Positions 1-44,212 of a stretch of DNA of 44,212 nucleotides are shown one piece after another. Under the pieces are notes generated by a model, which was not told the DNA's origin, searched no databases, and worked only from the letters and a program-made list of their open reading frames with translations. The stretch is from contig LLKB01000007.1 of assembly GCA_001414325.1 (NCBI GenBank), positions 147,120-191,331 on the forward strand, given 5' to 3'. Source of the stretch: Butyribacter intestini. GTDB lineage: Bacteria; Bacillota; Clostridia; Lachnospirales; Lachnospiraceae. How positions within the stretch are numbered: position 1 is the stretch's first letter; the number at the start of each line of letters is the position of its first letter. The position numbers were made by a program, and so were the translations under genes.

Positions 1-627
1 AAATATATACAGAAAATATCGACACCATATTTTGTGACATTATACTATGGAAGCAAAGAACAGCCCGAGAAACAGATATTAAGATTGTCAGATGCATATA
101 AAAACAAAACTGAAAACCCGGAGCTTGAACTTATGGTGACACAGTATAATGTAAATCCAAGCTATAATGAAGAGCTGAAAAGACGCTGTCCGGAGCTGGA
201 CGGTTACATAAAATATGTTGAAAAAACCAGAAAATATCATAAAACCGGTATGACATATGAAGAAGCAGTCAAAAAAGCAGTAGATGAGTGTATCGAGGAA
301 GGTATTTTAAAAGAGTTTTTCGTAAAAAACAAGGCAGAGGTGATTTCGATGACGATATTTGAGTATGACGAAGAAGAGCACATGAGACTTGAAAGAGAAG
401 AACAGTATAGGAAAGGCGAAGAAGCCGGAGAAGCCCGTGGGATTGAAATTGGAGAAGCCCGTGGAATTGAAATTGGAGAAAACCGTGGAAGAAGTGAGGG
501 ATTAAAAAATCAGATAAGAAAGAAACTTGCAAAGGGAAAAGCGATTCCACAGATAGCAGATGAAGTAGAAGAAACAGTGGAAAAAGTGATTGAACTGATA
601 AAAGAAATTGAGACGGAGCAGGTGTAG
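1..627 (+). CDS. Rpn-family PD-(D/E)XK nuclease/putative transposase, C-terminal part
   Basis: The reading frame is open to the left edge, so this is the 3' part of a longer gene; the GTG at 34 is probably an internal codon. The visible 5' residues (STPYFVTLYYGSKEQ) resemble the 'TPxxVVFYNG' strand of Rpn/YhgA-like recombination-promoting nucleases. The middle (YVEKTRKYHKTGMTYEEAVKKA) and the charged C-terminus match the usual tail of this family. Around residues 125-155 the tail carries tandem GEARGIEI repeats, also typical. Rpn proteins are DNA endonucleases that promote RecA-independent recombination and are often found as multiple decayed copies. The catalytic D and ExK residues would lie upstream of the window. 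Identification is by family recall, not by search. Confidence 0.7.
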   Translation, partial: KYIQKISTPYFVTLYYGSKEQPEKQILRLSDAYKNKTENPELELMVTQYNVNPSYNEELKRRCPELDGYIKYVEKTRKYHKTGMTYEEAVKKAVDECIEEGILKEFFVKNKAEVISMTIFEYDEEEHMRLEREEQYRKGEEAGEARGIEIGEARGIEIGENRGRSEGLKNQIRKKLAKGKAIPQIADEVEETVEKVIELIKEIETEQV

Positions 628-665
628 GGGGGAGAATATGAGTTTTTTGTTTTGTACTTTTTTAG

Positions 666-742
666 GTTACCGCTTATCGCAAAAATTGACCGTTCGTCGC
701 ATTGTAATGGAATATTGCAGATATGTTTGTTAAGATAAAGTT
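666..742 (+). promoter_or_regulatory. LytTR-box promoter module, copy 1
   Basis: Two direct repeats, ACCGCTTATCGC at 669-680 and ACCGTTCGTCGC at 689-700, are spaced 20 bp start to start, about one helix turn pair as expected for a LytTR-family dimer site. A TAAGAT -10 lies at 731-736 with no good -35, which fits an activator-dependent promoter. The 76 bp from 667 match 3686-3761 with five mismatches. It reads towards the decayed gene at 792-1380. Confidence 0.6.
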
Positions 743-791
743 AATCAAAAATTGCAATGTTTGAAATTTAATTTAAGAGGAAGGGATAGTT

Positions 792-1380
792 TTGGAGTTA
801 TATTCGGGCGAAGATTGGCTTTTTTGGCTTAAAAAGTTTTTTTTAGTTAAAGGTTTAAGGTGAAACTACGGTAAATTATAGTTGAGATAAAGTTACAAAA
901 GGACTCTCGTTCTTTAGGTTATCTGGGAGTGATAATGTTCTTGAAGTTAAGGAAAGAAGTAAATTAAAGGTCTATTAAGCAGTTAAAATTATTCGTTTTT
1001 TCAGGAAAGTTTTTTGTATATATGTTTATAAATGTGTGAGTATGTAATAGATAAAGATAATGCTTATGCGAAAAATGACAAAGGAGTTTTGATGTTGAGC
1101 ATGGGTGGATTTTGTGTGCCGGAAATGGTTAGTATAAGAGTAAGGATGTTTTTGTGGTGTTTACTAACTTAAAGACTTTGCTTATAAAGAGAGCTATGCA
1201 CATGAAGGATATAAAGAGGGGTCATATTCTAAAATAAATGATATTGATACAAAAATGGATTTGGAAAATAATCATAGGGGAAGAAATTTGGGGGAGATTT
1301 ATTCTGCAAATTCATTTAATGATAATGAGATTGCAAAGTGTATATTGCAAAGTGAGATTTCGGGGAAATTGGAAAAGTAG
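792..1380 (+). pseudogene. Decayed gene with a DUF6973-like C-terminus
   Basis: No intact reading frame spans this stretch, but coding traces are visible. A possible TTG start at 792 follows an AGGAAGGG ribosome site and gives about 23 codons before a stop. Further traces are in shifted frames. The last ~65 codons, ending at the TAG at 1378-1380, read ESYAHEGYKEGSYSKIND, then MDLENNHRGRNLGE. The pair 'AHE' plus 'MDLxNNxxGR' resembles the conserved C-terminal core of DUF6973-type proteins. It lies behind a LytTR-type promoter, so it was probably once a target of the adjacent two-component system. The family name is recalled, not searched. Confidence 0.5.
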
Positions 1381-1498
1381 TTATAGCAAAAATTAAAAAA
1401 ATGTGTAGTAACTATATTTAGTAAAGTTAAATACAAAAAATAGTTATTTGCACATAGGTTGTATCTAAATACACATATCTAAAATATTGTGTTTAAAT

Positions 1499-2191
1499 TT
1501 ATCTGCACCTCAAAAGTTTCAATGTATATTCATCAAATTTGAGTTTTAGTAAATTTGAGTAGCGGCGGCTTATTGGAAAACTCATGCCATTATATAAAAC
1601 TACTTTTTTATCCTGAATTTTTTTATAATGTTTTAAATTTATGATGATTCCCCGTGAAATAGGGCAGAAATCAAATTCTTCAAGCTCTTTTGCTAAGTCT
1701 TTTAATGCTTTGCGGCTTGAGAAAGAATTTCCGTTATTAGTATAAAAGATGCTGTATTTATGTTCGGAAGTTACATACAGTATATCCTGACATGGAACAG
1801 ATACCTCATCATTTATTTTTATAGGAAGAAAATTGCTGCTTAAAGTGGCAGCGCGTTCAATGTTTGTTTTGATTGATATTTCTGAAAACGGTTTGGAGAT
1901 AAATGAAATTACATTTCGCCCAAAAGCTTCTTTTATCTGGTCCTCATGGGAAGTGTTAAAAATTATAAGGGTAAAAGGACATTTTTGTTCAAGTATATTT
2001 TTGACTTCTATGCCTGTCATACCGTTCATTTCTATATCTAGAAAGACTAATGTGAGCGATTGGCATATATCAGAAGAAAGAAGTTCTTCGCCGGAGTCAA
2101 ATTGATAAGTATCAATATATCCGAGGTTATGGCATAAATTGTTTAGTTGTTCCCTTGTTTTAGGGTCGTCATCACAAATTCCTATTTTCAT
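1499..2191 (-). CDS. LytTR-family response regulator
   Basis: A 230-residue AgrA/VirR-type regulator. The start at 2191 is chosen because an AGGAGG lies 7-8 bases upstream; a longer frame to 2275 has no such site. Residues 1-~115 are a receiver domain with the acidic cluster DDD at 7-9, phospho-acceptor D52 in FLDIEMNG and the conserved K100 in ISKPF. Residues ~125-228 are a LytTR DNA-binding domain (LPIKINDEVSVPCQDILYV ... FPISRRY). LytTR proteins bind paired direct repeats next to weak promoters. The two box pairs at 669-700 and 3688-3719 are the obvious candidate targets. The gene follows the sensor kinase at 2283-3617 with a 91-base gap and is likely co-transcribed with it. Its 3' end recurs in two fragments at 6033 and 8070. 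Confidence 0.9.
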   Translation of the reverse strand: MKIGICDDDPKTREQLNNLCHNLGYIDTYQFDSGEELLSSDICQSLTLVFLDIEMNGMTGIEVKNILEQKCPFTLIIFNTSHEDQIKEAFGRNVISFISKPFSEISIKTNIERAATLSSNFLPIKINDEVSVPCQDILYVTSEHKYSIFYTNNGNSFSSRKALKDLAKELEEFDFCPISRGIIINLKHYKKIQDKKVVLYNGMSFPISRRYSNLLKLKFDEYTLKLLRCR

Positions 2192-2282
2192 TGCGAAACC
2201 TCCTGTTTTGTTCAAGCAGATATTAGTGGTACACTTCGCTGCTTGTTTGATAGTGATTAGACTATAGCCATACAACCGGAGT

Positions 2283-3617
2283 TTATGTTACATTATGTAG
2301 AAAAACATAAGCGGAAAATGTACTGTTTTCTGTTTTGAGTTCAAGTTTTCCGTCATACTTTTCGACGGTATCCGCAACATTTTTCAGTCCAAATCCATGA
2401 TTTAGGGTATCGGATTTTGAAGTTGAAAAAATAGAACCACTCTGTTTTTCGTATGGTTTGCAAGTGTTCATAATATATAATGTTATATTGTTTTCGTCAT
2501 TTGAGATAGAAATATATAATTTCTTTTCTGTTTCAATAGTATTGTCGTCGGTAGTATCGGTATGCAGACTGAAAGTGTCAGTGTTAATGCGGCAGAGAGC
2601 TTCATAAGCGTTTTTCAGCAGATTTGAGAGTATGATACATAGGTCATCATTGCTTATAAATGTATCATAGGAAAATTTTCCGTCAACTTTAAAAGAGGTG
2701 TTGTCAGGTAAAATTTCATAAAAATAGTTGATTATCGCATCGGCTATGGTGTTGTTTGTTGATATAAAATATATTTTTGCTTTTATTGTAGTAAGCTGGT
2801 TTACATAAGCTTTCAATGCGTCAAAATCATCATTTTGTGCGAGTGCCTGCATTGCTGTTATGTGATAATTGTAATCATGTCTGAAAGCACGGAGGTCTGT
2901 ATTTTTTTGAAGCATATCTTTATAGTGCTTTTCCTCTAGAGAGAGCATTTTTGATTTTACATTGCTGAGCTGTTCAAGCTCGGAATGGATATGGACAATT
3001 CTAAAATACAGTATAAGTATCACGATGCTGAGGACTATCATTGTGTAGATTGCCAGCACCAGAAGCCTGCGGCCGAGTTGGTTTATATTTTGGAAAAATA
3101 ATAAACCGGAAACGAGTGACAGGAAAAAATCGACAAGGATAACGCAGAAGATTAAAACAAAATGCTTTATCTGTATTTCTTTTAAAAAGTTGATTGTAAA
3201 CGAAAATTTCTTTCGCAATTGGGTGATAATGCAAAAAATGATTATACCGGTTATCAAGTCATTATATTCGTGTGATGAACTGTTGTATTTGGTATGGCTG
3301 ATCATACAATAAGAGTAAAAGCTGATTAAAGCTATTATATTGATTGCGAGTGTTTCGGATATGACGGTAAAAGAAATCAAAGCCGGACGCTCAGCAAAAA
3401 CAAGTAATGAAACCGGCAGGATAATAAATGTATTAGGTAATGGAAAAGCTGCCAGAAGTGTATATAAAAGCCATGCTGATGAAAGTGCAAGAGCAATATA
3501 TCTTTTTTTAGCTCCGGCAAGCGGTATTAAAAGTATATTTTTTGGTATATACAAAATGATTATAAGTTCTAATATATAATTTAATGTACTTCCTAAATTA
3601 TCTGCTGTAATATTCAT
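2283..3617 (-). CDS. GHKL sensor histidine kinase (AgrC/VirS-like)
   Basis: A 444-residue membrane kinase that should phosphorylate the LytTR regulator downstream. The first ~205 residues form about six hydrophobic segments. A linker helix follows, then the phosphorylation motif FRHDYNYH (His247), and a HATPase_c_5-type domain with the N box NLLKNAYEAL at 332-341 and the G box HGFGLKNV at 407-414. The start is supported by GGGGTAGG just upstream. Transcription is probably driven by a perfect TTGACA-17-TATAAT promoter at 3657-3685. AgrC relatives sense peptides, but no agrB transporter or clear peptide precursor gene is adjacent, so the signal is unknown. Confidence 0.88.
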   Translation of the reverse strand: MNITADNLGSTLNYILELIIILYIPKNILLIPLAGAKKRYIALALSSAWLLYTLLAAFPLPNTFIILPVSLLVFAERPALISFTVISETLAINIIALISFYSYCMISHTKYNSSSHEYNDLITGIIIFCIITQLRKKFSFTINFLKEIQIKHFVLIFCVILVDFFLSLVSGLLFFQNINQLGRRLLVLAIYTMIVLSIVILILYFRIVHIHSELEQLSNVKSKMLSLEEKHYKDMLQKNTDLRAFRHDYNYHITAMQALAQNDDFDALKAYVNQLTTIKAKIYFISTNNTIADAIINYFYEILPDNTSFKVDGKFSYDTFISNDDLCIILSNLLKNAYEALCRINTDTFSLHTDTTDDNTIETEKKLYISISNDENNITLYIMNTCKPYEKQSGSIFSTSKSDTLNHGFGLKNVADTVEKYDGKLELKTENSTFSAYVFLHNVT

Positions 3618-3656
3618 AACCTACCCCATATCTTTCCGTAAAAACACACTAGGGTA

Positions 3657-3685
3657 ATTATAAAATACAGTTTTATATATGTCAA
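3657..3685 (-). promoter_or_regulatory. Consensus sigma-A promoter for the kinase-regulator operon
   Basis: On the minus strand TTGACA (3680-3685) and TATAAT (3657-3662) are separated by exactly 17 bases, a perfect match to consensus. It points at the kinase start at 3617. Its -35 ends three bases from the first LytTR box (3688), so the regulator could affect both divergent promoters. Confidence 0.75.
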
Positions 3686-3761
3686 TTACCGTTTATCGCA
3701 AAAATCGACCGTTCGTCGCATTGTGCTGGAATATTGCAGATATGTTTGTTAAAATAAAGTT
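3686..3761 (+). promoter_or_regulatory. LytTR-box promoter module, copy 2
   Basis: ACCGTTTATCGC at 3688-3699 and ACCGTTCGTCGC at 3708-3719 form a direct repeat with a 20-bp period. TAAAAT at 3750-3755 is a good -10; the hexamer 17 bases upstream (TGGAAT, 3727-3732) is a poor -35, as expected for LytTR activation. The box pair ends 7 bases before that -35. It reads into the leader at 3751-3878 and the LRR gene at 3918. Confidence 0.65.
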
Positions 3762-3878
3762 TACATAACAGGTAATTGTGCCAGAAAGTGCAGTTGCTTA
3801 TTTGGAGGGATTTTATAACAAATTAAGTATTTTGCAACAATTTGCAATAATTTCTGTCTTATAAGATGAAGCATACAA
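3751..3878 (+). repeat. Leader repeat, copy A
   Basis: About 128 bp shared with 8901-9029 at high identity, starting AAAATAAAGTTTACA and ending GAAGCATACAA. This copy lies between the LytTR-type promoter and the LRR gene, so it is the transcribed 5' leader. It is non-coding in all frames. The segment from AACAGG onward can fold, and pairing is better in copy B (AACAGG with CCTGTT). Confidence 0.75.
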
Positions 3879-3917
3879 AATTAAAAATATACATCTATTT
3901 GGAGGGAGGAGTTAGAC

Positions 3918-5981
3918 ATGAAGCGAAAAGGTATATTATTAATTGCAATAGTGTTTATGGCATTGGCATTTCAATATGCCAATTCAGATGTATGCCATGC
4001 GGCAGGAAAGAAAACTGCTTACGGAACTGTGAGTGAAAACGGCGAGGTATTGTATATTCCGAAAACGGTAAAGACAGTATATGGTTTAAATATGCATTGT
4101 GGTGGTATTTATTACAAGTCATTAAAAAAGGTAGTTGTTTCAAAGGAAAATAAATATTACAAATCAGTAAACGGAGTTTTGTATAATAAAAAAGGAACAG
4201 AACTGGTTCATTATCCTGCCAAAAAGAGTGGGAGCACATATAAGATACCGTCATCGGTCAAGTATGTTGATTGCGTAGCATTTATAGGGAATAAAAACAT
4301 TAAGAAAATTATTTTAGGTAAAAATGTGAAACATTTTGATGACGGTGCTCTTAATTATATGACTATTGGAGAGGGATGTACGGAACTTGAAAAGATAATA
4401 GTTTCAAAAGAAAATAAATATTATAAATCAGTAAACGGTGTTCTGTATAATAAAAAGGGCACTAAGCTGGTAGTATATCCTGCCAAAAAGAGTGGAAGCA
4501 CATATAAGCTGCCATCAACGGTAAATTATATCGGGTGTTGGGCATTTATGGGAAATGAAAGTCTGAAAAACATTACCATAGATGAAAATGTTACAAAAAT
4601 TGATGAAGGTGCATTTAAGGGAACAAAGATTGAGCATATTGAGTTGTCAGGTGGCAAGGCTGATGCCGGAAAAAAACTTAAACTAATGGCGGAGGCTTTT
4701 GCACAGTGTTGCAATTTAAAAGAGATAACAGGCGGTTACAGAGTATCTGAAACGGGCTGGCTGACATTTGAATTATGTAAAAACCTGCAAAATATGGATA
4801 TAGGCAAAGGTCTGGAAAAACTAGATTATTCATTTGGCGGCTGCGTGAGTTTAAACAAGATTTGTTTATCTGATAAACTAAAAGATATAAATGGAGATGC
4901 GTTTGTAGATGGAGGTTGTAAAGAGTTTTATGTAGAAGATACTAATAAGAAATATAAGAGCATTGACGGCAGTCTGTATGAGATAACTGACAGTGCAAAA
5001 GGCAGTCTGAAATTGTTGTTTTCGGCAAACACTTCGGATTTTAAATATGTTACACCGGATAATGTGGTGGAAGTAAGCGATAGTGCTTTTAAAGGCAGAG
5101 ACGCTGTAAAAGAAATTTCAATAGGCGGAGGAGTCACTGAGTTTGAGTGTGATTCAATACAAAATTGTAGTGGACTTGAAATATTGAGATTATCTTCAAG
5201 AGTAAAGAAAGTTGTTAGATTTAGATGGGACTATGGCTGTTATGTTTCTGACAATAATCTTTCAAATTTAAAAAAGATAGAAGTTGATGCTGGTAATGCA
5301 AAGTATGAATCGTACAATAATGAATTATTCACAAAGGGCAGAAAGAGAGCGATATTATTGCCATATGGCAGTAAGAATATAATTATACCTAAAGAAACAG
5401 AAGAATTCTATGGTGGAATAACACTTAACAAATTTGAAAAAATAGAAGTTGAGAAAGGAAACAAATATTTTACAGTCAAGGATAATGTTGTGTATGATAA
5501 GGATGTTACTAATATAATGGTTTTTCCAACATATAAAACAACATATACACTTCCTGCTACATTGAAAGAGTTTCCGGCTATGACATTCAGATATGTTGAG
5601 GATTATCTTGATTGGGCTGGAACGGCAGAGATAACCAAAGCCGATATGAACCTTAGCTGTGTAAAAGTTGCAAAAGGAAATAAATATTTCAAGGCAGTAG
5701 ACGGTGTACTGTATGCAAAAAAAACGGGGCAGTTAGAGTATTATCCGCCTGCCAAAAAAGGAAGTTACAAAATTTTAAAAGGTACAAAAACCGTTAATGA
5801 CAGTGCTTTTGTCTATACAAGATACCTGACAGAACTTACAGTTCCAAAAAGTGTTAAAAGTATAGTGATAAGTCCGAGAGATTCAGTCAGTCTAAAAAAG
5901 GTTAAAGTATCAAAGAAATGCAAAGTAACAAAGATGACAAAGAGAGAGGGAGCAGGAGTTAAAATTGTGCGTGTAGGTTAG
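3918..5981 (+). CDS. Secreted BspA-like leucine-rich repeat (LRR_5) protein
   Basis: A 687-residue exported protein. The start follows a strong GGAGGGAGGAG site. Residues 1-~29 are a signal peptide ending near CHAAG. The rest is built of LRR_5/BspA-type repeats of the pattern 'L(K)KIxVxxxNKYYKSVNGVLYNKKGT..LxxYPAKK'. Close copies of the NKYYKSVNGVLYNKKGT block occur near residues 75 and 155, and a variant (NKYFKAVDGVLYAKKTG) near residue 590. No LPXTG anchor or C-terminal membrane segment is seen, so it is probably secreted or loosely wall-bound. BspA-like proteins bind host proteins or other surfaces; the ligand here is unknown. It is the first gene behind LytTR promoter copy 2. Confidence 0.85.
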   Translation: MKRKGILLIAIVFMALAFQYANSDVCHAAGKKTAYGTVSENGEVLYIPKTVKTVYGLNMHCGGIYYKSLKKVVVSKENKYYKSVNGVLYNKKGTELVHYPAKKSGSTYKIPSSVKYVDCVAFIGNKNIKKIILGKNVKHFDDGALNYMTIGEGCTELEKIIVSKENKYYKSVNGVLYNKKGTKLVVYPAKKSGSTYKLPSTVNYIGCWAFMGNESLKNITIDENVTKIDEGAFKGTKIEHIELSGGKADAGKKLKLMAEAFAQCCNLKEITGGYRVSETGWLTFELCKNLQNMDIGKGLEKLDYSFGGCVSLNKICLSDKLKDINGDAFVDGGCKEFYVEDTNKKYKSIDGSLYEITDSAKGSLKLLFSANTSDFKYVTPDNVVEVSDSAFKGRDAVKEISIGGGVTEFECDSIQNCSGLEILRLSSRVKKVVRFRWDYGCYVSDNNLSNLKKIEVDAGNAKYESYNNELFTKGRKRAILLPYGSKNIIIPKETEEFYGGITLNKFEKIEVEKGNKYFTVKDNVVYDKDVTNIMVFPTYKTTYTLPATLKEFPAMTFRYVEDYLDWAGTAEITKADMNLSCVKVAKGNKYFKAVDGVLYAKKTGQLEYYPPAKKGSYKILKGTKTVNDSAFVYTRYLTELTVPKSVKSIVISPRDSVSLKKVKVSKKCKVTKMTKREGAGVKIVRVG

Positions 5982-5987
5982 TGTGAT

Positions 5988-6030
5988 AAAGTGTCACCGG
6001 TTGCAGCAGGATGCGGTCGGTGACGCTTTG
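5988..6030 (+). terminator. Hairpin after the LRR gene, without a clear U-tract
   Basis: AAAGTGTCACCG and CGGTGACGCTTT pair across a short loop just after the LRR stop codon. The following bases (GAAGTTTA) are not U-rich, so it may be an mRNA 3'-end stabiliser or a weak terminator. Confidence 0.45.
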
Positions 6031-6032
6031 AA

Positions 6033-6068
6033 GTTTATCTGCATCGCAAAAGTTTCACCAGATAAATA
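6033..6068. repeat. Fragment of the LytTR-gene 3' tail, copy 2
   Basis: TTTATCTGCAtcgCAAAAGTTTCA resembles the end of the response-regulator gene (1498-1521) with small changes. It then diverges into CCAGATAAA, which can pair with its own TTTATCTG to form a hairpin. Confidence 0.45.
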
Positions 6069-6169
6069 AAAAGTTAAAAAGATGACTTGTTGTATGGCAA
6101 AGTACATTTTGATAATAACATTATAAAAATAACACTTAGCAAAAATTAATACGATGGTAGGAGAATGAA

Positions 6170-7147
6170 ATGATTATAAAAGGATTTAAAAATTATTGTA
6201 CAGTAGTTATTATGGCATTTATATTTGGTATGGGGATAACAATTTTTGTGACAGATTATTTTGGAGACTGTGCATTAAAAATTATGGAGTGTGAGGCGAA
6301 AGCGGCAGATATAAATGCGTACGAATGGGAAAAAGAGTGGACTGGTTTGCAAAAGCAAATGGCAGACGGGGCAACTGCTGTGTTAAAAAAAGAGATTACA
6401 TTTAATGATAAAGATGTAAGTGAAGAAGAAAAAGCTACAACAATTAAGTCATATGATATAAACAATGCAGTTCCAATGTGGACATTGTCATCTGACATGA
6501 CAATGATTGCAGACTATCATAAAAATAATAACAGTTTGTCAGGTCTTATTAAGTGGAGCGACAGATGGTACATACCGGCAAAAACGATGACAGGTGAAGA
6601 TGCGACGATTTTATTGCAAAAAGAAAAAGACGGTTATCATGTCTATGGACAGTATTTTGGTAATGATGACAATTATGTTGCTGATACGGCAGATGAAATA
6701 AAAGATAAGATTAAAAAAGAATTATCAGGTGTGTATATAACTGAGGTAAGGAATATCTCGATACCGTTTTATGATATAAATCTTATATATATAAGGCAGG
6801 AAGATGGAAAAGAAAAAGTTATACCATACCAGTCGGAAAGTGCAATAACATTAAATGATATTGGTGAGGAAGAAGGAAAACTTTATACAGTCTCAGAGTT
6901 TATATCGAATATGGAAAATGAGTATGAGGAGTATAGTGAACAGGAGTTAAAACAGATAGTAAAAGAAAATAAAACGCAACAGAACTTGGGAGGAAGTCTG
7001 TTGCCTAAAAAGAAAAAAGTTGAGGAAAAAGATAAATCAAGAGATTTCTTTTCAGGGCATATTACGATTATGATTATTTCGATTGTTTTAGCTGTGGGAG
7101 TGCTTTTCGTAATTAAATTTATAATAAGGAGGAAATATGAAAATTAG
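6170..7147 (+). CDS. Membrane-anchored extracytoplasmic protein of unknown function
   Basis: 325 residues, not recognised as a named family. An N-terminal hydrophobic segment (about 8-30) is a signal or anchor. The large polar region between is predicted outside the cell. A second membrane helix lies at about 295-318 (ITIMIISIVLAVGVLFVIKF), followed by a basic RRKYEN tail. The start at 6170 follows GGAG with good spacing. The last codons contain AGGAGG and overlap the start of the cysteine protease gene by 11 bases, so the two are translationally coupled and the proteins probably act together. A chaperone, anchor or inhibitor of the protease are all possible; none is shown. Confidence 0.7.
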   Translation: MIIKGFKNYCTVVIMAFIFGMGITIFVTDYFGDCALKIMECEAKAADINAYEWEKEWTGLQKQMADGATAVLKKEITFNDKDVSEEEKATTIKSYDINNAVPMWTLSSDMTMIADYHKNNNSLSGLIKWSDRWYIPAKTMTGEDATILLQKEKDGYHVYGQYFGNDDNYVADTADEIKDKIKKELSGVYITEVRNISIPFYDINLIYIRQEDGKEKVIPYQSESAITLNDIGEEEGKLYTVSEFISNMENEYEEYSEQELKQIVKENKTQQNLGGSLLPKKKKVEEKDKSRDFFSGHITIMIISIVLAVGVLFVIKFIIRRKYEN

Positions 7148-7697
7148 ATTAAGAAAATTGAGTATAATATTAATTTGTGCATTTATTTCTTTGAATATAA
7201 CAAATCCAATAAATGCAAAGGCTTCATGGATTTATACGACGATTACAACAGGATTTCAAAAGCAAGAAAGAACGAATTGGTGTTGGGTGGCTAGTGCGAG
7301 AAATATGGCAGTGACAAAAGTCAGTAAAGTTAATGTGGTTAAATCACAAAGTAATGTGGTACAAATTATTAAGGGAAGTATAAAAAATGAGACGGGTAGT
7401 TTGCGGGAAACATCAAAGGCAATAAAAATTTTTAATGTATCATGCAAATCATCATATAAGTTTGCAAGATTGTCATTTAAGACACTTAAAGAAAAAATAA
7501 ATAAAGGAGGTGGGGTAATTATGGCAATGCAGAATCCACTTTATGGAGGACATACTATATTACTATACGGATATGATTCAAATGGCAAGGTTAAAGTTTA
7601 TGATCCTAAAAAGGGACCTATTATATGTCGATATACAGATTTAAGAGATGGTAAAACATTAAGTGGTTATAGTTATGAACAAAGTATATATTATTGA
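7137..7697 (+). CDS. Secreted papain-like (C39/AvrRpt2-like) cysteine protease
   Basis: 186 residues with a signal peptide (1-~28, INAKAS). The mature part has the papain-like triad in order: Cys49 in TNWCWVASAR, His139 in GGHTILLYGY and Asp156 in VYDPKKG. This layout matches the peptidase_C39_2 / AvrRpt2-type group, small enzymes that cleave peptides or bacterial protein substrates. Its start overlaps the upstream membrane protein by 11 bases and uses that gene's terminal AGGAGG as ribosome site. Its location in a LytTR-controlled surface locus suggests extracellular processing of a peptide or protein, but the substrate is unknown. The family call is firm; specificity is not. Confidence 0.8.
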   Translation: MKIRLRKLSIILICAFISLNITNPINAKASWIYTTITTGFQKQERTNWCWVASARNMAVTKVSKVNVVKSQSNVVQIIKGSIKNETGSLRETSKAIKIFNVSCKSSYKFARLSFKTLKEKINKGGGVIMAMQNPLYGGHTILLYGYDSNGKVKVYDPKKGPIICRYTDLRDGKTLSGYSYEQSIYY

Positions 7698-7722
7698 TTG
7701 TAATTTTCGATGTAGAATAGAA

Positions 7723-8007
7723 ATGAAGAAAATCTATGATATTTCACGATATACAAATGGAAAGATTGGCACGATTTATTTGGGCAAAAATGTTAAAAAG
7801 CTAATATTGAAAGAGTCGGATAAAAAATATCGTAATTGGGGAATATTTGAGATTGATAAGTTGCTTGTCGAAGGTAAGAATACGACTATTGAGGGATGGA
7901 ATAAAAAACATTTGTTTTTAGGAAAACTTTATACTGTCTCAGGTTCAAAAGCGGTGAAATGGGCGAAGAAAAATAAGATTGCTTATAAAGTGTTTGACAA
8001 TAATTGA
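7723..8007 (+). pseudogene. LRR_5-like C-terminal fragment
   Basis: The frame is open from 7663, overlapping the protease end, with possible ATG starts at 7675 and 7723; none has a good ribosome site. The product, ending YTVSGSKAVKWAKKNKIAYKV, looks like the last repeat of BspA-like LRR proteins. That ending is a recurrent terminal motif of LRR_5 surface proteins. With only about one repeat and no signal peptide it is most likely the remnant of a larger surface protein whose 5' part has been replaced by the protease gene. A short expressed protein cannot be excluded. Confidence 0.5.
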
Positions 8008-8069
8008 CAAAATAAACTTTTTTAACTGTAAAGTGGGTGTAAATAAATTGATAAATAAAACAATTTTAT

Positions 8070-8124
8070 AAATTTATTTGCACCTTAAAAGTTTCAGTGT
8101 ATATTCATCAGATTTAAGTTTTTA
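8070..8124. repeat. Fragment of the LytTR-gene 3' tail, copy 3
   Basis: About 55 bp match the 3' end of the response-regulator gene (1494-1549) with several mismatches, for example GTTTCAGTGTATATTCATCA here against GTTTCAATGTATATTCATCA there. It sits in the gap after the LRR fragment and has no reading frame of its own. Confidence 0.6.
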
Positions 8125-8188
8125 TAGTAATAAGTAAGAAAACAATTTGGATGTTAAATATTTTTAATTTATGTGAGGTGATGATTAT

Positions 8189-8431
8189 ATGAATTTTCTT
8201 TCTGTCATAGTGACTTTTTTTGCCATTTTGATTTTGGTTATTGCCATAATCGGACTTAGAAAAGTTGGGGAAAAACAAACAGTAATATTATTGTTGGGAA
8301 TAATATCAGTTTTGTTTATAATTTTAGGTTTAATATTTATTATTCCAAATATGTGGAGAAATATTGGGATAATTATGCTTATAATCGGTGTGGTAATTTT
8401 GGCTGGGGTGTTTCTTTTAACAGTTAAATAA
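8189..8431 (+). CDS. Small three-helix membrane protein
   Basis: 80 residues, almost wholly hydrophobic, with membrane segments at about 3-23, 32-52 and 58-77 separated by short charged loops (LRKVGEKQ, PNMWRN). The start is preceded by GAGGTGAT. No family is recognised. It lies in the cassette between the two leader repeats, upstream of a small lipoprotein gene, and may be co-transcribed with it. A role as an immunity or accessory membrane protein for the locus is conceivable, but nothing in the sequence proves it. Confidence 0.6.
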   Translation: MNFLSVIVTFFAILILVIAIIGLRKVGEKQTVILLLGIISVLFIILGLIFIIPNMWRNIGIIMLIIGVVILAGVFLLTVK

Positions 8432-8472
8432 AAAATTAGATATTTATTGGTTGCATGATTAGGAGAAAGTAT

Positions 8473-8907
8473 ATGAAAAAGTTATTGGTTATAACATTAT
8501 GTATTATTACATTAGTGTTTTCAGCGTGTTCGGGAAATAATGAGAAATTTGAAGCAAAATTATCAGAACAAAAGGAAGTTTCCAAAGTAAAACTGACGGA
8601 ACTTACTGACTTTAAGTGGGACTATGCTTATTTTATTTCGCCATATGTAAGTAAAGAGGAAATTGAAAAAATAATTTCAATAAAATCGGATGAAATTCAA
8701 GATAATAATAATAATGATAGTACGATATATGTGGTGTTTACAGAAAAAAATAAAGTTGTATATCAGTTATTTGGTGATGCTCAAAATCTGGGATTTTCAT
8801 TTGATTTGGGAAAGTATAAAAAGTTTAAACGGATAACTTGCGATAATTGTGATTTTTCAGTGCAGAATAAGGATGGAGAAAATATTTATAAATTGATAGA
8901 AAAATAA
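8473..8907 (+). CDS. Small lipoprotein of unknown function
   Basis: 144 residues. The start at 8473 is chosen because AGGAG lies just upstream; an earlier ATG at 8455 lacks a site. The first 20 residues are a lipoprotein signal (MKKLLVITLCIITLVFSAC) with Cys20 as lipidation site. The mature region is polar, with an N-repeat (QDNNNNDS), and matches no family I recognise. It is the last gene of the cassette; the second leader repeat begins six bases before its stop codon. Confidence 0.65.
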   Translation: MKKLLVITLCIITLVFSACSGNNEKFEAKLSEQKEVSKVKLTELTDFKWDYAYFISPYVSKEEIEKIISIKSDEIQDNNNNDSTIYVVFTEKNKVVYQLFGDAQNLGFSFDLGKYKKFKRITCDNCDFSVQNKDGENIYKLIEK

Positions 8908-9029
8908 AGTTTACAGAACAGGTAATTGTGCCAGAAAGTGCAGTTGCCTGTTTTGGAAGGATTTTATAGTAAATTAAGTATTTTGCAACAATTTGCAATA
9001 ATTTCTTTCTTATAAGATGAAGCATACAA
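8901..9029 (+). repeat. Leader repeat, copy B
   Basis: Second copy of the ~128-bp leader at 3751-3878. It begins inside the lipoprotein stop region and has no LytTR boxes upstream. AACAGG (8916-8921) can pair with CCTGTT downstream, giving a better hairpin than copy A. The two copies bracket 5.15 kb in direct orientation. Confidence 0.75.
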
Positions 9030-9209
9030 TAAGAAAGTGATTATCAGTGTAAAATGTTACAAAAACAATGTAAATTTTTACAAGTAAGCCGAAATATTGA
9101 AAAAATATGTTAATATATTTCAAGGTTCTAAAGTAAATCAAGCATAAAAACAGGCTTTTTACTTATACGAACCCATTTCTTACAAAAATCTTACAATATA
9201 TTAAAATTG

Positions 9210-9238
9210 TTGCAAAAATGTTAAATGCATAGTATAAT
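9210..9238 (+). promoter_or_regulatory. Sigma-A promoter for the 49-residue ORF
   Basis: TTGCAA (9210-9215) and TATAAT (9233-9238) with a 17-base spacer. It lies 92 bases upstream of the small gene at 9330. The rest of 9037-9329 shows no other feature. Confidence 0.6.
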
Positions 9239-9329
9239 GATATTGTGAGTATAACTGATGACAGTTTTTCAGCCATGCTTACAAAGACAAACGTATAAAG
9301 GGAAAAACGAAATGGGAGGTACATATTTT

Positions 9330-9479
9330 ATGGAAAAAACAATGTTACGCAGAGTTATGGTAGGTCTTACAATTCTAGTGATTGCTCTTGGAGTTGCCAA
9401 TGTTGTCAGGGCAAATGTTTCATCAAAAGGAAGCTGTTCATTTAAAAGCAGTGTTTCGGCTGCCGAGATTTCAGAGTAA
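9330..9479 (+). CDS. Small exported or membrane peptide
   Basis: 49 residues from the ATG at 9330, which has GGGAGG ten bases upstream. The N-terminus is basic (MEKTMLRR), followed by a hydrophobic stretch VMVGLTILVIALGVANVV and a Ser-rich tail with one Cys (SSKGSCSFKSSVSA). It looks like a signal-anchored or secreted small peptide with its own promoter. No family is recognised. Its position next to the LytTR locus makes it a possible signalling peptide, but it is separated from the kinase by 5.7 kb and has no processing partner nearby. Confidence 0.5.
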   Translation: MEKTMLRRVMVGLTILVIALGVANVVRANVSSKGSCSFKSSVSAAEISE

Positions 9480-9608
9480 GTTTTGCAACGAAAAATATGC
9501 CTGTTGAGTGAAAAAAGATGATTTTATAGCTGATAGAGGCATTGCAAGTGTGAATGGCAGCAAGGTTGAGTTGCGTTACCGTGATTGTGCGTATGGGAAA
9601 GAGGAAAC

Positions 9609-10319
9609 ATGAAAAGATATTTTAGTATTATAGCAATTATGGCACTTGTGGTATGTATGTTTGCAGGATGTGGTTCTAAAAAGAGTAACACATCATCAAA
9701 TGCAAATTCAGGTACATCATCTTCAGAGAGTGCAAAGCAGGAGGAAACAGCAGTTCCTGAGAGCACAGAAAGTACAGATGCAGGCTCGGATATTTCTTCG
9801 TCAGATGATACAAAGCAGCTTTCAGGCAAGCATCATGTTGTTATAAAAGTTAAGAAATATGGAAATATTAAAGTTGAACTTGATGCAGATACAGCACCTA
9901 TATCGGTTACGAACTTTATAAACCTTGCTAAGAAAGGTTTTTATGATGGTCTTACATTTCACCGTATCATAGATGGATTTATGATTCAGGGTGGCGATCC
10001 GAGCGGAGATGGAACAGGCGGTTCTGATGAAACTATTAAAGGTGAGTTTAGTGATAATGGTGTTGAGAATAATATATCCCATGTGAGAGGAACTATCTCT
10101 ATGGCACGCTCATCTGAAAATGACAGTGCAAGCTCACAGTTCTTTATCGTACAGTCAGACAGCACATATCTTGACGGTCAGTATGCCGGATTTGGAAAAG
10201 TTACAAGTGGGATGGATATAGTGGACAAGATATGCAAGGATACTCCGGTCACAGATTCAAACGGCACGGTTGAAAAGGAAAATCAGCCTGTTATTGAAAA
10301 GATTACGGTTAAGGACTGA
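9609..10319 (+). CDS. Lipoprotein peptidyl-prolyl cis-trans isomerase (cyclophilin)
   Basis: 236 residues from the ATG at 9609, which follows AGAGGAAAC. The lipoprotein signal ends at VCMFAGC. A Ser/Glu-rich linker of about 50 residues leads to a full cyclophilin domain. Diagnostic stretches are FYDGLTFHRIIDGFMIQGGD with the catalytic Arg in FHR, ISMARSSENDSASSQFFI, and YLDGQYAGFGKV. It should catalyse proline isomerisation during folding of exported proteins outside the membrane. It is transcribed alone; the region after it holds no clear terminator. Confidence 0.92.
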   Translation: MKRYFSIIAIMALVVCMFAGCGSKKSNTSSNANSGTSSSESAKQEETAVPESTESTDAGSDISSSDDTKQLSGKHHVVIKVKKYGNIKVELDADTAPISVTNFINLAKKGFYDGLTFHRIIDGFMIQGGDPSGDGTGGSDETIKGEFSDNGVENNISHVRGTISMARSSENDSASSQFFIVQSDSTYLDGQYAGFGKVTSGMDIVDKICKDTPVTDSNGTVEKENQPVIEKITVKD

Positions 10320-10439
10320 TGCTTAAAATAAGGCATATTTATACATATTGTATTGTAGGTATGATGCAGGAGCAGATAGCAATGCAGCAAATTGCAGTAT
10401 CAGTTGCCTGTCACACAGTAAATAAGTAATGATGTTAAG

Positions 10440-10469
10440 TTGCCGGGGGCATTTATATGTACCCGGCAA
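10440..10469 (+). other. Perfect 8-bp hairpin upstream of the TTG-start gene pair
   Basis: TTGCCGGG and CCCGGCAA pair perfectly across a 14-base loop. No U-tract follows, so it is more likely a leader or RNA-stability element than an intrinsic terminator. Confidence 0.45.
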
Positions 10470-10542
10470 TAAATATATTAACACTATCAGGGAAGCGGAA
10501 GAGTGTATCGTGAATATCTGTTTGGTGAAAGGGGGAGATTGC

Positions 10543-10809
10543 TTGTTTAAAAGACCTGTAAATGGGAAAAAAGCGACAACGATTCCCTTAAAAAAAGCTG
10601 TTGTGTTTGAAAAAGATATATACAGAAAACCGGATATGATAGGAGTTTCAAAAGTTTCGTTGAAAAGCAGCACAAAAAATGCTAAAATAAAAACAGCGAG
10701 CGTTTTTGGTGTAGATATAAAGCCGGAGCGTATCGAGAGTGTAAAAGATGATATTACTTTAGACAGACTGTTTGAAATACAGGGGGAGAAAATTGATAAG
10801 CGGAGTTGA
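10543..10809 (+). CDS. Hypothetical protein upstream of a lytic transglycosylase
   Basis: 88 residues from a TTG start at 10543. That codon is chosen because GGGGGAG ends 6 bases upstream; an open frame extends back to 10429 without a ribosome site. The product is basic and polar with no signal peptide or membrane helix, and I do not recognise it. Its stop lies 17 bases inside the transglycosylase gene, which uses the same kind of start (GGGGGAG then TTG), so the pair are coupled. A partner role for the transglycosylase is inferred from that coupling only. Confidence 0.5.
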   Translation: MFKRPVNGKKATTIPLKKAVVFEKDIYRKPDMIGVSKVSLKSSTKNAKIKTASVFGVDIKPERIESVKDDITLDRLFEIQGEKIDKRS

Positions 10810-11536
10810 AGGATTAAAGATTAAACCATTGACGACCTTTAAAAATGATGGAGTTAAGCGTCACAGTGGGATTGAGAGTTTTAGCACTGTACTTAAGTCA
10901 AGCGAAAAGAAAGCTGATGCGTCTGACAAAGTACAGGAAAATAGTGATAAGACAGATACGGAGTCATCGTCAAAAAATAGTGCCACGCAGGGTACGGACA
11001 CGGCTTCGGGCAATAAGATATTATACACAAATGCTACGACCGGTGAGACATATACATATACGGATGTGGCAGATGATGACAATACAAAAACATCATCGAC
11101 AAGTAAGAGTTCAAATACTACAACCGTTGACTCGATGAAAAAGACAAAGTATGATGCCATATTTAAAAAGGCTGCAAAAAAGTACGGAGTGTCGGAGAGT
11201 CTGCTTAAAGCGGTTGCGAAAGCCGAGTCTGATTTTAATCCAAATGATGTATCAAGTGCTGGGGCAGTAGGCGTTATGCAGCTTATGCCATCAACGGCTA
11301 AAGAACTTGGAGTCAAAAATCCTTACGATGCCGAGCAGAATATAATGGGAGGGGCAAAGCTTATAGCAGCCCATTTGAAGAAATTTAACGGAAATGTCAG
11401 GTATGCACTGGCTGCATACAATGCGGGAAGCGGTGCAGTTAAGAGGTACGGCGGAGTTCCCTCATATTGTAAGACATATGTAAACCGTGTACTGAGTTAT
11501 AAAAAAGCATATGAAACAGCAAATGCAGTAGGTTGA
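10793..11536 (+). CDS. Lytic transglycosylase (SLT domain)
   Basis: 247 residues from a TTG at 10793 that follows GGGGGAG; the frame opens at 10772 but has no site there. Residues ~30-115 are a Ser/Thr/Asp-rich linker. Residues ~118-245 are an SLT-type fold with catalytic Glu145 in AKAESDFNP, then GAVGVMQLMPSTA and YALAAYNAGSGAV, the family signatures. It cleaves the glycan strand of peptidoglycan with formation of 1,6-anhydro sugars. No signal peptide is visible, which is odd for a wall enzyme. Export by a secretion or flagellar system, or a wrong start, are possible. Confidence 0.88.
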   Translation: MISGVEGLKIKPLTTFKNDGVKRHSGIESFSTVLKSSEKKADASDKVQENSDKTDTESSSKNSATQGTDTASGNKILYTNATTGETYTYTDVADDDNTKTSSTSKSSNTTTVDSMKKTKYDAIFKKAAKKYGVSESLLKAVAKAESDFNPNDVSSAGAVGVMQLMPSTAKELGVKNPYDAEQNIMGGAKLIAAHLKKFNGNVRYALAAYNAGSGAVKRYGGVPSYCKTYVNRVLSYKKAYETANAVG

Positions 11537-11558
11537 TTGAAAACCTGCTGCATTTTTT
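11522..11558 (+). terminator. Intrinsic terminator after the transglycosylase gene
   Basis: ATGCAGTAGGTT pairs with AACCTGCTGCAT around a short loop and is followed by TTTTT. The stem overlaps the end of the coding sequence. Confidence 0.8.
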
Positions 11559-11658
11559 GTGATGATAATTCCAAAAACCGGATGCTTTGCATCTGCCGTG
11601 TTTTGTGTCTGATAATTTATGATATATTATTTTGCGGATGGTCACTATATTATATATA

Positions 11659-13164
11659 TCAGTAATTTATCCTAAGTCCTTTCGGATAGTGATTTTTTAT
11701 CGTTCCGTTTGTAATCTTGCCCCATCCGAGAGAAAGACCATTGTAACATACAAGGATAAAACCCTTAGAAGTGGAAAGTCTCTCATCGGAAGTTTGTAAA
11801 ACATCACCATGCAGATATTTTTCGGCTTCTTCTAATGAACATTCGTAATACTGTTTTACATCGTCTGGTTTAAGATATTTTGCAAATGCGTGTGCAGGCT
11901 CGAAGCGGTTCTTTTTCTTGGTTGCAATATGAAGTCCTGCTCTTACGAGTTTTATGCCTTTAAGTTCCGGCATCTGTTCCGGCACCATATAAAGTTCATC
12001 GCCGAAATATTCATAGCGTTTGTCCTCATAATCATTTGTTTCAGAAACAAATTCCGAGATAAAATCAATAAATTGTTTTCGCTCACTTTTAGAAAGGATA
12101 TTTTTTCCGGAAGATTTCTTTTTCTTCTTCTGAATCGGAGGCTCTCCATCCTGTTTCTTTAATCTTACGGCAAAATGTCCCTCACCCCTGACTTTGTGCG
12201 GCCATAATCTTAGCGAACCGTGTATTGACTGTATCTCGTTGTCAGAAAGCGGCTTCATTTCGTCAGATATAAAATCGGGATTTCCGTCAGAAATATCAAG
12301 ACTGAGTATGTCGTGATAATCTTCGACATGAAAATCAGGATATGTGCGTAAAAACCAAAGAAGAATTTCTTCGTCCTCAGCAGGTGCAAAAGTACAGGTG
12401 GAATATACCAGAACTCCTCCGGGTTTAAGCATTTTCTCTGCTTCTGCAAGTATTGACTTTTGCCTTTCAGCACATAAAGTGACATTTTCAGGAGTCCATT
12501 CTTTTATTGCCGTTTCGTCTTTTCTAAACATTCCTTCACCTGAGCATGGAGCATCAACCACAATCTTATCAAAAAAGCATGGAAAGAATTTTGCCATGTT
12601 TTCAGGTGTCTCATTGCATACAACAGCATTTGGTACACCGAGTCTTTCGATATTCTGCGAAAGGATTTTAGCACGCTGTGGGAAAATCTCGTTTGAGACG
12701 AGAAGCCCTTTATTGCCCAGCATACCGGCAATCTGTGTCGATTTACCGCCCGGTGCGGCACAGAGGTCACAAACTTTTGGAGGGGTGCCTTCTGTAAAAA
12801 TAGTTGCATTATCATCTGGTGTGTTTTTATTATCATTATTAAGAAATGTCTGCCTGACATTAAGTGCCTTAGGCTCTGCGAGAAGTGCGGCAACAGCCAT
12901 TGCACTTGGTTCCTGTATATAGTAAGCACCGGCTTCATGCAGTGCGTGTCTGCCGGGTTTTTCCTCAGGAACAGCATAAAACCCTTCTTTAGCCCAGGGA
13001 ACAGGACTTAAAAAGAAGGGTAATGTTTCCTGAGACTCTATCTTTAACGGATTTATGCGAAGTCCGTAGGATTTGTCATCTGAATAGCTCTCAATAAATG
13101 CTTTAAAATCCTCCGGTTCAAGCAGCAATTTCATTCGTCTGGTAAATTCTTCAGGTAAATTCAT
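11659..13164 (-). CDS. rsmF: 16S rRNA m5C methyltransferase, RsmF/NOL1-NOP2-Sun type
   Basis: 501 residues. The SAM-binding motif I CDLCAAPGGKSTQIAGML lies at 132-149, DAPCSGEGMFRKD with Cys207 and YSTCTF with catalytic Cys257 follow. These two cysteines are the methylation mechanism of the NSUN family, which makes 5-methylcytidine with SAM. The C-terminal ~150 residues (after a KKKKKSSGK linker) are the RsmF-type RNA-binding extension. A 25-residue Asn/Asp-rich insertion at about 103-128 just before motif I is unusual. The start follows GGAG. The neighbour upstream on the same strand is the DUF4867-like gene. Confidence 0.88.
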   Translation of the reverse strand: MNLPEEFTRRMKLLLEPEDFKAFIESYSDDKSYGLRINPLKIESQETLPFFLSPVPWAKEGFYAVPEEKPGRHALHEAGAYYIQEPSAMAVAALLAEPKALNVRQTFLNNDNKNTPDDNATIFTEGTPPKVCDLCAAPGGKSTQIAGMLGNKGLLVSNEIFPQRAKILSQNIERLGVPNAVVCNETPENMAKFFPCFFDKIVVDAPCSGEGMFRKDETAIKEWTPENVTLCAERQKSILAEAEKMLKPGGVLVYSTCTFAPAEDEEILLWFLRTYPDFHVEDYHDILSLDISDGNPDFISDEMKPLSDNEIQSIHGSLRLWPHKVRGEGHFAVRLKKQDGEPPIQKKKKKSSGKNILSKSERKQFIDFISEFVSETNDYEDKRYEYFGDELYMVPEQMPELKGIKLVRAGLHIATKKKNRFEPAHAFAKYLKPDDVKQYYECSLEEAEKYLHGDVLQTSDERLSTSKGFILVCYNGLSLGWGKITNGTIKNHYPKGLRINY

Positions 13165-13204
13165 ATGTAAATCTCCATTTGAAATTTATATCGTGATGCA
13201 GTAA

Positions 13205-13238
13205 GGATTGCGAAAATTGCACAGCAATGAAGCAATCC
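13205..13238. repeat. Imperfect palindrome (intergenic)
   Basis: GGATTGC (13205-13211) pairs with GCAATCC (13232-13238), and an inner TTGC pairs with GCAA across an ACA loop. It looks like a REP-type intergenic hairpin. Whether it recurs in the genome cannot be seen here. Confidence 0.5.
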
Positions 13239-13247
13239 GTGGTATTA

Positions 13248-13277
13248 GTTGGGGGTAAAGTACCTTTTGACCCCAAC
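13248..13277 (-). terminator. Hairpin downstream of the DUF4867-like gene
   Basis: GTTGGGG (13248-13254) pairs with CCCCAAC (13271-13277); inside, AAAG and CTTT pair across TAC. It is 20 bases after the stop at 13298 on the minus strand. No U-tract follows, so termination is uncertain. Confidence 0.4.
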
Positions 13278-13297
13278 ATCATCATATTAAATATAAG

Positions 13298-13936
13298 TTA
13301 AATCAAGTCAGCAATATCAATGTTTTCTCCGGTGATGCCGACATGAGCACCGGCTTTAGCTTCTGCCGTATCCTTATGTGCGATAAGCCATTTGTTTTTT
13401 GCCCAAAGGTAAGCATCTTCGGAATTTGCTTTTGTGATATTTGGCATATCAAAGTTAGTTTCTCTTGGGAGTACAATGGCAACCCTGAATCCCTCACCTT
13501 TTTTTGCACTGCAAGGTGCGTAGTGAAGCGTTGTTGAGTAAACTTCAACGGCAGTTCCTTTAGGACATAAGAAAGCCTCTGTCTTGCTTGAATCGATTAT
13601 TCCGTTTTCAACATCCTGAAGCTTGGCAACGAGGAGAATTGCATCATCAGCGGCGATATTTATCTCGTTGTCTCTGTGATACTCAAAACAGTTTAATTTT
13701 GTGTTTGTACCATTGCAATAGCCGATTTCAATAGGCATACCACCGTAGCAGTTGTCACGGAGCTGTGCAAAAGCAGGTGTATCTTCAAGTGCTTCACAGG
13801 TAGGCTCATAGATTACTCCGTCAGCAGGTTTTTCAGTTTCGCTCTCAAGTCTTTCTAAAAGAAGTTTGTAATCGTAACCGTCTACGATTCGTCCATAAGG
13901 CTTAAAAGCATCATCTTTAACCGATTGAATTTTCAT
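13298..13936 (-). CDS. DUF4867-like cupin-type protein
   Basis: 212 residues, start supported by AGGAGG before the ATG at 13936. The sequence (KDDAFKPYGRIVDGYDY ... GYCNGTNTKLNCFEYHRDNE ... TTLHYAPCSAKKGEGFRVAI) matches my recollection of DUF4867, a Firmicute family related to ureidoglycolate-lyase-like cupins. FEYHRDNEIN and LHYAPC are candidate metal- or substrate-binding strands. The function is not established. It has its own promoter (14011-14039) and a small AGATGT/ACATCT hairpin in its leader, and is followed by two palindromes before rsmF. Confidence 0.7.
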   Translation of the reverse strand: MKIQSVKDDAFKPYGRIVDGYDYKLLLERLESETEKPADGVIYEPTCEALEDTPAFAQLRDNCYGGMPIEIGYCNGTNTKLNCFEYHRDNEINIAADDAILLVAKLQDVENGIIDSSKTEAFLCPKGTAVEVYSTTLHYAPCSAKKGEGFRVAIVLPRETNFDMPNITKANSEDAYLWAKNKWLIAHKDTAEAKAGAHVGITGENIDIADLI

Positions 13937-14010
13937 GATGTATTATCCTCCTAAAATATAATTGTTTTTTTGTCTTTTATAAAGATGTGAAACATCTGGA
14001 TTTCAGAGTT

Positions 14011-14039
14011 ATTATAGCACACAGGATATATCATGTCAC
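14011..14039 (-). promoter_or_regulatory. Sigma-A promoter for the DUF4867-like gene
   Basis: On the minus strand GTGACA (14034-14039), 17 bases, then TATAAT (14011-14016) preceded by TGC, an extended -10. It lies 75 bases from the start codon. Confidence 0.65.
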
Positions 14040-14103
14040 TTTAAAAATACGAACTGCTATACTTGTTTTATAAGAGTTTTCAAGGTATAATCAAATTGAG
14101 ATT

Positions 14104-14132
14104 TTGTTGTTTTGGTAAATATATTATAAAAT
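14104..14132 (+). promoter_or_regulatory. Probable promoter of the nitrilase-TPR-ppaC operon
   Basis: TTGTTG (14104-14109), 17 bases, TAAAAT (14127-14132), 52 bases before the nitrilase ATG. The match is moderate. Confidence 0.4.
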
Positions 14133-14184
14133 ATATAGGTATAGCATCAGGGTGTTTGACAGATAAAAACGGGAGGAATGTCTT

Positions 14185-14979
14185 ATGAGAGTTGCACTTG
14201 CACAGACAGATATGGTATGGGAAGATAAAAAAGCATCTATACAAAAGGCAGAAAAGATGGTAAGCGAAGCTGCAAAATCAAAGACAGATATCATAATTTT
14301 TCCTGAAATGAGTTTCACCGGATTTTCTATGAATCTTGAGAAAATAGGAGAAAAGAGAGATTGTTCAGAGACGGTTTCATGTATGAGCACTTTGTCAAAA
14401 AAATACAATATTGCCATAGGTTTTGGATGGGCATCACTTCCTGACAAAAAAGGCGGAAAAGGGAAAAATATATTTTCGGTTACGGACAGAGAGGGAAAAT
14501 TAATCGCAGAATATGAAAAGATACACCCGTTTACATATGGTGGCGAAAGTCGGGTATATGAGGGCGGTGAAAAATTAGTTTCTTTCTCGTTTAAAGGGCA
14601 TAATATAAGCTTGTTTGTATGCTATGACCTGAGATTTCCGGAAGTATTTCAGGCGGCAGCAAAAAAGTCTGATGTGATGTTTGTAATCGCACAGTGGCCG
14701 GAGACAAGGAGTATTCATTGGCAGACTCTTCTCAGGGCAAGGGCAATAGAGACGCAGTCATATATTGTAGGGGTCAACAGCTTTGGTGTCAGGGACGGAC
14801 TTGGCTACAGCGGTGACAGCATGGCTATAGATTCTATCGGAAATATTCTTGGACAACTGTCAGGCAGAGAGGGTATGCTTATATGTGATATTGATGACAG
14901 AGCGTGGGAACTCAGAAATAAATTTGCGATAGGTAAGGACCGAAGAGAGAATCTTTATTACAGGTTATTGGAGGAGTAA
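14185..14979 (+). CDS. Carbon-nitrogen hydrolase (nitrilase/omega-amidase type)
   Basis: 264 residues. The start follows GGGAGGAATGTCTT. The catalytic triad is visible as Glu41 in FPEMSFTGF, Lys112 in YEKIHPFTYGGE and Cys146 in FVCYDLRFPEV. The pattern and length resemble the omega-amidase (YafV/Nit2) branch, which hydrolyses alpha-ketoglutaramate and similar amides, but the exact substrate cannot be read from sequence. The stop codon is one base from the next ATG, and the AGGAG needed by that gene lies within this gene's last codons. It is therefore the first gene of an operon with the TPR protein and probably the pyrophosphatase. Confidence 0.88.
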   Translation: MRVALAQTDMVWEDKKASIQKAEKMVSEAAKSKTDIIIFPEMSFTGFSMNLEKIGEKRDCSETVSCMSTLSKKYNIAIGFGWASLPDKKGGKGKNIFSVTDREGKLIAEYEKIHPFTYGGESRVYEGGEKLVSFSFKGHNISLFVCYDLRFPEVFQAAAKKSDVMFVIAQWPETRSIHWQTLLRARAIETQSYIVGVNSFGVRDGLGYSGDSMAIDSIGNILGQLSGREGMLICDIDDRAWELRNKFAIGKDRRENLYYRLLEE

Positions 14980-14980
14980 G

Positions 14981-17380
14981 ATGAGACAATATGAATTGAC
15001 GATAAGAATCGCACAGATTCATCATTTGATAGAGGTGCGTAAATATAAAAAAGCACTTGCGGTTGTAAAGACGCTTGATATGCGTCAGGTAAAAGGTATA
15101 AGTGATCTCAGTGCTATTGCTGAGGTTTATACAAAAACAGAACAATTTGATGCTGCAAAAAATACTTATTTAAGAATATATAAGAAAAGCCGCACAAGAC
15201 GAGTTTTATACAGACTTATTTATCTTGCCATAAGAACAAATGCGTTAGATGAAGCGGAGGGATATTATCAGGAATTTGTGGCAATGAGTTCGAGCCAGCG
15301 AGATTCACTTATTTTACGGTATCGTATAGATAAAGCTTCAGGGGCATCAGTCGGACAGCTTATCGGTATTCTTGAATCATTAAAAGAAGAGGAGTATATA
15401 GAAGAATGGGCATACGAACTTGCAAAACTTTATTTTAAAGCAGGAAGATTTGAAGAGTGCAGAAGTGAGTGCGAGGATATAAAACTCTGGTTTGGCAAAG
15501 GTGAGATAGTGGAAAGGGCAAAACGACTTATTGCCAGTATAGATGATGATGAACAGATTGCTTATGTTGACGATAGAGATTATACAATAGAAAAAGAAGT
15601 GCCAAACCCTGAGGATACCGGCTCGCTTCCGGACCTTAGTGAATATGTGGAATCTGAAAGTGTGATACAAAGGCGTGAAAATTCAATCGGAAATAAGGTT
15701 AAAAAGGCATTAAAAACAACCTTTGAGGATGATGAGGATAAATTTGATGATACATTTGCCGATTATTATGAGGATGAGGACGAAAGTTCAAAGTACGGCA
15801 GAGACGAGGCTGTAGATGAATTGCTAAATATGGGTGGGGATAATAATTCAGAGAAAAGCTCCGGGGATAAAATGGAAAGCCTTACAAAAGAAGAATATGA
15901 TGCTTTGCTAAATTCAGAAATATCAGAACAGTCTTATAATGATGAGCAGTCTGAGTATGAAAATGAATTATATGATTATGGAGAAGATGAGGAAGAAGAG
16001 TTCGATGGTGCACAGATGGCAAGAAAAGCCATAGATGGTCTTCAGAAATTGTCGGGGCGTTGGAAACATCAGGCTGCAAAAGAGCAACATACGAGTGAGC
16101 AGTCTGAGTATGAAGAAGATTCTGTAGATGACAATAAAAAGCAGCCGCATAAAAAAAACAGAAATCAGCAGATGGAAAAGAAACAGGCATATGCGGAGGA
16201 AAAGGCTCAGTACGAGCATCATTCACAGTCGGGCACGGGCATTACACAGGATCTTTCAAAGGAAATATCTGCCATATACGAGGCAGAGCGCAGGGAACAG
16301 TTGAAAGTTCATTCTGTTGTGATGGAAGATGACTTTGATAATGGAAATCATGATTTGATTCAGCAAAATACAGAAAATGGTGAAGCTGCATCGTCAGAAA
16401 TTCCGGAAGATATTCAAGAGTCAGAAGAAAATGCCGTTATTTCAAGACAGGATGCGATGACTCCAGCCGATTTGGAAGAAATAAAAAACGATATAAAGGA
16501 TATAACAGGCAATATTTTTGGAGAGAAAAAGAAAAGACGCATTATTGATTCGGTTGCTGATGACTGGGGACATACGAAACCTATAAATGAGGCTGTAAGC
16601 AAAGTGCGTGAGACGGAAATGCAGCAGGAAAATGATAGTCTGTCAGATGAAAGTGTTAAAAAGAATGTAGAATATAGCGAAAAATCCGATACAAGATTTG
16701 TGTTAGACAACGGAGCAGAGCCGGAAATAAACATTAATGGAAAATCAGAGTATATTCAAAAGAATGATGAAAATAAATCAGAGGTGCAGCCTGGTGCTAA
16801 TAATGAAGTAAAGTCTGAAACAGAGATAAAATTAGAAAAAGCAGCTAAATTATTTGGAATAAATACAAGTGAACTAAAGAAGGAGGAGACAAACATGGAT
16901 GATTATTCAACACCGGAAGATGAATTACCTACAACTAGGGCATTACATAAGACATTTAAGGATGTGCTGACACTTATAAACGGAGAGAAAGATCCATCAC
17001 ATTTTGTTTTGATTGGAGAGGACACAGATAAGATAATAGCAGTTTCTAAAAAAATCGTAAAGGTGCTTAAGGCAAATGGTTTTTTGAGCAAAGGAAGAAT
17101 AGGCTGTATTCAGGCTAAGCAGTTAAATCAAATGGATTTTGATGCCTGTCGGGATCAGCTTAAAGGAAGCTGCCTGCTTGTAGATGGTGCTGCAGATCTT
17201 TATTTTCCTACTATCACAAAGATTTTTGAGCTTATGGATGAATTTTATGGAGATTTTATTGTAATACTTGCAGATGAGGGAAATACACTTGACCAGATGT
17301 TCAGGTTTGCACCTGCACTTGCAAAAAAATTCAAATATGTAATAGATATAAACAGATATACGGCAGAAGATTTGGATTAA
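14981..17380 (+). CDS. Large TPR-acidic linker-AAA-lid-like protein
   Basis: 799 residues. The N-terminal ~190 are helical TPR-like repeats (YKKALAVVKTLDMRQ, FDAAKNTYLRIYKKS, LDEAEGYYQEF). The next ~440 are low-complexity and highly acidic (Asp/Glu/Ser/Gln), likely disordered. The last ~160 (from 639) form a compact domain (HFVLIGEDTDKIIAVSKKIV ... GSCLLVDGAADLY ... FIVILADEG). It resembles an AAA+ fold but lacks a clear Walker A. Its function is not known. An in-frame AGGAGG plus ATG lies at 16881-16897, precisely at the start of the C-terminal domain, suggesting that the domain may also be made alone. It is coupled to the nitrilase upstream. Confidence 0.7.
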   Translation: MRQYELTIRIAQIHHLIEVRKYKKALAVVKTLDMRQVKGISDLSAIAEVYTKTEQFDAAKNTYLRIYKKSRTRRVLYRLIYLAIRTNALDEAEGYYQEFVAMSSSQRDSLILRYRIDKASGASVGQLIGILESLKEEEYIEEWAYELAKLYFKAGRFEECRSECEDIKLWFGKGEIVERAKRLIASIDDDEQIAYVDDRDYTIEKEVPNPEDTGSLPDLSEYVESESVIQRRENSIGNKVKKALKTTFEDDEDKFDDTFADYYEDEDESSKYGRDEAVDELLNMGGDNNSEKSSGDKMESLTKEEYDALLNSEISEQSYNDEQSEYENELYDYGEDEEEEFDGAQMARKAIDGLQKLSGRWKHQAAKEQHTSEQSEYEEDSVDDNKKQPHKKNRNQQMEKKQAYAEEKAQYEHHSQSGTGITQDLSKEISAIYEAERREQLKVHSVVMEDDFDNGNHDLIQQNTENGEAASSEIPEDIQESEENAVISRQDAMTPADLEEIKNDIKDITGNIFGEKKKRRIIDSVADDWGHTKPINEAVSKVRETEMQQENDSLSDESVKKNVEYSEKSDTRFVLDNGAEPEININGKSEYIQKNDENKSEVQPGANNEVKSETEIKLEKAAKLFGINTSELKKEETNMDDYSTPEDELPTTRALHKTFKDVLTLINGEKDPSHFVLIGEDTDKIIAVSKKIVKVLKANGFLSKGRIGCIQAKQLNQMDFDACRDQLKGSCLLVDGAADLYFPTITKIFELMDEFYGDFIVILADEGNTLDQMFRFAPALAKKFKYVIDINRYTAEDLD
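16881..16897 (+). promoter_or_regulatory. Internal ribosome binding site and ATG within the TPR gene
   Basis: AGGAGGAGAC is followed four bases later by ATG (16895-16897) in frame with the long gene. Translation from here would give a 161-residue protein that is exactly the folded C-terminal domain. Confidence 0.5.
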
Positions 17381-17404
17381 GTCAGAAAAGGAGGCGGGGA
17401 TTGT

Positions 17405-19060
17405 ATGCCGCTTGGTTCAGAGAAAGTAGTAAATGTCATAGGACATATAAATCCGGACACGGATTCTATTTGTTCAGCCATCGCTTATGCGAGACTTAAG
17501 AGAGAGGTGACAGGTGAAAACTATGTTGCTAAGAGAGCAGGTCAGATAAATGCAGAGACAAGATTTGTACTTAAGCGATTTGGAATACTTCCACCTGATT
17601 ATATGAATGATGTAAGACCTCAGGTTATCGACATTGATGTGGGACGCGTAAAAGGTGTCGGTGAAGACATTTCATTAAAAAAAGCGTGGGAACTTATGAG
17701 GGAAGATGCACTTCAGACACTTCCGATAGTAGATGAAAACGAGTTTTTAAAGGGACTTATCACAATCGAGGATATAGCAAAATCATACATGGATGTTTAC
17801 GACAGCCGTATTATTGCAAATGCGGGAACTCCATTTAGGAATATTGTTGAGACACTTGGTGGAGAGATGATATCAGGAGAGCCTGATGAAACGATAAAAT
17901 CAGGCAAATGTCTTATCGCAGCAGCAAATCCGGATCTTATGGAAAGCTATATTGAAAAAGGAGATATAGTGATTTTGGGAAACAGGTATGAATCGCAGCT
18001 CTGTGCCATTGAGATGGGTGCAAAATGTATAATAGTTTGCGATGGTGCTCCGGTATCGTTTACAATAACAAAACTTGCACAGGACAAGGGCTGTTTTATA
18101 ATTAAGACACCATATGATACATTTACGGCATCAAGACTTATTAATCAGAGCATACCGATAAGGTTTTTTATGAAAAGTGAAAATCTTATAACCTTTGGAC
18201 TTGGTGAATTTCTTGATGATATACGAGATGTTATGGCAAAAAAAAGATACAGGGATTTTCCAATACTTGATTGGAATGGCAGATACTTTGGGATGATTTC
18301 CAGACGAAGACTTCTTGGTGCGAGAAAGAAAAAGCTTATTCTTGTGGATCACAATGAGCCGTCACAGGCAGTAGATGGTATAGAAGATGCTGAACTTTTA
18401 GAGATAATAGACCATCATCGAATAGGAAGTATCGAAACAATGGGTCCGGTATTCTTCAGAAATCAGCCGCTTGGATGTACAGCTACCATTATATATCAGA
18501 TGTACAAAGAAAATAAGGTGGATGTGACACCTGAAATTGCGGGACTTCTATGTTCAGCGATATTGTCAGATACGCTTGTCTACAGGTCACCTACCTGCAC
18601 TGAGACAGACAAGGCGGCAGCAGAAGAACTTGCAGCTATAGCAGGAATAAAAACACAAGATTATGCTATGGAAATGTTTGCGGCAGGAAGTGATTTGTCA
18701 TCAAAATCTCCGGAAGAGATATTTTATCAGGATTTCAAAAAATTTGTTGTGGGAGAGCAGACATTTGGCGTAGGTCAGATAACAGCGATGACTGGCAGGG
18801 AACTCACAGCAATAAAAGAAAAACTTATACCATATATGCAAAAAGCAATGGCAGCTCATGAAGTATCAATGCTGTTTTTTATGCTTACTGATATATTACA
18901 GGCAAGTACAGAACTTTTATATTATGGAAGTGGTGCGAGAGAACTTGCACTTGAGGCATTTCATTTGCCGAAAGATACAGAAACGATAATTCTTAAAAAT
19001 ACGGTATCCAGAAAGAAGCAGATAATACCGGCGATGATGATGGCATTGCAGGAAGAGTAA
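17405..19060 (+). CDS. ppaC: Manganese-dependent family II inorganic pyrophosphatase with CBS and DRTGG domains
   Basis: 551 residues. It hydrolyses pyrophosphate to phosphate in the cytoplasm. The DHH-type catalytic core is split: GHINPDTDSICSAIAY at the N-terminus, then VDHNE and IIDHHRIG after residue ~310, and a DHHA2 domain to the end. Inserted between are a CBS domain (~74-128), a DRTGG-like domain (~130-245) and a second CBS (~250-305). This is the long, nucleotide-regulated form found in clostridia, where adenine nucleotides or diadenosine polyphosphates adjust activity. The ribosome site is AAGGAGG. It is third in the operon, 24 bases after the TPR gene, and ends before a strong hairpin. 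Confidence 0.93.
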   Translation: MPLGSEKVVNVIGHINPDTDSICSAIAYARLKREVTGENYVAKRAGQINAETRFVLKRFGILPPDYMNDVRPQVIDIDVGRVKGVGEDISLKKAWELMREDALQTLPIVDENEFLKGLITIEDIAKSYMDVYDSRIIANAGTPFRNIVETLGGEMISGEPDETIKSGKCLIAAANPDLMESYIEKGDIVILGNRYESQLCAIEMGAKCIIVCDGAPVSFTITKLAQDKGCFIIKTPYDTFTASRLINQSIPIRFFMKSENLITFGLGEFLDDIRDVMAKKRYRDFPILDWNGRYFGMISRRRLLGARKKKLILVDHNEPSQAVDGIEDAELLEIIDHHRIGSIETMGPVFFRNQPLGCTATIIYQMYKENKVDVTPEIAGLLCSAILSDTLVYRSPTCTETDKAAAEELAAIAGIKTQDYAMEMFAAGSDLSSKSPEEIFYQDFKKFVVGEQTFGVGQITAMTGRELTAIKEKLIPYMQKAMAAHEVSMLFFMLTDILQASTELLYYGSGARELALEAFHLPKDTETIILKNTVSRKKQIIPAMMMALQEE

Positions 19061-19143
19061 TAAAAAAGACAAATAGAAAGAGACAAGTCTATTGACATGA
19101 AAGTTGATTTTCAAGGATTGATATAAAGCAACAAAAACCATAT

Positions 19144-19191
19144 AAAAAATACCCCCATAAACTTATATTTTGATGTAAGCTTATGGGGGTA
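19144..19191 (-). terminator. Strong terminator between convergent ppaC and the substrate-binding protein gene
   Basis: TACCCCCATAA... and ...TTATGGGGGTA form a long stem at 19150-19191. On the minus strand it is followed by a T-run (19144-19149), so it ends the minus-strand gene. It probably also stops ppaC transcripts, though less efficiently. Confidence 0.8.
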
Positions 19192-19225
19192 AATTGTTTT
19201 ATAAAACACATTTTAGGAAGTGTGA

Positions 19226-20221
19226 CTATTTGGCATCATTCATTTCTGTATATCCATCCGGAATCTTAATTCCTAAAGTGTCGCAGTTTTCTTTGTTGTA
19301 AAGTTTTGTCGGATTTTTGTCTGTCTCGATAGCCATTTTTCCGGGATCAGCACCCTCTTTAAGAATTTTATAAGCCATCTCACCTGTCTGGTAACCAAGG
19401 TTGTAGTAACTGATGGAAAGAGCAGTGACTCCGGCTTCACAAATTCCTTTTTCTCCTGCAAATACAGGAATACCGGCAGGAATAACAACATTTTTAACAG
19501 TTTCAATACCAGAAGCCATAGTGTTGTCTGTTGGAATGTAGATAGCATCAACTTCGGAACAGGCTGTCTGAGTAACAGACTGTATCTCGTTTGAGTCAGA
19601 TGCAGTATATTCTTTATATTCGATTTTATCTTTCTTAAGTTCTTCTTCCATAAGTTTGGCCTGATATGCTGAGTTTGGTTCAGATGAACAGAAAAGAATA
19701 CCAACTTTTTTGACATCAGGTTTGATTTCAAGAATCATGTCCTCCTGCTTGTCGATAGGAGCAAGGTCTGCAGTTCCGGTAACATTTGTGCCGGATGTAC
19801 CTTTCCAGTCTTTGATGTTAAGTGCAGTACCGTAATCAGTAACAGAAGTGCCCACGATTGGAATTTCATTTGTTGCTGAAACAGCAGCCTGTAAAGCACC
19901 TGTTGCGTTTGCCATGATAAGATCTACTCCGTTTGTGACGAAACCGTTGCAAATTGTAGAGCAGTTAGTTGACTCGCCCTGTGCGTTCTGTTCGTCAAAT
20001 TCAACATTGTCTTTTCCAAGCTTGTCCGTAAGTGCTTTTTTAAAGCCCTTAGTTGCGGCATCAAGAGCATTATGCTCCACAAGCTGACAGATGCCGATTT
20101 TGTATGTTTTTTTGCCTGAACTGTCAGAACCTGATTTGCCATTTGAACTTCCGCAGGCTGTAAGACTTGCTGCCAGTGCGGTAACAGTAAGTAAAGATAC
20201 TATTTTTTTAGATAATTTCAT
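19226..20221 (-). CDS. ABC transporter substrate-binding lipoprotein (TrpX-like)
   Basis: 331 residues from the ATG at 20221, preceded by AAAGGAGG; the frame opens at 20281 but without a site. Lipobox LAASLTAC with Cys23. The mature protein (YKIGICQLVEHNALDAATKG ... NATGALQAAVSATNEIPIVG ... VGILFCSSEPNS) matches the PF04392-type substrate-binding family linked to aromatic amino acid uptake in Firmicutes. It would present a ligand to a membrane permease. Permease and ATPase genes normally follow, but a strong terminator closes the unit here, so it is an orphan. Ligand assignment is by family only. Confidence 0.87.
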   Translation of the reverse strand: MKLSKKIVSLLTVTALAASLTACGSSNGKSGSDSSGKKTYKIGICQLVEHNALDAATKGFKKALTDKLGKDNVEFDEQNAQGESTNCSTICNGFVTNGVDLIMANATGALQAAVSATNEIPIVGTSVTDYGTALNIKDWKGTSGTNVTGTADLAPIDKQEDMILEIKPDVKKVGILFCSSEPNSAYQAKLMEEELKKDKIEYKEYTASDSNEIQSVTQTACSEVDAIYIPTDNTMASGIETVKNVVIPAGIPVFAGEKGICEAGVTALSISYYNLGYQTGEMAYKILKEGADPGKMAIETDKNPTKLYNKENCDTLGIKIPDGYTEMNDAK

Positions 20222-20251
20222 AATGTCCTCCTTTTTGATTGCAATGGAAAT

Positions 20252-20281
20252 ATTATAAGGCAAGAGGGGGTGCAAAGTCAA
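20252..20281 (-). promoter_or_regulatory. Promoter of the substrate-binding protein gene
   Basis: On the minus strand TTGACT (20276-20281), 18 bases, TATAAT (20252-20257), 31 bases upstream of the start codon. Nothing else is evident in the divergent gap to 20511. Confidence 0.65.
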
Positions 20282-20510
20282 ATTGATGGGAAATTATGCA
20301 ACAAAGGCTGCTAAAGTAACTTTATGAAAAACACATAAACCGATAAATGGTGTATTTTTGGGGAATATTTGGGGTAATATTTTATAAAAAATTATGGTAT
20401 AAAAGTGTAAAATGACTGCATTAAGAACTGAAAGTGATAGATGCACATTAAATATCGGTTTGCCAATATAGACAAAACTAACGAATTATATTTTGAGAAT
20501 GGAGCTTGAT

Positions 20511-23500
20511 ATGTCTAATAAAAAGATAAAAAATCCTTTGTGGGACAATGAACTTAATATAGAAAAAAGACTTGATTTTTTAATTAACAGCCTTACTTTA
20601 GATGAGAAGATAAGCTGTATGAGCAATGCTAATCCTGATATTGACAGACTTGGTATCAGGGCTTTCAATATAGGCGGCGAGGGAGCACACGGAGTGCAGG
20701 CGAGACACGACCAGGGATGGGATTTGCGTGAGCCTGATTTTACAACAATTTTTCCTAATCCCATAGGAATGAGTAGGTCGTGGGACGAGGATATGCTTAA
20801 AAAGTCGGGCGAAGTAGTGGGAATTGAAACAAGAGGTCTTTTTGCTGCAGGAAAGAGCGGAAGTCTTTCGGTGTGGGCACCTACGGTTGATATGGAGCGT
20901 GATCCGAGGTGGGGAAGAAATGAGGAGGCATATGGAGAAGACCCTTATCTGACAGGGAGTCTTGCAGGTGCATATGTTGAGGGAATGCAGGGAGATGACG
21001 ATTTCTATCTGAGATGTGCTGCGACTTTAAAACATTTTTATGCTAATAATGTTGAGGAGGACAGGACATTTACTTCATCGTCAATAGATCCAAGAAATAA
21101 ACACGAATATTATCATGAGCCTTTCAGAAGAATTATAAAAGAGCATGGTGCGGAAGCTATGATGACGGCATATAACGAGATAAACGGTGTACCATGTATG
21201 GTTATGCGTGATATTAAGGATTATGCAAAAGACAGGTGGGGACTTCATCATGTGGTGACGGATGGTGGTGATGTGCTTCAGACGGTAAACCAGCATGAGT
21301 ATTTTGGCACGGATGCACAGACTGTGGCAGCAGGAATTAAAGCAGGTGTTGACAGTTTTTCTGATAATAGAGAAAAGATGGAGGATGCAGTAAGAGAAGC
21401 ATATGCCCTCGGTCTGATTGAAATGAAAGATATAGACGAGGCGGTCAGAAATCGTTTTGGCACAATGATAAGGCTTGGACTCTTTGATGCCTACGGTGAC
21501 AATCCATATTCGCAGATTACTATTGAAGATGTCAGTACAAAGAAAAATCAGGAAACTGCACTGAAGATGGGACAGGAGTCGGTTGTACTTCTTGAAAATA
21601 AAAATGGTCTGCTGCCTATTGATAAAAGAGATGCGATTGGAAATATAGGTGTAATCGGACCTCTTGCAGATGTGTGGCAGCTTGACTGGTATTCCGGACT
21701 TCCACCATATTATGTGACGGGACTTGATGGAATAAAAAAATATACGGACACTTCTTTTGAAAAAGGATTGTGCAGATTTAAGATAAAGGCAGACGGAAAA
21801 TATCTCGGACTGGACAAAGAGGACAGACTTGTCATTGTAGATGAAAAAAATGCTGAAATATTTGAAGTTGAACAATGGGATAAAAAGCAGTTTACCCTGA
21901 AAAGCTGTTCAAAAGGAAAATTTTTGTCGGTGAGGGATGATATTAATGGCGGTGAAAGTGGAGATATATGTGCCTGTAAAGAGAGAGCGTTTGGCTGGTT
22001 CGTAAAAGAAGCTTTTAAAATATCAGAATCTGATGGAGAACTTTCAAAAAAAGAAGCGGAGGAGACAAAGGTTTCACAAAATGAGAACAGACAGATTATT
22101 TTTAACAGTTCTGTTTCGTGTGGAGTGACAAGCTGGAATGATGAGACATTATATATAGATGAAAATGGAAAACTATGCGTGGAAAGTGCATTACAAAAAA
22201 CAGAAAAATGCGATTATGGTAATAATGATGAAGTAGTTGAAGAAAGTATGTCTCAGAAAATGAGTGCGAACGAGGAAAATAGGAATGAAATTGATAAATC
22301 TGTAAAGATAAGCCATTTTGAATTTGAACTTGTTTCGGATGGTATTGAAAAAGCGGTAAAACTTGCAAAAAAAGTAAAATATCCGATACTTTTCCTCGGA
22401 GGAGATCCAATGATTACCTGTAAAGAGGATGTAGACAGAGAGGATATTGATTTTCCGGCATATCAGCAGGAGCTTCTTGAAGCGGTATATGAAGCCAATC
22501 AAAATGTCATTATAGTGCTTATAAGTAATGTCGCGTTTGATATATCATGGGCAAAAGAGCATATCAAATCAATATTATTATCGGCGTCAGGATGTATGGA
22601 ACTTGGAACAGCTATAGCTGACAATATTTTTGGCAAGGTAAGTCCGGCGGGAAGACTCAGTACGACATGGTATAAGGAACTTGCAAAACTTCCGCCTAAA
22701 GAAGATTACGATATAATAGCTCATCCGAGAACTTATGCTTATTATGACGATGAAGTGCTTTATCCTTTTGGATATGGAAAAACATATTCCGAGGTGAGAT
22801 ACCTTGACATGACGGCAGAAATAAAAGATTACACAAAGATTGCAGTGACCGTTGAAGTCGAAAATACAGGGAAATATGTGACGGATGAGGTTGTACAGAT
22901 TTATGTGACGAAGAAGGGCTCGGCAGTTAAGAGGGCAATAAGAGAATTAAAGGCATTTGAGCGAGTAAAAGAGCTTGCATCTGGAGAGAGAAGAACAGTC
23001 AGGCTTGAAATAAAAATAGGCGACCTCAAATATTATGATGTGGCTGATGAAAGATTTATCCTTGAAGATGGAGAATATGAAATTCAGGCAGGTTCGTCAA
23101 GCCGTGATATTTATTTAAAAAGGGCTGTAAATATAAAAGGGACGGCAAGAAGTTCAAGAGATGCATGGCAGACGATAAAAGCAAACCATTATGATAAATA
23201 TGAGAATATTTATCTGTATGAGGGAATAAACGGATTTGATGCAGTATGCACACTGGATAATAAAACGGATGGTGAAATTTCATATAGAAATGTGTGTGTT
23301 AAGAAAGCCTGTTCGTTTAAGCCGGAGAAATATTCTCTCGAAATACTGGCATCTATAGAGGATGATGGTGTGGTCGAAGCTTTTGCAAATGATGAAAAAA
23401 TCGGATGCTTTGTAAAAGGACAGACAAAAACCACTGATATACACAGCGAAATAGGTACAGCGGCATTCAGGACGGACAAAAAGATGCCGTGGGCAGCATT

Positions 23501-23627
23501 TGGAAGAAAAACGGACTTTAAGAAATATGATATAGAACTCGATGGCAATAAGATTCCTGATGGGGAGTTTGAGTTAAAACTTAAAATGAGAGGATATATA
23601 AGGGTTTGTAGTTTTAAGATGATCTGA
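20511..23627 (+). CDS. GH3 family glycoside hydrolase with internal trefoil-like insertion
   Basis: 1038 residues, start chosen at 20511 by GGAG spacing. Without a signal peptide it should act in the cytoplasm on imported oligosaccharides (beta-glucosidase or beta-xylosidase). The N-terminal barrel carries GIRAFNIGGEGAHGVQ and the nucleophile region HHVVTDGGDV. The second domain begins around residue 345 (ESVVLLENKNGLLPI). It is interrupted at about 420-600 by an insert (FKIKADGKYLGLDKEDRL, GKFLSVRDD) that resembles a fascin/ricin-type beta-trefoil. It resumes with YPILFLGGDP and ends with SPAGRLSTTWY. An FnIII-like domain follows (~765-850), and then a C-terminal CBM6-like region. GH3 catalysis is certain; substrate is not. 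Confidence 0.88.
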   Translation: MSNKKIKNPLWDNELNIEKRLDFLINSLTLDEKISCMSNANPDIDRLGIRAFNIGGEGAHGVQARHDQGWDLREPDFTTIFPNPIGMSRSWDEDMLKKSGEVVGIETRGLFAAGKSGSLSVWAPTVDMERDPRWGRNEEAYGEDPYLTGSLAGAYVEGMQGDDDFYLRCAATLKHFYANNVEEDRTFTSSSIDPRNKHEYYHEPFRRIIKEHGAEAMMTAYNEINGVPCMVMRDIKDYAKDRWGLHHVVTDGGDVLQTVNQHEYFGTDAQTVAAGIKAGVDSFSDNREKMEDAVREAYALGLIEMKDIDEAVRNRFGTMIRLGLFDAYGDNPYSQITIEDVSTKKNQETALKMGQESVVLLENKNGLLPIDKRDAIGNIGVIGPLADVWQLDWYSGLPPYYVTGLDGIKKYTDTSFEKGLCRFKIKADGKYLGLDKEDRLVIVDEKNAEIFEVEQWDKKQFTLKSCSKGKFLSVRDDINGGESGDICACKERAFGWFVKEAFKISESDGELSKKEAEETKVSQNENRQIIFNSSVSCGVTSWNDETLYIDENGKLCVESALQKTEKCDYGNNDEVVEESMSQKMSANEENRNEIDKSVKISHFEFELVSDGIEKAVKLAKKVKYPILFLGGDPMITCKEDVDREDIDFPAYQQELLEAVYEANQNVIIVLISNVAFDISWAKEHIKSILLSASGCMELGTAIADNIFGKVSPAGRLSTTWYKELAKLPPKEDYDIIAHPRTYAYYDDEVLYPFGYGKTYSEVRYLDMTAEIKDYTKIAVTVEVENTGKYVTDEVVQIYVTKKGSAVKRAIRELKAFERVKELASGERRTVRLEIKIGDLKYYDVADERFILEDGEYEIQAGSSSRDIYLKRAVNIKGTARSSRDAWQTIKANHYDKYENIYLYEGINGFDAVCTLDNKTDGEISYRNVCVKKACSFKPEKYSLEILASIEDDGVVEAFANDEKIGCFVKGQTKTTDIHSEIGTAAFRTDKKMPWAAFGRKTDFKKYDIELDGNKIPDGEFELKLKMRGYIRVCSFKMI

Positions 23628-23666
23628 AGTTGTTAGACGCTGATTCGCAGCTTATGTTTACTTCAT

Positions 23667-23701
23667 ATATTTGAAAGGCTATTCCGCCAAATATCTTTTT
23701 A
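23667..23701 (+). terminator. Intrinsic terminator after the GH3 gene
   Basis: ATATTTG pairs with CAAATAT, with a GGC/GCC core, followed by CTTTTT. Confidence 0.65.
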
Positions 23702-23746
23702 TGGTGGAACTGTTACAAATTTTTTAGTTTTTTGTAAAAAAAGATT

Positions 23747-23774
23747 TTTACATTTTGATTTTATATGTTATACT
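23747..23774 (+). promoter_or_regulatory. ppdK promoter
   Basis: TTTACA (23747-23752), 16 bases, TATACT (23769-23774). It leaves a leader of about 215 bases before the ppdK start. The leader contains a TCCTGCC/GGCAGGA hairpin and a CTGAC/GTCAG hairpin followed by TTTTG. Confidence 0.55.
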
Positions 23775-23996
23775 ATGGGTAGCGGCTTCATGCGGAACGG
23801 AAAATGTCGTGTTTATCGAGTGACATGAGTACAGTCCTTGATTTGAGGAGTGTGCCGTTTCCTGCCTGGCAGGAGATACAGATATATCTGACATGGAGTC
23901 AGTTTTGTGCCGGATTTTCATTTTGAAATGATGGCGGTTGCAATGCGATTTATATCGCAGACAATTATTTATTCATATTTAGGAGGTAACTTTACA

Positions 23997-26642
23997 ATGG
24001 CAAACAAATGGGTATATATGTTTAGCGAAGGCGACATGACCATGCGTAACTTACTCGGTGGTAAGGGTGCTAACCTTGCAGAGATGACAAATATCGGTCT
24101 TCCTGTACCACAGGGATTTACAGTAACTACAGAAGCTTGTACACAGTACTATGAAGATGGACGTCAGATTAACGACGAGATTATGGCTCAGATCATGGAT
24201 GGCGTTAAAAAGATGGAAGAAATCAACGGAAAGAAATTCGGAGATTCTGAAAATCCATTATTAGTTTCAGTTCGTTCAGGTGCTCGTGCTTCAATGCCTG
24301 GTATGATGGATACAATCCTTAACCTCGGTTTGAATGACGATGTTGTAGCTACAATGATCAAAGGAAACCCGGACCCAACATTTGAGCGTTTCGTATATGA
24401 CTCATACAGACGTTTTATCCAGATGTTCTCAGATGTAGTTATGGAAGTTGGTAAGAAATACTTCGAGCAGCTCATCGACAAGATGAAAGAAGAAAAAGGT
24501 GTTAAGTATGATGTAGATCTTACAGCACAGGATCTTAAGACTCTTGCAGAGCAGTTCAAGGCTGAGTACAAAAATCAGTTAGGAACAGACTTCCCTTCTG
24601 ACCCTGTAGAGCAGATGAAACTTGCTGTAGAGGCTGTATTCCGTTCATGGGACAACCCTCGTGCAAACGTATATCGTCGTGACAACGACATCCCTTACTC
24701 ATGGGGAACTGCAGTTAACGTAATGCCTATGGTATTCGGTAACTTAAACAATGAATCTGGTACAGGTGTTGCATTTACTCGTGACCCTGCAACAGGTGAG
24801 AACAAACTTATGGGTGAGTTCCTTATCAACGCACAGGGCGAGGACGTAGTTGCCGGTGTTCGTACACCAATGCCAATCGCTCAGATGGAGCAGGAATTCC
24901 CAGAAGCATATGCTGAGTTCGTTAAGGTTTGTGATACACTTGAAAATCACTACCACGATATGCAGGATATGGAGTTCACAGTTGAAAACAAGAAGCTTTA
25001 TATGCTTCAGTGCCGTAACGGTAAGAGAACAGCTCCTGCTGCATTAAAGATTGCTTGTGACCTTGTTGATGAAGGACATAAGACAGAAGAAGAAGCAGTT
25101 GCTATGATTGATCCTCGTAACCTTGATACACTTCTTCACCCACAGTTCGATGCTGCTGAGTTAAAGAAAGCTACTCCAATCGGAAAAGGACTTGGTGCTT
25201 CTCCTGGAGCTGCTTGCGGTAAAGTCGTATTCACAGCAGAAGATGCTGTAGAGTGGGCTGAGCGTGGTGAGAAAGTTGTACTTGTTCGTCTTGAGACATC
25301 TCCGGAAGATATTACAGGTATGAAGAGTGCACAGGGTATCCTCACAGTTCGTGGTGGTATGACATCTCACGCAGCCGTAGTTGCTCGTGGTATGGGTACT
25401 TGCTGTGTATCAGGATGTGGCGACATCGTTATGGACGAAGAGAACAAGAAATTTGAATTAGCAGGAAAGACATATACAGAGGGTTCTGAGATTTCTATTG
25501 ATGGTACAACAGGTAACATCTATGACGGTCTTATCCCAACTGTAGATGCAACAATTGCCGGTGAGTTCGGACGTGTTATGGCTTGGGCTGACAAGTACAG
25601 AACACTTAAAGTTCGTACAAACGCTGATACTCCTGCAGATGCTAAGAAAGCTCGTGAGCTTGGTGCTGAAGGTATCGGACTTTGCCGTACAGAGCATATG
25701 TTCTTTGAGGAAGACAGAATTGCTGCATTCCGTGAGATGATCTGCTCAGATACAGTAGAAGAAAGAGAAGAAGCACTTGCTAAGATTCTTCCTTACCAGC
25801 AGGGAGACTTCGAGGCTCTCTATGAGGCACTTGAAGGAAATCCTGTAACAATCCGTTTCTTAGACCCACCACTTCATGAGTTCGTTCCTACAGAGGAAGC
25901 TGACATCGAGAAGTTAGCAAAGGCTAAGAATAAGAGCGTAGAAGAAATCAAAGCTATCATTGATTCACTTCACGAGTTCAACCCTATGATGGGACATCGT
26001 GGATGCCGTCTTGCAGTAACATATCCTGAAATTGCTAAGATGCAGACAGCAGCAGTTATCCGTGCAGCAATCAATGTAAAGAAGAAACATCCAGACTGGA
26101 CAGTAGAGCCTGAAATCATGATTCCACTTGTTGGAGAGGTTAAAGAGCTTAAGTATGTCAAGAAGGTTGTTGTTGAGACAGCAGACGCTGAGATCGCAGC
26201 AGCAGGCATCGATATGAAGTACGAAGTTGGTACAATGATCGAGATTCCAAGAGCTGCACTTACAGCTGATGAGATTGCTAAAGAGGCTGAGTTCTTCTGC
26301 TTCGGTACAAACGACTTAACACAGATGACATTCGGTTTCTCTCGTGATGATGCAGGTAAGTTCCTTGATGCTTACTATGATGCTAAGATTTTCGAGAGCG
26401 ATCCATTTGCAAAACTTGACCAGACAGGTGTTGGTCAGCTTATGGAAATGGCTGTAGAAAAAGGAAAGAAAGTTCGTCCATCACTTCACTGCGGTATCTG
26501 TGGTGAGCACGGTGGAGATCCTTCATCAGTTGAGTTCTGCCATAAGATTGGTCTTGACTATGTGTCATGCTCACCATTCCGTGTGCCTATCGCAAGACTT
26601 GCAGCAGCACAGGCAGCTATCGCTGAGAAAGCAGCTAAATAA
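23997..26642 (+). CDS. ppdK: Pyruvate, phosphate dikinase
   Basis: 881 residues from the ATG at 23997, which follows AGGAGG; an open frame extends upstream to 23907 but lies in the leader. The enzyme interconverts pyruvate, ATP and phosphate with phosphoenolpyruvate, AMP and pyrophosphate, and in anaerobes often runs in the glycolytic direction. Seen in order: the nucleotide-binding N-domain (LLGGKGANLAEMTNIGLPVP), the phosphohistidine motif GGMTSHAAVVARGMG, and the PEP-binding barrel with GLCRTEHMFF, CFGTNDLTQMTFGFSRDD and HCGICGEHGG. Length is normal. Codon usage is richer in C-ending codons than its neighbours, as in highly expressed genes. Pyrophosphate it uses or makes links it to ppaC upstream. 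Confidence 0.97.
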   Translation: MANKWVYMFSEGDMTMRNLLGGKGANLAEMTNIGLPVPQGFTVTTEACTQYYEDGRQINDEIMAQIMDGVKKMEEINGKKFGDSENPLLVSVRSGARASMPGMMDTILNLGLNDDVVATMIKGNPDPTFERFVYDSYRRFIQMFSDVVMEVGKKYFEQLIDKMKEEKGVKYDVDLTAQDLKTLAEQFKAEYKNQLGTDFPSDPVEQMKLAVEAVFRSWDNPRANVYRRDNDIPYSWGTAVNVMPMVFGNLNNESGTGVAFTRDPATGENKLMGEFLINAQGEDVVAGVRTPMPIAQMEQEFPEAYAEFVKVCDTLENHYHDMQDMEFTVENKKLYMLQCRNGKRTAPAALKIACDLVDEGHKTEEEAVAMIDPRNLDTLLHPQFDAAELKKATPIGKGLGASPGAACGKVVFTAEDAVEWAERGEKVVLVRLETSPEDITGMKSAQGILTVRGGMTSHAAVVARGMGTCCVSGCGDIVMDEENKKFELAGKTYTEGSEISIDGTTGNIYDGLIPTVDATIAGEFGRVMAWADKYRTLKVRTNADTPADAKKARELGAEGIGLCRTEHMFFEEDRIAAFREMICSDTVEEREEALAKILPYQQGDFEALYEALEGNPVTIRFLDPPLHEFVPTEEADIEKLAKAKNKSVEEIKAIIDSLHEFNPMMGHRGCRLAVTYPEIAKMQTAAVIRAAINVKKKHPDWTVEPEIMIPLVGEVKELKYVKKVVVETADAEIAAAGIDMKYEVGTMIEIPRAALTADEIAKEAEFFCFGTNDLTQMTFGFSRDDAGKFLDAYYDAKIFESDPFAKLDQTGVGQLMEMAVEKGKKVRPSLHCGICGEHGGDPSSVEFCHKIGLDYVSCSPFRVPIARLAAAQAAIAEKAAK

Positions 26643-26704
26643 TTATAGCTGAAAAAGTAGATTTTCGTAGAGATATTCTACAAAATATAGTGATTAAACA
26701 ACAT

Positions 26705-26749
26705 AGACCGTCAATGCACTAAGATTAGTGTGTTGGCGGTCTTTTTATT
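26705..26749 (+). terminator. Intrinsic terminator of ppdK
   Basis: AGACCGTC...GCACT pairs with AGTGTG...GGCGGTCT, then TTTTTATTTT. A long stem with a U-tract. Confidence 0.85.
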
Positions 26750-26911
26750 TTCAGGGATAAGTATTTTGGGGAGGAGTGTATGAAAACTGACTGATTACAG
26801 TATTGATGTGTTTAGCAATTATAAAAATAGGTATTTGATACTATTTTTTTGAAATATTGATAAGTTGTAAAAATTGTGGAGTTTTTTGGATTATAGTATT
26901 TGCACATAAGA

Positions 26912-27346
26912 TTAATTCGTGCTTATATTATAATCCATTATTGTTTTTAAGAGATAATTATTCATTTTTTCAAGGGGAATAGATAGTTTCATGTTAATGT
27001 CGTTGTCTGCCAGAAGTGCAACAGCAAAAAGATTTGCTTCAAATTCAATATTAGTCATAACATTAGAACTTGTCGTGGCAAAATAATTTATGCACTGTTC
27101 ATGTAATAACGCATGACCTAGTTCATGTGCACATAATATTTTTTTAGCTTTTTCACTGTATTTGTTATTGATTGATATTGTAGTTGGGTATCCTGGCATT
27201 TTAATAGTATGTGCAGTAAAATCTTTTACGCACGAATCTGTATGTATTACTGAAATACCAAGTCGTGTGGCTATTTCGTATGGGTCATTGATTTTCCAAT
27301 TTTTCTTGATTGACCTAGCCATTTCAATTATATCCTGTGCTTTCAT
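26912..27346 (-). CDS. ImmA/IrrE-family metallopeptidase
   Basis: 144 residues, start supported by GGGGGA. The zinc motif HELGHALLHE (HExxH) lies at about residues 74-83, with a downstream Glu in IEFEANLFAVALL as third ligand. Family members cleave or remove XRE-type repressors in mobile elements, for example ImmA in ICEBs1. No XRE repressor is adjacent, so its target is not in the immediate locus. It marks the left end of the accessory island and is divergent from the truncated ftsZ copy. Confidence 0.85.
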   Translation of the reverse strand: MKAQDIIEMARSIKKNWKINDPYEIATRLGISVIHTDSCVKDFTAHTIKMPGYPTTISINNKYSEKAKKILCAHELGHALLHEQCINYFATTSSNVMTNIEFEANLFAVALLADNDINMKLSIPLEKMNNYLLKTIMDYNISTN

Positions 27347-27389
27347 AAATCCCCCTGTGTTTATATATTTTTATATTTATAGCTTGCTA

Positions 27390-27962
27390 TTTGAGAATAA
27401 GCCACGAATGGTGGTGGCACAGGGAGGAATAAATAAACTGAGGGAAAATGTTGATACGCTGTTGGTTATTCCTAATGAAAAGCTTCTTTCTATTTCGGAA
27501 AAGTCCCTCACATTATGTGATGCGTTTGAATTGGCGGACTCTGTATTGAAAGATACAATTCGTGGAATTTCAAATATTGTTTATAATTGTGGAAATATTA
27601 ATATTGATTATAACGATGTTAAAACAACCTTGGAAAATAAGGGAACAGGTCATTTTGGAATAGGAACTGTTGAACGTGACGGGTCAATTATAGAAGCAGT
27701 AAAACAGGCGGTAAACTGTCCGTTGCTGGAGACAGATATTGCAGGAGAAGAAGTAAACATTATATGGGGAACAGTGTCAGAAGAAGAGAGTGATAAAATT
27801 GTTGTATCACTTTTTGCAACAGGTATGCCGGAAAAGGAAGTAAGACATACGGCATTAGGAGAGCACATGGATAATCCGAACCGTAACAATATCGCACCTA
27901 AAAGAGATGATACGGAAGTTATACAGATACCGCCTTTTTTAAAAAGACATTCAATCAGATAA
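27390..27962 (+). pseudogene. N-terminally deleted second FtsZ
   Basis: From 27390 the frame encodes the C-terminal half of FtsZ: FENKPRM, VDTLLVIPNEKLL, GISNIVYNCGNINIDYNDVK, GTGHFGIGT, PLLETDIAGEEVNIIWG and VSLFATGMPEKEV. It ends with a canonical FtsZ tail peptide IQIPPFLKRHSIR. The GTPase half with the GGGTGTG loop is missing; upstream of 27390 the frame runs into unrelated sequence opposite the ImmA gene. ATG 27408 has no ribosome site. A full FtsZ has about 370 residues, here ~190 remain. It is likely a paralogue truncated by the event that placed the ImmA gene beside it. Confidence 0.8.
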
Positions 27963-28251
27963 AAGAGAGGGAAAATAGACGGAAAGCTGCTCTGTTACTG
28001 TTTGTATATTAAGTATAAATAGTAGAATTTTGAATATTTTAATATTGTCAAAGAAGCAGCAGAACTGATTGCAAATATAAAGTTGATACAAATTTTCTCA
28101 TTGAAACAAAATGCCTGTTAGAATATAATGTGAAATATAATACTTTGTCAAGTTATAGTAATGAAAGTAAAGAAGATATAATAAACATAATCTGTCAGCT
28201 TGGCATAAAATTGAAGTTGTATAATTAACAAATAAACTGTGGAGGATGAAA
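27963..28251 (+). other. Gap with coding-like debris before hsdM
   Basis: No intact gene. In shifted frames there are short coding-like runs, for example NIVKEAAELIANIK near 28041 and LEYNVKYNTLSSYSNESKED up to a stop before 28230. This suggests a decayed small gene that I cannot identify. GGAGG at 28241-28245 is the hsdM ribosome site. Confidence 0.3.
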
Positions 28252-29727
28252 ATGATAACAGGTGAACTTAAGAATAAAATAGATAAAATATGGGAGATAT
28301 TTTGGACGGGTGGTATTACAAATCCGCTTGATGTTATTGAGCAATTTACATATCTGTTGTTTATAAAGCAGTTGGATGATGTAGAGACAACTAAGGAAAA
28401 TGAGGCAAATTTTCTGGGATTTGAATATGAGTCCATGTTTCCGGGGGATTGCCAGAAATACAGGTGGAGCAAGTTTAAAAATTTAGGCTCTGCCGATGAA
28501 ATGTATGACCTTGTGTTGAACGGTGTATTTCCGTTTATTAAAAATCTGCATCAGGATGGCGATTCGGCATATTCTAAATATATGGGTGATGCAATATTCA
28601 AGATACCGACGGCGGCAATGCTTTCAAAAATCGTTGATGGAATTGACAATCTCGGAATTGGTGACGAAAAAGATACCGACACTGACTCAAAGGGAGATTT
28701 ATATGAGTATCTTTTGTCAAAAGTTGCAACGGCAGGAACTAACGGACAGTTTAGAACTCCGCGTCATATAATTAAGATGATGGTGGAATTAGTACAGCCA
28801 AATCCGGATGATGTGATAATCGACCCGGCAATGGGTTCAGCAGGATTTTTGATAGAAGCACAGGAGTACCTGCGAAAGTATCATGAGGAGTCATTTTATG
28901 ATGAAGCATTTAAGGAACATTTTGCTAATCATATGTTTTATGGAAATGACATGGATAGAACAATGCTCCGCATCGGAGCGATGAATATGCTTCTTCACGG
29001 AGTGGACAATCCTAATATTTCTTATAGGGATAGTTTATCCGAGCAAAATAAGGATGTTGAAAAGTATTCACTTGTACTGGCAAATCCACCATTTAAGGGA
29101 AGTTTGGATTATGAAGCTGTTTCGGCAGATTTGTTAAAGGTAACAAAAACAAAGAAAACAGAGTTATTATTTTTGGCATTGTTTTTGAGAATACTAAAAA
29201 AGGGCGGACGGGCAGCCGTTATCGTGCCGGATGGAGTGTTGTTTGGCAGCAGTAAAGCACATAAACAGATAAGAAAAGAAATTATAGAAAATAATAAACT
29301 GGATGCAGTTATCTCTATGCCAAGCGGTGTGTTTAAGCCATATGCAGGAGTGTCAACTGCGATATTGATATTTACAAAGACCGGTTCGGGCGGAACAGAC
29401 AAAGTCTGGTTTTATGATATGAAAGCCGATGGTTACAGTCTTGACGATAAGAGACAGGAAGTGAGCGAAAATGACATTCCGGATATAATTGACAGATTTA
29501 AAAATCTTGAAGGGGAAACAGAGAGGGAGAGAACTGAGCAAAGTTTTATGGTCGATTTTGACGAAATAAAAGCTAATGGATATGACCTTTCCATCAATAA
29601 GTATAAGGAAATAGTATATGAACCGGTTGAATATGAGCCGACGGATGTGATTTTTGGGAAAATTGAAAAGATAGAGAGTGAAATTCAGAAAGAAATGTCA
29701 GAATTGAAAAAGTTGTTAGAGTTGTGA
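28252..29727 (+). CDS. hsdM: Type I restriction-modification system, DNA methyltransferase subunit
   Basis: 491 residues from the second ATG (28252), spaced properly from GGAGG; ATG 28246 is too close. N-terminal HsdM_N helical domain (MITGELKNKIDKIWEIFW). The N6-adenine methylase domain carries motif I DPAMGSAGFLIEA (191-203) and the catalytic NPPF (278-281). It methylates adenine in the bipartite target chosen by HsdS and is needed for both protection and cleavage. It heads the locus, with hsdS at 30588 and hsdR at 35060. The order is interrupted by remnants and accessory genes. Confidence 0.95.
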   Translation: MITGELKNKIDKIWEIFWTGGITNPLDVIEQFTYLLFIKQLDDVETTKENEANFLGFEYESMFPGDCQKYRWSKFKNLGSADEMYDLVLNGVFPFIKNLHQDGDSAYSKYMGDAIFKIPTAAMLSKIVDGIDNLGIGDEKDTDTDSKGDLYEYLLSKVATAGTNGQFRTPRHIIKMMVELVQPNPDDVIIDPAMGSAGFLIEAQEYLRKYHEESFYDEAFKEHFANHMFYGNDMDRTMLRIGAMNMLLHGVDNPNISYRDSLSEQNKDVEKYSLVLANPPFKGSLDYEAVSADLLKVTKTKKTELLFLALFLRILKKGGRAAVIVPDGVLFGSSKAHKQIRKEIIENNKLDAVISMPSGVFKPYAGVSTAILIFTKTGSGGTDKVWFYDMKADGYSLDDKRQEVSENDIPDIIDRFKNLEGETERERTEQSFMVDFDEIKANGYDLSINKYKEIVYEPVEYEPTDVIFGKIEKIESEIQKEMSELKKLLEL

Positions 29728-29743
29728 TGGAGGGGGGACGAAT

Positions 29744-29915
29744 ATGGACAAAGACCCATTTAGGGAATATACAAATATGCAGGACAGATAAGAGATTACA
29801 ATGTTACAAAAAAGAATGGGTACTTGATGGTGCAACTGTTCAAAAAGGTATTCACGAAACTACTGAGTAACTGGAATTGTTTCTTAGAGATTTATTGTTG
29901 AATGAAAAAATAAAC
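29744..29915 (+). pseudogene. Shrunken Fic-family gene remnant
   Basis: Three short pieces of a Fic protein are recognisable in order. MDKDPFREYT after a GGAGGGG site is the start. AGQIRDYNVTKK then, after a one-base frameshift in an A-run, WVLDGATV is the middle. QKGIHETTE, a stop, then LELFLRDLLLNEK is the C-terminus. Between pieces most of the protein is deleted, including the HPFxxGNGR AMPylation motif. Intact Fic genes of this subtype commonly sit in type I R-M operons of related bacteria (my recollection). The gene is dead, but its ribosome site and reading direction still sit between hsdM and the next gene. Confidence 0.65.
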
Positions 29916-29944
29916 TTAATAATCGAAATTTGGAGGTAAAAAAC

Positions 29945-30493
29945 ATGAGGAAACTCGATAATTTTATTGACATGATGACCGGACACTTTAATAACAAAGA
30001 GCAATTTGATAAGATGCAGAAAGAAGGTAAAATATATCCTTATGCAGAACACATTAATACAATCTGTAATGGAAAAATTTTGAACCTTCCTAAAGATTTT
30101 AATGGTAAATTTATTGTTGAGGAAAGCTACTATGAGACAAATGGGAAACGCCATGCTTCCCCGCATCTTTTCCTTATTACAGAGAGGGAAGATGGAATTG
30201 TACTGTCTTCTTATGAAATACCTGAAGGAGAGGATAAGAGTACATTTTCATATGGTTCTATGAAAAATGTTGATTACACTGAATTGAAAAAATCCGAAAA
30301 ATTTACTCCTGCACTCTATCATGAAAAGGATGGAATCTGGGAAGGAGGCAGTATAAGCCAGTTTACTCCGGTAATGATGTTTAAGCTATGGGAAAAGTTT
30401 TCCGATAGCTGCCTGGAAGTATCTGAAAGCATGGAAATTAACGGAAAAAGAACTTTTGGATATGATGAACCAATTATTTATAAGCGAGCGTAA
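29945..30493 (+). CDS. Conserved hypothetical protein in the R-M operon
   Basis: 182 residues from the ATG at 29945, preceded by GGAGG. Soluble, no signal peptide. It looks like an up-and-down beta protein: KFIVEESYYETNGK, ASPHLFLITEREDG, VLSSYEIPEGEDK, RTFGYDEPIIYKR. The pattern is reminiscent of CpeT/lipocalin-like barrels, but I cannot assign it. It lies between hsdM and hsdS in the same direction. It may be a neutral passenger, or modulate the R-M enzyme. Confidence 0.6.
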   Translation: MRKLDNFIDMMTGHFNNKEQFDKMQKEGKIYPYAEHINTICNGKILNLPKDFNGKFIVEESYYETNGKRHASPHLFLITEREDGIVLSSYEIPEGEDKSTFSYGSMKNVDYTELKKSEKFTPALYHEKDGIWEGGSISQFTPVMMFKLWEKFSDSCLEVSESMEINGKRTFGYDEPIIYKRA

Positions 30494-30607
30494 AGCGAGG
30501 GATGCTTCTTGACTGAAAGTCAAGGAGATGAGGTATAGAAAGGCTGAATGATTTGATAAATTCGGATTTGTGAGGAGGATGGAAAAAGTGAGATTGACAG
30601 ATATATG
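30485..30607 (+). repeat. hsdS upstream direct repeat, copy 1
   Basis: About 123 bp shared with 33861-33982, from CGAGCGTAAAGCGAGGGATG through the hsdS ribosome site to the first hsdS codons (ending AGATATATG). A TTGACT/AGTCAA inverted pair lies within it. Same orientation as copy 2. Confidence 0.85.
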
Positions 30608-31715
30608 TGATTTTCAAGGTGGTTCACAGCCGCCAAAAGATGAGTGGTTATTTGAAAAGCAAGAAGGATATATTCGTATGCTTCAAATACGAGACTTTAC
30701 TCAGAGTGAAAAGGTGGTTCCGGAATATGTAAAGATAAGTAAGAGTACAAAGATATGTCAAGCAGATGACATTTTAATAGCAAGATATGGTGCATCAATT
30801 GGAAAAATATTGACAGGACTATCCGGGGCGTATAATGTAGCAATAATGCGTGCAATTCCCGATACACATATGCTTCAAAAAAAATATTTATACTATTATT
30901 TGAAATCTCCGTATTTTCAAACTGCAATATTAAATGTTGGTTCAAGAGCTGCACAGGCAGGATTTAATAAAGAAGACTTATCTAAGTTAGAAATTAAATG
31001 TCCTTTATTGTCAGAACAAGATAGTATTATAGATATATTACAAAAGGTTGAGTCTATTATTGGTAAAAGAAAAAAAGAACTTATATTTTTAGACGAATTG
31101 GTGAAAGCCCGATTTGTCGAGATGTTTGGAGATGTAAATATTAATGATAAAAATTGGAATTGTGAGCTATTAGGAGAACTTTGTACTATCGTTAGAGGTG
31201 GATCACCAAGACCAATAGAGCAATTCCTAGGTGGAAATGTTCCTTGGATTAAGATTGGTGATGCAACATATGGGGATAGTATTTATTTAAATTCTACAAA
31301 GGAACATATTATTGAAGAGGGGGTAAAAAAGAGCAGATTTGTAAAGGCAGGGAGTCTAATATTTGCAAATTGTGGAGTGTCTTTAGGATTTGCGAGAATT
31401 ATCACTTTTGATGGATGCATTCATGATGGATGGCTTGCAATGGAAGATATTGATGAGAGGCTAGATAAAGTATTTTTATTGCAAGCGTTAAACCAAATGA
31501 CAGAGCATTTTAGGGCAATAGCTCCAGTTGGAACTCAGCCTAATTTAAACACAGCAATAATGAAAAAATATAAACAAGTAATACCGCCCATTGAATTGCA
31601 AAGAAAATTTATTAGATTTCTAGAACAGATAGACAAATCAAAAGTTGCAATTCAAAAGTCATTAGATGAGACACAGATTTTGTTTGACTCATTGATGCAG
31701 AAATATTTTGGGTGA
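30588..31715 (+). CDS. hsdS: Type I restriction-modification specificity subunit
   Basis: 375 residues. AGGAGG at 30573-30578 favours the GTG at 30588; ATG 30579 or GTG 30570 are less well spaced. It has two target recognition domains: TRD1 about 1-150 (VRLTDICDFQGGSQPP) and TRD2 about 190-345 (LLGELCTIVRGGSPRP). They are separated by the conserved coiled region with FLDELVKARFVEMFGD, and the C-terminal conserved helix is QIDKSKVAIQKSLDET. It sets the bipartite DNA target for HsdM and HsdR. Two segments are repeated in the silent copy at 33861-34655, allowing TRD2 replacement by recombination. Confidence 0.93.
   Translation: MRLTDICDFQGGSQPPKDEWLFEKQEGYIRMLQIRDFTQSEKVVPEYVKISKSTKICQADDILIARYGASIGKILTGLSGAYNVAIMRAIPDTHMLQKKYLYYYLKSPYFQTAILNVGSRAAQAGFNKEDLSKLEIKCPLLSEQDSIIDILQKVESIIGKRKKELIFLDELVKARFVEMFGDVNINDKNWNCELLGELCTIVRGGSPRPIEQFLGGNVPWIKIGDATYGDSIYLNSTKEHIIEEGVKKSRFVKAGSLIFANCGVSLGFARIITFDGCIHDGWLAMEDIDERLDKVFLLQALNQMTEHFRAIAPVGTQPNLNTAIMKKYKQVIPPIELQRKFIRFLEQIDKSKVAIQKSLDETQILFDSLMQKYFG
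31083..31137 (+). repeat. hsdS central conserved region repeat, copy 1
   Basis: About 55 bp encoding FLDELVKARFVEMFGDV, nearly identical to 33984-34038 (one mismatch seen in the core, TTTGGA/TTTGGG). It is a likely crossover site for swapping TRD2. A further 21-bp identity (31626-31646 and 34545-34565) lies at the other end of TRD2. Confidence 0.8.
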
Positions 31716-31738
31716 AAAATTGAAAGGAAACAGAATTT

Positions 31739-32218
31739 ATGATTTTATATCATGGAAGTAATGTGCAGGTAAGTATGCCTAAAATACTTGTTACTAATAG
31801 GATGCTTGACTTTGGTGCCGGTTTTTATACAACATCTAATAGACAGCAGGCTGTTAAATGGGCGAAAACACAGGCTATTCGACGAAGAAAAGGGAAGCCG
31901 ATTGTTTCTATGTATGATTTTGATGAAGAAAAACTGGACGGAATATCTGTTTGTAGATTTGAATCGGCTGATAAAGAGTGGTTAAATTTTGTTGCTGATA
32001 ATCGTAAAGGAAAGTATGTTGGTGAAAAATATGACTTGGTAATAGGACCGGTTGCAAATGATAATACTATGCCTGTTATAAGTAATTATATGTCTGGAAT
32101 AATTGATGAAAAAACAGCATTGATTTTGTTAAAACCTCAAAAGCTTTCAGACCAATATGCTTTTTTAACAGAAAAAGGAATTTCAATATTAAGATTTTTG
32201 GGTGGTGAGAATGTATGA
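31739..32218 (+). CDS. DUF3990 protein (ADP-ribosyltransferase-like, putative toxin)
   Basis: 159 residues. The start LYHGSNVQV, the core DFGAGFYTTSNRQQAVKWA, and YDLVIGPVANDNT match my recollection of DUF3990, whose fold and YHGS / GxGFYTT motifs resemble ADP-ribosyltransferases. Such proteins are found next to DUF3791 proteins in toxin-antitoxin-like pairs. The stop overlaps the next ATG by four bases (ATGA), so production of the two is coupled. It is inside the segment flanked by hsdS repeats, where a toxin-antitoxin pair would select against loss. Toxin activity is inferred, not shown. Confidence 0.75.
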   Translation: MILYHGSNVQVSMPKILVTNRMLDFGAGFYTTSNRQQAVKWAKTQAIRRRKGKPIVSMYDFDEEKLDGISVCRFESADKEWLNFVADNRKGKYVGEKYDLVIGPVANDNTMPVISNYMSGIIDEKTALILLKPQKLSDQYAFLTEKGISILRFLGGENV

Positions 32219-32472
32219 CAAAAAGGACAGAACCATCAATTCTTCAAAATTTCGATACGGAAATTGCGGAGTTGATAGCAAAAAATCGTGGAATTTCCAT
32301 AATGGACGCTCTTAGGATATTTCTTGCATCTAAAACGCATGAAATGTTAGAGAATGACGAAATGAAATTGTGGTATTTTAGTCCGTTGGCGGTTTTTGAT
32401 ATGTGGGAAAATGAAGAAGCAACAGGAGATCCGGGAAATTCTTTATATTTGCGAGGTGATGAGATTGAGTAA
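32215..32472 (+). CDS. DUF3791-like small protein, putative antitoxin 1
   Basis: 85 residues. ATGA overlap with the DUF3990 gene. Helical N-terminus (ILQNFDTEIAELIAKNRGIS, MDALRIFLASKTHEMLE) and an acidic C-terminus (WYFSPLAVFDMWENEEATGD). DUF3990/DUF3791 sets often have two such small helical proteins. Its likely role is binding and neutralising the upstream protein. Confidence 0.6.
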   Translation: MTKRTEPSILQNFDTEIAELIAKNRGISIMDALRIFLASKTHEMLENDEMKLWYFSPLAVFDMWENEEATGDPGNSLYLRGDEIE

Positions 32473-32674
32473 AGAATTTAGATTTTTTACATTTTTAATT
32501 GAAAGCTATGCAAGGGAAAAAAATATGTCGGCATCAGATGTTTTAAAAATATTAGATGAAAAAAATCTTACCGATTTTATTTTTAATATGTATGAAATAT
32601 ATCATGTAGAAGCCATAGAAAACGCATATATGGACATTGACAGCCTTATCAAAACAGGAAAAACAGCATGGTAA
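32459..32674 (+). CDS. DUF3791 protein, putative antitoxin 2
   Basis: 71 residues from the ATG at 32459, which follows GAGGTG within the end of the upstream gene (14-base overlap). Sequence FLIESYAREKNMSASDVLKI, then FNMYEIYHVEAIENAYMDID, is typical of DUF3791. It completes a tightly coupled three-gene unit with the DUF3990 gene. After it, 150 bases without a gene lead to the recombinase. Confidence 0.7.
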   Translation: MRLSKEFRFFTFLIESYAREKNMSASDVLKILDEKNLTDFIFNMYEIYHVEAIENAYMDIDSLIKTGKTAW

Positions 32675-32823
32675 CTATGATAAAATTCGGTTAATTAATA
32701 TGTGGGCATAATATAATTTTGAATTTTTATTACGAATTTATAAAGCAAGAATTTTTTCTTGCAATTTATTGCTATTGCAAATGCAGGTGTAGGATGTTGG
32801 TATCTTTGAAAGGAGATATTAAC

Positions 32824-33792
32824 ATGGAAGAAAAAATAGTATTAGTATTAAATGAAATGTCAGAGTATTTAACAGTAGAACAGATGAAAAAACTGCAGGA
32901 AGTAATAGTGAAAACATTTGCAGAAAATGAAGCACCTAAAACAGAAATATCAAATGATGAGTTTTTAAAAATGTTTCTTGATGCAAAGAGGATAGAGGGA
33001 TGTTCAGACCGAACTATTAAATATTATAGAGTCACGATAGAGCATTTGTTAAAAAATGTGGTAAGTCCTATCAGAAAAATAACAACGGAAATGATGAGGG
33101 CATATCTTGTTGATTATCAAAAAATAAATAATTGCGGAAAAACGACGGTAGATAATATACGAAGAAATATTTCAAGTTTCTTTTCATGGTTGGAAGAAGA
33201 GGATTATATTTTAAAAAGTCCGATGCGGAGAATACATAAAATTAAAACTCAAAAAACAGTAAAAAACATTATCTCGGATGAAGAAATTGAGAAATTGCGT
33301 GATAATTGCAAAAATATCCGTGATACGGCAATGATTGATTTGCTGTATTCTACCGGGATAAGGGTAGGCGAGCTTGTAAAATTGAATATTGAGGATATTG
33401 ATTTTTCGGAGAGAGAATGTGTTGTTTTCGGAAAGGGAGATAAGGAAAGACGGGTTTATTTTGATGCAAAGTCAAAAATACATTTGAAAAATTATATAGA
33501 AAGCCGCAAAGATAACAATCCGGCTTTGTTTGTAACTTTAAATGCACCATATGACAGACTAAAGATAAGCGGAGTCGAAATAAGAATACGGGAATTGGGG
33601 AGAATGTTAAATTTAGAAAAAGTTCATCCACATAAATTCAGAAGAACAATGGCAACGAGAGCGATAGATAAAGGGATGCCGATAGAGCAGGTGCAAAAAA
33701 TACTTGGACATTCTCAGATAGACACAACAATGCAATATGCAATCGTAAATCAAAATAATGTAAAGGCATCTCATAGGAAATATATAGCTTAA
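32824..33792 (+). CDS. Tyrosine recombinase, probably for hsdS rearrangement
   Basis: 322 residues, start at 32824 after AAAGGAG. The N-terminal SAM-like core-binding domain is at ~43-130. The catalytic domain has Arg180 (TGIRVGELVKL), Lys204 (FGKGDKERRV), His270 and Arg273 (HPHKFRRT), His296 (GHSQIDTT) and Tyr305 (MQYAIV). All family residues are present, so it should be active. Recombinases of this type between hsdS copies mediate specificity switching in several Firmicutes and Bacteroidetes systems (for example the PsrA/CreX class). Repeats here are direct, so excision or replacement rather than inversion is expected. It has no excisionase neighbour, which also fits a dedicated invertase-like role. 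Confidence 0.9.
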   Translation: MEEKIVLVLNEMSEYLTVEQMKKLQEVIVKTFAENEAPKTEISNDEFLKMFLDAKRIEGCSDRTIKYYRVTIEHLLKNVVSPIRKITTEMMRAYLVDYQKINNCGKTTVDNIRRNISSFFSWLEEEDYILKSPMRRIHKIKTQKTVKNIISDEEIEKLRDNCKNIRDTAMIDLLYSTGIRVGELVKLNIEDIDFSERECVVFGKGDKERRVYFDAKSKIHLKNYIESRKDNNPALFVTLNAPYDRLKISGVEIRIRELGRMLNLEKVHPHKFRRTMATRAIDKGMPIEQVQKILGHSQIDTTMQYAIVNQNNVKASHRKYIA

Positions 33793-33860
33793 ACAGATTT
33801 TAGCAAAGCGAAAAGATTTATAAATTCATCTTCAATGACAAGAGTTTGCTTCGGATTGAC

Positions 33861-33982
33861 CGAGCGTAAAGCGAGGGATGCTTCTTGACTGCAAGTCAAG
33901 AAGATGGGGTATAGAAATGCTGAAAACTCGGTAACTTCGGATTTGTGAGGAGGATGGAAAAAGTGAGATTGACAGATATATG
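33861..33982 (+). repeat. hsdS upstream direct repeat, copy 2
   Basis: Second copy of 30485-30607. It keeps the hsdS ribosome site and the codons for VRLTDI, then meets an in-frame TGA at 33981-33983, created by the junction with the central conserved region. Confidence 0.85.
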
Positions 33983-34655
33983 AATATTTTTAGACGAATT
34001 GGTGAAAGCCCGATTTGTCGAGATGTTTGGGGATGTAAGCATAGGTGATTATAGGTATGAAACTAGAAAACTTGGAGATGTTGCGAATATTGGCTCAAGC
34101 CATAGAGTGTTTACTACAGAGTTTGTTGAAAGTGGAATTCCGTTTTATAGAGGTAAAGAAATAGCAGAGTTAGCAAAGGGGACAAAGCCAACTAATTTAT
34201 ATTACATATCAGTGGAACACTACAATAGACTTACAAATGATGATACAAAACCGCAAATAGGTGATTTATTGATGCCGTCAATTTGCAATAAAGGTCAGGT
34301 TTGGATGGTAGATACAACTGAACCATTTTATTACAAAGATGGTCGAGTGCTTTGTATATCGCCTGATAGAAATATATTTAATACAAAATATCTAGAGTAT
34401 TTTATGAAAGCAAAAACATTAGTGGAATATCCAAAACTTGGTTCTGGTTCAACTTTTGCGGAATTTAAGATTTTTTTATTAAAAGATATTGATATATTAA
34501 TACCGCCTAGAAATATACAAGATGAATTTGCCGACTTCGTCCATCAGATAGACAAATCAAAAGTTAATTATTACTATAAAAACAGAAAAGACGGTTTTCC
34601 ACCATTATTGTTTATATATAGTGTGACAACAATAATTAATCTATCAGACTACTAA
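33963..34655 (+). pseudogene. Silent hsdS copy lacking TRD1 (alternative TRD2 cassette)
   Basis: The GTG at 33963 begins VRLTDI and stops at TGA 33981. From 33984 the frame of the central conserved region resumes (FLDELVKARFVEMFGDV), followed by a TRD2 different from that of hsdS (LGDVANIGSSHRVFTTEFVE ... GDLLMPSICNKGQVWMVD). The C-terminal helix begins (QIDKSKV) and is then replaced by unrelated residues to a stop at 34655. No ribosome site precedes the remaining frame. It is not translated as a full HsdS but can donate its TRD2 by recombination through the shared conserved segments at both ends. Confidence 0.8.
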
Positions 34656-34751
34656 AACAATATCGAAATGCAGTTGATTTCCCAAACCACCTTGTTTATA
34701 ATAATATCAAGACAAAAATTTTCAGTATGCTTTACAGAGGATGTGAGTGTT

Positions 34752-34985
34752 ATGTGTAATCTGAGTTTAGGAATAGAGGAAAGAGCTGAGGCGAGAGGAG
34801 AGGCGAGAGGAGAGTCGATAGGAGAAGCCAGAGGTAAACTAATCGGAGAAAAGAAAAGCAGTGAAAAGATTATTATGAATATGTATAATAACAAATTTAC
34901 ATTAGAGCAAATATCACTTGCAACTCAAAAAAGTATTCACGAAATTAAGGAGATAATAAAACAGAAAAACTCGGCAGTGGTATAA
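34752..34985 (+). pseudogene. Rpn-family nuclease C-terminal fragment
   Basis: 77 residues from ATG 34752; the frame is open from 34668 and no convincing ribosome site is present. The sequence (IEERAEARGEARGESIGEAR, then TLEQISLATQKSIHEIKEII) is the typical charged repeat tail of Rpn/YhgA-like nucleases. It is the same type of tail as in the gene at 1-627. The nuclease domain is absent. It sits between the silent hsdS copy and hsdR as debris of an earlier insertion. Confidence 0.6.
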
Positions 34986-35059
34986 AATCATATAAATAAG
35001 ACTTCATTTACATTAGTTAAATTACAATAATGTACTAAAGCTGTCAGGGGAGGGTGACT

Positions 35060-38000
35060 ATGGCAACAAATTTTGATTATTTATTGGAAAAAGAATTGTT
35101 TGGGGAGTTTGCCGAGCAGGCGGTTGAGGCGGAGAAAGCTATAGCTATATCACCTGCTACCTGTGCGATATTGTCAAGGAGAGCACTTGAGCTTGCTGTC
35201 AGATTCGTTTATTCTTATGATTATGATTTGAAACTGCCATATAGAGATAATGTCTCAAGTTTGATTCATGAGCAGACTTTCAGGGATATTATTGAGCCGG
35301 GATTGTTTGGAAAGTTAAAGTATGTAATAAAGTTAGGCAATATTGCCGTTCATACCAACAACAGCATTAAGCGTGATGATGCATTGTTGTCACTCAGGAA
35401 TCTTTTTTGTTTTTGCGACTGGATTGATTATAGTTATTCTAAAGAATATCACAATAGGACATTTAAAGAAAATATTGTTCCGACAGGCAAAGAGGAGTCG
35501 GTAAAGGCTTCAAAATTAAAAGAATTATATGAGTCCTTGTCGGGCAAGGATAAAAAGCTTGATGAAGTTTTAAAAGAAAATGAAAATCTCCGTATTGAGA
35601 TGGCAAAACTGCGTGAGGAAAATATAAAGAACAGGACTTATCAGGTTGACGAGATAAGCGAAGCTAAGACACGCAAGTATTACATAGATTTAGAATTAAA
35701 AGAAGCAGGATGGATTATCGGAAAGAATGTGACTGAGGAAGAAGAAGTTACAGGTATGCCAAATGCAAGCGGAATAGGTTATGTAGACTATGTGCTTTGG
35801 GGGAAAGATAATTTGCCATTGGCTGTGGTAGAAGCCAAGAAATCAACTGTTAATCCTAAAGTTGGCAGTCATCAGGCTAAGTTGTATGCGGATTGTTTGC
35901 AAAATAAATATAACCAAAGACCGTTGATTTTTACTACAAACGGTTTTGAATTTTACTACAAAAATGATTATATGAATTATGCTGAGAGAGAAGTTTCGGG
36001 ATTTTTCACTCAGGATGAATTACAGTTAGAGATTGACAGAAGAAAATTAAGAACACCTTTGGTTAATGTGGAAATCAATGATAAGATTACTGACAGACCA
36101 TATCAGAAAGAAGCAGTTCTGGCTGTTTGTGATGCTATTGAAAAAAGACATAGAAAAATGCTGATAGTACAGGCTACAGGTTCGGGAAAAACAAGAGTCA
36201 GTATCAGCATTGTTGATGTGCTTAGAAAACATAATTATATTAAAAACATTCTTTTCCTTGCAGACAGAACGGCACTTGTGCGACAGGCTAAGAAGAATTT
36301 TTCAAATTTACTGCCTGATTTGACCTGTTGCAATCTGCTGGATTATAAAGACGACCCGGAAAATTCTAAAATGATTTTTTCTACATATGCGACAATGATG
36401 AATATGATAGATGAAAAGAAAAATAAGTTCGGAGAAAAATTGTTTACACCGGGACATTTTGACCTGATAATCATTGATGAAAGCCATCGAAGTATATATA
36501 AAAAATATCAGGATATTTTCTTTTATTTTGATGCTATGCTGATTGGCATGACAGCGACTCCAAAAACAGATGTTGATAAGGATACATATGCGATTTTTGA
36601 CCTTGAGCGTGGCAACCCTACTTTTGCATATGAACTTGAAACAGCAGTTGAAGAGGGCTATCTTGTAAATTATTCCACGATTGAAACTAATTCTAAATTT
36701 ATTGACAATGGTATTTGCTATAAGGATTTGTCTGAGGAAGAAAAAGAAGAATTTGAAGATACTTTTGACGATGACCCGGTGATTGAAGATACGGTTTTGA
36801 GTTCAGAACTTAACACATGGGTGTATAACACAGACACTATAGACAGCGTTTTATCGGTTTTGCTTGACAAAGGAATTAAAGTTGAGGGAGGAGACAAGCT
36901 CGGCAAAACGATTATTTTTGCTAAGAATAATCGCCATGCGAAAGCTATTGTTGACAGATTTTTGGCGAGATTTCCCGAATACGGTGGGGATTTTATCAAG
37001 GAAATTGACTATAGCATCAAGTATGTTGATTCGCTTATTGACGATTTCAGTGATAAAAATAAAATGCCGCAGATAGCAGTTTCAGTGGATATGCTTGACA
37101 CGGGTATTGATATTCCTGAGATTACAAATCTTGTTTTCTTTAAAAAGGTTAAAAGTTATGCTAAATTCTGGCAGATGGTAGGTCGTGGAACAAGACTTTG
37201 CAAGGATTTGTTTGGCGAGGGACTTGATAAAGAAAAGTTTTTGATTTTTGACTGGTGCAGAAATTTTGAATATTTTCGTGCAAATAAGAACGGTACGGAG
37301 TCAGGAATACAGGAGTCGCTTGCCGAAAAAATATTTAATGTGAAAGTGCAGATTACAAGAGAATTGGAAAAACCGGAAAATGAAAAGTATTCAAAGTACA
37401 GAAATGATCTTGTTTCAGGTATGCACCATATAGTGATGGATATGAATGATGACAGTTTTCGTGTTAAAAGGCATTTACGGTATGTTGAAAAGTATCGAAA
37501 TCTTAGTAATTGGCAGTCATTAGAAGCTAATAGCGTGTCAGAGTTAAAAAATCATGTAGCACCGTTGGTTATGCCTGAAAAGAGCGATGAGTTAGTCAGA
37601 AGATTTGATTATCTTATGCACACTATAAATCTCGGCATATTGCAGAGGAAAAATATTTCCAAGCCAATAGATACGGTTGTAAAAACGGCAGTTTTATTGT
37701 CGAAGAAATATAATATTCCTGCAGTTCAGGAACAGAGAGATGTTATTGAAAAAGTACAGAAAGAGGAATTTTGGGAAAATGCCACGATAATTGAAATCGA
37801 TTATGTCAGGACATCGATTCGCAATCTTCTTCAATATATAGATAAGATAAAAAGAAATATTTATTATACGAATTTTACTGATAAAATCAGCGAACCGGTA
37901 GAGGGACAGCCGATAAGTGCAGCAAATAATCTGAAAAATTATAAAAAACAGGTTGAGTTTTATCTTAAGCAGCATCAGGACACGCTTGCCGTACACAAAC

Positions 38001-38401
38001 TCCGCAATAATGAGAAATTAACCCGTACGGATTTAGATACACTTGAACATATATTGTGGACGGAGCTTGGAAGTAAAGCCGATTATGAAAATGAGTACGG
38101 AGATACACCGGTAGGCAAAATGGTAAGGCGTATCGTGGGTCTTGACCGTGAAGCCGTAAATAAGGCATTTAATGAGTTTTTAAACGAGGAAAGACTGAAT
38201 GTAAATCAGTACCGTTTTGTAAGACTTATAATTGATTATATTGTGAAGAATGGAAATATTGAGGATAATAAGGTGCTTACGGAAGAACCTTTCAGAAGTG
38301 CAGGCAGTATCACTTCGCTGTTTAAAAATGATATGGTAACCGCAAAGCAGATAATGATGGTGATTAAACAGATACAGGACAACTCTGTTGAAGTTGCATA
38401 A
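35060..38401 (+). CDS. hsdR: Type I restriction enzyme, restriction/translocase subunit
   Basis: 1113 residues from ATG 35060, with GGGGAGGG upstream. Residues 1-~125 are a DUF4145-like helical domain; a coiled coil follows (~150-190). The HSDR_N PD-(D/E)xK nuclease shows Asp243 (YVDYVLWG) and Glu258-x-Lys260 (VVEAKKS). The SF2 translocase has Walker A ATGSGKT (372-378), IIDESHRS, and GMTATP. A later motif reads QMVGRGTRLCKD. The C-terminal ~350 residues are helical and would contact HsdM. It cuts unmethylated DNA after translocation and needs HsdM and HsdS. Its gene is complete, so the locus should make a working enzyme. Confidence 0.94.
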   Translation: MATNFDYLLEKELFGEFAEQAVEAEKAIAISPATCAILSRRALELAVRFVYSYDYDLKLPYRDNVSSLIHEQTFRDIIEPGLFGKLKYVIKLGNIAVHTNNSIKRDDALLSLRNLFCFCDWIDYSYSKEYHNRTFKENIVPTGKEESVKASKLKELYESLSGKDKKLDEVLKENENLRIEMAKLREENIKNRTYQVDEISEAKTRKYYIDLELKEAGWIIGKNVTEEEEVTGMPNASGIGYVDYVLWGKDNLPLAVVEAKKSTVNPKVGSHQAKLYADCLQNKYNQRPLIFTTNGFEFYYKNDYMNYAEREVSGFFTQDELQLEIDRRKLRTPLVNVEINDKITDRPYQKEAVLAVCDAIEKRHRKMLIVQATGSGKTRVSISIVDVLRKHNYIKNILFLADRTALVRQAKKNFSNLLPDLTCCNLLDYKDDPENSKMIFSTYATMMNMIDEKKNKFGEKLFTPGHFDLIIIDESHRSIYKKYQDIFFYFDAMLIGMTATPKTDVDKDTYAIFDLERGNPTFAYELETAVEEGYLVNYSTIETNSKFIDNGICYKDLSEEEKEEFEDTFDDDPVIEDTVLSSELNTWVYNTDTIDSVLSVLLDKGIKVEGGDKLGKTIIFAKNNRHAKAIVDRFLARFPEYGGDFIKEIDYSIKYVDSLIDDFSDKNKMPQIAVSVDMLDTGIDIPEITNLVFFKKVKSYAKFWQMVGRGTRLCKDLFGEGLDKEKFLIFDWCRNFEYFRANKNGTESGIQESLAEKIFNVKVQITRELEKPENEKYSKYRNDLVSGMHHIVMDMNDDSFRVKRHLRYVEKYRNLSNWQSLEANSVSELKNHVAPLVMPEKSDELVRRFDYLMHTINLGILQRKNISKPIDTVVKTAVLLSKKYNIPAVQEQRDVIEKVQKEEFWENATIIEIDYVRTSIRNLLQYIDKIKRNIYYTNFTDKISEPVEGQPISAANNLKNYKKQVEFYLKQHQDTLAVHKLRNNEKLTRTDLDTLEHILWTELGSKADYENEYGDTPVGKMVRRIVGLDREAVNKAFNEFLNEERLNVNQYRFVRLIIDYIVKNGNIEDNKVLTEEPFRSAGSITSLFKNDMVTAKQIMMVIKQIQDNSVEVA

Positions 38402-38621
38402 AAAATTAATTATTATATAAATTTTGTATCAACCAAAGGTTGAATGATTTTCTATTTTTGCGTTATGGTATTTTGAACTATATAAATATATACTTTTAAC
38501 ATAAACTCTGCAGGGTTACATATACAATAGGTAATTGTGAAACTTACTATATGTGCAAAAGTTAATTGCAGTGATGGTTTCGCAATGGCACAGTTGCATT
38601 TATGATGAAAGGAAAGTATAT

Positions 38622-39440
38622 ATGACAGTTGTAAATATAGGAGAGAAAATAAGAAAACTTAGAAAAGAAAAGGGGATTTCACAGGACACCCTTGCACAGT
38701 ATCTTGGAGTGTCATTTCAGGCGGTCAGTAAGTGGGAGAATGGACTTGCCATGCCTGATGTTACAATGTTTCCGGCAATCGCATTCTTTTTTGAAATTTC
38801 GATTGATGAATTGTTTGATTATGACAGAATGAAATTAGAAGAAAAAGTTATCACAGTCTGCCATAAGGCTTATGAAATCAGAGATGACAATCCCAAAAAG
38901 GCTGAAAAAATCCTTAGAGAGGGCTTGAAAAAGTTTCCGGGAAATGTGTTGATATTAAATAATTTGTTATATCCAATGATGATTCAGGAAGATAGAGAAG
39001 AAGAAATAATAGAGATTGCGGAAGTTTTAACGGAGACACCTAATGTTGAACTTGAAGTGAAGCTGGATTCATTTAGGATTATGGCAGAGACATATCATAA
39101 ACTTGGTGATTTGAGTGCGTGCAGGAAGGTTATAGAAAAAATACCGGAATTATATTTTTCGGCTACGGAATTAAAGGCAAGGCTGCTCGAAGGACAGGAA
39201 AGTCTTGAAAATGCGTCATTGCAACAGCAGGTATCAGGTTATACTCTTATAGAAATGCAGATGATAATGGCTAAGTTTTATGAAGATGCCGGAGATAAAG
39301 AGAAAGCAAAGAAAAAATATTCCACGGTTGCCAAAATAATAGATGCTTTTGAGGGAGACACTGAACCATTAGAGGGAATAAAATTAAGTGAGCAGGATGC
39401 CGTGAGACGATTTCGCAGAAAAGCTGAAAATGTGATTTAA
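38622..39440 (+). CDS. XRE-family regulator with TPR-like domain
   Basis: 272 residues from ATG 38622, after GAAAGG. Residues ~5-60 are a helix-turn-helix of the Cro/CI class (IGEKIRKLRKEKGISQDTLA, VSFQAVSKWENGLAMPD). The rest is a helical repeat region (NPKKAEKILREGLKKFPGN, AETYHKLGDLSACRKVIEKI, FYEDAGDKEKAKKKYSTVA) like TPR. Combination proteins of this kind are common peptide- or stress-sensing regulators. The target is unknown. The 220-base gap upstream shows no clear promoter but contains a hairpin CAACC/GGTTG after hsdR. Confidence 0.85.
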   Translation: MTVVNIGEKIRKLRKEKGISQDTLAQYLGVSFQAVSKWENGLAMPDVTMFPAIAFFFEISIDELFDYDRMKLEEKVITVCHKAYEIRDDNPKKAEKILREGLKKFPGNVLILNNLLYPMMIQEDREEEIIEIAEVLTETPNVELEVKLDSFRIMAETYHKLGDLSACRKVIEKIPELYFSATELKARLLEGQESLENASLQQQVSGYTLIEMQMIMAKFYEDAGDKEKAKKKYSTVAKIIDAFEGDTEPLEGIKLSEQDAVRRFRRKAENVI

Positions 39441-39499
39441 AAATGGACAAATGATGTAATTTAAGGCATTTGCCTCAATATCACAAAAGAATAATTAAT

Positions 39500-39539
39500 A
39501 AAAAGCAGGACCATCTTAGAAAAGACAGTCCTGCTTTTT
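39500..39539. terminator. Bidirectional terminator between the XRE gene and the GH5 gene
   Basis: AAAAAGCAGGAC (39500-39511) pairs with GTCCTGCTTTTT (39528-39539). The stem has A-runs and T-runs on both flanks and serves the convergent genes on either side. Confidence 0.85.
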
Positions 39540-39611
39540 GTATGTAGTTACAGGGACTCCAAAACTGAATTGTTGCAATCGTGATAATACAAATTCAATA
39601 ATTTAGTTGTT

Positions 39612-41747
39612 TTACTGTCCCATTTCATAAACTGCAATAGATGTAACAGTAGGAGCATTTCCAAATGTAAGATTAAGTACAGGGTTGCTTCCTTTCAATG
39701 ATGTAATCATAGATTCAGGAAGGATAAAACCTTTTCCAGCCCATGAACTGTTTGGATAGTTCTGTCTGTCTGTTGAAGAACCGTCTGCCTTATCTGTTGT
39801 TGATAACATAAGCTCTCCGGTGGCATCTTCCGAACTGTCCTCAAAGGTGACTTTTATGCAAGGTTTTTTAAACTGATTCCAGTCAAGCTGTAAGAATGTC
39901 TGATAACCCCAGCTGTTAAACTGAATCTTAGAATCATCTGTACATGATTCTTTTTGAATGAATTTTGATTCATCGGTGCTTGTCACTTTGTTTCCGTCTA
40001 ATCCGATATTGCTACCATCGTTCTTTTTCCATTTTCCTGTCCATGACCAAACTGGAGTTGCATCGGCAGGAACATCAACTGGTGTAATTTCTACAACAGG
40101 ATCATCTGAACGTGCTGTTATGTCTTTTGTGTTTCCATTAGAGCCTGTAAGGTTATTGAAAAATTCTGCAATATCTTTATAAAGCATAATGCATTTTTCG
40201 CGGTCAAAATAGCTGCCTGGTGTTTCCCAGAGTACCGGTAAAAGACCACGCTCTTTTGCAAGTGTTATAACATCGTTAAGGCAGGTTGTGACACCGACCT
40301 GTTTTGGATTACATACACCACATTCACCAATAATGACTCCATATCCTGCATCTGTAAATTTCTTTAATGAATCAAATGTTTCTTCTGTATGCTTCTTATC
40401 TTGTTCAGTATAGGTACCGTGTGCATCGTCACCACAGAAGCCCCATGGATCATAGTAGTGAACCGATACACTCAGTTTGCTTGTACCATTGGCATCAGTG
40501 TCTTTAGGCATCTTGTAGCTGTCATCTAAGGTGCTTTTAATATTAGTATTGTATCCGGCCAAAAGCAAATGTCTGTTTTCATTGTTTCCGCCTGATTTGC
40601 GGACAATATCAACAAAATCCTGATTTAATTTATTAGTCAGAGTATAACATTCAGCGACAGTTAAGTTTCCGGTAACACCATTTACTGCTGTGTTGAAACC
40701 TAAGTTATAATCGTTGATATGGTTGCCGAATTCTTCGTTCGCAGATTCAAAAATAAGATGATCTGAATAGCCTTTGAAGCGTTCTGAAATCTGCTCCCAG
40801 TATCTTTCATATCTCTTCAAAGCTTCGGCACGGGTGGTCTCATCAGCAATTTTATTGCCGTTTGCATCTTCAGTGCAGGCACCGAATTTACCCCACCATC
40901 CATAATCAAAGTGGTCATTGATAATAACATACATACCATCGTTAAGTGCATAGTTTACAATTTCTTCTACACGACCAAGCATTTTTTCGTTAATTGTATA
41001 GGTTGTATCGTTTTCTTTAACCATGCTGGTCCATGCAACAGGGACACGAATGGTGTTAAAACCATACGAATGTATAGCATCAATATATTTCTGTGTGGTA
41101 ACGGGTGCACCCCATGCTGTTTCATAATCAGTAGCATTACTGAAATTGTCTTTTTCGTTGGCAGCTTTTGTTGCTTCCATTGTATTTCCGAGATTTATAC
41201 CGATACCCATCTCTTTTTTGATAAGCTCCTGAGATGAAAGATTTGTACGCATTTTGCCGTTATCTTTTACTGTCATTTTGTCGGAAATACCACCTGCAAT
41301 TGAAACTTCTCTTGCTTCACCTATATTAGAAGTGTCGTCTCCTTTGTAATTGACAGGAGATGCTGTAGGTGTTGCAGCAGATTTTTTGATAACCTTAACC
41401 TTACAAGTTAATGTCTTTGTTATGTACTTCTTTGATGAAACAGGAAGGTAGCTTATCTTACAGGTGACAGTTGTTGAACCTGCTTTTTTTCCGGTTACCA
41501 CTCCCTTTTTAGTTACAGAAGCAATACTTTTTTTCTTGGAAGTCCAAGTAGTGGTTTTGACTTTTTTTACATTTTTTTTCACAACACTTAATTTTACATT
41601 TTTTCCGACTGTGACTGATACGGATGTTTTCTTTAAACTTACACTCGCTTTCTTTGCAGCTAAAGCCGGTATTGAGTTTGTGCCGGTTATAACCAGTGCT
41701 AATGCCATAGTTGAAGCCAGGCATTTTTTAAAAAATTTTTTTCTCAT
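39612..41747 (-). CDS. Secreted GH5 glycoside hydrolase (cellulase-type) with Big2 domain
   Basis: 711 residues. Signal peptide 1-~31 (VITGTNSIPALAAKK). Residues ~35-121 are a bacterial Ig-like (Big2) domain rich in Lys (SVTVGKNVKLSVVKK ... KKSIASVTKKGVVTGKKAG), which may attach the enzyme to the surface. The GH5 barrel spans ~165-535: IGINLGNTMEA, FNTIRVPVAWTSM, acid/base Glu338 in FESANEEFGN, VHYYDPWGF and nucleophile Glu475 in VIIGECGV. The last ~150 residues form a beta-rich, carbohydrate-binding-like domain (WSWTGKWKK ... QTFLQLDWNQFKKPCIKVTF). It should cut beta-1,4-glucans outside the cell. The start follows GTGAGGATCTTAT. Confidence 0.9.
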   Translation of the reverse strand: MRKKFFKKCLASTMALALVITGTNSIPALAAKKASVSLKKTSVSVTVGKNVKLSVVKKNVKKVKTTTWTSKKKSIASVTKKGVVTGKKAGSTTVTCKISYLPVSSKKYITKTLTCKVKVIKKSAATPTASPVNYKGDDTSNIGEAREVSIAGGISDKMTVKDNGKMRTNLSSQELIKKEMGIGINLGNTMEATKAANEKDNFSNATDYETAWGAPVTTQKYIDAIHSYGFNTIRVPVAWTSMVKENDTTYTINEKMLGRVEEIVNYALNDGMYVIINDHFDYGWWGKFGACTEDANGNKIADETTRAEALKRYERYWEQISERFKGYSDHLIFESANEEFGNHINDYNLGFNTAVNGVTGNLTVAECYTLTNKLNQDFVDIVRKSGGNNENRHLLLAGYNTNIKSTLDDSYKMPKDTDANGTSKLSVSVHYYDPWGFCGDDAHGTYTEQDKKHTEETFDSLKKFTDAGYGVIIGECGVCNPKQVGVTTCLNDVITLAKERGLLPVLWETPGSYFDREKCIMLYKDIAEFFNNLTGSNGNTKDITARSDDPVVEITPVDVPADATPVWSWTGKWKKNDGSNIGLDGNKVTSTDESKFIQKESCTDDSKIQFNSWGYQTFLQLDWNQFKKPCIKVTFEDSSEDATGELMLSTTDKADGSSTDRQNYPNSSWAGKGFILPESMITSLKGSNPVLNLTFGNAPTVTSIAVYEMGQ

Positions 41748-41964
41748 ATAAGATCCTCACTCTCTTTTTTAAATTAGATATTCGTATTTTGTTGTACTAT
41801 ATAATGTAAAAATACATTGTGATTTACGGGTATATAGCATAAAATGCAATATTAACAAAGCCGGATATCCTTAAATAATAATAACTTTTATGAGAAAGTA
41901 TTTCAATTATGTTTGATAATCATGTCTGATTTTTAATGCTAATTTTAGTGATTATATGCAATTT

Positions 41965-42934
41965 TTAATGTATTTTTTGCCTATATAAATAGATGATGTC
42001 ATTTGGTGCCCCACCGTTTGAGCTGCCGCCTGAAATCTCACATACACAATCTGAACCATCACCATAATCCAATGCACCATTGCCACCGGTTGTAGAGATA
42101 ATGTTTAATGCTCCTGTTCCGTTGATGGTTAATGTAACTTTTTTGCAAACAATACCCGCAGTGTAAGTAGTGGAAGGTGTCATAGACAGTACGGGTAGGA
42201 GTTGCATAATCTGACAATGAATCATTGCCGGTATAATGGCTGTTACCTGGTGTTGAAATCGGAACGGCTGTAGGTGAAGTAGTTGGTTTTATCGTTGCCG
42301 AAGGTGAAGTAGTCGGAGTTGGTGTTACAGGTGAAGAAGTTGAAACTTCATCCAAATTGCTGTCCGGAGTTTTCGTTGAAACTGCATCTGAGGTGCTGTC
42401 CGGTGATTTTGTCGAAAAGGTCTCTGAGGTGCTGCTTGGGGCTTGTGTTGAAGTTGTCCCAGTTGTGCCCGGAGAAGCTGTTGTATCGGCAGCAGGGGTT
42501 TGCGTAACCGCACTTTCAGGAGAAACAGTTGGAGTAGAAGTACTTGAGCTGTTTCTCTTTATAATAGTATATTTTTATTTTGCAACAGCTGAAGATTTGA
42601 CTTTCTTTAATTTGGCAGCAGTCAGTTTTTTGGATTTTTTAACAGCATACACTTTTAAAGTTGTCGTCTTTTTGAAAGTAAATGTTTTTGATTTGCTGGA
42701 AGTAACCTTTTTAGATAAAGAAAGTTTTTTGCCGGTTGAATAGTAAACAGTATATCCTTTCTTTGCCTTAAGTTTTAGTTTGACGGAATTGTTATATTTG
42801 CCTGCTTTTTTTGAAATCGTATAAGCTTTTTTTATTACAGTATTGCTTTTTGCTTCTGTATATGAAGGGGAAGAAGTATAAAACAACAGGCTGCACGATA
42901 AAATGCAGGCGATTATTTTTTTTGTAGTTCTCAT
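41965..42934 (-). pseudogene. Broken exported carbohydrate-binding protein
   Basis: From ATG 42934 (AAGGAGG upstream) the frame gives a signal peptide and a Lys-rich chitobiase-like Ig domain (AYTISKKAGKYNNSVKLKLK, TGKKLSLSKKV). An in-frame TAA at 42575-42577 interrupts it. In the same frame follows a long Ser/Thr/Pro linker with PDSTSDAVSTKTPDS-type repeats (to ~42180). A frameshift then moves the reading to another frame encoding VCKKVTLTINGTGALNIIST and CEISGGSSNGGAPNDIIYLY, ending at 41965. The last part resembles DUF4353/CotH-type carbohydrate-binding domains. With one stop and one frameshift it is a recent pseudogene, or the stop is a sequencing error. Confidence 0.65.
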
Positions 42935-43065
42935 AATCAAAACCTCCTTTTGTATTATAAGTGCATTTTAAAGCATGAACCTTAAATTAACTTAAAATTT
43001 GTGCTTACATCTTATGGAAAAATGTGTTAAACTATAACAGATAAAAAGTGAATATAAATATCAAA

Positions 43066-43124
43066 GGACACTAAATGTCGCTTGCCTAATGTCAGACGGG
43101 CAGGTATATTTGGTGTTCTTTTTT
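43066..43124 (+). terminator. Intrinsic terminator in the leader of the DUF2798-like gene
   Basis: GGACACTAAAT (43066-43076) pairs with ATTTGGTGTTC (43108-43118) with two G-U pairs. Inside, TGCC/GGCA form a second stem, and TTTTTT follows. A promoter-like TTACAT-17-TAAACT lies about 50 bases upstream, so this terminator sits in the leader of the gene at 43148. Confidence 0.6.
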
Positions 43125-43147
43125 GTTTGTATGGAAAGGAAAATGAA

Positions 43148-43612
43148 ATGCCAAAAACAACAGGACAATTAATATTTTTTACAGCAGTGACAGCGTGGCT
43201 CATGGTATTTGTAATGACTGTATATAATACGGTGCTGGCAACAGGACAATTCACAAATGCTACATTTATAACAGCTTTTAAGACGATGTGGATAGAATAT
43301 ATAATAATCTTTTTGCTCGCATTCTTTGTGTCGGGGCATATTGCAAAATTTTTTGCATTCAGGGTCGTGCAGCCAGGTGACAGACCTATTTTTATAATAT
43401 TTGCAATACAGACATTTACAGTTGTAGCACAGGTGTTTTTTGCAAGTTTTCTGGCATTGTTTCACTCAAATGGGGACAATGCGGACTTTATTCCAAATTA
43501 TATAATGGCTTATATAAGAAATTTTGTGATGGCACTTCCAATACAGTTGTTTATTGCAGGTCCGTTAGCAAGATTTATATTCAGGAGCATTTTCTGCAGA
43601 AAAAAAGAGTAG
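43148..43612 (+). CDS. DUF2798-like membrane protein
   Basis: 154 residues from ATG 43148, with GGAAAGG upstream. Four hydrophobic segments at about 6-28, 45-68, 80-105 and 118-143 (FFTAVTAWLMVFVMTVYNTV, MWIEYIIIFLLAFFVSGHIA, MALPIQLFIAGPLARFIF). The spacing and the recurrent 'MxxxMTxxN' and 'GPLAR' patterns match DUF2798, a small family of membrane proteins without assigned function, tentatively a transporter or permease-like unit. It is controlled by a leader with a terminator hairpin. The gene is followed by an inverted repeat rather than an obvious terminator. Confidence 0.7.
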   Translation: MPKTTGQLIFFTAVTAWLMVFVMTVYNTVLATGQFTNATFITAFKTMWIEYIIIFLLAFFVSGHIAKFFAFRVVQPGDRPIFIIFAIQTFTVVAQVFFASFLALFHSNGDNADFIPNYIMAYIRNFVMALPIQLFIAGPLARFIFRSIFCRKKE

Positions 43613-43618
43613 CGGAAT

Positions 43619-43668
43619 ACAATCAGCGGGTTCGGATGTTGCCAAATATCTGATGAATCGCTGATTGT
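43619..43668. repeat. Inverted repeat after the DUF2798-like gene
   Basis: ACAATCAGCG (43619-43628) and CGCTGATTGT (43659-43668) are a perfect 10-bp inverted repeat with a 30-base loop. An A-rich stretch follows, without a T-run on the plus strand. Confidence 0.5.
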
Positions 43669-43688
43669 TAAAAAAATAAAAATAATCC

Positions 43689-43717
43689 TTGACATAGATA
43701 TGTCAGTGTGATAAGAT
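43689..43717 (+). promoter_or_regulatory. Tandem rrn-type promoter P1
   Basis: TTGACA (43689-43694), 17 bases, TAAGAT (43712-43717). First of four such promoters pointing right. Confidence 0.8.
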
Positions 43718-43855
43718 AGTCTTCGCTGTCGCACAGAGACGGCTGGAAAGTGAGAGCCTGTGCAGTGGCGGAGATTTATCTATTTTATAATAGGATAATA
43801 CATATTTGGTTATATTGAGTTTAAAGAACATGGTTTGCATGAAGTGAAAAAGTTC

Positions 43856-43884
43856 TTGACATGATGCTGAATGTGTGATAAGAT
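43856..43884 (+). promoter_or_regulatory. Tandem rrn-type promoter P2
   Basis: TTGACA (43856-43861), 17 bases, TAAGAT (43879-43884), preceded by AAAAAGTTC as in P3 and P4. Confidence 0.8.
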
Positions 43885-43920
43885 TTTATCTGTTGTCGCG
43901 ATTGAGAGATTGCACAACGA

Positions 43921-43977
43921 AAAGTAATTTGGTTTCGTTTGAAAATGATGAAATTAAATGAAAAAAGTTCTTGACAA
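43921..43977 (+). repeat. 57-bp promoter-upstream repeat, copy 1
   Basis: Identical to 44103-44159; begins AAAAGTAATTTGGTTTCG and includes the TTGACA of P3. A-rich tracts make it look like an UP-element region. Spacing between copies is 182 bp. Confidence 0.85.
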
Positions 43978-44000
43978 GCTAAAGCAAAAGTGATAAGATA
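43972..44000 (+). promoter_or_regulatory. Tandem rrn-type promoter P3
   Basis: TTGACA (43972-43977), 17 bases, TAAGAT (43995-44000). Its transcript contains ACACTGA/TCAGTGT and AGGTC/GACCT hairpins, then CCTTGATAATTGAACAGTAA, a phrase typical of clostridial rRNA leaders. Confidence 0.85.
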
Positions 44001-44102
44001 TATATCGCTGATGCAAACAGCAAGTCGGTAACACTGATAAAGAAATGTCAGTGTAAAAAAGGTCAGATAAAGACCTGGAACCTTGATAATTGAACAGTAA
44101 AA

Positions 44103-44159
44103 AAAAGTAATTTGGTTTCGTTTGAAAATGATGAAATTAAATGAAAAAAGTTCTTGACA
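44103..44159 (+). repeat. 57-bp promoter-upstream repeat, copy 2
   Basis: Second identical copy of 43921-43977, ending with the TTGACA of P4. Confidence 0.85.
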
Positions 44160-44182
44160 ATATCCAAAAGATGTTGTAAGAT
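44154..44182 (+). promoter_or_regulatory. Tandem rrn-type promoter P4
   Basis: TTGACA (44154-44159), 17 bases, TAAGAT (44177-44182). The transcript starts near the window edge; the 16S rRNA gene is expected a few hundred bases beyond it. Confidence 0.8.
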
Positions 44183-44212
44183 ACATATCGCTGTCGCAAA
44201 AAGCGATAAGAA

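Follow-up and report, generated by a model that had tools for sequence, protein, structure and literature searches.

Organisation of the locus

The window, the whole stretch of DNA that was analysed (44,212 nucleotides from Butyribacter intestini, contig LLKB01000007.1), contained the following genes and associated features.

28246-29727, + strand: hsdM, type I methyltransferase subunit, 493 aa (N6_Mtase E 2e-72, HsdM_N E 2e-15)
30579-31715, + strand: full-length hsdS, TRD1-TRD2 and C-terminal helix (Methylase_S in two stretches, E 7e-32)
31739-32218, + strand: DUF3990 protein, placed where tvr has its toxin-antitoxin genes (PF13151 E 1e-52)
32215-32472, + strand: 85-aa ORF between the DUF3990 and DUF3791 genes
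32411-32674, + strand: DUF3791 protein (PF12668 E 4e-19)
32794-32825, + strand: hairpin over the recombinase ribosome-binding region and start codon (pairing in relatives)
32824-33792, + strand: TvrR-like tyrosine recombinase, 322 aa (Phage_integrase E 4e-37; NF040815 above cut-off)
33981-33983, + strand: in-frame TGA at the position of the missing TRD1' (sequence)
33999-34655, + strand: presumed silent partial hsdS, centre and TRD2', truncated past the tail site (Methylase_S E 1e-8; no C-terminal helix)
35054-38401, + strand: hsdR, restriction subunit, 1115 aa (ResIII E 8e-40, EcoEI_R_C E 2e-21)

The complete hsdM-hsdS-hsdR set that the earlier note had read from the letters was confirmed as three open frames, each with the expected Pfam families, and Pfam gave the parts of a type I restriction-modification system, namely HsdM, an HsdS with two TRDs and an HsdR with helicase domains. 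The hsdS product was 378 aa counted from the ATG at 30579, with a GTG at 30588 as the alternative start. The hsdM, hsdS, recombinase, partial second hsdS and hsdR genes shared one orientation, as in tvr-type loci, and the assembly held a single arrangement of the locus. The recombinase, described in the same note as intact, had an open frame with Phage_integrase and NF040815 matches, and R181, K205, H271, R274, H297 and Y306, which we take to be the recombinase catalytic set, were invariant in a 12-row alignment.

Beside the window recombinase there were no Phd-Doc (TvrAT) genes, and Pfam showed DUF3990 and DUF3791 genes there instead; the 85-aa ORF had no Pfam or NCBIfam match. DUF3990-like genes occupied this slot in 16 of the 67 loci examined (window counted), and in 29 of the 67 the slot was without any ATG-started ORF of at least 60 aa. 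An Rfam search of window positions 27500-39000 gave no match.

Direct repeats and predicted recombination sites

Repeats were compared with a stricter filter for the main pairs and a laxer one that lists weak inverted pairs as well. Shared segments of 123, 55 and 21 bp, all in the same orientation, had been claimed previously, and the comparison reproduced them to the base as four direct pairs: 30485-30548 with 33861-33924 (64 nt, 94% identity), 30557-30607 with 33932-33982 (51 nt, 98%), 31083-31137 with 33984-34038 (55 nt, 98%) and 31626-31646 with 34545-34565 (21 nt, 100%). The laxer filter listed the first three of these as well. In the 123-nt repeat the leading 46 nt belonged to a hairpin that is dispersed in the genome, where it had at least four further copies, so that this repeat is specific to hsdS only beyond them. 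Inside each repeat lay a short site of about CAAA-N6-TTTG, and the start, centre and tail classes differed in the six-base centre.

30485-30607, + strand: start repeat, upstream copy, dispersed hairpin (30485-30530), then hsdS leader and first codons (direct repeat with 33861-33982)
30557-30570, + strand: predicted site, start class, TAAA-TTCGGA-TTTG (class recurs in many loci, ahead of hsdS and again past the recombinase)
31103-31116, + strand: predicted site, central class, GAAA-GCCCGA-TTTG (synonymous-site constraint in 109 motif-selected copies, with controls)
31634-31647, + strand: predicted site, tail class, CAAA-TCAAAA-GTTG (consensus matches against shuffles, constraint, in-locus centre pairing)
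33861-33982, + strand: start repeat, downstream copy (direct repeat with 30485-30607)
33932-33945, + strand: predicted site, start class, downstream, TAAC-TTCGGA-TTTG (centre same as upstream copy)
34004-34017, + strand: predicted site, central class, downstream (constraint, centre pairing)
34553-34566, + strand: predicted site, tail class, downstream (centre pairing)

Loci of the tvr type carry at least two kinds of direct repeat that share a core, and here there were three classes with arms of about CAAA/TTTG; the left arms of the window start sites were imperfect (TAAA, TAAC). An inverted-core reading of the tail site (GACAAATC versus GATTTGTC) was dropped because the CAAA-N6-TTTG dyad fits all classes and lets all of them be read in one orientation. 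A genome-wide cassette array was also rejected: the centre pattern GATTTGTNGNGATG occurred four times in the genome (G000), two of them in the window locus, a count that informs on the centre class only because the window start sites do not fit GATTTGTNGNGATG.

Cassettes and the proposed switch

The silent hsdS with a different TRD2, another element of the earlier note, was recovered as a downstream partial hsdS joined to the first copy via the direct repeats. TRD1 was wholly absent from it, and the start segment abutted the centre with one base between, a join that produces the in-frame TGA. Its HsdS similarity ended just past the tail repeat. The TRD2' frame was open, and its predicted joins with TRD1 on one side and the C-terminal end on the other were in frame. 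The TRD layout was thus 2+1, a tvr-type arrangement.

Among homologous cassette pairs from different loci, 249 of 252 stayed in their own half, and these 249 were divided between opposite sides (121) and the same side (128); cassettes retain their half yet change side freely across species. One locus (L107) held both window TRD2 types in reciprocal places, at 87% and 79%. By regular expression, the C-terminal helix was present in 53 of 59 upstream tails and absent in 49 of 52 downstream tails; full length was thus mostly confined to the upstream copy.

The locus is most probably a tvr-like (SpnIV) specificity switch that works by excision and reintegration. The direct geometry with circle excision and the TRD1-TRD2' enzyme, both predicted before this analysis, are consistent with the anatomy and with the comparison with 82 further loci. 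In the proposed mechanism, the recombinase would itself catalyse the joining of same-class sites that flank it (start with start, centre with centre or tail with tail). The joining would release a circle bearing the recombinase gene; the circle would retain all three site classes and could re-enter at another class. Re-entry at a different class would trade TRD cassettes, with the upstream hsdS, which is presumed to be the expressed one, receiving from the silent store downstream and giving up its own, and the class-specific six-base centre would keep TRD1 and TRD2 cassettes in their own halves and in frame. Expression of the upstream copy only has been published for pneumococcal 2+2 loci and is presumed here.

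For the window, excision at the centre and then re-entry at the tail, or these steps with the two sites exchanged, would give TRD1-TRD2' and leave TRD2 stored; the predicted TRD1-TRD2' gene was full-length and open (384 codons). Because simple excision would strip hsdS of its C-terminal end, a full-length new gene would require a further step at another site class. Start-site moves would place behind hsdM a gene that lacks TRD1 and ends at the in-frame TGA, and loss of TRD1' therefore predicts OFF states besides ON states. The four arrangements expected for the window would be two ON specificities and two OFF, and the three-class rule, when computed, reached a closed set of four.

A locked or decaying locus, with a mere remnant for a silent copy, a deleted TRD1' and no switching at present, is unlikely. 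The missing TRD1' with the TGA at the joint and the one assembled state agree with it, as does a pneumococcal isolate without full tail repeats that failed to shuffle according to PMC6265443. Against this, the recombinase frame and conserved residues are intact, all six sites are present with matched centres, the TRD2' frame is open and would join in frame at both ends, and 2+1 is one of the reported tvr arrangements.

Site constraint and comparison across loci

The comparison covered 83 loci found via the recombinase (the window and 82 further), and in 33 of them hsdM or hsdR was absent from the stretch examined. In the 50 with hsdM upstream and hsdR downstream, direct repetition across the recombinase was seen for the centre class in 45, the tail class in 40 and the start class in 23 (at most 3 mismatches), and one locus (L128) had an inverted centre copy in addition. 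The direct-repeat geometry is thus not peculiar to the window genome, being seen in related gut bacteria.

The bases of centre and tail sites were near-constant even at positions free under the genetic code. In 109 centre-site copies chosen solely by amino-acid motif, Ala was encoded by GCC in 98%, Arg by CGA in 95% and Phe by TTT in 100%, against 9%, 12% and 78%, respectively, in the TRD2 part of the same genes. Two-strand consensus matches in the 83 records numbered 127 for the centre and 114 for the tail, compared with 0 and 3 after one mononucleotide shuffle per record, while the start class was weak at four mismatches (172 matches versus 40 in shuffles). The centres of the two copies within a locus agreed in 24 of 28 loci for the start class, 54 of 54 for the centre class and 46 of 46 for the tail class, values reached by 0 of 20,000 partner shuffles, with rare centre variants matched too, although this agreement could partly stem from past duplication. 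The four differing start pairs were in L081, L086, L088 and L096, of which L088 looks mis-registered by the script. Agreement dropped just right of the tail centre, where the partial copy also stops.

These data also bear on a rival that we regard as very unlikely, in which the repeats exchange by general homologous recombination or by gene conversion and the recombinase serves another purpose. Repeats of 51-64 nt, the longer ones here, may be long enough for some exchange, and the long repeats of pneumococcus are acted on by an uncharacterised route that needs neither TvrR nor RecA, but constraint and identity focus on about 9-14 bp and not on the whole repeat, the tail repeat is 21 bp long, and recombinase and centre sites occur together in the 45 of 50 loci given above (loci found by the recombinase).

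Recombinase relationships

Site-specific excision and reintegration was also compared with inversion. In the recombinase tree, the window's 81-row clade (support 99) comprised 56 rows with direct repeats, 3 with inverted repeats, 17 with none and 5 too short, and a starred subclade of five rows had no flanking repeats found. Among rows at 50-63% identity (n=47), 17 were direct and 15 inverted, so the recombinase does not separate the two layouts cleanly. Switching by inversion, as in SpnIII/PsrA loci (ivr, cod), was dropped as scarcely credible, for although the recombinases of inverting loci are kin and a same-genome paralogue (59% identical) adjoins a 62-nt inverted repeat, that paralogue falls outside the 81-row clade, no inverted pair between hsdS and the silent copy passed the stricter filter, and of 33 weak pairs at the laxer filter the one linking the two hsdS copies (23 nt, 83%) was a palindrome inside the dispersed hairpin.

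A phage origin was considered and rejected: the exact 26-base centre site had no match in viral_contigs, where 32 relatives of the recombinase were found at 38-72% identity (31 of the 32 at most 61%).

Recombinase leader hairpin

The hairpin over the recombinase start had 12 pairs, and across 25 loci selected from the 83 double changes were seen in 5 of these pairs; the 148-nt leader in the window had a folding z of -3.1. This RNA hairpin probably damps recombinase output. Signs of a transcription attenuator were slight: a further upstream hairpin, followed by a T-run, at -8 kcal/mol or better was found in 8 of 82 loci versus 1 of 82 shuffles, a small excess, and the window value was weak (-5.2).

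With excision and reintegration as the preferred reading, we lean slightly towards a further proposal, that the locus carries a natural set of mutually exclusive sites. One recombinase would act on CAAA...TTTG arms with three six-base centres that each pair only with themselves, giving a closed four-state machine whose circles keep the recombinase and can return, and in which the expressed copy gets its C-terminal end back and no cassette enters the wrong half; loss of TRD1' would have turned a four-specificity dial into two specificities and two OFF states, and the start-codon hairpin would throttle the recombinase. The site rule, which combines the arms with a class-specific centre set within HsdS codons, allows such loci to be recognised from sequence and the possible alleles of each to be predicted, and it provides a simple test of how three reactions might be kept apart by one recombinase. 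If true, many gut Lachnospiraceae and some lactobacilli could change their methylation pattern, and perhaps also their phage resistance, by reversible excision.

Comparison with known systems

Excision and reintegration between direct repeats was demonstrated experimentally at pneumococcal tvr, as PMC6265443 describes. According to the tvr literature (PMC6265443, PMC4263131), the Streptococcus pneumoniae tvr (SpnIV) locus shares with the window the order hsdM, hsdS, small genes, tyrosine recombinase, partial hsdS and hsdR, several direct-repeat types with a common core, a 2+1 arrangement, N- and C-terminal TRDs that hold their places, and a hairpin ahead of the recombinase. By the same sources, tvr has two repeat types and an hsdM-adjacent TRD that did not move, whereas the window has three site classes, including a start site before the first TRD; its small genes are DUF3990/DUF3791 and not Phd-Doc, its hairpin covers the start codon with no U-tract where that of tvr is a terminator-like attenuator, and its silent copy is without TRD1, hence the predicted OFF states. 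The mode of switching would thus be known from tvr, with the three classes, start-codon hairpin, DUF3990 gene and lost TRD1' as the apparent differences.

Inverting type I loci (SpnIII/ivr/cod, PsrA), as presented in PMC7394358, share a tyrosine recombinase, hsdS cassettes and more than one hsdS copy, but use inverted repeats and inversion, whereas direct repeats join the hsdS copies of the window. That survey of switching type I systems searched inverted repeats, and 'direct repeat' had 0 occurrences in its text; direct-repeat loci like that of the window would therefore fall outside it. Among the matches listed in the open-access literature, no paper described direct-repeat switching of this kind outside pneumococcus.

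A locus from the order of Lactobacillus (L217, genome G526) showed the gene layout known from tvr publications, Fic/Doc gene included, and its recombinase served as a stand-in for TvrR. Identities with the window were 57% for the recombinase, 67% for HsdM and 46% for HsdR, and both loci had direct repeats and sites at the same codons. Unlike the window, it carried an extra TRD gene next to hsdM and the Fic/Doc gene, and its start and centre sites had one common centre (TCCCGA), giving two classes where the window has three.

Organisation of the locus

The locus is wholly on the forward strand and contains, in order, hsdM, a 182-aa ORF, hsdS, a DUF3990 gene, an 85-aa ORF, a DUF3791 gene, the tyrosine recombinase, a partial hsdS, a 105-aa ORF and hsdR. 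The ORF after hsdM had no match in Pfam and NCBIfam searches, and the one between the partial hsdS and hsdR had no profile match above cut-off. The hsdS gene (halves TRD1 and TRD2) and the partial copy were joined by repeats of 64 + 51, 55 and 21 nt, every pair direct, and these lengths together with identities of 94-100% rule out chance. In the partial copy the hsdS start segment is followed by one base and then by the centre segment, so that TRD1 is missing and a TGA (33981-33983) falls in frame, after codon nine counting from ATG 33954. Its second half, TRD2', was unlike TRD2, and the HsdS similarity ended just past the tail repeat. The complete gene set with its recombinase, the second hsdS copy with a different TRD2 and the common orientation of the shared segments, as described in the earlier note, were thus all borne out. 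Two other loci (L106, at 3744; L140, at 2448) also had the centre site close behind the recombinase, without TRD1'. Dispersed hairpin copies (CTTCTTGACT...AGTCAAG) were present at 30485-30530 and 33861-33906, with at least four further copies in the genome, on contigs C5, C1 (two) and C6.

Predicted recombination sites and coding constraint

Three site classes (start, centre and tail) were predicted, each within a direct repeat. All fit arms of approximately CAAA and TTTG around six bases, the commonest centres being TTCGGA or TTGAGA (start), GCCCGA (centre) and TCAAAA (tail). The start site lies, in many loci, directly behind the recombinase stop and ahead of hsdS. Consensus hits on both strands numbered 127 (centre), 114 (tail) and 172 (start, at four mismatches), against 0, 3 and 40, respectively, in one mononucleotide shuffle per record; the 40 shuffle hits make the start class the least secure, and it was accepted at no more than 3 mismatches in later analyses.

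The IKARFVEMF codons of HsdS were nearly invariant at the DNA level. Among 109 centre-site copies selected by amino-acid motif alone, Ala was GCC (98%), Arg CGA (95%), Phe TTT (100%) and Glu GAG (90%), compared with 9%, 12%, 78% and 33%, respectively, over the TRD2 region of the same genes. Tail VDKSK codons stood at GTC 96% against 8% in comparison usage, GAC 99% against 16% and TCA 95% against 29%, with the tallied sites chosen by nucleotide consensus, which favours high figures. An untallied list of 120 motif-picked tail copies had the same codons within HsdS, and DKSK in HsdR and elsewhere was written in other codons. An element (GTGCTACCGATAGACGGTTAGCC) behind the start site, just past the recombinase, was common to L074 and L102, with its beginning in L086; it is perhaps a structured RNA belonging to another cassette.

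Repeat orientation among relatives

A contig scan with the window recombinase gave at least 485 confirmed relatives, the best 80 of which were kept as loci and combined with the window and two loci chosen for their HsdM (L055 and L058) into a set of 83. Same-strand hsdM upstream and hsdR downstream were found in 50 of the 83, one or both being outside the stretch examined in the others. Direct site copies on either side of the recombinase were found in 45 of these 50 for the centre class, 40 for the tail and 23 for the start (at most 3 mismatches). The centre pair was absent in L058, L097 (N-masked), L116, L130 and L135; L128 had an additional, inverted centre copy.

A wider survey covered 131 recombinases. 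Among the 81 at 63% identity or more, 56 had direct flanking repeats and 3 inverted ones (L108, L128, L130), 17 had none and 5 were not judged. At 50-63% identity the counts were 17 direct, 15 inverted, 5 without repeats and 10 not judged, which indicates that the direct layout characterises the clade of the window rather than the family as a whole. In a tree of all 131, built by a quick method, the window fell into a clade of 81 rows (support 99) in which most loci have direct repeats; the inverting paralogue from its own genome was outside this clade. That paralogue, 59% identical, stands in a locus (L053 9766-11491, contig C5) with portions of hsdS and an inverted repeat of 62 nt, so inverting and excising layouts are both present in this genome. 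A starred subclade (L141, L144, L145, L146, L149; support 99) was without flanking repeats; behind the recombinase in L141, L144 and L149, and also in L148, was a small gene starting MGKTATLN, whose product we take to be RelB-like.

Pairing of site centres and cassette movement

The two copies in a locus had the same four middle bases in all 54 centre pairs, all 46 tail pairs and 24 of 28 start pairs. Shuffling of partners among loci gave mean agreements of 42.9, 33.4 and 9.4, respectively, and none of 20,000 shuffles reached the observed value in any class. Rare centres were matched within loci: CCAG (three loci), CAAG (three), GCCG (two), TGAA (two), CTCG, CCAA and CTAA. The block of full identity ran from -1 to +7 in the centre class and from -4 to +4 in the tail class; start-class agreement was 0.89-0.96 at the four middle bases and full only from +4 to +9. 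Centre-class surroundings diverged within loci (agreement 0.48 at -11, 0.63 at -8, 0.76 at +14). Tail agreement fell to 0.46 at +5, an edge expected in any case because the partial copy ends there. Part of the agreement of centres may reflect common descent of the paired copies. Strand exchange by tyrosine recombinases requires six to eight identical bases, and matched rare centres amid altered neighbours would be the pattern expected of it.

Cassette pairs (TRDs from different loci, at least 60% identity over 110 residues) kept the same half in 249 of 252 cases, 128 of the 249 being on the same recombinase side and 121 on opposite sides. The nearest kin of the window's TRD1 were downstream cassettes of L083 (81%) and L138 (76%), and L107, from Lachnospiraceae, had the TRD2 type downstream (87%) and the TRD2' type upstream (79%). 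In nine cases two loci had two cassettes in common at 60%; the swap was complete in two of these and half in five, with no swap in the other two. As a sequence record, these data show that cassettes have moved in the course of evolution, not that they move within a single culture.

Predicted switching scheme

On the premise that like sites react with like only, enumeration gave four possible arrangements of a 2+2 locus. For the window the number is likewise four: TRD1-TRD2, TRD1-TRD2' and a pair in which TRD1 is lacking. Any single excision would leave a truncated tail behind hsdM; the full C-terminal end would be regained only through reintegration, which at another site class would yield a new arrangement. 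The scheme fits the position of this end, found by regular expression in 53 of 59 upstream copies and absent from 49 of 52 downstream copies. Visual inspection showed the end, in a variant spelling, in four of the six upstream copies that the expression missed (L072, L134, L135 and L150), leaving L108 and L131 without it; the three downstream copies with it are L119 (with stop codons), L131 and L138. The exchange proposed earlier, giving a TRD1-TRD2' hsdS, is one of the four enumerated arrangements, and the joined TRD1-TRD2'-end frame is open over 384 codons; the observation was exact and its reading, judged from sequence, is sound.

Probable control of the recombinase and comparison with known systems

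In 25 loci selected from the 83 for this hairpin type, the recombinase start codon lay within a stem of 12 pairs. Five of these pairs had changed on both sides, and there were many G-U pairs, a pattern more in keeping with an RNA hairpin than with a symmetric protein-binding site. A simple hairpin scan scored at least 8 in 35 of the 83 loci, and in 30 none of 20 shuffles equalled the score. The window's 148-nt leader, other hairpins included, folded at -31.1 kcal/mol (z -3.1). The window-type hairpin likely acts at the translation level.

This kind of system is already known: excision-reintegration has been published for the pneumococcal type I locus tvr (SpnIV), where the intermediate is circular and the direct repeats are of two types (PMC6265443; PMC4263131), whereas the window has three site classes. 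The tvr recombinase is described as damped by a terminator-like hairpin before it and by TvrT (PMC6265443); the window has a hairpin over the start codon. PMC7394358 describes a survey of inverted repeats, and PMC7096588 treats the inverting recombinase PsrA. A search of 395 genomes from the order of Lactobacillus gave 21 with a match, among them L217, with the tvr layout plus a Fic/Doc gene; its start and centre sites have one common centre, giving two site classes against three in the window. What makes the window locus a variant worth testing is its site logic of three classes, together with the hairpin at the recombinase start, the slot filled by DUF3990 and the ON and OFF states predicted for it.

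Neighbouring genes

Three further features were observed beside the locus:
26912-27346, reverse strand, IrrE/ImmA-like metallopeptidase (Peptidase_M78, E 2e-11), adjoining the next feature
27408-27959, forward strand, cell-division FtsZ gene fragment (TIGR00065 positions 152-265, E 1e-29, under the family cut-off)
39612-41747, reverse strand, large secreted protein with Ig-like repeats, presumably a GH5 cellulase

The FtsZ fragment is without most of the GTPase part and lies between what we take to be a pyruvate phosphate dikinase-like gene and hsdM.
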